In this document: positions 1 through 31,469 of the stretch, in pieces
How the letters are laid out: each line of letters opens with the position of its first letter
Position numbering within the stretch: the stretch's first letter is position 1
IMG/VR virus record: IMGVR_UViG_3300008110_000250
Coordinates: 1 to 31,469 of that record
Direction: 5' to 3' (one strand)
From: a virus
Length of the DNA stretch: 31,469 nucleotides
Notes under the pieces: model-generated
Seen by the model: the letters and a program-made list of their open reading frames with translations, nothing else
What the model was told of the DNA's origin: nothing
Databases searched by the model: none
Position numbers and translations under genes: made by a program

Positions 1-713
1 TACCCAGAACCTACCCAGAGACTACCTGCCCTGACGTCCAATAAAGCGCTAGGACTACTTGTACCAATCCCCACGCGGCCGGAGCTGTCAATACGGAGGC
101 GTTCGGTTTGAGATCCGGCAACAGCATCACCTGTATAGAAGTAATGACCACCAAGGTTGCTAGTTCCCTGTGAAAAGTAACCTAAGCCGCCGGCCCCGGC
201 AGCATTTGTTGCCCCATTCCAACGGGCAATACCAACGTTAAATGCTGTTGAACCACCATCACCTAAGATTACGTTTCCTTGGGATTGAGATGAATTACTG
301 ACTTTAATAGAATCAAGAACTTGTAGATTTGCCTGAGGTGCACTCGTCCCAATCCCCACGTTGCCGGAGCTGTTTACAAACAACCGCCCTGTGCCACCTG
401 TGCTGATGGCCAGCTGGTCTGCGCCGGGGGAATAAAAACCTGTATATGAGTCTGCAATAAAACTGATTGACGGGTTTGTTGCCGTACCAGAGGCAAACAC
501 GCCCGAAGTAATAGTGCAGGTACCACCGCTAAACGTGGTGACGTTACCGCTTGTAAAACTTGCGGTTGTTCCGGTGAATGTGGTACCTGAAATAGTTCCA
601 GTAACAGTTAAATTACCGGAGGTAGACGCAAACAACCCAGAAACGGTAATGCTTTTATCGACGCCCGCGTTGGTAAAGGTAATGGTATCAACCCGAATTT
701 CACCGTATGGCAT
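1..713 (-). CDS. Tail-fibre-like protein, C-terminus beyond window
   Basis: Minus-strand frame open from an ATG at 713 to the window edge, so only the N-terminal ~237 residues are seen. It begins MPYGEIRVDTITF, followed by a Gly/Ser/Thr-rich beta-type region (SGTTFTGTTASF style) like that of the upstream fibre gene. It then carries two copies of an LF/LR-x-SSG-N/R-VGIGTS block (codons near 375-345 and 95-65), a motif common in phage and bacterial fibre or adhesin shafts. The two copies are also near-identical in DNA (ccaatccccacg...ccggagctgt). It lies 48 nt downstream of the other fibre gene and is probably co-transcribed. Role inferred: distal tail fibre or host-recognition structural protein. 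The fibre-type character is fairly sure; the exact structure is not. Confidence 0.75.
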   Translation of the reverse strand, partial: MPYGEIRVDTITFTNAGVDKSITVSGLFASTSGNLTVTGTISGTTFTGTTASFTSGNVTTFSGGTCTITSGVFASGTATNPSISFIADSYTGFYSPGADQLAISTGGTGRLFVNSSGNVGIGTSAPQANLQVLDSIKVSNSSQSQGNVILGDGGSTAFNVGIARWNGATNAAGAGGLGYFSQGTSNLGGHYFYTGDAVAGSQTERLRIDSSGRVGIGTSSPSALLDVRAGSLWVGSG

Positions 714-760
714 TGTTTTAACAGATCCTTTTTACGATTCTAGCTTTTTAAAACTTATAC

Positions 761-2737
761 TCAAAGAATAATTAAGGGGCCTTTGATTATAAAACCACTG
801 GCGCTACCAGAAACAACACCTGAACAGACAATGGCGGGAGTGGCACCAGACGGAGTTGTAATCGCAAGTGTACCGCCGGTGATGTTGGTGATAGTTGCGT
901 TGGTTCCAGAAATGTTTGCACCTGAAAGGGTGCTGGTAAACGTACCAGAAACACCTGTGATGTTGCTGAACTGCCCGGTGTTACCGGTAATGGTTGCACC
1001 AGACAAATGCGTTGTAAATGTGCCGCTAATCCCAGTTGCACTACTAAATCTGGCAGTATCACCCGTAACGGTTGCACCCGAAAGATAAGTGTATACACCA
1101 GAAACACCTGTTACATTCGCAAATAACCCAGTGTTACCCGTAATGGTTGCACCCGATAAACGCGTGGTAAAGACACCGGACACTCCAGTGACTGAGGTAA
1201 AGACTGCCGTTGTACCGGTTACCGTTTGTCCGCTGATCGTACCAGTTACAGACAAACCAGAACCAATAAAACCAGAACCAACAACGTTTAAATCGCCTGA
1301 GATTGTGGTGTTAGTAAAACTAAGGTTTGTTGCTTGAAGAGTGGTAAATACACCAGTAGTAGCGTTAATTGTGACGCCGGTAATCGTGGTGCCAGTTACA
1401 TAGGTAAAGATGCCTGTCGCACCGGTAACTGTTGTACCTATTACGGTTGCACCTGAAACACTGGTGGTAAAGACACCTGCAATACCAGTGAGGTTAGTAA
1501 ACGCACCCGTATTACCCGTGACAGTAGTGCCAGAAACAAGAGTAAATACCCCAGTGCCTGCAGTTACGTTTGTGAACTGACCACTAGTACCAGTGATGGT
1601 TGCTCCTGATACCTGAGTAGTGAATACACCAGAGACACCTGTAATGGTTGTAAAAGCTGCAGTGGTGCCGGTAACGGTAGTACCTGATATACGGCTAGTA
1701 AATACACCGGAAACACCCGATACAGTTGCAGCTAAAACAGTATCACCAGTGACCGTGGCGCCAGATAAATTGGTATAAACACCAGAAACACCGGTAATAA
1801 CTGTGAATTGACCGGCGTCTCCTGTGATTACAGCACCAGAAAGAACCTGAGAGAATACACCGGAAACGCCACTGACTGAGCCAAAAGAACCTACGTTACC
1901 AGTTACGGTTGCTCCCGATACCCTTGATGTAAATGTTCCGGATACACCGGTGATTGACGTTGCGTTAATGGTTGTACCTGTAATGGATGCACCCGACAAC
2001 GTAGTTGTAAATACACCAGTTACACCAGTGACACTAGTAAAACGTGCCGCTGTCCCAGTGACGGTTGTCCCTGATAACGTGCCAGTGACTTGTACGCCTG
2101 ATGCAAATTGAGCAAGACCAGTAACGGTCAGTCCACTGGCAACGGACAAGTTGCCGCTTACATCAAGAACAGGCGTAGCAAGCGTACCAAAAACACCACT
2201 TACACCCTGGACCAAATCACCTGTAATTGTGGCACCACTTAGGTAACTAAATTGTCCGGACGTTGCTTGAAGTGTATTACCGGTAATGGTTGCACCCGAG
2301 AGTCGGGTACTAAAATTCCCACTTACAAAGTTTGAAGTTGCCCCAGTAACCGTAGTGAATGTACCCGTTGCCGAGTTGAGTGTTACAGATTGAAGCGCTT
2401 GACCTGTAATTGTTTGGCCGCTAATCGTTCCACTTGCAGTCAGGTTGTTTTGGACTAAGACGCCACTAAACGTTCCAAGACCACTACTAGTAAATGTATT
2501 GACAACAGTAACGCCAGTTACAGTTAAGTTCCCTTGTACCAGGACATTGCCGGTTACTGTGCCACCAGTGGTTGTTACGTATTTAGTTGAGAGGTAATCT
2601 CCAAAACCAGAGATTGTGATCTTTTTGTTTTTAAGAGTAGGATCCACTTCAAATACGTGGACCATCGTCAGCAGATCCTGCTCAGCTACATCCGCCCCAG
2701 CTAGGAGCGGAAGTTCAGAAATACGACGATTGGCCAC
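761..2737 (-). CDS. Repeat-rich tail-fibre protein
   Basis: 658 residues. The first ~50 (MANRRISELPLLAGADVAEQDLL..., ending near KKITISGFGDYL) match the style of N-terminal attachment segments of cyanophage tail-fibre proteins. From about residue 65 to 640 the protein is a Gly/Ser/Thr/Val repeat of about 26 residues with consensus SGATITGNTGxFxxxTGVSGxFT, as expected of a beta-solenoid or triple-beta fibre shaft. There is no obvious C-terminal chaperone or enzymatic domain. The start is GTG at 2737; no better start lies in frame and no clear Shine-Dalgarno (SD) sequence is visible, though TATAAT lies upstream at 2766-2771. The neighbouring downstream gene (1-713) shares the same repeat style, suggesting two components of one host-recognition apparatus. 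Confidence is high for a fibre or adhesin, low for receptor type. Confidence 0.8.
   Translation of the reverse strand: MANRRISELPLLAGADVAEQDLLTMVHVFEVDPTLKNKKITISGFGDYLSTKYVTTTGGTVTGNVLVQGNLTVTGVTVVNTFTSSGLGTFSGVLVQNNLTASGTISGQTITGQALQSVTLNSATGTFTTVTGATSNFVSGNFSTRLSGATITGNTLQATSGQFSYLSGATITGDLVQGVSGVFGTLATPVLDVSGNLSVASGLTVTGLAQFASGVQVTGTLSGTTVTGTAARFTSVTGVTGVFTTTLSGASITGTTINATSITGVSGTFTSRVSGATVTGNVGSFGSVSGVSGVFSQVLSGAVITGDAGQFTVITGVSGVYTNLSGATVTGDTVLAATVSGVSGVFTSRISGTTVTGTTAAFTTITGVSGVFTTQVSGATITGTSGQFTNVTAGTGVFTLVSGTTVTGNTGAFTNLTGIAGVFTTSVSGATVIGTTVTGATGIFTYVTGTTITGVTINATTGVFTTLQATNLSFTNTTISGDLNVVGSGFIGSGLSVTGTISGQTVTGTTAVFTSVTGVSGVFTTRLSGATITGNTGLFANVTGVSGVYTYLSGATVTGDTARFSSATGISGTFTTHLSGATITGNTGQFSNITGVSGTFTSTLSGANISGTNATITNITGGTLAITTPSGATPAIVCSGVVSGSASGFIIKGPLIIL
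820..2545 (-). repeat. Tandem coding repeat in tail-fibre gene (~78 bp unit)
   Basis: Degenerate tandem repeat of about 26 codons encoding SGAT(I/V)TG(N/D)TxxFxxxTGVSGxF(T/S). Well over a dozen units can be read. Some, near 960-1200, are almost identical to each other; others have diverged or lost part of a unit. One break, near 1250-1340, carries a non-repeat spacer (LNVVGSGFIGSGL). Such arrays can expand, contract or recombine and so change fibre length. Confidence 0.85.
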
Positions 2738-2765
2738 GTATTAAACTAGAATCCCTTATATAAAG

Positions 2766-2771
2766 ATTATA
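2766..2771 (-). promoter_or_regulatory. Possible -10 element upstream of fibre gene
   Basis: The minus strand reads TATAAT here, in the AT-rich 51-nt gap between the membrane protein gene (stop at 2789) and the fibre start at 2737. No good -35 hexamer is visible at 16-18 nt, so this is only a candidate promoter. Confidence 0.3.
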
Positions 2772-2788
2772 GTTCGGGTGTGTTTAAT

Positions 2789-3112
2789 TCACTTGACCTT
2801 AATTTCCACCCTAGGCAGTGAACTTGATACAAAATTCCAGCCGGCTTGGACAACCGTCACAATTCCACAGGACAACGCAACAATCAAAATCAGCTCAGCA
2901 ACCGTAAGATTGCGACGCACATAGACGACACGAGGGGCCTGGGCGGCTGCTGTTTGTTGCATCAACGTTTGCTGGACAGCAAGTTCCCTGGCACGAGCCT
3001 TCATTAGCTCCAGGTCTTGAGGACTGATCCTCCCACTTGGCACCTGCGGGGGACTCGGCGGTTCGGACGGGATGCTTGTAGGAACTTGACTAACGGGAAT
3101 TTGATCTTCCAT
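2789..3112 (-). CDS. Small C-terminally anchored membrane protein
   Basis: 107 residues, family not recognised. Residues 1-35 are Pro/Ser/Gln-rich (many PS and PP pairs), 35-60 form an Ala/Gln/Glu-rich helix, and RVVYVRRN leads into one hydrophobic segment at about residues 69-89 (LTVAELILIVALSCGIVTVV) followed by a short basic tail. Arg residues just before the segment and the charge distribution suggest a single-pass membrane protein. The gene is divergent from the HTH gene at 3167, and a perfect inverted repeat lies between the two starts. Position upstream of the fibres is compatible with a holin-like or virion-membrane role, but nothing specific proves it. Confidence 0.65.
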   Translation of the reverse strand: MEDQIPVSQVPTSIPSEPPSPPQVPSGRISPQDLELMKARARELAVQQTLMQQTAAAQAPRVVYVRRNLTVAELILIVALSCGIVTVVQAGWNFVSSSLPRVEIKVK

Positions 3113-3122
3113 AAAACACGCA

Positions 3123-3149
3123 TAGATGCTAAAAAAAGACTAGCATCTA
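3123..3149. promoter_or_regulatory. Inverted repeat, candidate operator between divergent genes
   Basis: Perfect 9-bp arms TAGATGCTA and TAGCATCTA separated by 9 nt (AAAAAAGAC). It lies in the 54-nt gap between the minus-strand start at 3112 and the plus-strand HTH start at 3167. Placement suggests an operator for the adjacent HTH protein controlling both directions (inference). Confidence 0.5.
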
Positions 3150-3166
3150 AACAAAGAAACTGCTTT

Positions 3167-3619
3167 ATGGCATACGGTATTCGCAAGGGTCTTGAAGACA
3201 TTGCGTACGAACTCAAAGGCATCAAAAACATCCTGGGTGCCATGTGGAGTAGCAGGTACAAAAACAACGAAACTGACCAAGTCGGGCCAGAAGCCTATGC
3301 AGATGAGTACATCTCAACAGAAGAGTGTGCACAAAGGCTTAATGTTTCAGATCAAACTATTCGCAATTGGATCTTGATCGGAAAAAAAGATCCGTCCAAA
3401 GGCTGGACCCAGAACATTCATTACGTCAACATCTCTCCTGACATCAAGAAAAAAGATACAATCCGAATACCCTGGAATCGGCTGATTGCTTCGTTTGCCA
3501 AAAATAACGACGTATCTCTTTTGTCTTTCAGAGCTAGGACAAAGTACAAAGATGTGCAGGAAGACAAGCAAAAATATGTGCCTAACCGCTCTGTGCCCAG
3601 GGGGGAAGATGGCGAATAA
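3167..3619 (+). CDS. Helix-turn-helix DNA-binding protein
   Basis: 150 residues from the ATG at 3167. The same frame opens further upstream, but that part lies antisense to the membrane protein gene, so the later start is chosen. A helix-turn-helix of the MerR/excisionase type is seen at residues 49-75 (YISTEECAQRLNVSDQTIRNW). It is followed by a WTQNIHYVNI segment and an IRIPWNRLI strand/helix, a layout shared with the HTH protein at 12595. The C-terminus is basic. It is the first gene of a tightly packed plus-strand operon and overlaps the next gene by 11 nt. The likely role is a transcription regulator of the early genes, possibly binding the inverted repeat just upstream; target and sign of regulation are unknown. 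Confidence 0.7.
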   Translation: MAYGIRKGLEDIAYELKGIKNILGAMWSSRYKNNETDQVGPEAYADEYISTEECAQRLNVSDQTIRNWILIGKKDPSKGWTQNIHYVNISPDIKKKDTIRIPWNRLIASFAKNNDVSLLSFRARTKYKDVQEDKQKYVPNRSVPRGEDGE

Positions 3620-4079
3620 TCGCTTCCATGCTATTGAGATTGATTTTGTTACCACTGAAAATTACAAGGAACTTCTTCCTAAGGGTCTTGCAGATCAAGT
3701 GGAAATGTTCTTGCCTCCCGAAGGGTCTTTTGATACTGATGTCCTGCGCAGGTACTTGTACAACATAAAAGAATTCGAGAAGGAGGACCCACACTTTAAT
3801 GTGACTCTGGCCAATCGCCTGCGTATTGCATTTGCAGATATGGCACCAGACACAATCTGTGGTAAATTTCCAGAAGCTGATTTGTCTCTCAAGCGACGCT
3901 TGCGTTGCGTAGCCGAGTACTTAATTCGGGCAGGAGAATTTGACAAGCTAAAAGACGAGAATCAAAAGCTCATCAAAAAACGAGGCAATCTAGGAAAACT
4001 TGTCGTAATCTACAAGCCACTTCCTAAAATGAAACAAATACTGATTCGTCAAGGACTCTTAAAAAATGAACAGGCGTGA
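3609..4079 (+). CDS. Hypothetical protein in early operon
   Basis: 156 residues, no family recognised. The start at 3609 is set by a purine-rich AGGGGGGAAG just upstream and by the overlap with the stop of the previous gene. The protein is mixed alpha and charged, with a Lys-rich C-terminal third (residues 118-156, many KK and KLK). An RLRIAFADMAP segment followed by LSLKRRLRCVAEYLIRAGEFD looks like helical DNA- or RNA-binding or a small regulatory fold, but this is only an impression. It overlaps the next gene by 14 nt, indicating translational coupling. Confidence 0.65.
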   Translation: MANNRFHAIEIDFVTTENYKELLPKGLADQVEMFLPPEGSFDTDVLRRYLYNIKEFEKEDPHFNVTLANRLRIAFADMAPDTICGKFPEADLSLKRRLRCVAEYLIRAGEFDKLKDENQKLIKKRGNLGKLVVIYKPLPKMKQILIRQGLLKNEQA

Positions 4080-4452
4080 AAAATTAATTGCCTCTGCGCT
4101 CCAGGGGGATCTAGATACGACTAAAACCAGAATGCTTGATGCCACCATCAAGTTGATTCTTGGTGACATGGGGCAACATTACTGCAAGCTATGGGATGCA
4201 GAAGGGCCTGGCATCATGGTGTTTCAACCCACCAACAAAGAACGCTCAATGTTCTTTATGACGCTGAAAGAATTGCACTCAGCACAAGAAAGTTGCGAAC
4301 GAGAAGACAATGGTGACCTCGCAGAAACGTTTAGACGCATACTTGCGGCGGCGCAAAAAATTAATCCGCAGGAGAAAGCTGGATATCTTGTTAACGATAA
4401 CGATGGGATGCGTTATCTTGAGATTGATTATTGCCAGGTGAGCGAGAAGTAA
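4066..4452 (+). CDS. Hypothetical protein in early operon
   Basis: 128 residues. The ATG at 4066 has AAGGA 10 nt upstream, inside the previous gene. It is a soluble alpha/beta protein: an N-terminal helix (LIASALQGDLDTTKTRMLDATIKL), a central beta part around GPGIMVFQPT, a helix rich in Glu, and a C-terminal GMRYLEIDYCQV. The family is not recognised. The stop TAA overlaps the ATG of the Dam-like gene (TAATG), so the two are probably translationally coupled. Confidence 0.65.
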   Translation: MNRREKLIASALQGDLDTTKTRMLDATIKLILGDMGQHYCKLWDAEGPGIMVFQPTNKERSMFFMTLKELHSAQESCEREDNGDLAETFRRILAAAQKINPQEKAGYLVNDNDGMRYLEIDYCQVSEK

Positions 4453-5045
4453 TGCCGTCTTTTCGTGGTAATGCGCACACCGATACATTCGAATGGATAT
4501 CTGGTGCCGACCTGATCAATTCTGCACACATGTTGATGGGAGGCATCGACCTTGACCCTGCAAGTTCTGCTGTAGCAAATAGCTACGTCAATGCTGACCA
4601 CTTCTATACACCAGAGGATGACGCATTAAATGAACAGGACTGGTTTGGAAATGTTTACGTCTTCCCTCCAAACTACACGTACTTTTGGGACATCAAGTCC
4701 CAGAGGTGGAAGCGTACTCGCGGCTTGTCGCATACTTTGATTTCAGGGTACGCACTGTGGTGGCGAACTCTAAAAAGAAAGTGGCTGTCAGGTGAAGTCA
4801 AGCAAGGCTTGTACTTTGGCAACTGTCCTGACATGATTCGTTACGCTCAAGACATCTTTGATTTTCCTATCTGCTTTTTAAAAAACACACCCATGCTTCG
4901 GCGACATTACTTTGAGGACGGTCGAGTCGAAGCTAAAAATACGTGCAGTTCTTTTATTGTCTACCTACAGCCAAGCGATGGCCTGGACAACTACACCCAA
5001 AATTTCATTGACATTTATTCGGAGAAAGGGCGGATCATCACCTGA
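4452..5045 (+). CDS. Dam-like DNA N6-adenine methyltransferase relative
   Basis: 197 residues from the ATG at 4452. Resembles the phage Dam family (PF05869-type). An early TFEWIS segment precedes DLDPASSA at residues 33-40, where the family has an (L/I)DPAAS block, then FYTPEDDALNEQDWFGNVYVFPPNY at 51-75, where the family has a gL...W.g.vf.NPPYg block. The usual catalytic (D/N)PP(Y/F) tetrapeptide is here FPPNY: the first residue is Phe, and Asn separates PP from Tyr. Later a LYFGNCPDMIRYAQ segment and a FPICFLKNTP strand fit the same fold. It may be a divergent enzyme or an inactive relative acting as a DNA- or SAM-binding protein. It sits in the early operon directly before dcd. Confidence 0.6.
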   Translation: MPSFRGNAHTDTFEWISGADLINSAHMLMGGIDLDPASSAVANSYVNADHFYTPEDDALNEQDWFGNVYVFPPNYTYFWDIKSQRWKRTRGLSHTLISGYALWWRTLKRKWLSGEVKQGLYFGNCPDMIRYAQDIFDFPICFLKNTPMLRRHYFEDGRVEAKNTCSSFIVYLQPSDGLDNYTQNFIDIYSEKGRIIT

Positions 5046-5077
5046 TTATGTAGACTGATTATCGAATCAACGGTCTT

Positions 5078-5665
5078 ATGAGCGTACTAGCCGACTGGGA
5101 AATCAAAGAGCTGGCTGAAAAAGAAGAGATGATCTCTCCTTTTATTGATCGTTTAATCAACAAAGAGGATGGACGGCTCCTGCTCAGCTATGGTCTCAGT
5201 TCATATGGCTACGACATTCGCCTATCACCAAAGCAATGCTTAATTTTTGGTAAGATCCAGGCTGGAGATTGTGACCCCAAGGCCTTTGATGAAAACATCC
5301 TGAAGCCAGCCGAGTTGCTGGAAGACGAAAAGGGCGAGTACTTCCTGCTTCCTCCCTATGGCTACTGCCTTGGCGTTGCCATGGAACACATCAAACTTCC
5401 ACGTGATGTGACTGTAGTTGCGGTTGGCAAATCTACGTATGCACGATCAGGAATTCTGGTGAACATTACGCCTGCAGAAGCTGCCTGGGAAGGTCACCTG
5501 ACCCTTGAGATCAGCAACTGCACGGGACTGTTTAATCGCATCTATGCCAACGAAGGCATTACGCAGCTCCTTTTCTATCGTGGTGAGCCCTGCCATGTGA
5601 GCTACCAAGATCGCAAGGGTAAGTACCAGAACCAACCCTATGAGGTTGTCTACAGCCAGGTTTAA
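5078..5665 (+). CDS. dcd: dCTP deaminase
   Basis: 195 residues, the normal length for the trimeric dCTP deaminase/dUTPase family. The reaction is dCTP to dUTP plus ammonia, feeding dTMP synthesis. Visible motifs: SSYGYDIRLS near 41-50, VGKSTYAR at 116-123 (phosphate-binding loop), and TPAEAAWEGH at 131-140 with E134 as the expected catalytic glutamate, then LTLEISN at 141-147 and a C-terminal GEPCHVSYQDRKGKY segment. The nucleotide contacts seen in the family appear intact, so it should be active. It is the last gene of the plus-strand operon, and its stop codon overlaps the stop of the convergent minus-strand gene. Typical of phages that adjust the host dNTP pool. Very confident. Confidence 0.93.
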   Translation: MSVLADWEIKELAEKEEMISPFIDRLINKEDGRLLLSYGLSSYGYDIRLSPKQCLIFGKIQAGDCDPKAFDENILKPAELLEDEKGEYFLLPPYGYCLGVAMEHIKLPRDVTVVAVGKSTYARSGILVNITPAEAAWEGHLTLEISNCTGLFNRIYANEGITQLLFYRGEPCHVSYQDRKGKYQNQPYEVVYSQV

Positions 5666-6042
5666 CCAAAACCGTAGAAGGTGCCACCACTGCGCCCAGG
5701 TTTCCTTGCGTAGTTGGTGCCACCAGCTTCCCCAATGCGGTCCCCAAGGTTTGGGATGGTGACTCCTCCAATAGTCGCCTCTGACCTTGGGGTCTTTCCA
5801 TCCATGGTGGTGTCCCTTAGCATGCGTGTTTGCTGAAACTTCCCGGCACTCTTGGAAGCTCGAAGGAACTTTGCAATACGATCCTGCGAATCATTAAGAC
5901 TTTCTGCAGATGCTCTTGCGTCTGAGGCAACTCGACGCAGGTCAGTATCATACGCTTGTTCTGGATTTAGGTCAGAAACTTCAGCTCCCGACGTACCAGA
6001 ATCGTTGCGTGGGTCGTATGTAGCGTCGAAGAATCTTGCCAT
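5662..6042 (-). CDS. Hypothetical Gly-rich-tailed protein
   Basis: 126 residues from the ATG at 6042 (MARFFDATYDPRND); the frame opens nine codons earlier, but that part reads like leader sequence. Residues 20-75 are charged and helical (DTDLRRVASDARASAESLNDSQDRIAKFLR), compatible with a coiled coil. The C-terminus is Gly/Arg/Tyr-rich (GTNYARKPGRSGGTFYGFG). The family is not recognised; composition resembles small virion proteins. It converges on dcd with overlapping stop codons and diverges from the plus-strand gene at 6084. Confidence 0.6.
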   Translation of the reverse strand: MARFFDATYDPRNDSGTSGAEVSDLNPEQAYDTDLRRVASDARASAESLNDSQDRIAKFLRASKSAGKFQQTRMLRDTTMDGKTPRSEATIGGVTIPNLGDRIGEAGGTNYARKPGRSGGTFYGFG

Positions 6043-6083
6043 GATAATATTATAAAAACAGTAAATCAAGCCACTTAATAGTC

Positions 6084-6425
6084 ATGCACGGCGCGGCGGG
6101 ATTTTTAGATAGTTTTGTTCAAGATGAACTGAATTGTCGTTGTCTTAGTGAAGAAGATTTTGGCGCACCTCTCGCCAACGAAGAAAATGATGTACCCTTA
6201 ATGGATATGTACAACAGAGGGTTAACCCTATGTCAGGACGGAAGGGAACGGACAAACTTGGCTCTCGAGGGGGGACGGCCTGGAGCAACGGGATATATAC
6301 CGACAATGGAGCAAGGAGTGATGATGGGAGCATCACCGAAACCCAAGGCGTTAGTACTGGATCTGGGGGCACCGAACGAGGAACTGATGGAACAGTCTCG
6401 TCTTCGCCGTGGTTTGCGCCGATAA
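6084..6425 (+). CDS. Hypothetical protein overlapping the DUF3310 gene
   Basis: 113 residues from the ATG at 6084, no family recognised. The first half looks protein-like (FLDSFVQDELNCRCLSEEDFGAP, VPLMDMYNRGLTL). The second half, with KPKALVLDLGAPNEELMEQSRLRRGLRR at the end, also looks selected. Its last 196 nt are shared in another frame with the DUF3310 gene. At 6269-6275 the zero frame reads G GGG GGA, a possible -1 slippery heptamer that would move ribosomes exactly into the DUF3310 frame. No strong SD precedes the start. It could be an independent gene or the N-terminal part of a frameshift fusion. Confidence 0.5.
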   Translation: MHGAAGFLDSFVQDELNCRCLSEEDFGAPLANEENDVPLMDMYNRGLTLCQDGRERTNLALEGGRPGATGYIPTMEQGVMMGASPKPKALVLDLGAPNEELMEQSRLRRGLRR

Positions 6426-6724
6426 TCAGCGACTTGACTGAGTGCAAGGATGGTGTCTGCCCAGTGCCCTGGGCCACCAAAGAAACTGCTCCTGTGGTCC
6501 AGGAGGATTTGGTAAACCATCCGTCTCACTACGCAGATTCCGCTATTGAATGCATCGATGCCATTGAAGCGCAATTAACCGCAGAGGAGTTTCAAGGTTA
6601 CCTTCGAGGTTGTTGCATTAAATATCAATGGCGCTGGCGAAACAAGGGCGGTGTGCAAGACCTTGAAAAATGTCGCTGGTACTTGGACCGGCTAATCACC
6701 GTCAACGAAACTCAGAACGGCTGA
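6230..6724 (+). CDS. DUF3310 family protein
   Basis: 164 residues. The C-terminal half is a clear DUF3310 (PF11753) domain, a small phage family often annotated as nucleotide-kinase-like: VNHPSHY at 95-101, IECIDAIE at 106-113, and GCCIKYQWR with RNKGG at 127-141, then a terminal helix. The function of the family is unproven. The ATG at 6230 has AGAGGG eight nt upstream. Residues 1-65 are low-complexity Gly/Ser/Thr/Asp and coincide with the region also read in the 6084 frame, so the true N-terminus may be shorter (for example TTG near 6433) or arise by frameshifting. The gene converges with the NblA-like gene, overlapping its 3' end by 13 nt. Confidence 0.8.
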   Translation: MSGRKGTDKLGSRGGTAWSNGIYTDNGARSDDGSITETQGVSTGSGGTERGTDGTVSSSPWFAPIISDLTECKDGVCPVPWATKETAPVVQEDLVNHPSHYADSAIECIDAIEAQLTAEEFQGYLRGCCIKYQWRWRNKGGVQDLEKCRWYLDRLITVNETQNG

Positions 6725-7005
6725 AGGTCGTCGCCTTCTTCGTCATCCTCGTCGTCGTATATACATGCGGCGGCGAGTTCTGCTAGCTCTAGATCAGTGG
6801 GAATGTCGAAGTCAATCTCAATATTTTCAGACGCCATGATCTCTTTTACTGCATACCACTCCATCAGGCGTTGATGGTAGAGGTTCAACAGAGCTGCGTA
6901 GAGGTCGTCCCAGGTCATTTCTTGGGCCGCAAGCTCAGCTTTGCGCATCGAGAATTGAAGCTCTAGAGGAAGTTCAAATTCCCGTGGCTCTACTGAACGC
7001 TCCAT
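6712..7005 (-). CDS. nblA: NblA-like phycobilisome degradation protein
   Basis: 97 residues from the ATG at 7005 (a GTG at 7017 is the alternative). Residues 10-57 align without gaps, from memory, to cyanobacterial NblA: F10-x-L12-x-L14-E15-x-Q17-F18, K22, M30-(T/S)-x-(D/E)-D-L35, L39-L40, Q45, then a second helix to about 57. This is the two-helix NblA fold that binds phycobiliproteins and hands them to the Clp protease, dismantling the light-harvesting antenna. Unlike normal ~60-residue NblA it has a ~40-residue extension ending in an acidic run at 84-93 (DDEDDEEGDD). It lies just downstream of the lysozyme on the late strand. nblA genes are known in freshwater cyanophages such as Ma-LMM01. 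A look-alike short helical hairpin cannot be excluded without a profile search. Confidence 0.7.
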   Translation of the reverse strand: MERSVEPREFELPLELQFSMRKAELAAQEMTWDDLYAALLNLYHQRLMEWYAVKEIMASENIEIDFDIPTDLELAELAAACIYDDEDDEEGDDLQPF

Positions 7006-7041
7006 TCCGCTTTGCACGTTTTTAATGCAACTATTCTAATT

Positions 7042-7716
7042 CTACCTGTCAAAGACAGTGTTGAAATCATCGGGGTCGTACTCGTCAGCGCGGAATGTGT
7101 CCCAGGGTTTTTCGCTGACCCTAAACTCATTTGCAAAGCGGGACAATACATAAGGATTCAAGCTCTCTTCCAGGTGCTTAATAGCTTGTATTTCATGCTG
7201 AGCCCCAGAGTAAACCCTGAATGCAGACAACAAAAGACGTGCGCACGGCTGCACAAATGCATCGGCATCTTTTAACAGAAGGTTTGTTTCTTCACGGCGC
7301 CGATCAAGAAGGCTTCCAATGACTTGATGGTCCACATCAAAAACCCACCTTGTCATTTCTTCAGTTACTTCTTGCAGGTCTTCATGTTCCAAGTTATCGA
7401 CAATGCTGCTGTAGAAAAAGGAGTCCCATCCCACAGAATGAATAAAAGAAATCAACGCCTGCCTAGCAGAATCACTAATGCCAATGTTGAGTTTTGATAA
7501 CTGAGTATCGATTACGTCTACTTCGTGAAACAAATATTCAAGCGCCTTCTCTTTACTGCATCGATGGCCGCGTTTTACAGGTGAGCCATCAGGATAAAAC
7601 TGTGTTCCATATCCAATGGTGTAAGGTTCTCCACCTGTACTTGGATCAGCGTAAGCTTTCTCGTTAAAGCCCTCATGCTTGCAAATTAAATTAATTGCAG
7701 ATGTGTGATCAGTCAT
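7042..7716 (-). CDS. T4-type lysozyme (GH24 muramidase)
   Basis: 224 residues from the ATG at 7716; a longer form from a GTG at 7773 is possible but adds no recognisable sequence. The GH24 signature is at residues 11-38: catalytic E15 in ICKHEGF, D24 nine residues later in AYADP (the spacing of T4 lysozyme E11/D20), then TIGYGT at 33-38. The central region (LISFIHSVGWDSF, RWVFDVDHQVIGSLLDRRREET) matches the helical lobe that ends the family core near residue 150. The remaining ~70 residues are a tail without an assigned domain. It cleaves peptidoglycan between MurNAc and GlcNAc and is the likely lysis endolysin. There is no signal peptide, so it should need a holin. It is followed 36 nt later by the NblA-like gene. 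Confidence 0.9.
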   Translation of the reverse strand: MTDHTSAINLICKHEGFNEKAYADPSTGGEPYTIGYGTQFYPDGSPVKRGHRCSKEKALEYLFHEVDVIDTQLSKLNIGISDSARQALISFIHSVGWDSFFYSSIVDNLEHEDLQEVTEEMTRWVFDVDHQVIGSLLDRRREETNLLLKDADAFVQPCARLLLSAFRVYSGAQHEIQAIKHLEESLNPYVLSRFANEFRVSEKPWDTFRADEYDPDDFNTVFDR

Positions 7717-7785
7717 GGGGGGTAATGAAGCATTACCCCAATCATACACAATTTTTAAGTGTCCTATTGACACTCGTTCATGACA

Positions 7786-7908
7786 TTAACCTTGGCCACG
7801 ATAGCGTTTTTGCCCAGGCTTTAGCTTAGTACTTTTAGAACGCCCTTGCCGTGTCTTCTTGGGCTTGGATTCAATTTTAATTGTGGAGCTTGACTTGGGT
7901 TTTGCCAT
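7786..7908 (-). CDS. Small basic protein (40 aa)
   Basis: A 40-residue ORF beginning MAKPKSSSTIKIESKPKKTR and ending KRYRGQG. It is strongly basic (Lys/Arg about one third) with no hydrophobic segment. Very similar-looking tiny proteins (SSTIKIESKPKKTRQGR...RGQG pattern) occur in cyanophage genomes, from memory. It lies between the HNH gene (stop at 7943) and the lysozyme on the same strand. Possibly nucleic-acid binding; function unknown. Confidence 0.7.
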   Translation of the reverse strand: MAKPKSSSTIKIESKPKKTRQGRSKSTKLKPGQKRYRGQG

Positions 7909-7942
7909 GGTTGTCACCAGTTGTAATTACACAAGTGAAACC

Positions 7943-8386
7943 TCACTTGTTCTGGCAGTTTACCTGATGCGTGACCCAACGGCAATTGCTTGGGCAATAA
8001 TCGCCATAATTATCGGTGCGGTCCAGCTCCAGGTCTTGTTCTGCTCCGTTTTCTTCCGCCCACTTTTTAAACGCTGGGTAACTTAAAAGCCACTCATCAC
8101 ATACTTGAATGCCTTTGGCAATGTACGTAGGATACTCTTTGCAACGACGACGCATTTTTAACCATCGTCCATATAACCAATGGCCTTTACTGTACTTGTT
8201 TTTGGCATCTCCATGTATTGTATTTGCTTTTTTTGTTGCGTTAATAGTGAAATCAGTACACGCGTGTACATGTTTCCTGGCGCAAGAACGGCAACGGCCT
8301 TGCCATGTTTTCAAAGAATCTTTTCTTTTGTTACAAGGTTTAAAGCAGTCCTTGCACAAAGCCACAATATATTTATTTTTAGCCAT
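7943..8386 (-). CDS. HNH-type homing endonuclease-like protein
   Basis: 147 residues. An N-terminal zinc-ribbon-like region has C11-x2-C14 and C32-x2-C35. It is followed by the layout typical of free-standing phage HNH endonucleases: LYGRWLKMRRRCKE at 71-84, GIQVCDEWL at 92-100, FKKWAEENG, then a LDRTDNYGDYCPSNCRW block at 121-137. Such enzymes nick or cut a related site and spread by homing. It separates two late genes and is one of three HNH genes in the window, all on the late strand. Catalytic activity is likely but not provable here. Confidence 0.8.
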   Translation of the reverse strand: MAKNKYIVALCKDCFKPCNKRKDSLKTWQGRCRSCARKHVHACTDFTINATKKANTIHGDAKNKYSKGHWLYGRWLKMRRRCKEYPTYIAKGIQVCDEWLLSYPAFKKWAEENGAEQDLELDRTDNYGDYCPSNCRWVTHQVNCQNK

Positions 8387-8412
8387 CCAAAACTTTCACT
8401 ACCAGTTAAAGT

Positions 8413-8700
8413 CTACCACGAATAATGGCAGCTCCACCATCCGGGAGTCAGTTTGTCCTTCTTCTCGGAACAGTTGTGCCTGGCCTTAAAGTTAGCACGC
8501 CTTCCCTCGTCCTTGTGCTGCGTGTAATCTTCGTAACCTCTGGCACCAAAACGGACAATACCCTCCTTGCCCCCTTGGCACGCTTTTACCACGTATTTGT
8601 GCTTATCCCCTGCCGGCGCACGTTGCGGTTTGTTGCAAGCCATCTTATCTTTCTGAAATCTTTTTGCGGCACTGGCCGCTTTCTTGCGTTTGTCAGCCAT
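8413..8700 (-). CDS. Small basic Cys-containing protein
   Basis: 95 residues. A Lys/Arg-rich start (MADKRKKAASAAKRFQKDKM) is followed by CNKPQRAPAGDKHKYVVKAC, then GGKEGIVRFGARGYEDY, RRANFKARHNC and a C-terminal PGWWSCHYSW. Four Cys (22, 41, 77, 91) could bind a metal. The GGKEGIVRFG...FKARH pattern recurs in uncharacterised proteins of marine phages and giant viruses, from memory. The ATG overlaps the stop of the 1131-residue gene as TAATG, so the two are translationally coupled, suggesting a virion-related role. Function unknown. Confidence 0.75.
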   Translation of the reverse strand: MADKRKKAASAAKRFQKDKMACNKPQRAPAGDKHKYVVKACQGGKEGIVRFGARGYEDYTQHKDEGRRANFKARHNCSEKKDKLTPGWWSCHYSW

Positions 8701-11700
8701 TAGAAGGAACCAAAGAAGGAACTAGAAAAAGGATCGGACAAATCAGATGAACCTGTTTTACCTGCTGTGGGAGAAAGGTTTAAACGTGACTTGAATTCCG
8801 AAAGGATATCACTACCTTTCTTAATTTTAACTGGAGAACTCGGTTCTTCCTCTTCTTCTGTATCTTCCTCTGGGAAGAAAGAAAAGTATTTGCTTTTTGG
8901 TTCTGTAGTCTTAGGCGTTACCTTCTTGGGTTCTTCTTCTCCAAATGAAGATAAACTTTCCAATTGACCAATATCCGAAAAAGGATCTCCTGTTGGCTTG
9001 AATTTATAAAGCTCACTGGGCGCCTTGCCACTATAAACAGTTTGGAAAATTTTCTTGTCTTCTTCTGTGGCATCAGGCATAAAGTCACTGTAAAACTCTT
9101 CTTGGCTTCCCTGGTACCCCGCCGATTTAAAACGACTAAACAAAGCGTCATCAACTCTCTTGGCTTCTTCCCTTTTATCAGAAGCACGCTGAATGTACTC
9201 AACGCCCAACAGCTCTTGTGTTGGAGTTTCACTTTCCTGGTTAAGTTTTTTAATTTGCTCTCTAATGTCCAGGGCATCCGAACTGCGGATGCTATCAGAG
9301 ATCATCTTCTTTAATTGCGTAAGATCTTCTGTATTTGAATCCAGGCCATAAAGCTTTAAGACCTTCTCTGTTTGTTCTTTATTTTTTAACGGGTCTAGTT
9401 TATTTACAAACTCATCGGCAAACTCTTCTGGGTTAACAAACTGGCCAAAGACTGTTCCAATTTTTGCGTATTTATCAGCAAGGTATGGCGTCAGTACTTG
9501 TTTTAAGTAGATCTGCGCAATTCGCGGATTGAATACATCAGGAGCAGAGTCGTACTGCCTGGCTTGTCCTAGTACTTCATAGTGCAGCTTGGCAAAATCT
9601 TCTTTGTTGTTTACGTCAAAACCATATAAATATGCCTTGGCTTGCCAGTTAATATCATTGCCATTATCATCTTTTGTTGTCTCACCAGCCTTTGCTTTCT
9701 CCCAGTCATTTGCAATATCAGTCTTTTGCTTAATGTATTGATCTGGAATGGTGTTACCCCATTCTTTTTGAAACTGATCGCCCAAAAGCACAGGAGATTT
9801 TCCTTCCGTGCCAACACCTTTTTCAAGGTAGTATTGACCTGGGTCAAAGTAATAATCAGAATTAAACTTACTTGTCCCCAGGGAGTCAAGGGCTTTCATC
9901 CAAGAAACAGAAGCTGATTCCGCCGCATTTTTTAAACTTTGCAGACGGTCTTCCGTTTGGAAAATGTTTTGCTTGTCTTTATCTACGTTAATGTAATCCC
10001 TAAATTCGCTGATTGATTTTGACGCATTAAACCTAGGCAGCAAATAATCATTAAAGAAGTCTTGCGCAAATTGAATGTCAGAGTCAATTCTTTTGTCTGG
10101 CTCCAGGTAGTCCGCTGGTTTGTTGTTGTAAATGTCTTGTGCTTTTTGTTTTTCTTGTTGTGTAGCCGCTGGGTTGTTTAATGTTTTGTACGCGTCATCG
10201 TAGTCCGACCATTTGGCTAACGTGTCGTTATCAACCCAACCTTTGGCACGACGCGCTGCTTCGTAGTCAATCCACTCTTGTTTTGTTGTTTTACGTTGGT
10301 TGACTGGTACGTAATCCTTGGGTAGATTGGCTGCATTAACTTTTTGCTGCGCACTAATATTACCTGGATCTTTTTTTAACGTCTCGTATGCATCGTCATA
10401 TTGCTTCCAAGATTTAATCTGATCCTCGGTAACAAAACCATTGTCAATATTACGCTGGTAACCGGGAACGTAATCATTTGGTACGTCTAAATCACCTGCG
10501 TATTTTTTCTCGATCTCATCAAAGAACCATTTCTCCCAGTTGTACAACAGGCCGTTGTTGCTTCCAAACACTTTTCCTGTGTCTAGTGACAAGTTGAACT
10601 TCTGAGCAAGATCATCTTTTTGCTGTCCCCCCAAGGAAAGAATGCCTCCCACTCCTGATTCTTGCAAAATAGAATTGGCGACATTCTCACGCATACCAAG
10701 AATCTCTTGGCCAAACGAAGTGCCACTTAATAGGTCAAACTTTTGTTCTGCTTTTTTTGCTTCAATTAAAGCTCTGCGGGAGTCTTCTAAAAACTGCCTT
10801 TGAAATACAGCGGCCTTTTCAGTTTGTTTGGATTCAGCTTCACCTGCGACTTTGGTAAGAGCCGTGTCGTACTCAGATAGCTTTGTGTCAACAGCGCCTA
10901 TTTGTTTGTTGGCCTGAATATCTTTAATTAATTTCTGAGCACCTGGGTACTGAGTTGAGTCCAGCTGGTATGCCTTGGTCAATAATTCACCAAAACCAGC
11001 TTCTGACTGTATCTCTGGTTCGGCGCCAGTGGCTTCTTTTACTGCTTCATAAAGCTTTGCCCAAGGCTGCTTGGCCTCTTTCGGGAAACGCTCTGCATAT
11101 AAAATTTCTGACTTTGCGGTACTCCATTGATCTTTTAACTGTGCGTTGCTAGTGACAAGATTTCTGTATTGACTAGCAAGGTCTCTGAGCTGATAACCTT
11201 CAGTTGTTTGTTTTAACCCAAGAATATCGGTTGCAATCTTGTCGCGCTCAAATTGACGGGCGGCATCTGTTTTTCCTGGAACAGACTCCTCTACCTTGCC
11301 ATATTCAAACCCATCAGTAGGTGTAAGTGGCTTAAAGCCTGGATCTCGCTCGCCTTTTTTCTTCGCATCATTTTGACCAATGTTGCTGTAATGCCATAAC
11401 GCATATGCTTCGTAGTTTGGGTAACGACCTAATACGTCAAGGTCTTCATTTTTTACTGCATTATCCCAGACTTCTCTTGCACTTTTGCCACTTGTGGTGC
11501 CGCTGTAGTATTCAGGGTCAAATCGAATTGTGTTTTCAAAACCCTCAAAAGGGACTTTTGCCCCTGAAGATGTGTCCCAGGGAGACACAACTTTTGTTGT
11601 ATAGAAAGAATCGAAAGCCGCTTTAACGTTCTTTTTTGTTGCGTCGTCGACGCTAGAGTCGTCAATTGTTTTTTTGGCCTTTAAGTAATCCCCAGGCTTG

Positions 11701-12095
11701 GACGCTTTTGCATAGGCGTCAATTGCTTTGTATAGAGAATTAACCTTTGCCGCCTCTTCATTTTTTTTACTGTTTCTAGCGTTGTCTCCACGGGCAATTA
11801 TCTGTGCTGTTTTTAAATCATCGACTTTGTCTGTGGTCCAGTAGACACTTCCTGCTTTTTCAAGAGCTTTTAGGATCTCTTGTTGGTCTCCATCAATAGA
11901 GACAGTTACTGTACGTTCCTGCTCAACAGGTACGTCATAATACGTTGTCTGCCCTTTAACTGTATAAGGCCTTAAATTTGTTCCGGTATATACCCATAAT
12001 TTAATAGGAGTAGATACAGTATCAACTACAGGGTTATTTGCGTTCTCATATTTAATATCCCATTTATCCTGGCTTGCATCATATGAAATTGACAT
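8700..12095 (-). CDS. Large (1131 aa) virion-type protein with internal repeats
   Basis: 1131 residues, hydrophilic and mostly alpha-helical, no transmembrane segments. The first ~75 residues are beta-rich (WDIKYENANNP, YYDVPVEQERTVTVSIDGDQQ). Then come long Lys/Glu/Ala/Gln helices. Around residues 538-665 a unit built on P-x-DYVP-x-x-QR followed by W-x-x-YDDAY-x-TL is repeated twice, with a third partial copy (PADYLEPDKR). The C-terminus has an acidic run (EEDTEEEEEP, about 1070) and a Ser/Phe-rich end. Length, composition and place in the late block suggest a tape-measure-like or ejected internal virion protein. No lytic-transglycosylase motif was recognised. The start is ATG, 1 nt after the HNH stop. 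Confidence 0.75.
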   Translation of the reverse strand: MSISYDASQDKWDIKYENANNPVVDTVSTPIKLWVYTGTNLRPYTVKGQTTYYDVPVEQERTVTVSIDGDQQEILKALEKAGSVYWTTDKVDDLKTAQIIARGDNARNSKKNEEAAKVNSLYKAIDAYAKASKPGDYLKAKKTIDDSSVDDATKKNVKAAFDSFYTTKVVSPWDTSSGAKVPFEGFENTIRFDPEYYSGTTSGKSAREVWDNAVKNEDLDVLGRYPNYEAYALWHYSNIGQNDAKKKGERDPGFKPLTPTDGFEYGKVEESVPGKTDAARQFERDKIATDILGLKQTTEGYQLRDLASQYRNLVTSNAQLKDQWSTAKSEILYAERFPKEAKQPWAKLYEAVKEATGAEPEIQSEAGFGELLTKAYQLDSTQYPGAQKLIKDIQANKQIGAVDTKLSEYDTALTKVAGEAESKQTEKAAVFQRQFLEDSRRALIEAKKAEQKFDLLSGTSFGQEILGMRENVANSILQESGVGGILSLGGQQKDDLAQKFNLSLDTGKVFGSNNGLLYNWEKWFFDEIEKKYAGDLDVPNDYVPGYQRNIDNGFVTEDQIKSWKQYDDAYETLKKDPGNISAQQKVNAANLPKDYVPVNQRKTTKQEWIDYEAARRAKGWVDNDTLAKWSDYDDAYKTLNNPAATQQEKQKAQDIYNNKPADYLEPDKRIDSDIQFAQDFFNDYLLPRFNASKSISEFRDYINVDKDKQNIFQTEDRLQSLKNAAESASVSWMKALDSLGTSKFNSDYYFDPGQYYLEKGVGTEGKSPVLLGDQFQKEWGNTIPDQYIKQKTDIANDWEKAKAGETTKDDNGNDINWQAKAYLYGFDVNNKEDFAKLHYEVLGQARQYDSAPDVFNPRIAQIYLKQVLTPYLADKYAKIGTVFGQFVNPEEFADEFVNKLDPLKNKEQTEKVLKLYGLDSNTEDLTQLKKMISDSIRSSDALDIREQIKKLNQESETPTQELLGVEYIQRASDKREEAKRVDDALFSRFKSAGYQGSQEEFYSDFMPDATEEDKKIFQTVYSGKAPSELYKFKPTGDPFSDIGQLESLSSFGEEEPKKVTPKTTEPKSKYFSFFPEEDTEEEEEPSSPVKIKKGSDILSEFKSRLNLSPTAGKTGSSDLSDPFSSSFFGSF

Positions 12096-12096
12096 C

Positions 12097-12459
12097 TTAA
12101 ACAGCTTCCCTAAACACGGTTAAATCGCAAACAAAAACGTCAAAAGGTTCTTGTTTAATCCAGGCATTAATTCTATCCATCCTAGCTTGAGTAAAGAACT
12201 CTTGTCTTTCAAACCATTCATTCATCTTGGCACTTGCCTTGGATGTATTGCACCTGCGACAGGCTGGAACAAGGTTTGTTCTATTGCTTGAACCTGATTT
12301 AAACCTGGGAATCACATGATCCAATGATGTGGCATCCGCCTCACAATAAGCACATTTGCAGTCCCAGGCATCGTATATAGATTGACGGTAACGTTTCTTA
12401 GCTAGCTTTGGAGTTAATTCAATGAGCAGGGCAAGGGGTTCCTGTTCGCAATTGAACAT
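12097..12459 (-). CDS. HNH endonuclease
   Basis: 120 residues with a compact zinc-type HNH domain: C36-x2-C39 (CAYC), D47-H48 in SLDHVIP, N62 in NRTNLVPAC and C67-x2-C70-N71. This is the classic McrA/5-methylcytosine-type HNH core: the first two Cys and last two Cys hold a structural zinc, and H48 is the expected general base. The N-terminal 30 and C-terminal 40 residues are helical. It could be a homing nuclease or a packaging-associated HNH protein, but it is far from the terminase, so homing is more likely. An AAAAGAG lies just upstream of the ATG, and it is divergent from the HTH gene at 12595. Confidence 0.88.
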   Translation of the reverse strand: MFNCEQEPLALLIELTPKLAKKRYRQSIYDAWDCKCAYCEADATSLDHVIPRFKSGSSNRTNLVPACRRCNTSKASAKMNEWFERQEFFTQARMDRINAWIKQEPFDVFVCDLTVFREAV

Positions 12460-12542
12460 ACTCTTTTGTGCTGTTAATCTATTTTAATTTGACCCGTATT
12501 TGTTCTTGCCTAAGTAAAGAGATAAAATTTTTCTTAAGTCTG

Positions 12543-12575
12543 TTGACATGCTCTTGACGTGGTGTAAGTTACGTC
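12543..12575 (+). promoter_or_regulatory. Candidate promoter with overlapping operator for HTH gene
   Basis: TTGACA at 12543-12548 and TAAGTT at 12565-12570 are 16 nt apart on the plus strand. GACGT (12556-12560) and ACGTC (12571-12575) form a 5-bp inverted repeat that brackets the -10 element, a good position for autoregulation. The start codon is only about 20 nt further on. Confidence 0.5.
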
Positions 12576-12594
12576 TGTAAGCACCTCCTTGGTC

Positions 12595-12813
12595 ATGGCT
12601 AAGCATCCCGGTTGGGTCTCCGTCCAGCAAGCGGAAGAACTCCTCGGCATTGATCGCAAGACTCTCTTCAAGTACCGCGACAATGGCACGCTGAAACTTG
12701 GCCCGCACTTCGCTGCTTTTCCTGAGACTCGTTCACGCGATAACTACCGCTGGAACATTTCTGCAGTGCGTAAGCATCTGAAAAAACTTGAAATGCAAAC
12801 GGCTGCTGCCTGA
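12595..12813 (+). CDS. Small helix-turn-helix regulator in its own transcription unit
   Basis: 72 residues from the ATG at 12595. Excisionase/MerR-type HTH at residues 7-35 (WVSVQQAEELLGIDRKTLFKYRDNG), then a LGPHF segment, R-x-NYRWNI and a basic C-terminal helix (VRKHLKKLEM). The layout parallels the HTH protein at 3167. It is the only plus-strand gene between 6.7 kb and the right end of the window, lying inside the late block with a candidate promoter directly upstream and an intrinsic terminator directly downstream. No SD is visible and the leader would be very short. Codons are richer in C/G at third positions than in the neighbours. Likely a moron-like regulator; a phage directionality factor is less likely because no integrase is seen. 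Confidence 0.8.
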   Translation: MAKHPGWVSVQQAEELLGIDRKTLFKYRDNGTLKLGPHFAAFPETRSRDNYRWNISAVRKHLKKLEMQTAAA

Positions 12814-12836
12814 AGTTAGGTAAGTACTGATCAAAT

Positions 12837-12863
12837 GCCCCGTCTTGTGCGGGGCTTTATTTT
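12837..12863 (+). terminator. Intrinsic terminator after HTH gene
   Basis: GCCCCG (12837-12842) and CGGGGC (12850-12855) form a GC-only 6-bp stem with a 7-nt loop, followed by TTTATTTT. It ends the plus-strand HTH unit 24 nt after its stop and lies at the 3' end of the convergent minus-strand gene. Confidence 0.85.
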
Positions 12864-12865
12864 GT

Positions 12866-13096
12866 CTACTCTTCTGGCGGAATACCGTTCACATAACCAG
12901 ACCAGGCTAGTCCCACGGCTTCAATGGTCGATAGCTCACCAGAGGCAAAGGGTAGATGTACGACATCACCAGCATGATAGATGGTAGGCCGACCACTTAT
13001 CTGGAACTCACTAAAACCATACTTGCGAACATCATCTTGCTCTTGTGAGTAAATAAAGTTTGTATCTACAACATCTCCAAAGTTTGGCGTTGTCAT
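12866..13096 (-). CDS. Small hypothetical structural-type protein
   Basis: 76 residues: MTTPNFGDVVDTNFIYSQEQ, then GRPTIYHAGDVVHLPFASGE and a C-terminal AWSGYVNGIPPEE. It is predicted beta-rich and soluble, with no recognised family. The ATG overlaps the stop of the 520-residue structural gene (ATGA), so it is translationally coupled to it and is probably a virion or assembly component. It ends against the terminator of the convergent HTH unit. Confidence 0.65.
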   Translation of the reverse strand: MTTPNFGDVVDTNFIYSQEQDDVRKYGFSEFQISGRPTIYHAGDVVHLPFASGELSTIEAVGLAWSGYVNGIPPEE

Positions 13097-14655
13097 GAAG
13101 ATGCTGGCAATTGGCCTAGTGATGGCTTGTATGCAGTGCCATCCTTGTCATACATTGTAAAACCTCTCATCATGACAAAGTTAGCTGGAATATTGAACAG
13201 TTTCTGCATCATCGGCATCATCATTGGTGATTGGCAATTGTATGGGGGCACATCCATCATCGACAAAGATGTTCTTGACAAGTCGGCAGCGATCAGCTCC
13301 TTCTGTTCATTTTCAGTTTGATCAACCAACCTTTGCTCCCATGCAGCCATACTTCCTTCTTCCACTGGAAAATCAGACGGCTCTGGCGGGAAATTACCTT
13401 CTGCAAACTTCATGGCATAGATGTGTTTGCAGTAACGCATCTCATCTAGTAACGGTGCCCAGAAATCTGTAATCGAAGTGATCTGACCATTGGCTGAAGT
13501 GTAGTCTTCGTATAAAGGCATACCTTCTGCCCTGGAGCCAGGGATCGAAGGGTTACTTGTATTTCTTAGGTATGTGGCGCCAAACTCACGAAATACTCCA
13601 GCAAAATCCCTGGTCGCATCTGGATCCACTGTTGATATTGTGTTTACTTCAGGTGGAACTGTGTACTGTGCCGAGGGCGCAATAATGTCCATTTTGCGAT
13701 CAACCGTTGCACTTGTCATCGCATTGTTATTCAACTTTCCGTTTAGTTTTGTTTTCTCATATCGACCAGGCTTAATAGAAGCAATACTTGTTCGCGGGAA
13801 TATCTTCTTGGTACCTTCGCCAAGAGTATTCATGAACGAGTAATCACGATGCGTAAAGTCTTGGCAAGAGCAACAGTATCTTGAGCCTGTTATCAAGTAT
13901 CTATTAAGGCTGGGACCTTTAGTTGCTGGTGTAATCAACGCCGAGTCTGGTGTAGCTTCAACAGAACCCGACTTACGAAGCTTTAAGATTCCAGTGAAAG
14001 GATACGTCTCCACGATGACAGCTTGGATGTAACCGTATCGTTTTTGCGTTGTCGGATCAATTGTTTCTTTGGTGATCGGAGGTGCGCCAACAGTGATGAC
14101 ACGGTCCTCCAGGATCTCACCATTGATCGCTCTAAGGCCGTTAGGAACGCCAGGAAGGGCCACGTAGAACGGTGGAGGCAGTGGATTGCTTGTGCTCCAG
14201 TTCCCGGCGAGCTTGACGTACCAGTACGCAGAATCCTCCGTCACCATTTCAATGTAAAGCCTGGTGCCTGTCGTCTTGTCAATCAAGTTGTCGCACCGCA
14301 AGGATCCCGCCAAACGAGCCCCAGCCCAGTGCATGCCAAACTCTTTGTTCTTAGTAGGGAATCCTACAAAGGTTCCGGGGATCGTTGGTTGGGCTGCTGC
14401 AACGGAAGCAGGTGTTCCAGCTGGTACTGGAATTACGTAACTAAAGGGATATTCATACGCATTGTCATAAAAACAAGCGGTTGCAATTTCGTAACCTCTA
14501 CGCCAACGTGACCAAGCCGATTCCCTATTTATTGCACTTAAAGAGTTTGGTACAGCACCAGAGGAGAATTCAGTTGTAATAGGTTTTAAACGAAAAGGAT
14601 CCCTGTCAGAAGCTCTGACAAAGGATCCGAACTTATCTCCGCCCTTTGGGGCCAT
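13093..14655 (-). CDS. Structural protein, 520 aa (unassigned)
   Basis: 520 residues beginning MAPKGGDKFGSFVRASDRDP. The N-terminal two thirds are beta-rich, with Trp/Tyr-containing strands and many Pro-Gly turns (FSYVIPVPAG, YWYVKLAGNWS, YGYIQAVIVETYPFTGILKLRKSG). A C-C pair occurs in SRYCCSCQDFTHRDYS. The last third is helical, with a Met-rich segment near the end (SPMMMPMMQKLFNIP). No transmembrane helix or enzyme motif. Position between two other structural-type genes and composition point to a virion protein such as a neck, tail or baseplate-like component. No family can be named. Confidence 0.7.
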   Translation of the reverse strand: MAPKGGDKFGSFVRASDRDPFRLKPITTEFSSGAVPNSLSAINRESAWSRWRRGYEIATACFYDNAYEYPFSYVIPVPAGTPASVAAAQPTIPGTFVGFPTKNKEFGMHWAGARLAGSLRCDNLIDKTTGTRLYIEMVTEDSAYWYVKLAGNWSTSNPLPPPFYVALPGVPNGLRAINGEILEDRVITVGAPPITKETIDPTTQKRYGYIQAVIVETYPFTGILKLRKSGSVEATPDSALITPATKGPSLNRYLITGSRYCCSCQDFTHRDYSFMNTLGEGTKKIFPRTSIASIKPGRYEKTKLNGKLNNNAMTSATVDRKMDIIAPSAQYTVPPEVNTISTVDPDATRDFAGVFREFGATYLRNTSNPSIPGSRAEGMPLYEDYTSANGQITSITDFWAPLLDEMRYCKHIYAMKFAEGNFPPEPSDFPVEEGSMAAWEQRLVDQTENEQKELIAADLSRTSLSMMDVPPYNCQSPMMMPMMQKLFNIPANFVMMRGFTMYDKDGTAYKPSLGQLPASS

Positions 14656-14658
14656 GAC

Positions 14659-15444
14659 TTAGAAGAAGCCGCCTTGCGCAATAACGTGCGCACCGGGGAT
14701 ATAACCAGAGCTGTTGGGACCGTCAGGGAACACACCAACGTAAATACGATCGCCTCGCTCCAGGTAGAGACCCTTGTTGCGCAGCGGAGCAGTCTCACCA
14801 AGGCCAGTAGTATTTCCTGCCGTGACTGCAGGCACAGCCAGTTGTGGCATTAGATCTGAACAGTCAACAGTCTGCGTGTTAGCTGGAACTGTCTTGGCAA
14901 ACAAAATGCGGTAGTCACCTGAACCAGGGATAGGCGTCGTTGTACCACGTGTATGGTAGAACACAAAAGTTACGGCCTGCTGGTAGCCATATGAAATACC
15001 ATTGTATGTAAACCCTGACGCAATACCACCTGAGTAATTTAGTGCTGTATTGATTCCAGTGAGAGTGGTGGAGCCTGTATATGTGTAATAACCATAACCG
15101 GAGAAGGGTGCGCCACCGCCAGTCAAGATACCAGTCTGTGAAATAAAGACAATCTGGCCACTTACAAGAGAGATGGGCGTACCAGAAGTTGCCGTCTTGA
15201 CTTCATAGTCTGCATCACGGTAATAATCATTACGCGTGATAGTGATTGAATCAATAACGCCGCCGGAACTATTGTCCTCACTTAAGGTCGCATCCATGTC
15301 GACCAGGATGGACGGCGCCTGGCCACCCTGCACAAACAATGTATTGGTAGATGCACTGCCAACAGTTTGCGTCGTGACCCGCACCGTATCAATAAGCGGG
15401 CGATCAACTAATAAGGGCTGCTTGTTCGTGGATGTCGAGCTCAA
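14659..15444 (-). CDS. Structural protein rich in Gly/Ser/Thr
   Basis: 261 residues. The start is a TTG at 15444, chosen because AGGAGA lies 6 nt upstream and no ATG or GTG is better placed. The protein is beta-rich: RPLIDTVRVTTQTVGSASTNTLFVQG near the start, DSITITRNDYYRDADYEV, GYGYYTYTGSTTLTG, and a GDRIYVGVFPDGPNSSGY segment near the end. No membrane segments. Style and length are close to the structural protein at 20069, suggesting a decoration, tail or receptor-contact protein. It lies 3 nt upstream of the 520-residue gene and is preceded by a 66-nt gap. Confidence 0.7.
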   Translation of the reverse strand: MSSTSTNKQPLLVDRPLIDTVRVTTQTVGSASTNTLFVQGGQAPSILVDMDATLSEDNSSGGVIDSITITRNDYYRDADYEVKTATSGTPISLVSGQIVFISQTGILTGGGAPFSGYGYYTYTGSTTLTGINTALNYSGGIASGFTYNGISYGYQQAVTFVFYHTRGTTTPIPGSGDYRILFAKTVPANTQTVDCSDLMPQLAVPAVTAGNTTGLGETAPLRNKGLYLERGDRIYVGVFPDGPNSSGYIPGAHVIAQGGFF

Positions 15445-15450
15445 TGCCGT

Positions 15451-15456
15451 TCTCCT
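15451..15456 (-). promoter_or_regulatory. Shine-Dalgarno sequence fixing a TTG start
   Basis: The minus strand reads AGGAGA here, 6 nt upstream of the TTG at 15444. It is the best ribosome-binding match nearby and decides the start of the 261-residue structural gene. Confidence 0.7.
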
Positions 15457-15510
15457 ATATAAAGTAAATTATCTCGTTGAAAATATTCTAATGCAAATAA
15501 TGTTTTGTTG

Positions 15511-15804
15511 TTATTCAGTAAAACTACCCAGCGATCCGAAGGGTGTATTGGGCATCTTCATAGATGCCCTTGCAAGAAGATCAGGATCTTGCTGAAGAGC
15601 AAGAAAACGTTGGAACGATTCAGACCTTGGTGCTCCAGCAACGGAAGAGGCTAGACGATTGAAATCATCTACCTTGTACAGCTTGGCAAGTCTGTATTGA
15701 ATATCCTTGCTGGGGTTAGGCTTGGTTGAGTCTTTACCAGAGAGATAACGGTTGTAATCTCCTGGTAAAGCATCATCGCTACCAACGTAATCTCGACGGT
15801 CCAT
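15511..15804 (-). CDS. Small hypothetical virion-associated protein
   Basis: 97 residues from the ATG at 15804, whose first bases overlap the TGA of the tail lysozyme gene (ATGA), indicating translational coupling. It begins MDRRDYVGSDDALPGDYNRYLSG. A charged, helical middle (IQYRLAKLYKVDDFNRLASSV, ESFQRFLALQQDPDLLARASM) is followed by a short Pro/Gly/Phe tail. The family is not recognised. Coupling to the lysozyme suggests a partner or chaperone in the same virion substructure (inference). Confidence 0.65.
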   Translation of the reverse strand: MDRRDYVGSDDALPGDYNRYLSGKDSTKPNPSKDIQYRLAKLYKVDDFNRLASSVAGAPRSESFQRFLALQQDPDLLARASMKMPNTPFGSLGSFTE

Positions 15805-16475
15805 CAAAGCACCTGGAACGGATTTTGGAACGGATTAACGGCGTTAATGTTCATAATACCTTGTGGAAGCATTGCAGGAAGAACCTGTTGTTTGAATGCT
15901 TCCAGTAATGTATTGGCCGTTGTTTTTTTGTCTTCTTGATCACCAGTAAGATCAATGCCTGCTTCTGCTAAACGGTAAGCAACACTTTGTTGCTCTCCAG
16001 GGAGGGCAGGTGGTGCAAAATCAATACCACCTTCTAGTGATTGCAGTTTAGGCATTAAGTCGCGTGCTGCACGCATCCGGTTCTCATCCTTGGGGATGCC
16101 GGCGCGTTCAAAGTCACGACGAAAAACTAACGCTGCTTGCTCAGGTGACTGTGCCTTGCGCAGAGATTCGGCAGCACGGCTTTCGGGTCCTTGTAATTCA
16201 TGCAATAAGAAATCAGCTTGAAGACCAGCATCGCCTGGGTCAAGCTTTTTTGTTTTTGCAAAATTAACTAAGTTTGTTTGACGGCCACCCGTCCACTGTG
16301 CCAAGCCATACCCGCCACGCCCCATGGGGCCACCAACTGCACCACCCTCGTTTACGCGAGGATTAAAGCCAGACTCTTGGGAGATGTTGCCAAGGACGCC
16401 TGCAATTTGTGCGTTGCTATAGCCTTGTTGTTTTAACTTACGAGCAACAATAGCGGCGGCGGGACTTAATGACAT
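15804..16475 (-). CDS. Virion-associated tail lysozyme
   Basis: 223 residues; AAGGAG lies 6 nt before the ATG. Residues 5-95 match the phage tail lysozyme family (PF18013-type): IVARKLKQQGYSNAQIAGVLGN, then ISQESGFNP with E34 as the expected catalytic glutamate, GYGLAQW at 55-61 and a TGGRQTNL segment. This domain cuts peptidoglycan during DNA entry. The region 120-180 is a helical linker. The last 34 residues start LLEAFKQQVL and contain M-N-x4-NP. The same C-terminal motif ends the M23 peptidase at 18868, suggesting a shared virion-docking tail. It is immediately followed by a translationally coupled small gene. Confidence 0.85.
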   Translation of the reverse strand: MSLSPAAAIVARKLKQQGYSNAQIAGVLGNISQESGFNPRVNEGGAVGGPMGRGGYGLAQWTGGRQTNLVNFAKTKKLDPGDAGLQADFLLHELQGPESRAAESLRKAQSPEQAALVFRRDFERAGIPKDENRMRAARDLMPKLQSLEGGIDFAPPALPGEQQSVAYRLAEAGIDLTGDQEDKKTTANTLLEAFKQQVLPAMLPQGIMNINAVNPFQNPFQVL

Positions 16476-16485
16476 ATTGTTCTCC

Positions 16486-16602
16486 TTATTCTCCTACCCA
16501 ATTTGAACTCGCTTTGAGACCAGGGATAAATACGGTTTGCAGCGCAAGGGTCGTAGCTAAATAGGTCAAAGTACGTTTAACAAATTTGGGACAGAGAATC
16601 AT
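16486..16602 (-). CDS. Possible 38-aa single-pass membrane peptide
   Basis: Minus-strand ORF from the ATG at 16602 to the TAA at 16486, just upstream of the SD of the tail lysozyme. It reads MILCPKFVKRTLTYLATTLA, then LQTVFIPGLKASSNWVGE. A K-R pair precedes a ~17-residue hydrophobic stretch, like a signal anchor. No SD is visible upstream, so expression is doubtful. It would be a small lysis accessory or leader peptide if real. The rest of the 213-nt gap (16603-16688) shows only short dyads such as AGATC-AAA-GATCT. Confidence 0.35.
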   Translation of the reverse strand: MILCPKFVKRTLTYLATTLALQTVFIPGLKASSNWVGE

Positions 16603-16688
16603 GGTTTTAAAGCAACAACACTGGCCCCCGTAGATCAAAGATCTGTGTCCAGTTGGCTGGGCTTACATGCTATGCAATGCCAGATAAA

Positions 16689-17747
16689 TCAAATAGGTTG
16701 GAAGTTCAACAGCTTCTTGGCGTACGTATTAGCAAACTTTTGAGAGGCATCGCTACCAAAGGTTTCTTCCTCACCAGGGATAGCACCTAACCCATAGGAT
16801 TGAGGTTGGGTTAGCTGAGAGTAGGTTGGGACTTCACCAATAGATGCAGTCGGTGCGCCAAGGGGCTGGCTGCTTAACGTGGGCCCTTCCATGAATTTAT
16901 TGAAAGAGCTTGCGGTCTGCATATTATATGCATTGGTCAGTGCGTTAGGACCAATTGCACCCATGCCTAAGTTGACCGGAGTAACACCCGTGTAACTACT
17001 GGTTGCAGGGGCGCCAGAGCTGCCGAGGAATCCTGCAGGAGCAGTGCCAGTGAACGCACCCAAGTCAGCAGGCGCACCCATCTGACCTGCATTCAAGGTG
17101 CGCTGGATTACGTCGTAACCAGCTTGGCCAGGCTTAACGCGTGACGCAAGATCTCCTGGCTTGCCATATTTTTTTGCCCAAATCTGCATCCCGATGTCTT
17201 CTGCAGATTGTTCAGCTTCAGAACCAGGGCCAGCGGCAACTGCTTTTTGGCGAGCCTGTTCGTAACGCTGAAATTCCGGATTCTGTGCGGCTTGTTGTGC
17301 AACACTGCTCTTTGTAGCTTCGTAAGCACGATTAGCAGCGGGATTGCTGTTATCTGCGGGCGGTGCTGAAGGCGGAACCGCACCACCTGAAAAAAGACTG
17401 CCATATTGTCCACCTACTAAACCGGGTGCACGTTTGTAAACAAGATCTTGGCCGCTTTGAGCAGGATACCAAGTTTGTCCACCAACATTAATTGGACCAC
17501 TGCCGGCACGCCTTGTATCCCATCCACCTCTATTCATTAATACTTCTTGGCCACCAAGGCGTGCAGCACCTAATGCAGGGATAGCACCTTTACCCGCACC
17601 ACCAAATAAACTTTGAATGCCGCCAATGATGGGATTGGCTGGTTGCGCACCAGAAATAACGCCGCCTCCACGCAACTTATTTAAAACAGCTTGCTGTTCC
17701 CTGGCGCGTTGTTTTTGAGCTGCGCTTTTTTGTGGTTGACGATTCAT
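16689..17747 (-). CDS. Gly/Ala/Pro-rich hypothetical virion protein
   Basis: 352 residues from the ATG at 17747, chosen because GGAGG lies 5 nt upstream (a TTG four codons earlier also opens the frame). The N-terminus is basic and Gln-rich (MNRQPQKSAAQKQRAREQQ). Then come Gly-rich segments (NPIIGGIQSLFGGAGKGAIP), a Pro/Ala linker, and a short charged block (NPEFQRYEQARQKAV...QIWAKKYGKPGDLASRVKPG) that looks like the only folded part. A long Gly/Ala/Ser/Thr tail ends YAKKLLNFQPI. No family recognised. Low complexity and location suggest a flexible virion or ejection-type protein. Confidence 0.7.
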   Translation of the reverse strand: MNRQPQKSAAQKQRAREQQAVLNKLRGGGVISGAQPANPIIGGIQSLFGGAGKGAIPALGAARLGGQEVLMNRGGWDTRRAGSGPINVGGQTWYPAQSGQDLVYKRAPGLVGGQYGSLFSGGAVPPSAPPADNSNPAANRAYEATKSSVAQQAAQNPEFQRYEQARQKAVAAGPGSEAEQSAEDIGMQIWAKKYGKPGDLASRVKPGQAGYDVIQRTLNAGQMGAPADLGAFTGTAPAGFLGSSGAPATSSYTGVTPVNLGMGAIGPNALTNAYNMQTASSFNKFMEGPTLSSQPLGAPTASIGEVPTYSQLTQPQSYGLGAIPGEEETFGSDASQKFANTYAKKLLNFQPI

Positions 17748-17806
17748 GCTTACCTCCAAACCTCATGTAAATAAATACGGGAACCAACTGCTGTTGGCTC
17801 TATCTA

Positions 17807-18322
17807 TTAATTCGATTCTAAATCAAGACACGCAAACTCTTTGTAAAAAAGCTTTTGTGCATCTAAGGCAGCTTTTTTGGCGTCATCTTCATTCTCAAAG
17901 TTACCTACAGTAATGCGCGTTCCGTCTAAAGTGACGCGAACACGATAAAGCCCATTATCTTTTCTCTTGCTGTAACCTACAAAAATCTTGTTGTAGTTAT
18001 TTTCTGCTTCACTTGCCAACCTTAAGTTTTCCCAGCGATTGTCTTGCGCGTTTCTATTTTTGTGCTCAACCAACATGGAACCAGGATCCGCTCCCGTCAT
18101 TAGTAGCCAAGCAATCCTGCTAATGTAATAGCTTTTTCCTTTATGTTTTACTGTCCATGTTTTACGTCTTACTGGCCCACCAAGAGAGCCGATTGGCTTG
18201 CCAAGTTTTTCTCTGTCCGCATTGCAACGCGACTTTATTAAAAACAACTCACCTGTTTCTGGTATGTATTTGTAATATTCTTTTAACTCTTCAACAGCAG
18301 GCAGGGGGCAAGGGGCCACCAT
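17807..18322 (-). CDS. HNH-AP2 homing endonuclease
   Basis: 171 residues. The N-terminal part (ELKEYYKYIPETGELFLIKSR, then ISRIAWLLMTG at 67-77) leads to an HNH_3-type core: H86 in LVEHKNRNAQDNRWENLRL, with N95 and N99, then a SEAENNYNK segment. The C-terminal ~45 residues (GLYRVRVTLDGTRITVGNFENEDDAKKAALDA) form an AP2-type DNA-binding domain. HNH plus AP2 is the standard layout of free-standing homing endonucleases in phages and cyanobacteria. It lies between two structural-type genes. An inverted repeat sits directly upstream of its start (18333-18358). Confidence 0.9.
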   Translation of the reverse strand: MVAPCPLPAVEELKEYYKYIPETGELFLIKSRCNADREKLGKPIGSLGGPVRRKTWTVKHKGKSYYISRIAWLLMTGADPGSMLVEHKNRNAQDNRWENLRLASEAENNYNKIFVGYSKRKDNGLYRVRVTLDGTRITVGNFENEDDAKKAALDAQKLFYKEFACLDLESN

Positions 18323-18332
18323 TGACTTGATG

Positions 18333-18358
18333 CGTGTATCAATATATTAGCATACACG
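18333..18358. repeat. Inverted repeat between gene end and HNH start
   Basis: CGTGTAT (18333-18339) and ATACACG (18352-18358), perfect 7-bp arms with an AT-rich 12-nt loop. It fills the 43-nt gap between the stop of the gene at 18366 and the HNH-AP2 start. It could be an RNA hairpin limiting HNH expression or a binding site; no T-run follows, so it is not a classic terminator. Confidence 0.45.
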
Positions 18359-18365
18359 GGTCAAG

Positions 18366-18827
18366 CTATCTCCATAGCTCGTGTAGGTATATACGGGTAC
18401 CCACGGAAACATCGGCAGGTCCAGGTAATGCCTGGATAAATTCTGCACCAGAGCGTTCGTAACGGTAACGTGCCTGGTACGGATCTTTGTAGTTAGGAAC
18501 GTAAAGAATGCCAGCTAGACGATTTGTTTCGTAGAGATAAATCTCGTCCCAAACTTTTAGCGCTTCTTTGGCATTACTCGACCGAATGGTACGGTCAACG
18601 TCGCCAACAATATTTTCAATCCGAGTGGAAGGAGAGGATGCAACCTCTGTCTTCTTTTCGGCCGTATCGCAACGCCCAATCTGGATAACAATTTTATCGT
18701 AGAAGTAGGAATCAGGGACTGTATTCATCGCCTCTTCCAGACGAGCATAGTCACCCGCTGGCACAGAAACAGTGAAGTATCCCAGATGATACCTAATTCT
18801 ACTTTTGTCGAAGTCGCTAAATTGCAC
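18366..18827 (-). CDS. Hypothetical head-tail or virion protein
   Basis: 153 residues from the GTG at 18827 (no closer ATG). Well-folded soluble composition: MQFSDFDKSRIRYHLGYFTV at the start, a helix DYARLEEAMNTVPDSYFYDK, a strand IVIQIGRCDTAEKK, and a long C-terminal region (ALKVWDEIYLYETNRLAGILYVPNYKDPYQARYRYER, ending IYLHELWR). The DYARLEEAM...RIENI organisation recalls small head-completion or adaptor proteins, but no family can be asserted. It is preceded by a minus-strand TATAAT inside a small palindrome. Confidence 0.7.
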   Translation of the reverse strand: MQFSDFDKSRIRYHLGYFTVSVPAGDYARLEEAMNTVPDSYFYDKIVIQIGRCDTAEKKTEVASSPSTRIENIVGDVDRTIRSSNAKEALKVWDEIYLYETNRLAGILYVPNYKDPYQARYRYERSGAEFIQALPGPADVSVGTRIYLHELWR

Positions 18828-18845
18828 TTCTATGTTCCAGTGTAC

Positions 18846-18860
18846 CTTTTATTATAAAAG
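18846..18860 (-). promoter_or_regulatory. Palindrome containing a -10-like TATAAT
   Basis: CTTTTATTATAAAAG has 7-bp arms around one central base. On the minus strand it includes TATAAT (18856-18851), about 24 nt before the GTG at 18827. No convincing -35 is seen. Candidate internal late promoter. Confidence 0.35.
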
Positions 18861-18867
18861 CAACAAA

Positions 18868-19560
18868 TCAAGCGACAGTGTCACCAGCTTGATCTATGAT
18901 GCCCGCAAGTGGATTCATTGCGTTCTGTAAAATGCCACCCAATATTTGACTTTTAAATGCACCAAGTAATGATTGAGGTTCTCTTGTTTGTTTCTTCTCG
19001 CGTGGCTGGTAGTTGGTTCCAAGCATGAACGCTTCGATTAAATCGTTTGTTTTGCCTTGGGCTTCTTCGTATGAGACACGCGGGGTTGGCGCCACGCTTG
19101 TATTGGTGAGATCAGTTGCCTCGCCAAGCGTTTTCATGTGGCCGTAACCAAGCTCGTACTTATTGTCTCCTGTAGTCCAGGTAGCAAGATTCCCATAGCC
19201 TCCTGCATTGGGACGCGGGGTGAACTTGACATCACCTTCGACGTAGATCTCCGTGCCTTCCTTGCCACCGTAATCAACGCCCCTATGGTACGTGCTTGCA
19301 TTAAGAATGCCTGTGTTGCGTGGCCCCCAGGAGGAAGTCTTAGTTAAACCAGCTGCAGGGTTTAAGATCAACTCACCTTTGCTATCTGTGATGTACTTAG
19401 GCACCCTATTGGCACCAACTCGTACGCCTGTGAACTTACTGCGGTGATACTCAGGGTTTTCGTACTCGCCAGTAACAAGGTTCTTTACATATGCATGTAA
19501 ATGCGGGCCACTGGAAACACCAGAGGAACCGAGCTGACCTATCCGCGTAATCTTTGCCAT
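18868..19560 (-). CDS. Circularly permuted M23-type peptidoglycan peptidase
   Basis: 230 residues. Canonical M23 order is HxxxD, then the (Y)GH motif, then G-x-(S/T)GPHLH near the C-terminus. Here GSSGVSSGPHLHAYV is at residues 11-24 (H20, H22), while the start of the fold comes later: SSWGPRN at 76-82, YHRGVDYGG with H92 and D96 (HxxxD), GGYGNLAT at 120-127 and LGYGHM with H141. All zinc ligands and the catalytic His are therefore present, but in rotated order. It should cleave peptide cross-links of peptidoglycan, probably in the virion. The C-terminus from residue 198 (LLGAFKSQIL, then AMNP) repeats the tail motif of the lysozyme at 15804. An intrinsic terminator lies just upstream. Confidence 0.82.
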   Translation of the reverse strand: MAKITRIGQLGSSGVSSGPHLHAYVKNLVTGEYENPEYHRSKFTGVRVGANRVPKYITDSKGELILNPAAGLTKTSSWGPRNTGILNASTYHRGVDYGGKEGTEIYVEGDVKFTPRPNAGGYGNLATWTTGDNKYELGYGHMKTLGEATDLTNTSVAPTPRVSYEEAQGKTNDLIEAFMLGTNYQPREKKQTREPQSLLGAFKSQILGGILQNAMNPLAGIIDQAGDTVA

Positions 19561-19576
19561 GCTTGTATTTTAAGAC

Positions 19577-19601
19577 AAGAAAACCCTCGGTTTCCCGAGG
19601 G
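19577..19601 (-). terminator. Intrinsic terminator within the late block
   Basis: On the minus strand, CCCTCGG-GAAA-CCGAGGG forms a perfect 7-bp GC-rich stem with a GAAA tetraloop, followed by TTTTCTT. It lies 17 nt after the stop of the helix-hairpin-helix gene and before the M23 peptidase, so it should end or attenuate transcription arriving from the capsid genes. Confidence 0.88.
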
Positions 19602-19617
19602 CTACTTGAGATGAGAA

Positions 19618-20028
19618 TCAAACCCTAATCAGATCAGCGGCCATTACAGCATTCCAATCCACCCGTTTAATTTGCTTTAACTGCTCAAGACTGTTAAATC
19701 TTTCACCCGATAAAGACATCTGAAGATCTTTAATTTCCCGAGCAGTCTTCAGACCAATGCCTTTAATGTGATCAGCGATCATTTGGGCGGTGGCTGAATT
19801 TACATTTAGCCGGGTATCGGGAGGGAAGGTGCGTGGCTCTTCTTGTGCTGCACGATCTTTAACTTGAAGAGTCTTTACTTTTTTAGTAGCAGATTCATCA
19901 AGCTCAATCTCTGTCTTGTAAACGGTATAAAGGCGACCGTCTTGGTCTTCGACCATGAACCAATCACCGTTATCCCATTCGCTTACAACCTTGACACGTG
20001 CGCCAGTTTTTTTGTGCTGATACAACAT
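19618..20028 (-). CDS. Helix-hairpin-helix (ComEA-like) protein
   Basis: 136 residues. The N-terminal ~45 residues are a small beta barrel-like part (HKKTGARVKVVSEWDNGDWF, GRLYTVYKTEIEL). A charged linker is followed from about residue 74 by a ComEA-type helix-hairpin-helix: LNVNSATAQMIADHIKGIGLKTAREIKDL, then FNSLEQLKQIKRVDW. The LNVNSAT...L..i.GIG...A..I pattern is diagnostic of this DNA-binding module. It lies directly after the two most abundant-looking head genes and before a terminator. It may bind DNA in the capsid or at the head-tail junction. The ATG follows a hairpin (20030-20056) with no visible SD, hinting at restricted translation. Confidence 0.75.
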   Translation of the reverse strand: MLYQHKKTGARVKVVSEWDNGDWFMVEDQDGRLYTVYKTEIELDESATKKVKTLQVKDRAAQEEPRTFPPDTRLNVNSATAQMIADHIKGIGLKTAREIKDLQMSLSGERFNSLEQLKQIKRVDWNAVMAADLIRV

Positions 20029-20029
20029 A

Positions 20030-20056
20030 AGGACCAGGGAATTAATCTCTGGTCCT
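20030..20056. promoter_or_regulatory. Hairpin directly before the HhH start codon
   Basis: AGGACCAG (20030-20037) and CTGGTCCT (20049-20056) are perfect 8-bp arms, extendable by two more pairs after one mismatch. The hairpin ends one base before the ATG at 20028 and replaces any SD. It may be a weak terminator for the structural gene upstream or a translational block; it lacks a T-run. Confidence 0.5.
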
Positions 20057-20068
20057 AGTTTACCCTAA

Positions 20069-20869
20069 TCAGCTGACAGTGCGACCAGTCAGGTAGCCGT
20101 CAATATCTTCGTAACCAGGAGCTTCGTCAGGCTGGATGTAGCACACTTCCACAACCAGGTAACCGGTGCGGCCAGCACTTGCATCACCACTGGAGATGTA
20201 GAAGCCACCGGAAGTAGTGGTGCTGTTAGCGGTTTCCTTGGCGAACACCTTGAGGGTGGTGGATGCAGTGGCAGAGTAGTTAACAGTGCCAGGAGCAACA
20301 CCGGTGGCGCCGGTGATGGTCAGGAAGGGGTTGGTGCCATAGCCAGCGGTGCCACCAGCAAAGTAGATTTCGCCTACTTGGCTGCCGGAAACGGTGGAGG
20401 TCAGGTTGGCCTGAATCACACCTTCGCCCACGCCAGAAGCAGCAGTGGGGTTGTTGGAGCTTACGCGACCGAACGAGATCACGTTACCGGTAGCGGCATA
20501 CACACCAGAAGCCACGCGGCCATCGCCCCAACCAGAAGCAACGGAGATCGCGGTGCGATACACATAAGCAGGCAGTGTGCTAGAACCAGAGATCACCATG
20601 CCAGTGATGTCGGGACGGGTGTCGTCCTGGCGGTAAGGCGAGGGAACAATCACATCAGCAGCAACAACGCCAGAACCAGAGGTGGTCGTCACAGGGACAT
20701 AACCACGCTGCTGGAAGTAGCGATAGCCAGGGATGGCCAGCACCGAAGTAGGGCCGCCCTTGGAGTAGTCATTAGTGCCGTCAGCAACGACATCAATGTT
20801 CTTATACCAGCCGTTCAGGGGTTCAGCCCAGTTGCCGGGATAGATTTTCTTAGCGGACAAATAGGTCAT
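20069..20869 (-). CDS. Abundant structural protein, candidate head decoration
   Basis: 266 residues; AGGAAA lies 7 nt upstream of the ATG. It starts MTYLSAKKIYPGNWAEPLNG and is then beta-rich with many Gly/Ser/Thr (ITGMVISGSSTLPAYVYRTAISVASGWGDG, TSTVSGSQVGEIYFAGG, ASTTLKVFAKETANST), ending GYLVVEVCYIQPDEAPGYED. No signal peptide or membrane segment. It directly follows the major capsid gene and shares its C/G-ending codon preference, a sign of high expression. Best guess is a capsid decoration protein or a major tail/virion protein; the family is not recognised. A hairpin follows its stop. Confidence 0.72.
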   Translation of the reverse strand: MTYLSAKKIYPGNWAEPLNGWYKNIDVVADGTNDYSKGGPTSVLAIPGYRYFQQRGYVPVTTTSGSGVVAADVIVPSPYRQDDTRPDITGMVISGSSTLPAYVYRTAISVASGWGDGRVASGVYAATGNVISFGRVSSNNPTAASGVGEGVIQANLTSTVSGSQVGEIYFAGGTAGYGTNPFLTITGATGVAPGTVNYSATASTTLKVFAKETANSTTTSGGFYISSGDASAGRTGYLVVEVCYIQPDEAPGYEDIDGYLTGRTVS

Positions 20870-20903
20870 TTATTTTTCCTATAGTTTAGTTATTATTTAT
20901 TGA

Positions 20904-22070
20904 TCAGATGGTGCCGTCATCTTGCACATAGCTGAACGCGGTGGTCACGAAGTCCTTGTTCAGGATTTCGAAGCCGGCGTACAGTTGCCAGATAAGGATG
21001 ATGAAACGGCTGAAGTCATCGTTGTTGTTGATGAGCACCTGAGCGTTCGGACCGCCGATACCAACGCCAATGGCTTGAGGACCGAAGAAGTAACCCTGAG
21101 CCACTTCCTTGGAAGCGTAGGTACCACCAGTACCAGCGAAGGAGGTATTGATGTTCTTGGTCGGGAAGTTGGTCGACTCGAAGAACTTAACGCCTTCAAA
21201 CTGCACACCAGTCGGCATGACGGGTTCACCAGCCAGGAAGTAGCCCTGACCAGCTTGGGGACCCATGTAGAAGCTGGCATTGTTAGGCATGCCGGGGTTG
21301 CCCATGTACATGCCCTGACCGGGGTTGCCAGCATAACGGGCAATCTCACGGAAGTCGGGGTCCCTCCGGAGGTGCATCATGAAGGTAGGATCGCAGATGC
21401 AGCGATACAGACCATCAGCGTAAGTAGGAACGTTGCGCTTGCGCAGGTCCTTAACAACGGTCAGCAGGTCAGTACGCACCTGGAACTGTTGAACTTCGTT
21501 GTCGTACTCAGTAGAGGTGTAAGCAATACGACCAGAAGAATCCTTAACTTTGCCACCAGGGAAGTAGTAACCACCTTGGGTGGTAGACGCGGCACCATTG
21601 GCTTCAGCTTTGGCGAGTTCATCAATGAACACGCGGTCGCGCCAACGACGGTAGTCATCCAGCAGCGTCAGGCTACCGATGGACTGGTGGAACATGTTCA
21701 GGTTACCGGTGTCCAGCAGCAGACGCTGGGCGGTAATCAGGGTTTCACGAGCAATCTTGAAGGTTGAGGGCTGGGTCGGATCGCCGGGGTCTGCAGGACC
21801 GGTGTATTCCTTAAGCACCACCAGGACTTTCTCCTTGGTGATGTTACGGCTGTTAGCGGTACCGATGGTTTGGTCGGCAATACGCTCACGGCTGTCCTTA
21901 GTACCAGGGGTACCCCAGAACTTGTAGCGGTCTAACTGAACGGTTTGACCGGGTTGGCGGGTGAAGTCGTGGACAACCACGGGCTCCACAGCCATCTCGG
22001 CAATATAAGCAGGGTGGGGACGGTAAAGTTCCGCACCCAAAATTTTTGGGAAATCGTTATCAAGAAACAC
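20904..22070 (-). CDS. Major capsid protein (N4-gp56-like)
   Basis: 388 residues. The start is GTG at 22070, supported by GGAGG 10 nt upstream (22081-22085). The pattern fits HK97-fold capsid proteins of the N4 gp56/P22-like type: an N-terminal AVEPVVVHDFTRQPGQTVQLDRYKFWG segment, a long helical part (RWRDRVFIDELAKAEANG), YADGLYRCICDPTFMMHLRRDPDFREIARYAG around 210-240, and GVQFEGVKFFEST near 280. It forms the icosahedral shell. It follows the scaffold-like gene and an alanine-rich gene, and is preceded by a ~100-nt leader with two inverted repeats. Codon choice is strongly C/G-ending. The family placement is from pattern memory; the capsid role is well supported by context. Confidence 0.85.
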   Translation of the reverse strand: MFLDNDFPKILGAELYRPHPAYIAEMAVEPVVVHDFTRQPGQTVQLDRYKFWGTPGTKDSRERIADQTIGTANSRNITKEKVLVVLKEYTGPADPGDPTQPSTFKIARETLITAQRLLLDTGNLNMFHQSIGSLTLLDDYRRWRDRVFIDELAKAEANGAASTTQGGYYFPGGKVKDSSGRIAYTSTEYDNEVQQFQVRTDLLTVVKDLRKRNVPTYADGLYRCICDPTFMMHLRRDPDFREIARYAGNPGQGMYMGNPGMPNNASFYMGPQAGQGYFLAGEPVMPTGVQFEGVKFFESTNFPTKNINTSFAGTGGTYASKEVAQGYFFGPQAIGVGIGGPNAQVLINNNDDFSRFIILIWQLYAGFEILNKDFVTTAFSYVQDDGTI

Positions 22071-22124
22071 TTTTTAATATCCTCCAGAGTCGCGGGACTT
22101 GTGGGTGAAAGATTTAGACAAGTT

Positions 22125-22144
22125 TTTGTCTTATCTAAGACAAA
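22125..22144. promoter_or_regulatory. 20-bp palindrome in major capsid leader
   Basis: TTTGTCTTATCTAAGACAAA: perfect 9-bp arms with only 2 bp between them, about 55 nt upstream of the capsid GTG start. Too tight for an RNA hairpin loop unless one or two pairs open, so it looks more like a protein-binding site in DNA. Confidence 0.5.
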
Positions 22145-22156
22145 TTTTAGCAGGAT

Positions 22157-22185
22157 CTAATTTTTAGTTAAGAATACAAAATTAG
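22157..22185. repeat. Inverted repeat at stop codon preceding capsid gene
   Basis: CTAATTTT (22157-22164) and AAAATTAG (22178-22185), perfect 8-bp AT-rich arms with a 13-nt loop. It overlaps the TAA of the upstream alanine-rich gene. Weak stem for a terminator; could be an mRNA processing or binding site. Confidence 0.4.
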
Positions 22186-22664
22186 ACGTACTGCATATTA
22201 CTGGAACCGTTCGCAGCTTCAGGGTTAATTCCTGCTTGGAAACCAGGAATGCCGATGGCGTTGTACAAATTAGAAGAGCCACCGCCCATCAATCCGCCAA
22301 GTCCAGCAGCAACCGGAATAGCTGCCGTAGCTAATGCTGTTTGATTTGCAATACCACGACGTATGTTTGCCGCAGAACCAGCAGCGTTCACTGCTTTACG
22401 TGCCATACCCGGTTGCCGCAACGAACCAAGAGCGGCGGCAGCAAAACCAGGAACTAAACCGGGGATAGCTGCAAGGGTTCCGGCATTTGCTGCTTCGTCA
22501 AGAATACGAAGAGGGCCCTCGCCTTGTTCTTTGTCTGTTAAGTTTCCAATAACAGAGCCTGTTGCACCAAGAAGACCGGCACCTAAAGCAGAAGCTCTCA
22601 AGGCGCCGGCAGGGTTCTTCGCTGCTGCGTTTAATACTTGTCCGTATTTACCAGCAACAGGCAT
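22182..22664 (-). CDS. Ala/Gly-rich hydrophobic protein
   Basis: 160 residues. Alternating Ala/Gly-rich hydrophobic segments (ALRASALGAGLLGATGSVIGNL near 22-43, AGTLAAIPGLVPGFAAAALGSL near 61-82, ATAAIPVAAGLGGLMGG near 111-127) with few charges. They may be membrane-interacting helices or glycine-zipper-like packing elements. The end is polar (ANGSSNMQYV). No family recognised. It sits between the scaffold-like gene and the capsid gene, so a minor head or ejection-type virion component is plausible. Confidence 0.68.
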   Translation of the reverse strand: MPVAGKYGQVLNAAAKNPAGALRASALGAGLLGATGSVIGNLTDKEQGEGPLRILDEAANAGTLAAIPGLVPGFAAAALGSLRQPGMARKAVNAAGSAANIRRGIANQTALATAAIPVAAGLGGLMGGGSSNLYNAIGIPGFQAGINPEAANGSSNMQYV

Positions 22665-22668
22665 GGCC

Positions 22669-23640
22669 TCACTCCATCACAAACAGTTTGTTTGCAACAG
22701 TGGCAGGCTGAGCTTGGTTCAGGACGCGCCAGGCGTTCTGGGGATCACGGTTCATGATCTCGCTGAAGTTGCCCCAGAAGTTTTCAGGTTGCTGAGGAGC
22801 AGCTGCTGCGGGAGGAGCGGGAAACTCACCAACTTGGCCATAAGCAGAAGTGGTGGGATAGCCACGGGTCTCCAGTTCTGCTTCGTTTTCGTACACGGGG
22901 TACGGACCTTCAGGACCAAAGAACTTCAGGGTGTAGTCGCTGAGTACATCGGGATTGGTAAGAATCTCGTTGTAGGCCAGGTTCTCTTGGTGCTCGTTGA
23001 CCGCAAAGTTGGCATAGCCAGCGATTAAGTTTTGAGCACGCTCGCCCCAGGCAACAGCACTATCAAGCATCCCTTCAAGTTGAAGGGCGTAGTTATTTAG
23101 TACGGCGGGTGCCTCGATTCCGAACGCGTCGATTACTTGGCGGCTTTCCTGCCCCATCCCCAGGTAATCCGCGATCTGCTCCAGTGAGGGACTGGAAGAG
23201 GTTTGGGAATAATTGGGAGAGTAATCCTGGCTGGGCGACCAAGTCTGGGGAGCCGATTGTTGCGTAGCTGGGCTGCTGACTTGTCCGTAGTTCGCCGGGG
23301 TATACTGTGTCGGCACCTGCGAGGGTGCTCCCTGGAACGGGGATTGAACTGGTGCGCTCAGAAGATTCACCACCTTGTTGAACGCCGATTCCCACGGGTT
23401 CCCCGCCTGTTCCGCCGGTTGGGATTGGGGGGCGTACTGAGTAGGGGCGGATTGGTAGCTGGGGTTCGCCTGTGGTACTGCTTGGGGGTAGCTGGTACCC
23501 ACCTGATAAGCCACTGGAGCTGCCTGGTAGCTGGCCGGTGCCGCCTGAGGTGCCGGTGCCGCCATCACGTAGCTGCTTGGGGCTACTGCTGCTGGTGCTT
23601 GGCTCGTCTGTGGGATCGATTGGACGGTAGCGTCCTGCAT
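22669..23640 (-). CDS. Scaffold-like protein, N-terminus overlapping portal gene
   Basis: 323 residues; AAAGGAG lies 9 nt upstream of the ATG at 23640. Residues 1-150 are Pro/Gln/Ala/Ser/Tyr-rich low complexity (SYQAAPVAYQVG, YAPQSQPAEQAG). From about 155 a helical, acidic part follows (SLEQIADYLGMGQESRQVIDAFG, NNYALQLEGMLDSAVAWGERAQNL), ending MNRDPQNAWRVLNQAQPATVANKLF. Position between portal and capsid and the helical acidic body fit a capsid scaffold or assembly protein. The first 548 nt are shared in another frame with the portal ORF. Codons here are C/G-ending like those of the capsid gene, and the SD is strong, so this frame is almost surely translated. Confidence 0.75.
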   Translation of the reverse strand: MQDATVQSIPQTSQAPAAVAPSSYVMAAPAPQAAPASYQAAPVAYQVGTSYPQAVPQANPSYQSAPTQYAPQSQPAEQAGNPWESAFNKVVNLLSAPVQSPFQGAPSQVPTQYTPANYGQVSSPATQQSAPQTWSPSQDYSPNYSQTSSSPSLEQIADYLGMGQESRQVIDAFGIEAPAVLNNYALQLEGMLDSAVAWGERAQNLIAGYANFAVNEHQENLAYNEILTNPDVLSDYTLKFFGPEGPYPVYENEAELETRGYPTTSAYGQVGEFPAPPAAAAPQQPENFWGNFSEIMNRDPQNAWRVLNQAQPATVANKLFVME

Positions 23641-25390
23641 AACTCATCTCCTTTTGTAAAGCTTCTAAGGTTCGATACAGATAGGGTGTCAGATCCAGAC
23701 GAGGATCAGCAGCCATCGGTAAGTCTGGTGATTGAGGGTGAGGAGTCTGCATCATCCCCCCCACCAATTTGGCGAATTGAGAATAAGCATTCTGCAATTC
23801 ATTCACCATCCTGAACGGGAACCCAGATAACATCTCGGCCCGCTCCTCATCCGTCTTAGACGGAAAGAGGTATTTCAGTGCTTCAATGCTATCAACACCT
23901 AATTCTTGTAGGTTGCGAACCACAATAGAATTATTAAGTGTGTCCTGAGTGGTTTCCTCGTACACAGGACCTGTCCAACGCCAAAGCATCGTGACATCGC
24001 CATCGGGGATTAACCCAAGAACGCCTGGCGGAATCATTTTTGTTTCCACGCAAGCCATCATAATCTCTTTGACTTGATCATTGAAGATTTTCATTGCTTC
24101 CCTGTAGGCAGCAATTTCTTCTTCTGGTGCATCAACAGGAAGATCAACTGGCTTTTCAATACCTGCTGCAGCCGCCAACGATTGACGGAAGAGTTGTTCT
24201 TCTTGATAAATAATTAACTCAAGGCAGCGGCAGATGCCATACGTGTAAATAGCATTTGCTTTTTTCTTGGATGTTGCTGATACACGACCAAATAGTGACT
24301 TGTATTCAGTTGCGGTAACACCAGCTGAAATTGACAGTTCATCCACACCGCCAAGTGCAGTGCGAATTTCTTCGCGATACTGACGGGCAAATTGATTTTG
24401 GTCACCAGTGATTGCATCTGGAACAATGTAACCAACACGGTCATTCGGCTCCAGGTTTGCAATGATCCTTGGCACTCGAATCTGTCCATCAACGCCACGA
24501 CTGACGGGATCAGCCTTGAACATCGAAGCACTCAAGGATGCAGGGCTGGTGAAGCCAGAGTTTGCTGCAATAGAAGGACGCTGTACCGTAGAATCACCAC
24601 CTGCCTCAATCAAGTCCGTCTTGGGACGAGATGACAGTAGTGTGGGGTTACCAAAGAACTGAACGTTCTTGCGCATGGTGCGAACCATTTCGTCATGCGT
24701 GACGATGTGATTGGCTAATGCATCAAACTCGCCAACACCGTCGTTAGCAAAGCCTTTGGGGTTATTGAAGATCTCAACGCAAGGAATAAAACCGAGCGTA
24801 TTTTTTAACAATTTTGTTTTACCGGAGACTGCATAGTCCGGCATGTCAAAAGATAATTCACCTTCTGCGTGAGTTTCTTTGATTTCGTCACGCTTAATCG
24901 AAAGCCTGATGTAACGCCTTGAAGCCTGACCGTCACCAAGCGTTTTGCCGGTAATATTTGTCTGTGCTATTTCGGCTCCAAAGCCACCAGGGCGACGCAC
25001 CTTGTAGCTGTAGATGATCACCACCTCTTCCAGGTCACCGTCTACGTTGTAGAACGTGCGGTACTCATGCTCGCGGAAGTAGTAGATGCGATAGTTAATT
25101 TTTGTAGGCCTAATGTAGAACAGACCTTTTCCATCACACAAGAAATAATCCCAGATTGAATCCAGGCGTGCATCAATTTGGTTGTATTTGATTACACGGT
25201 CGATAAAATCTTTGCGTTGATTTCCAAAATTGTCCTGGCTGGGGAAGAACTCAACACCCTGGCGGATGCCGAATAATTTCATCTGCGCCAAATGCGAGGC
25301 CACAACGCCCGTATCGACGACAGTGGAACTATCTTTGTCGATATAGGCAGTAATAATTTCGTTGAGCCTTGATTTAGCGTCGGCAGCCAT
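23093..25390 (-). CDS. Portal protein
   Basis: 765 residues in the open frame. Residues 1-590 read as a phage portal: VVASHLAQMKLFGIRQGVEFF, then YNQIDARLDSIWDYFLCDGKGLFYIRP and REHEYRTFYNVDGDLEEVVIIYSYK (wing/clip region), a helical core (GVGEFDALANHIVTHDEMVRTMRKNV), NQFARQYREEIRTALGGVDE with the following TATEYKSLFGRV, and MLWRWTGPVYEE. Twelve copies would form the ring through which DNA is packaged and ejected. The last ~175 residues (after SYAGRYRPIDP) are Gly/Ser/Thr/Pro-rich and lie antiphase over the start of the scaffold-like gene. The true C-terminus in the virion is therefore uncertain. The start overlaps the stop of the 48-aa gene (TAATG). Confidence 0.88.
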   Translation of the reverse strand: MAADAKSRLNEIITAYIDKDSSTVVDTGVVASHLAQMKLFGIRQGVEFFPSQDNFGNQRKDFIDRVIKYNQIDARLDSIWDYFLCDGKGLFYIRPTKINYRIYYFREHEYRTFYNVDGDLEEVVIIYSYKVRRPGGFGAEIAQTNITGKTLGDGQASRRYIRLSIKRDEIKETHAEGELSFDMPDYAVSGKTKLLKNTLGFIPCVEIFNNPKGFANDGVGEFDALANHIVTHDEMVRTMRKNVQFFGNPTLLSSRPKTDLIEAGGDSTVQRPSIAANSGFTSPASLSASMFKADPVSRGVDGQIRVPRIIANLEPNDRVGYIVPDAITGDQNQFARQYREEIRTALGGVDELSISAGVTATEYKSLFGRVSATSKKKANAIYTYGICRCLELIIYQEEQLFRQSLAAAAGIEKPVDLPVDAPEEEIAAYREAMKIFNDQVKEIMMACVETKMIPPGVLGLIPDGDVTMLWRWTGPVYEETTQDTLNNSIVVRNLQELGVDSIEALKYLFPSKTDEERAEMLSGFPFRMVNELQNAYSQFAKLVGGMMQTPHPQSPDLPMAADPRLDLTPYLYRTLEALQKEMSYAGRYRPIDPTDEPSTSSSSPKQLRDGGTGTSGGTGQLPGSSSGLSGGYQLPPSSTTGEPQLPIRPYSVRPPIPTGGTGGEPVGIGVQQGGESSERTSSIPVPGSTLAGADTVYPGELRTSQQPSYATIGSPDLVAQPGLLSQLFPNLFQSLTGADRGLPGDGAGKPPSNRRVRNRGTRRTK

Positions 25391-25536
25391 TAAGTATCAG
25401 CCTCTTTATCTGTATTGATCTTAGCAGCTTTCTTTTGTTTCTTATGCCACAACCACCGGTCAAAGTAAGCCAACTCCCCTGGTGTGTACAACTCAGGGTG
25501 CTTGAGAGCTTCTTTGACCAGTTTTTTCTTTTTCAT
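25390..25536 (-). CDS. Small basic protein (48 aa) before portal
   Basis: 48 residues: MKKKKLVKEALKHPELYTPG, then ELAYFDRWLWHKKQKKAAKI and an acidic end. The ATG overlaps the previous gene's TGA (ATGA) and its TAA overlaps the portal ATG (TAATG), so it is coupled on both sides and is clearly a gene. Small proteins with an HPELYTPGEL-type motif are seen in cyanophages, from memory. It may assist portal assembly; function unknown. Confidence 0.85.
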   Translation of the reverse strand: MKKKKLVKEALKHPELYTPGELAYFDRWLWHKKQKKAAKINTDKEADT

Positions 25537-25847
25537 CAAGAAACCGTTTTAACGTAACCAGGAGGTAATTGTTGTCCGTATTGAGGACCTTGGAAAAAGC
25601 CTGCGTTACCCATAGGAGGAGTTCCACCCATTGCTTGGGGAAGCCTGGGGCGTGAACCTGGCACAGGAAAAAGTTCTTGACCTGGGCGCGGGATTAGTTG
25701 AAGAGGGACTCTTTCTGGATCTTCGTTCGGAAGATACGGAAATTTATATTGGGGTGTGGCTCCAGGGATTTGAAAGCTAGGGCGACCCGCAATGGTGCCT
25801 TGCATACCTGCTTCATTACCCATGTATCCACCGTAGTAACCAGCCAT
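25536..25847 (-). CDS. Gly/Pro/Gln-rich small protein
   Basis: 103 residues; GGAGG lies 5 nt upstream of the ATG. It starts MAGYYGGYMGNEAGMQG and stays rich in Gly, Pro, Gln, Tyr and Phe throughout (SFQIPGATPQYKFPYLPNED, PGSRPRLPQAMGGTPPMGN), ending YVKTVS. It is probably disordered. No family recognised. It is embedded in a chain of overlapping or abutting genes between the AbrB-like gene and the portal, so it is likely virion- or assembly-related. Confidence 0.72.
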   Translation of the reverse strand: MAGYYGGYMGNEAGMQGTIAGRPSFQIPGATPQYKFPYLPNEDPERVPLQLIPRPGQELFPVPGSRPRLPQAMGGTPPMGNAGFFQGPQYGQQLPPGYVKTVS

Positions 25848-26030
25848 TCAATCCTCCAGTACTTCGTAACCAGCTATTTCATTCAGTCTACTCAATACAA
25901 TTCCATCCCCTTTTAAATTCCATTCAAGAATATCACCTTCCTGCCAGCCAAGCTCTTCAGTTATTTCTTCGGGAAGAGTGATGAATTGATCACCGAATTC
26001 ATCTTCTTGGACCTCAATAATGTAGCTCAT
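25848..26030 (-). CDS. AbrB/SpoVT-like swapped-hairpin protein
   Basis: 60 residues: MSYIIEVQEDEFGDQFITLP, EEITEELGWQEGDILEWNLK, then a DGIVLSRLN strand. The pattern of a beta strand, G/D-x-x-(I/L)TLP, E-L-G-W-x-E-GD-x-(L/I), and a final strand is that of the AbrB/SpoVT/MazE swapped-hairpin fold. Such proteins are DNA-binding transition regulators or antitoxins. No toxin gene sits beside it. It overlaps the membrane coiled-coil gene by 4 nt (ATGA) and abuts the next gene. It is acidic, which is unusual for direct DNA binding, so it may bind another protein instead. Confidence 0.75.
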   Translation of the reverse strand: MSYIIEVQEDEFGDQFITLPEEITEELGWQEGDILEWNLKGDGIVLSRLNEIAGYEVLED

Positions 26031-26320
26031 TTTGACAAAAGCTTTTCCATTAGCTTATCAAGCTTAGTGTTAATTTGTCGAAAGTTATCGTGCATTTCCT
26101 GGATCTCACGTAAAAAATCTACCTTTAATACGTAGTCCATCGGCATTCGCCCAATCTGCTCTTGTAATCTATTCAGCTTATTTTCTTGCGCTATCACGTC
26201 GTCTGACAACTGAACCAAGCGTTGGTGAACCCTATATAAAATTTTGTTTGCGGCCCAGGACCCGCCTGTTACAGCAGAGACAACTGCCGTGAATGCAATT
26301 GCTAAGTACTCCGGACCCAC
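26027..26320 (-). CDS. N-terminally anchored coiled-coil membrane protein
   Basis: 97 residues from the GTG at 26320. Residues 4-28 are hydrophobic (YLAIAFTAVVSAVTGGSWAA) with GG in the middle, followed by a basic NKILYRVHQR and then a coiled coil (DDVIAQENKLNRLQEQIGRM, REIQEMHDNFRQINTKLDKL). Proteins of this layout, with a PMDYVLKVDFLREIQ-like segment, are common in cyanophages. Topology fits a small membrane protein such as a holin partner or spanin-like factor. A single membrane segment plus cytoplasmic coiled coil is not by itself diagnostic. It follows the large terminase directly. Confidence 0.75.
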   Translation of the reverse strand: MGPEYLAIAFTAVVSAVTGGSWAANKILYRVHQRLVQLSDDVIAQENKLNRLQEQIGRMPMDYVLKVDFLREIQEMHDNFRQINTKLDKLMEKLLSK

Positions 26321-26350
26321 AAAACTATTGCTTTTCTTTTAATTATAAGT

Positions 26351-27877
26351 TTAGTAATCAAATTGCAAATTGCTCTTTTTGGCTAGACCGTTAACCAACC
26401 AGACCAGTGAATCGACGCAATCATCGTGCCCACTTACACCAAAGTTGGTAAGCTCTTCAAACATAGTGTCAAAATTACGGTACTTGTTGAAGATAATCTT
26501 ACGGTCTTCAAACAGGCCCATGATGCCACGGAAACGAGCCAGTTTATCCGCACGAAATCCTTTGACCGGGTGCCAGATCAAGTTAAAAAGACCATCGCCA
26601 TTCAGGCAGACACGCTTGAAGTCAGCCTCTAAAGATGCCTGGTACTGCACGGCTTCAGACCATACATCACATGTTGAGTATGTTGGGAAGTAGTTGCCCT
26701 GTTCATCGCGGCCAACAATGCACCAGTCATTGAGAAGTTCTTTTAGTTCATCCAGTTTTTCCAGGTTGCCCATGACGCGCATGCGCCGATAATCAATAAT
26801 GTGAATACAATCACCAATGCGGCCACCAAGCACAAATACGGTGTAATCATTTTTCTCTTTAGTCCCAGCAGATAGATCAACCCCTACGCCAAGGGCATCA
26901 AACTCAGTTGCGATCTCCGCTTTGACCAACAGCTCTGGAGATAGGGACAGCTCGCTCTGACGAACAATCCTGTTCATGTACTGGAACGAAAAGGCAATAG
27001 GTGCCTGTCGTTTCTTTTCCTTTAAGTAATCCAGTGACCACATCTCCGGCCAATAGGATTCCTCCTCACCTGTTTTGGAATTTGCCTGGATTGCGGAAAG
27101 AACAATTTGAGTCCAGTTGTTTTGTTCGTTAAATGTAGTGGCATGAATGTCATCATGTCGGAAGCGAGTACCAAGGCAGATCGCCCGTCCACCCTCAAAC
27201 ATCGTGGGAGCAATAACGGCATTCCAGTTATCCTCCATCATCTTCCTGATGTCAGGGTTGGAGATATCTGCTGCACTCTTGGTAGGGTCATCAATACAGA
27301 TGAGGTGACTACGCTTGGAGGTCACCGAACCTTTCAGGCCTGCTGCGCACAAAGTAAATTGTTCATCACCGGTAACATCAATGCCGGCAAATTTGTGATC
27401 AATAGACCAGTACTCATTGCTGGTTACGTTCTTGAGAAGTTTGACTGTTGGAAAAACTTCTTGATAGCGTTTGCTATCAATGATTCGTTTGATGGTTGCA
27501 GACTTAGAGCGTGCGATATCAACTGTGTAGGAAAGATAAAGAATCTGTAGAGGCTTCTTGGCTGTCGTGTGCACACCAATTGCCCATGCAGTAAACAAGC
27601 CCAGGACTGTACTCTTGGCACTACCCCTAGGGGCAAGTAAATCAATGTTGGGGCCAGCAATGCCGACCAAACAGCTACTATCTTGACCCGTAACAAAGTG
27701 ACGATGCCACTGTTTGTGGTGAGGGGCTGGAGCTTTATCTGCTACGTAGTCACAGAAGAACCCAAAATCTTCACGGGCTCTTTGTAATAGTTCTTCGTTC
27801 TTATGCTTACGTACCTTGTGATTCTTAACTGCAGCTTGAGCGTTACGTCGATAAGCTAAGTGAAGATGAGAAGGCAC
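26351..27877 (-). CDS. terL: Terminase large subunit
   Basis: 508 residues. ATPase domain: Walker A APRGSAKST at 82-90, adenine/stack region QILYLSYTVDIARSKSA, Walker B LICIDDP at 192-198, then GTRFRHDDIHATTF (coupling motif region). Nuclease domain: GVGVDLSAGTKEKNDYTVF near 345-363 supplies the first acidic residue (RNase H-like fold), and GHDDCVDSLVWL near 483-494 the last. It drives ATP-powered packaging of DNA into the prohead through the portal and cuts the concatemer. The start is GTG at 27877, the first possible start after an in-frame stop; no SD is visible, and an inverted repeat lies just upstream. The portal lies five genes downstream. Confidence 0.95.
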   Translation of the reverse strand: MPSHLHLAYRRNAQAAVKNHKVRKHKNEELLQRAREDFGFFCDYVADKAPAPHHKQWHRHFVTGQDSSCLVGIAGPNIDLLAPRGSAKSTVLGLFTAWAIGVHTTAKKPLQILYLSYTVDIARSKSATIKRIIDSKRYQEVFPTVKLLKNVTSNEYWSIDHKFAGIDVTGDEQFTLCAAGLKGSVTSKRSHLICIDDPTKSAADISNPDIRKMMEDNWNAVIAPTMFEGGRAICLGTRFRHDDIHATTFNEQNNWTQIVLSAIQANSKTGEEESYWPEMWSLDYLKEKKRQAPIAFSFQYMNRIVRQSELSLSPELLVKAEIATEFDALGVGVDLSAGTKEKNDYTVFVLGGRIGDCIHIIDYRRMRVMGNLEKLDELKELLNDWCIVGRDEQGNYFPTYSTCDVWSEAVQYQASLEADFKRVCLNGDGLFNLIWHPVKGFRADKLARFRGIMGLFEDRKIIFNKYRNFDTMFEELTNFGVSGHDDCVDSLVWLVNGLAKKSNLQFDY

Positions 27878-27887
27878 AGCATTAACT

Positions 27888-27909
27888 GGTTAGTAACTAA
27901 ATACTAACC
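27888..27909. repeat. Inverted repeat upstream of terminase start
   Basis: GGTTAGTA (27888-27895) and TACTAACC (27902-27909), perfect 8-bp arms with a 6-nt loop. It starts within the stop codon of the 52-aa gene and ends 10 nt before the terminase GTG. It may modulate terminase translation, since no SD is present; no T-run follows. Confidence 0.45.
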
Positions 27910-28067
27910 TACTTTTTAGATTTACGTTTTTGCTCTTGGTACTTACTCGCCTTATCCAGAGCTGCTTTACGTTTTTCCTTATCATTCATCTCGGTGCCGT
28001 CTTCGTTCTTGGCTTCTTTTTTCTTTAGGTGTGCCAGAAACTGAGGCGGTACTTTACTTTTGCTCAT
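27909..28067 (-). CDS. Small Lys-rich protein (52 aa)
   Basis: 52 residues: MSKSKVPPQFLAHLKKKEAK, then NEDGTEMNDKEKRKAALDKA and a basic end (EQKRKSKK). Highly charged and helical, no hydrophobic core. The VPPQFLAHLKKK start resembles small cyanophage proteins encoded near terminase, from memory. It lies 5 nt after the previous ORF and 31 nt before the terminase. Function unknown; too small for a classical small terminase. Confidence 0.78.
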   Translation of the reverse strand: MSKSKVPPQFLAHLKKKEAKNEDGTEMNDKEKRKAALDKASKYQEQKRKSKK

Positions 28068-28072
28068 GTCAA

Positions 28073-28270
28073 TTAAAACGAACGGGTAGAACGACCTGCG
28101 CCCATATCAATGCCACTGCGCTCCATGGTGGGACGTACGTCACGAGAAGGCTGGCTGGGGCCCTGTGACGCGTTGCGGCTCGGAAAGGCATCTTCGGGTG
28201 AACGCGACTGTTCGCCCCTGTAGGGAGGCGTTGAGCCCGCGATTGGAATAGAACGTCTACCGGCGCCCAT
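28073..28270 (-). CDS. Possible small Ser/Arg/Pro-rich protein
   Basis: 65 residues from the ATG at 28270. It has an MGAGR motif at both ends (MGAGRRSIPIAG and GIDMGAGRSTRSF), with a Pro/Ser/Arg-rich middle (PEDAFPSRNASQGPSQPSRD). No SD. A second frame over the same bases is also open, but this one was preferred because of the repeated motif and its tight spacing to the next gene. Likely disordered; function unknown. Confidence 0.5.
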   Translation of the reverse strand: MGAGRRSIPIAGSTPPYRGEQSRSPEDAFPSRNASQGPSQPSRDVRPTMERSGIDMGAGRSTRSF

Positions 28271-28302
28271 ATCATGTATTGCTTTTGTTTAGTTTAATGC
28301 AT

Positions 28303-28908
28303 TTATTCGTCTAGTTGCATCTTTGCCCATACACTCATCGATGCCTCAAGCAAAGGTGCTTCGATGGGATCATCTTTGAAGATGCACATGAGTTCACGAA
28401 TGGCGCGGTCTGCACCGGCCATCAACAAACCCTTCCTGTCTCGTGTAGAGGTAAAAGTATCAATCTGTGCAATTGTGCCACGTAGCTCTTTTTGCATCGT
28501 TGCAATTCGTGCAACACCTGCATCACGTTTAATTTGAAAGGTTTCAATATCTTCCCTGAGTTTACGAATGTCTTCCAACATTTCGTCAATTTCAGTAAGA
28601 AGAATCTTGCGGTGATCAGGCTTTGGGTAGTTACACGAAACCCAGGCATCGCAGGACGCAATCGACCCGCAATAACCAAGGAAACGAGAATATAGATAAC
28701 ACTCAATAACGGAGTAGTTATTTTGAGCAAAAGAGATGAATGATTCCTGGGTTGACGAATCGAGATTATCGACCCAGGCTTCAAATAGCTCAGAATCTAT
28801 AACCGCGTTGCGATTGTTGGTAATCGCGCTCTTCGTCTTTTTGTTTGAAGAGTTGAGCCTGCTCTGCTCCAGCGCGTGTTTCTTCTGCCCCTTTTCCGAT
28901 TGTTGCAC
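28303..28908 (-). CDS. Candidate small terminase subunit
   Basis: About 201 residues if started at the GTG at 28908 (AAGGAG lies 9 nt upstream); the frame opens to 28959, so the start is uncertain. Folded sequence seems to begin near VIDSELFEAWVDNLDSSTQE and continues through NNYSVIECYLYSRFLG. A clear coiled-coil region follows (LTEIDEMLEDIRKLREDIETFQIKRD), then a final region with GLLMAGADRAIRELMCIF and SMSVWAKM. An N-terminal helical domain plus central oligomerising helices, at about 200 residues and three genes before the large subunit, fits a small terminase, but no family match is certain. It overlaps the upstream gene by 119 nt in another frame. Confidence 0.55.
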   Translation of the reverse strand: MQQSEKGQKKHALEQSRLNSSNKKTKSAITNNRNAVIDSELFEAWVDNLDSSTQESFISFAQNNYSVIECYLYSRFLGYCGSIASCDAWVSCNYPKPDHRKILLTEIDEMLEDIRKLREDIETFQIKRDAGVARIATMQKELRGTIAQIDTFTSTRDRKGLLMAGADRAIRELMCIFKDDPIEAPLLEASMSVWAKMQLDE

Positions 28909-29167
28909 GTTCTTCAGCTCCTTTGTACTTGGCGGCTTTCTCGCCAAATTCAGCACCAAGTTCTAAAGTAGCACGTGCTTCATCTTGACCGGTGCCATAG
29001 AAACGGTCTGCAGCTTCTTTTTTCAGACGTGATTTTGTATCAGCGTCCAAAGAAGAGTCGGAGTCAATGTCAGAGACACGACTCTGGTACTCACCGCGAT
29101 TACGTTGGTAGTCATACGCTGCACCCGCAGCATCGCGGTAAGATTGCAGCCGTTCTTCGTCGGTCAT
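28790..29167 (-). CDS. Charged helical hypothetical protein
   Basis: 125 residues: MTDEERLQSYRDAAGAAYDY at the start, then long Glu/Ala/Lys/Gln helices (RLKKEAADRFYGTGQDEARA, EFGEKAAKYKGAEERATIGK), ending DYQQSQRGYRF. No family recognised. It resembles the other Gln/Ala-rich proteins of this end of the late block and may be an internal virion protein. Its 3' end overlaps the candidate small terminase gene. It is preceded by a 10-nt gap. Confidence 0.62.
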   Translation of the reverse strand: MTDEERLQSYRDAAGAAYDYQRNRGEYQSRVSDIDSDSSLDADTKSRLKKEAADRFYGTGQDEARATLELGAEFGEKAAKYKGAEERATIGKGAEETRAGAEQAQLFKQKDEERDYQQSQRGYRF

Positions 29168-29177
29168 TGAAAATAAA

Positions 29178-29489
29178 TCAGAAGTTGCTCAGCATGCCAG
29201 CCAGGCCACCAGTCATGATGTCACGACGGCCTTCAACGGACTTTTGACGCTGTTGCTTCATTTTAGAAGATTCCAGCTTGCCGAGCAGGCCTTCGAATTC
29301 GTCCATATTAAAACTTGACGGAGTGTATTCGCTTTCGAAAGCAGCTTTACGAAGACCCTTATAGGTCTCTTCGTCCATTTTGCCTTTGCCGGTTGAATAT
29401 TCAGTATCCAGGTCTGTAAGGACATCTTGAAGCGTGCGATTAGACACGGTGCCATCTACTGTTTTAGTGCCGTACTTGCTGTAGGACAT
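29178..29489 (-). CDS. Hypothetical protein, virion-type
   Basis: 103 residues: MSYSKYGTKTVDGTVSNRTL, then QDVLTDLDTEYSTGKGKMDE, a helical middle, and a basic stretch (SSKMKQQRQKSVEGRRD) with a C-terminal TGGLAGMLSNF. It is soluble and charged, with a short hydrophobic Gly-rich end like several neighbouring proteins. The family is not recognised; the gene order suggests an assembly or ejection role. Confidence 0.65.
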   Translation of the reverse strand: MSYSKYGTKTVDGTVSNRTLQDVLTDLDTEYSTGKGKMDEETYKGLRKAAFESEYTPSSFNMDEFEGLLGKLESSKMKQQRQKSVEGRRDIMTGGLAGMLSNF

Positions 29490-29500
29490 TGATGAAACGG

Positions 29501-29519
29501 TTGTTTAATAACTAAACAA
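29501..29519. repeat. AT-rich inverted repeat between two late genes
   Basis: TTGTTTA (29501-29507) and TAAACAA (29513-29519), perfect 7-bp arms with a 5-nt loop. It lies in the 49-nt gap before the start at 29489. Similar in style to the palindromes at 22125 and 27888; possible regulatory or processing site. Confidence 0.4.
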
Positions 29520-29538
29520 ATTATAACAAGACCAATTG

Positions 29539-30453
29539 TTACCAGAAACCAGAAACAAGGTTGCCATAGATTCCGGTCTTGGATGAAATTTCAGCAACCT
29601 CTTTGGCGCTTCCCCTTTTGATTTTTTGAATATCAGAATCAATTTGACCTTGTAATTTGGTAAGGCCAGAGTTGTAAGCAAATTCATCCCGCTGACGCAT
29701 CTTTTGTTGCATCTGCTCAATTTCGCCTACACTACCAGTAAACTTGTCTGGCATTGCACCAAACTTAAGTCCGACTGTTTTTTGAGTCTCAGCGTCAAGT
29801 GTCGGGGAAAATTGCGAGCCGGTAGAAATTGTGTACTCTCCTGTACTCTTTTGCCAGTCAGGTGCACCTTCCACGCCCTTAACGGTTTCCTTTTTACTGG
29901 GGCCGTAGTAAATGCGGTGGTAATTTTCTAGATAGCTACCACCAACTTTTTCTTTATATTCATCGCTGCTCTTAAGGGAGTCTGCGATTGCATTGACATC
30001 AAGCTTACCGCCTGACTTGGAAATTTCACCGATGCGTGTTTTTAATTCTTGATCAGATGCTTTGCGTCCCAGGAGATCTTGGAACGCACGTTGAACAAGT
30101 GTTTCCCTTTGCTCGGGTTCGCGTTCTAAACTAGTTTGCTCAATTTCTCTGAGATAACTGGCAACATTATCGGGATCCATCCCGTATTGTTGTTGATAAT
30201 CTCCAATTTGCTGCAGCGCTTTTTCTTTAGTAACAGAACCACTAGCAAGCTGTTTTTTTAAAACAGAGTAGTAAGGATCTAGGTTGCGTACACCAGAACT
30301 TTTTAAAAGTGATTTGCGAGTAGCTTCTGCTTGCTCTGCAGCGTCTTTTTTCTGACGCGCCGTTTCAATATCTGTTGCTAGCTGGGCATAATAAGCGCGT
30401 TGTTCAGCGCTCTCCTTAGGAGCTTCTACGTTTATGGATTTGCCACCACCCAT
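29539..30453 (-). CDS. Gln/Lys-rich virion-type protein with DUF4214-like segment
   Basis: 304 residues; AAAGGAATT lies upstream of the ATG. The N-terminal third is a charged coiled coil (KESAEQRAYYAQLATDIETARQ...). Residues 119-168 read LVQRAFQDLLGRKASDQELK, ending ADSLKSSDEYKEK: a pattern like DUF4214 or the phycobilisome-linker-type module (an LGR-x-A-(S/D)...S-x-EY frame). The rest is polar and Gln-rich, ending GIYGNLVSGFW. Length and composition suggest a structural or ejected protein. The DUF4214 assignment is from pattern only. Confidence 0.65.
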   Translation of the reverse strand: MGGGKSINVEAPKESAEQRAYYAQLATDIETARQKKDAAEQAEATRKSLLKSSGVRNLDPYYSVLKKQLASGSVTKEKALQQIGDYQQQYGMDPDNVASYLREIEQTSLEREPEQRETLVQRAFQDLLGRKASDQELKTRIGEISKSGGKLDVNAIADSLKSSDEYKEKVGGSYLENYHRIYYGPSKKETVKGVEGAPDWQKSTGEYTISTGSQFSPTLDAETQKTVGLKFGAMPDKFTGSVGEIEQMQQKMRQRDEFAYNSGLTKLQGQIDSDIQKIKRGSAKEVAEISSKTGIYGNLVSGFW

Positions 30454-30477
30454 TTTTCTAATTCCTTTTATTGTATT

Positions 30478-31047
30478 TTAAGCAGTCTGCATCCAAGCAG
30501 GATTAGTGTAACGAGAAGAAGTAAATGCTGGCGCACCAAACATTACATCTGTTACAGCGCGGCGATCTGCTGTAACACGAGCAATGGCATCTGCGCGGTC
30601 ACGTGCACTTACTTCCAGTGCTCCAGGAGAAAGGCTGTCGCGTAATTGACGCTTTCTTTCTTGAGATGCTAGAAATTGCTCTTGCGGTTCAAAGAACAAA
30701 TTCCCATAATCACGAGCACGTTTTTGGCGTTCGTATTCGTATTCAGGAGCAACTGTTGTATTAAACAACCCCTGCTGGCCTTGACGAAAAGCACCTTGCA
30801 TGGCCATATTTGCCTGCATGGTTGCAATAGCAGCAGCTGTTTGGTTTCTATTGGCTTCTGCTTTGCCTCCAGAAAGGCCACTGAATATGCTGCTGCCAAG
30901 CGTTGCTGCTGCCATCCATGGAAATGCCATACCCTTACTTTTCCCTTTGGTAAACGGATTGTTTTCTAGAACAGACGAACTAGATTTAAATACATCCTGA
31001 GCTACAGGTGTTGTATCGTACCCGAAAGTATTTGTGTCCCAGATCAT
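30478..31047 (-). CDS. Candidate internal virion protein
   Basis: 189 residues. After a polar start, a short hydrophobic Gly/Ala/Ser segment (MAFPWMAAATLGSSIFSGLSGG, about 40-61) is followed by an Ala/Gln/Met-rich helix (ANRNQTAAAIATMQANMAMQ) and Arg/Gln/Glu-rich helices (EYEYERQKRARDYGN, EQFLASQERKRQLRDSL). The layout of one glycine-rich hydrophobic element then a long Gln-rich helix recalls T7 gp14-type ejected proteins that form part of the trans-envelope channel. That analogy is structural, not a sequence match. An internal ATG (residue 40) could also be used. Confidence 0.6.
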   Translation of the reverse strand: MIWDTNTFGYDTTPVAQDVFKSSSSVLENNPFTKGKSKGMAFPWMAAATLGSSIFSGLSGGKAEANRNQTAAAIATMQANMAMQGAFRQGQQGLFNTTVAPEYEYERQKRARDYGNLFFEPQEQFLASQERKRQLRDSLSPGALEVSARDRADAIARVTADRRAVTDVMFGAPAFTSSRYTNPAWMQTA

Positions 31048-31065
31048 CTTATTATTCTACCTTAT

Positions 31066-31469
31066 TTAAAAATACTTTTGGCCAACAACAGGAGCAGGTA
31101 CGCCAACAGCTTGGCGTCCAGCAAGGTAAGCATTACCAACATTGGCAATACCCTGACCTACATAGTCATAAGGTAAGCGCCCGCCACCAAAAGCTGAGTA
31201 GGCAGCTTTACCTAGATTGGAAATAATATCGTTGGTCATACGATATTTCATTTGCTGCTCACCACGGGCTTTATCAAGAGCCAGTTGTTGTTCAATGATT
31301 TTTTGACGGGCCTCAGGAGTATTTTGTTCAATTGCCCAATCAACCAACCGTTCCCCAGCAGGATCTGCAGATTTAAACATTTCAATTGCCCTTGGCTTGT
31401 CTGATTCAGAAAGTGACTGATACTCAGGTGAGCTCAGAAAAGCAAAAGGTGTTAAATACTTTTGTGCAA
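31066..31469 (-). CDS. Virion-type protein, N-terminus beyond window
   Basis: The minus-strand frame is open from the window edge to the TAA at 31066, about 133 residues seen. Upstream of an internal ATG at 31380 the frame continues as AQKYLTPFAFLSSPEYQSLS and SESDKPRAIE, which looks like real protein, so the gene is cut by the window. It is helical and Gln-rich (RQKIIEQQLALDKARGEQQM), then SNLGKAAYSAFGGGRLPYD and a C-terminal VPAPVVGQKYF. No family recognised; same style as the following virion-type genes. Confidence 0.65.
   Translation of the reverse strand, partial: AQKYLTPFAFLSSPEYQSLSESDKPRAIEMFKSADPAGERLVDWAIEQNTPEARQKIIEQQLALDKARGEQQMKYRMTNDIISNLGKAAYSAFGGGRLPYDYVGQGIANVGNAYLAGRQAVGVPAPVVGQKYF

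Follow-up and report, generated by a model that had tools for sequence, protein, structure and literature searches.

An extended NblA-like protein encoded beside the lysozyme gene in phages of the S-EIV1 lineage

Gene, neighborhood and phage lineage

We analyzed a window of 31,469 nucleotides (positions 1 to 31,469 of IMG/VR virus record IMGVR_UViG_3300008110_000250). Its minus strand encodes a small NblA-like protein between a phage lysozyme gene and a convergent DUF3310 gene (Table 1). The product of the minus-strand open reading frame running from 7005 to 6712 is MERSVEPREFELPLELQFSMRKAELAAQEMTWDDLYAALLNLYHQRLMEWYAVKEIMASENIEIDFDIPTDLELAELAAACIYDDEDDEEGDDLQPF (97 residues). Relatives share the ATG at 7005 as start codon but not the GTG lying 12 bases ahead of it, and their sequence upstream of the ATG is variable. 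Relatives number more than 500 in viral contigs: one IMG/VR scan found the gene encoded in 514 of 556 pattern matches, and two further scans returned at least 578 and at least 588 matches. Family members are about 94–106 residues long, not the ~60 of NblA. The open reading frame is real and under purifying selection, with a strong bias of substitutions toward synonymous positions (pN/pS ~0.09–0.25 across residues 1–66, closest relatives left out).

Table 1. Features of the NblA-like gene and its immediate neighbors in the window.
Feature	Position	Strand	Basis
NblA-like coding sequence, 97 residues, with C-terminal extension	6712..7005	−	Open reading frame with conserved ATG; relatives; pN/pS
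NblA-homologous core, residues 10–57, predicted helices 14–28 and 32–59	6835..6978	−	PF04485, hhalign, 1ojh, AlphaFold2
F-E-L-P-L-E-L-Q-F-S-M-R, residues 10–21	6943..6978	−	Equivalent of NblA E-L-S-L-E-Q-Q-F-S-I-R; highest between-family conservation
Linker and third helix, residues 60–80, E-N-I-E-I-D-F-D-I-P-T-D-L-E-L-A-E-L	6766..6828	−	Invariant residues; predicted helix 71–83
Disordered acidic tail, residues 84–97, ending L-Q-P-F (tip 6715–6726)	6715..6756	−	pLDDT; P-F count
Phage lysozyme gene, directly upstream	7042..7773	−	PF00959, E=3e-19
DUF3310 gene, convergent	6230..6724	+	PF11753, E=5e-18; 13-base overlap with the 3' end of the NblA-like gene

The lysozyme gene lies 36 bases away on the same strand and directly precedes the NblA-like gene in 174 of 175 testable loci, which bears out the neighbor named in an earlier sequence-only reading of the window. 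DUF3310 converges on the NblA-like gene in 169 of 178 testable loci; in both counts many loci are near-identical and not independent. The overlap of these two genes varies between clades: it spans 13 bases, with TGA as the stop, in one group and 4 in another, and a third group has the genes ~320–770 bases apart, with tails that in a few cases are otherwise similar. Between the lysozyme and NblA-like genes, a promoter scan found no promoter-like site, with counts near the shuffle mean. The gene order fits co-transcription with lysozyme, and the timing with lysis suggested from that order is unproven.

TerL of the window is 82% identical over its full length to that of Synechococcus phage S-EIV1 and about 25% or less to those of other phages. 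The order lysozyme, NblA-like gene, DUF3310, dCTP deaminase is also common to the window and S-EIV1. These similarities place the window in the S-EIV1 lineage, which infects Synechococcus, and bear out the cyanobacterial host that had been proposed.

Several other features of the window and its lineage emerged. The S-EIV1 terminase gene (KJ410740 54080–56620; 14080–16620 in our locus L324) encodes an insertion of ~334 residues that bears intein hallmarks: it begins CLVGDT, contains TPEHPF and ends HNFIANGFNVLN before C; the window terminase (26351–27877, minus strand) is intein-free at that site. Downstream of the terminase and between structural genes, 25848–26030 (minus strand) encodes a 60-residue protein whose MazE/AbrB-type domain (PF04014) scored above the cut-off, and no toxin gene was recognized beside it. 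Two HNH endonuclease genes (12097–12459 and 17807–18322, minus strand; PF01844 and PF13392), probably homing, lie among structural genes; a third small open reading frame (7943–8386, minus strand) resembles HNH genes and has no family match. Very repetitive proteins, with units like FTSVTGVSGVFTTxLSGATITG, are encoded at 761–2737 and 3–713 (minus strand) and are probably fibre or adsorption proteins; the 658-residue repetitive protein had no Pfam or PHROGs match. Scans of the window for tRNA and Rfam families gave no match.

Homology to NblA

In the host, the small protein NblA tags the light-harvesting antenna for breakdown. Residues ~10–57 had been aligned with NblA without gaps in the sequence-only reading, and PF04485, PDB entry 1ojh and hhalign all reproduced this register. 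In the family-level comparison, hhalign aligned residues 7–59 with NblA over 53 columns with no gaps, at 30% identity and a probability of 96.4%, its E-value referring to a single comparison. Each of 27 diverse aligned family members, taken alone, matched PF04485 (27/27; best E 6e-6). In the reciprocal direction, we ran the family's own profile on 386 cyanobacterial genomes, where all 38 checkable places, namely those in genomes also scanned with PF04485, were nblA loci, the overlap being judged by coordinates from two tables compared by eye. Among PDB sequences, the family profile matched NblA 1ojh best (E=8.8e-4), and NblA 3cs5 was also among the matches (E=0.62). AlphaFold2 predicted helices at residues 14–28 and 32–59 (pLDDT 84–93 per block), corresponding to the helix-loop-helix layout of NblA, then a third helix at 71–83 and a disordered end.

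A PF04485 hit and an NblA-like fold had been put forward as checks on the assignment, and these gave a divided result. The single 97-residue sequence scored 18.7 bits against PF04485 (cut-off 25), with residues 11–57 on profile positions 1–47 (47 of 50 positions), and one sibling scored 25.6 bits in a genome search and 24.7 as a single protein. The single sequence had no match in NCBIfam or PHROGs. Foldseek, run with two models of this small open hairpin against PDB and BFVD without a positive control, returned no NblA and nothing at E < 0.001, an outcome that, with no such control, weighs little in either direction. A tblastn search of phages with Nostoc NblA recovered no known phage NblA, not even that of Ma-LMM01, and a single-sequence search is therefore too weak here. 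We accept homology despite the 18.7 bits and the empty Foldseek search because the reciprocal profile searches are the stronger tests. On this evidence, homology between the phage family and NblA is very probable. The protein is best described as a divergent member of the NblA superfamily rather than a canonical NblA; we file it there, and do not place it outside, because some short cyanobacterial PF04485 proteins also lack the K-H-x-W-G-L motif. As candidate identities, Pfam DUF4030 and PHF12_MRG_bd were set aside as weak and irregularly matched by family members, as were PDB matches to HRD1, whose alignments cover the acidic stretch.

A retained N-terminal region and a missing C-terminal motif

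Similarity to NblA is unevenly distributed along the protein. Mean BLOSUM62 scores against 27 NblAs are 2.18 for residues 10–24, 1.14 for residues 25–44, 0.70 for residues 45–58 and −1.83 for residues 59–63. Within the best-conserved stretch, L12, L14, E15, Q17, F18, R21 and E24 agree with the NblA consensus. The N-terminal region of NblA has been reported to bind ClpC (PMC4103541). At the other end, the phycobiliprotein-binding L-x-K-H-x-W-G-L of NblA is absent, and A58, S/D59, E60, N61 and I62 align there, which in family numbering amounts to K to A at 58, W to N at 61 and G to I at 62. The earlier suggestion that the protein marks phycobilisomes for Clp proteolysis is thus not fully supported: the region that would contact ClpC is kept, but the motif that would contact the antenna is missing. 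Because some short cyanobacterial PF04485 proteins (paralogues L168 and L277) likewise lack K-H-Q-W-G-L, the loss of the motif does not exclude antenna activity.

A conserved extension with an SSB-like tip

In the place of NblA K-H-Q-W-G-L, residues 60–80 form a linker and predicted third helix that are not part of NblA (consensus I-x-F-D-I-P-T-D-L-E-L-x-E-L). E60, D67, P69, T70, E73, E76 and L77 are invariant in 27 diverse members, down to ~51% identity, and this pattern shows that the extension is itself a conserved element. The sequence-only reading had described ~40 additional residues, foreign to normal NblA and ending in an acidic run. They are indeed absent there, but the acidic run accounts for only the last ~14, after the conserved linker and third helix, and is itself followed by a conserved C-terminal P-F, which that reading passed over.

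The tail is predicted to be disordered, with pLDDT < 50 for residues 88–97. P-F forms the C-terminal end of 70 of 78 distinct family members. The exceptions are clade iii (L312–L322), which keeps the core, third helix and acidity and ends ..CFL, ..FAV and similar, and one intermediate (L383). Overlap with the DUF3310 gene as the full cause of the P-F end is ruled out by loci with a 4-base overlap, where P-F is kept with varied Pro and Phe codons, and by the tail types with the DUF3310 gene more than 300 bp away, which retain P-F in 10 of 10 cases. The Q preceding P in the 13-base-overlap group may be partly constrained by the overlap. Since P-F persists, with varied codons, whether the two genes overlap slightly or are separated by over 300 bases, the tip is probably selected at the protein level.

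The same kind of ending is found in SSB. Both proteins carry a disordered acidic tail with P-F at the carboxyl terminus, but the NblA-like protein has no OB fold, its tip sits on an NblA-type core, and the residue before P is usually Q, L, S, A or T, whereas in SSB it is I or V. The SSB of this lineage ends acidic-x-P-F in 15 of 16 relatives (L325–L333, L335–L340), as in ..DMTDEPF of S-EIV1 and ..DLEEVPF, ..LDEIPF and ..ELEELPF of its relatives; SSBs in small cyanobacterial genomes end ..EDEIPF, ..EEEIPF and ..DDIPF. Otherwise P-F ends are rare. In S-EIV1 they occur in 2 of 111 coding sequences examined, the SSB and the NblA-like protein, and in the background in 2 of 293 distinct long open reading frames of viral loci, one of them an SSB. 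SSBs of clade iii, whose NblA-like proteins lack P-F, end ..DDNEHF, or ..RCFQLF in a readthrough form. Co-variation of the two tips in this clade is only suggestive, because another SSB of clade iii type ends ..DDDNQPF. The clade iii SSB of L334/L421 apparently lacks the stop after ..DDNEHF that is present in L422. The SSB tip DDDIPF is a known partner-docking motif (PMC5872125), and by likeness the NblA-like tip may bind SSB partners.

Candidate functions

We consider the best explanation to be a ClpC adaptor of the NblA family whose most likely target is the phycobilisome, with our confidence in antenna breakdown as its function evenly divided. The explanation builds on homology, conservation, synteny, the loss of K-H-x-W-G-L and the conserved tail tip. 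From these we infer that the protein, which is found throughout the S-EIV1 lineage, most likely works as a proteolysis adaptor late in the infection. Its helix-loop-helix core, presumably dimeric, would use its conserved N-terminal region to dock on ClpC of the host and deliver cargo to ClpCP. The likeliest cargo would be the phycobilisome; dismantling it would free amino acids and reduce the light absorbed. The third helix and the acidic, SSB-like-tipped tail stand in place of the antenna-gripping end of NblA and would probably alter how cargo is held, or which cargo.

In favor of antenna breakdown, the putative ClpC-binding region is the best-conserved part between NblA and the phage family, the hosts of the lineage are Synechococcus, and phycobilisomes are lost in response to other cyanophage NblAs (PMC9602691). 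Against it count the disappearance of the phycobiliprotein-binding motif, although Ma-LMM01 NblA retains it, and an extension and tip that have no counterpart in NblA. The single sequence also falls below the Pfam cut-off, and NCBIfam, PHROGs and Foldseek (the last without a positive control) are empty.

The tail invites a different, though unlikely, interpretation in which the core binds ClpC and the acidic P-F tail mimics the SSB tip and selects the cargo. The captured proteins would be SSB-binding proteins of host or phage, such as repair nucleases, helicases, primase or polymerase, and would either be degraded or serve to place ClpCP at the replication site. Such retargeting would account for a P-F end that survives varying tail sequence and synonymous codons (70/78, including 10 tail types without gene overlap), for its match to the acidic-x-P-F ends of the phage's own SSB (15/16) and of cyanobacterial SSBs, and for its rarity otherwise (2/111 S-EIV1 coding sequences; 2/293 long open reading frames, one being SSB). 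The lost antenna-binding motif and the partner-docking role of DDDIPF (PMC5872125) point the same way. However, a short match in an acidic stretch could have arisen by convergence for some other reason, P is often preceded by Q, T, S or A where SSB has I or V, clade iii dispenses with P-F yet keeps core, third helix and acidity, and the motif was noticed after the fact. We likewise rate as unlikely the fuller reading in which a phage has turned the antenna-proteolysis adaptor of its host into a modular ClpC adaptor with an SSB-tip-mimicking cargo arm, so that ClpCP would be directed to, or parked at, proteins of DNA replication and repair during infection, in place of phycobilisomes or in addition to them.

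The steep fall in similarity to NblA, from 2.18 in the N-terminal region to −1.83 at residues 59–63, would also suit a decoy that occupies ClpC, blocks host NblA or other adaptors and so protects the antenna or phage proteins from proteolysis. We find this quite improbable: the strong conservation of the third helix and tail goes beyond the needs of a simple decoy, and the cyanobacterial short paralogues without K-H-Q-W-G-L indicate that motif loss is no proof of lost adaptor function. Least probable is a helical hairpin that is not functionally NblA and was co-opted for virion assembly or lysis, which the strict lysozyme synteny (174/175 loci) and the behavior of a core rather than a mobile auxiliary gene would fit, but which is opposed by the specificity of the reciprocal NblA homology, by the sequence itself, which shows no apparent membrane segment or signal peptide, and by the lack of a match to any structural or lysis family.

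Relation to known NblAs and significance

Compared with cyanobacterial NblA (PF04485; Nostoc PCC 7120, PDB 1ojh), the phage family has in common an ungapped helix-loop-helix core over ~50 residues, predicted here, with E-L-x-L-E-x-Q-F-[SA]-[MIL]-R, an M-[ST]-x-[DE] turn, L-x-x-L-Y-x-Q and K at 54. It differs in length (97 versus ~60 residues), in the loss of K-H-x-W-G-L, in the gain of a third helix and an acidic P-F tail, and in P13, A23, L35, A38, N41, H44, R46 and W50, which are conserved in the phage family and not in NblA. The NblA of the freshwater cyanophage Ma-LMM01 (BAF36096, 79 residues) is likewise a phage-borne homologue, but it reaches 51.8 bits on PF04485, retains K-K-N-W-G-L and adjoins nrdA, not lysozyme. 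The NblA-like protein of the marine cyanophage S-SCSM1 (QFG06501, 54 residues), which published profile-based work assigns to NblA, has no PF04485 match here and no extension; the family of this window is clearly closer to NblA. S-EIV1 itself encodes an orthologue, AHV82245.1 (~61–65% identity), annotated as a 'hypothetical protein', with lysozyme upstream and a convergent DUF3310 gene; it differs in being slightly longer and in its tail, ..DDLRKELAPF.

A 2017 survey of photosynthesis genes by cyanophage group lists the S-EIV1 group with hli and ptoX and without nblA (PMC5332604). In the literature searched, which did not extend to the genome paper of S-EIV1 or to the viral NblA papers of 2019 and 2025, we found no statement on an NblA relative in the S-EIV1 group. 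What is new here is an unannotated, extended NblA relative that is present lineage-wide.

Cyanophage NblA is a current topic, and Nadel et al. reportedly addressed viral NblA proteins and oceanic photosynthesis in 2025 (Nature 648:434). S-EIV1-like phages are common in viral metagenomes. Because they are common and the S-EIV1 copy is labeled hypothetical, tallies of antenna-attacking phages may miss this gene. If the protein is active on phycobilisomes, an NblA core would work without the known antenna-binding motif; if it is inactive on them, this would be a rare instance in which a phage has given a host protease adaptor a new target.

Follow-up and report, generated by a model that had tools for sequence, protein, structure and literature searches.

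The window (the whole 31,469-nt stretch of DNA that was analyzed) carries its head genes, which encode putative portal, scaffold-like, and capsid proteins, on the minus strand, with a terminase gene upstream and the major capsid gene downstream of the portal/scaffold pair. The portal ORF (positions 25390–23093, 765 aa) and the scaffold-like ORF (positions 23640–22669, 323 aa) share 548 nt (positions 23093–23640, minus strand), with the scaffold frame offset by +1 and the N-terminal 182 scaffold codons lying inside the portal gene. An out-of-frame overlap of this length had been claimed in an earlier note on this DNA, and its coordinates proved exact; the portal frame, said there to stay open for about 180 codons beyond the scaffold start, does so for approximately 182. 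A 160-aa ORF (positions 22664–22182, minus strand), which begins just past the scaffold stop, and the major capsid gene (positions 22070–20904, minus strand; PHROG 1357) are mentioned as context only. Antisense to the capsid gene, an open frame of 281 aa was also observed (positions 20922–21767, plus strand); it is probably a codon-usage shadow, but no test stands behind this reading.

The window belongs to the lineage of Synechococcus phage S-EIV1 (KJ410740), with which it shares 76% DNA identity across the overlap region and amino acid identities of 79.6% for the portal protein and 75.9% for the scaffold-like protein. When 50,697 phage records were searched by tblastn with the portal, scaffold-like, and capsid proteins, S-EIV1 was the sole match each time. 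Among the matches listed from the viral-contig searches, the lowest portal identity was approximately 71%, leaving aside one broken contig (L317, 62%), and the genome-contig search matched two MAG contigs. S-EIV1 has the same overlap, 554 nt in length; in its record, however, the annotated scaffold CDS has just 134 codons (133 aa and a stop) and lies behind the portal stop, and because only these last codons are annotated, the overlap is hidden. Elsewhere in that record (KJ410740, positions 60784–62010; locus L081), the annotation shows the major capsid gene as an antisense ORF together with a C-terminal fragment; tblastn places it in one piece on the plus strand, at positions 60859–62007.

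Portal and scaffold-like proteins

The assignment of the 765-aa ORF as a portal protein is supported by family similarity and by predicted fold, and the criteria for both were met. PHROG 64 (“portal protein”) was distantly matched by 44 of the 50 aligned members at E ≤10 (best E-value, 6e−5); the window portal protein alone matched only PHROG 20475 (“virion structural protein”) among the PHROGs and had no Pfam match. Starting from a low-confidence AF2 model, all 14 PDB matches obtained with Foldseek at E ≤0.001 were portal, neck, or tail-complex entries from phages or a phage satellite, and VIA-align gave Z scores of up to 9.0 over portal residues 43–472. Sequence searches of the PDB with the portal and scaffold profiles returned nothing meaningful. 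The portals of T7, P-SCSP1u, Pan3, P22, and other podoviruses resemble the predicted protein in their fold (Foldseek and VIA-align), but they offer no counterpart of its 182-residue frame-overlapping tail in the alignments listed: none of the 50 VIA alignments listed against solved structures extends beyond residue 553, and the tail was not searched alone.

This C-terminal tail (positions 23093–23641, minus strand; approximately 182 codons in the +1 frame relative to the scaffold gene) starts directly behind the last predicted core helix (residues 568–584). Across 115 representatives, it is rich in G (18%), S (15%), and P (13%), and also in T, versus 8% L, 8% G, 7% A, and 7% E in the core, in agreement with the Gly/Ser/Thr/Pro low complexity that the earlier note had described for the portal frame. 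The tail has few K/R residues, and its stretches include QLPIRPYSVRPPIP and YATIGSADLVSQPGLLAQLFPNLL. Conserved islands (YAGRYRPIDPTDEP, QLPI-P-SVRPPIP, GIGVQQGGEP, IPVPGST, YATIGSADL--QP-LLAQLFPNLL, and a basic end) are embedded in otherwise variable sequence, and the mean identity is 0.61 in the tail versus 0.80 in the core. A disordered tail of about 175 residues had been suggested; the composition and the very-low-confidence AF2 model fit this suggestion, and the 182 residues are probably disordered, but disorder itself is unproven. Neither the disorder nor the position of the tail could be shown structurally, because both AF2 models are poor (pLDDT of 41 for the portal protein and a mean of only 46 for the scaffold-like protein).

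The scaffold-like gene lies between the portal and major capsid genes, which meets the gene-order criterion for a scaffolding protein, and its model contains predicted helices at residues 177–228 and 288–319 and an N-terminus without structure. No significant PHROG, Pfam, or PDB match was found for the protein; scaffolds diverge fast. Its identity as a scaffold is inferred from the gene position and the helical/disordered make-up, with no family match for or against it. Its composition is alike inside (15% A, 14% S, 13% P, and 13% Q) and outside (12% A, 10% P, and 9% Q) the overlap, and its mean identity is 0.70 inside versus 0.76 outside.

The scaffold start lies within the signature TACAAAAGGAGATGAGTTATGCAG (positions 23635–23658, minus strand), which is nearly invariant among relatives. 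A Shine-Dalgarno (SD) sequence, AAAGGAG (positions 23654–23648), sits 7 nt upstream of an ATG that begins at position 23640, and the strong SD and start codon attributed to this frame are thus both present. Its preference for C/G-ending codons, also claimed, holds only mildly, with a GC3 of 0.64 in the overlap versus 0.57 in the remainder of the gene. Two conserved nucleotide stretches were noted farther upstream. The 29-nt element GGTGTTGATAGCATTGAAGCACTGAAATA (positions 23871–23899, minus strand), located in the portal core approximately 230–260 nt upstream of the scaffold start, has reduced synonymous variation around codons 497–507 and occurs as a single copy in the window. A simple scan found no sigma-70-like promoter at this element, which is possibly a phage promoter or an RNA element for the scaffold/capsid genes, but its role is unknown. 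The second stretch, TATCTGTATCG (positions 23673–23683, minus strand), immediately precedes the scaffold SD, spanning about −43 to −33 relative to the scaffold start, and codons 570–572 are nearly frozen there.

Persistence of the overlap among relatives

When the synonymous scaffold codons of the window were shuffled, the portal frame stayed open in 3.6% of 5,000 trials if the codons were those of the overlap itself, and in 0.02% if codon usage was taken from the non-overlapping portal and scaffold codons. Over seven loci, the corresponding ranges were 0.5–9.7% and 0–0.12%, with S-EIV1 at 9.7% for its own codons. In other words, the open portal frame of one sequence is unlikely as a chance event but not absurd; because the shuffles leave the frame open in some trials, a single sequence is only suggestive, and the relatives decide.

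The first set of relatives comprised 242 sequences, the window included, of which 203 show a portal stop before the contig end and 39 end too early for one. In every one of these 203 loci, the scaffold gene starts in the +1 frame, and the overlap measures 506–644 nt in 202. The exception (L099, with the same contig end as L365) reaches a portal-frame stop after 185 nt of overlap; as the contig ends only 10 nt away, this stop could reflect either an error or true variation. Of 309 sequences collected later, 260 had both a portal stop and the start signature, after 49 had been dropped because they lacked a portal stop in the contig, lacked the signature, or had a match starting too late in the portal; 244 of the 260 also contain a scaffold stop, 158 of them are unique, and 115 representatives share <97% identity in the overlap. 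When distinct sequences were counted among the fetched loci, with at least 665 nt required behind the scaffold start, the portal frame was open for at least 497 nt in 212 of 213. The single exception, L317, has several frameshifts that break both the portal and scaffold genes, and looks more like the product of sequencing error than of natural variation. When the start signature served as the only search criterion, which entails no selection for an open tail, 98 of the 99 loci with enough sequence had an overlap of at least 497 nt; many of these loci are contigs already counted. Across the relatives, which reach down to approximately 71% portal identity, the overlap ranges from 497 to 662 nt, and no relative outside the lineage without the overlap was found by tblastn of the 50,697 phage records, among the viral-contig matches listed, or in the genome contigs. 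Relatives with portal-frame stops soon after position 23640 had been named as a refutation, and the 202 of 203 and 212 of 213 sequences that keep the overlap do not bear it out.

None of the 115 representatives has a stop in the portal or the scaffold frame within the overlap, whereas all of them have stops in the third forward frame, and the three antisense frames are stop-free in 0, 0, and 7. A general openness of all frames was ruled out in this way, the other four frames of the overlap not being kept open. Immediately beyond the portal stop, the portal frame contains 6.7 stops per 100 codons; the figure for the +1 frame within the portal core is 4.5.

Purifying selection on both reading frames

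Four-class substitution counts were obtained from 300 of 1,546 eligible pairs. In the overlap, the rates were 0.113 for dNN, 0.385 for dNS (portal-changing, scaffold-silent), and 0.176 for dSN (portal-silent, scaffold-changing); the silent rates in the single-coding controls were 1.148 for the scaffold beyond the portal stop and 1.366 for the portal core. The dNN/dSN ratio, which reflects selection on the portal frame, was 0.64 (0.52–0.76) in the overlap versus 1.21 (0.92–1.65) in the single-coding scaffold, and the scaffold dNN/dNS ratio in the overlap was 0.29 (0.24–0.35). Fourfold-site divergence, measured on 57 disjoint pairs, was 0.199 inside versus 0.358 outside the overlap for the scaffold frame (lower inside in 55 of 57 pairs) and 0.432 in the core versus 0.081 in the tail for the portal frame (lower in the tail in 57 of 57 pairs). 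In 10-codon bins, the scaffold-synonymous divergence rises abruptly at the portal stop, from 0.17 before it to 0.40 after it.

Scaffold-silent changes were also sorted by their effect on the portal frame. Among transitions in the overlap, portal-conservative changes occurred at 722 of 6,361 sites (0.114), radical changes at 159 of 3,146 (0.051), and stop-making changes at 2 of 617 (0.003); the transversion values were 0.087, 0.037, and 0.002, respectively. Past the portal stop, the same classes gave 0.116, 0.197, and 0.310 for transitions and 0.082, 0.080, and 0.219 for transversions. Relative to conservative changes, portal-stop-making changes are therefore approximately 40 times rarer and radical changes approximately 2 times rarer in the overlap, and neither bias is seen beyond the portal stop. 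As far as sequence comparison can establish it, these patterns show that both frames are under purifying selection as protein; the portal frame must be selected as protein because an RNA or DNA element would not obey its genetic code. Both criteria examined for a same-strand out-of-frame overlapping pair, namely, long ORFs that share DNA and purifying selection in both frames, are met. Judged by dNN/dSN, the last third of the tail shows weaker selection on the portal frame: the three thirds gave 0.60, 0.48, and 0.92, the last with an interval of 0.61–1.44.

The earlier note had left two readings side by side, one with both frames translated and one with an accidental extension of the portal frame, and had proposed a codon-substitution analysis. 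In the accidental reading, only the scaffold frame would function within positions 23093–23640, and the codon and amino acid composition of the scaffold would hold the portal frame open, for which the own-codon shuffles that stay open in the window and in S-EIV1 leave some room. This reading is contradicted by the open frame in all but one of the 213 distinct relatives, by the rarity of stop-making changes (0.2–0.3%, versus 9–11% for conservative ones), which does not extend beyond the portal stop, and by the jump in scaffold-synonymous divergence at that stop. With the frames of the relatives open, the other frames closed, and stop-making changes depleted only inside the overlap, we rejected accidental openness as virtually untenable. 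A constraint arising from an RNA or DNA element (a structure, promoter, or packaging site) instead of portal-frame translation is very improbable: non-coding-looking constraint does exist nearby, in the SD/start signature and the 29-nt element of the portal core, but the reduction covers the whole overlap, ends at portal stops that differ in place among phages, and follows the portal genetic code, as the radical and conservative transition rates illustrate. By extent, end point, and code-following pattern, a nucleotide element was rejected as the cause of the overlap-wide constraint. Conservation and substitution patterns thus favor the reading in which both frames code, and we hold with high confidence that this is a true long out-of-frame overlap, a putative dual-coding head-gene pair, in the absence of peptide, ribosome-profiling, or genetic evidence.

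Origin, possible roles, and significance of the portal tail

For dual coding, one ribosome would read the portal ORF to position 23093, adding a flexible 182-residue tail behind the last core helix, and a second ribosome would enter at the strong SD/ATG inside the portal gene (positions 23654–23638) and start the scaffold-like protein in the +1 frame. Separate initiation is inferred from the internal SD, and a frameshift would be unnecessary. Each portal subunit might then carry a flexible arm facing the lumen, with short motifs inferred to bind scaffold, capsid, or DNA. The C-termini of known podovirus portals lie at the crown end, facing the capsid lumen, and the same position is inferred for the tail for this reason. 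We propose only tentatively, as somewhat short of probable, that the tail lies there on the portal ring and that it helps the scaffold and capsid subunits to assemble on the portal or touches DNA through its basic end.

The scaffold frame is inferred to be the older of the two, and it is reasonably likely that the portal gained its tail by stop-codon loss, because the end of the predicted core coincides with the scaffold start, the A/P/Q-rich scaffold composition continues beyond the overlap, and the G/S/P composition of the tail is unlike that of the portal core. Codon usage in the 115 representatives does not polarize the overprint, since neither overlapping frame resembles the core (mean r of 0.08 for the tail and −0.03 for the overlapping scaffold). 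The converse, in which two proteins are likewise made but the tail of the portal came first and the N-terminal half of the scaffold is the overprinted newcomer, appears improbable. In its favor, the tail comes slightly nearer to the portal core in codon usage than the overlapping scaffold part does (in 89 of 115, although with the low mean r given above). Against it, the scaffold keeps its composition on either side of the portal stop, the composition of the portal changes at the scaffold start, and the listed alignments to solved portals reach only to about residue 553.

Overlapping genes are a known kind of arrangement, of which the phage spanin and microvirus overlaps are classical cases. 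The Rz/Rz1 spanin genes of lambda-like phages encode co-acting proteins in different frames of one DNA stretch; the likeness lies in a tailed dsDNA phage, two co-acting proteins, and an inner gene with its own start, but these are lysis genes with a much shorter overlap, whereas in the S-EIV1 lineage two head genes share 497–662 nt. In lambda, the Nu3 scaffold also starts inside another head gene, C, but there is no dual coding because Nu3 shares the frame of C. The out-of-frame overlaps of phiX174 likewise have both frames functional, but in a small ssDNA genome, whereas the genome of the S-EIV1 isolate is 79 kb. Work on microvirus overlapping genes appears in the reference list of PMC8227390. 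No portal/scaffold out-of-frame overlap was named among the titles listed from an open-access library, which is limited evidence of novelty, subscription papers being mostly outside the search. On this weak evidence, a conserved out-of-frame overlap of such length between two head genes of tailed dsDNA phages is apparently unreported.

The usual explanation for long out-of-frame overlaps is that small viral genomes are limited in size; in this case, a lineage of tailed dsDNA phages with a 79-kb isolate genome has kept approximately 500–660 shared nt between head genes across approximately 29% portal divergence. In the one deposited isolate that was found, less than half of the scaffold gene is annotated. 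The pair provides a natural test of the constraints that dual coding places on structural proteins with a possible interaction, and it shows where portal tails can come from. It is possible, although rather unlikely, that the tail was overprinted on the scaffold gene and that its partner is the protein of the other frame, making the tail a portal-to-scaffold recruiting arm. Were this true, the arm and its binder would co-evolve only through mutations hitting both at once, and the recruiting arm would fix portal-vertex nucleation in a widespread cyanophage lineage.
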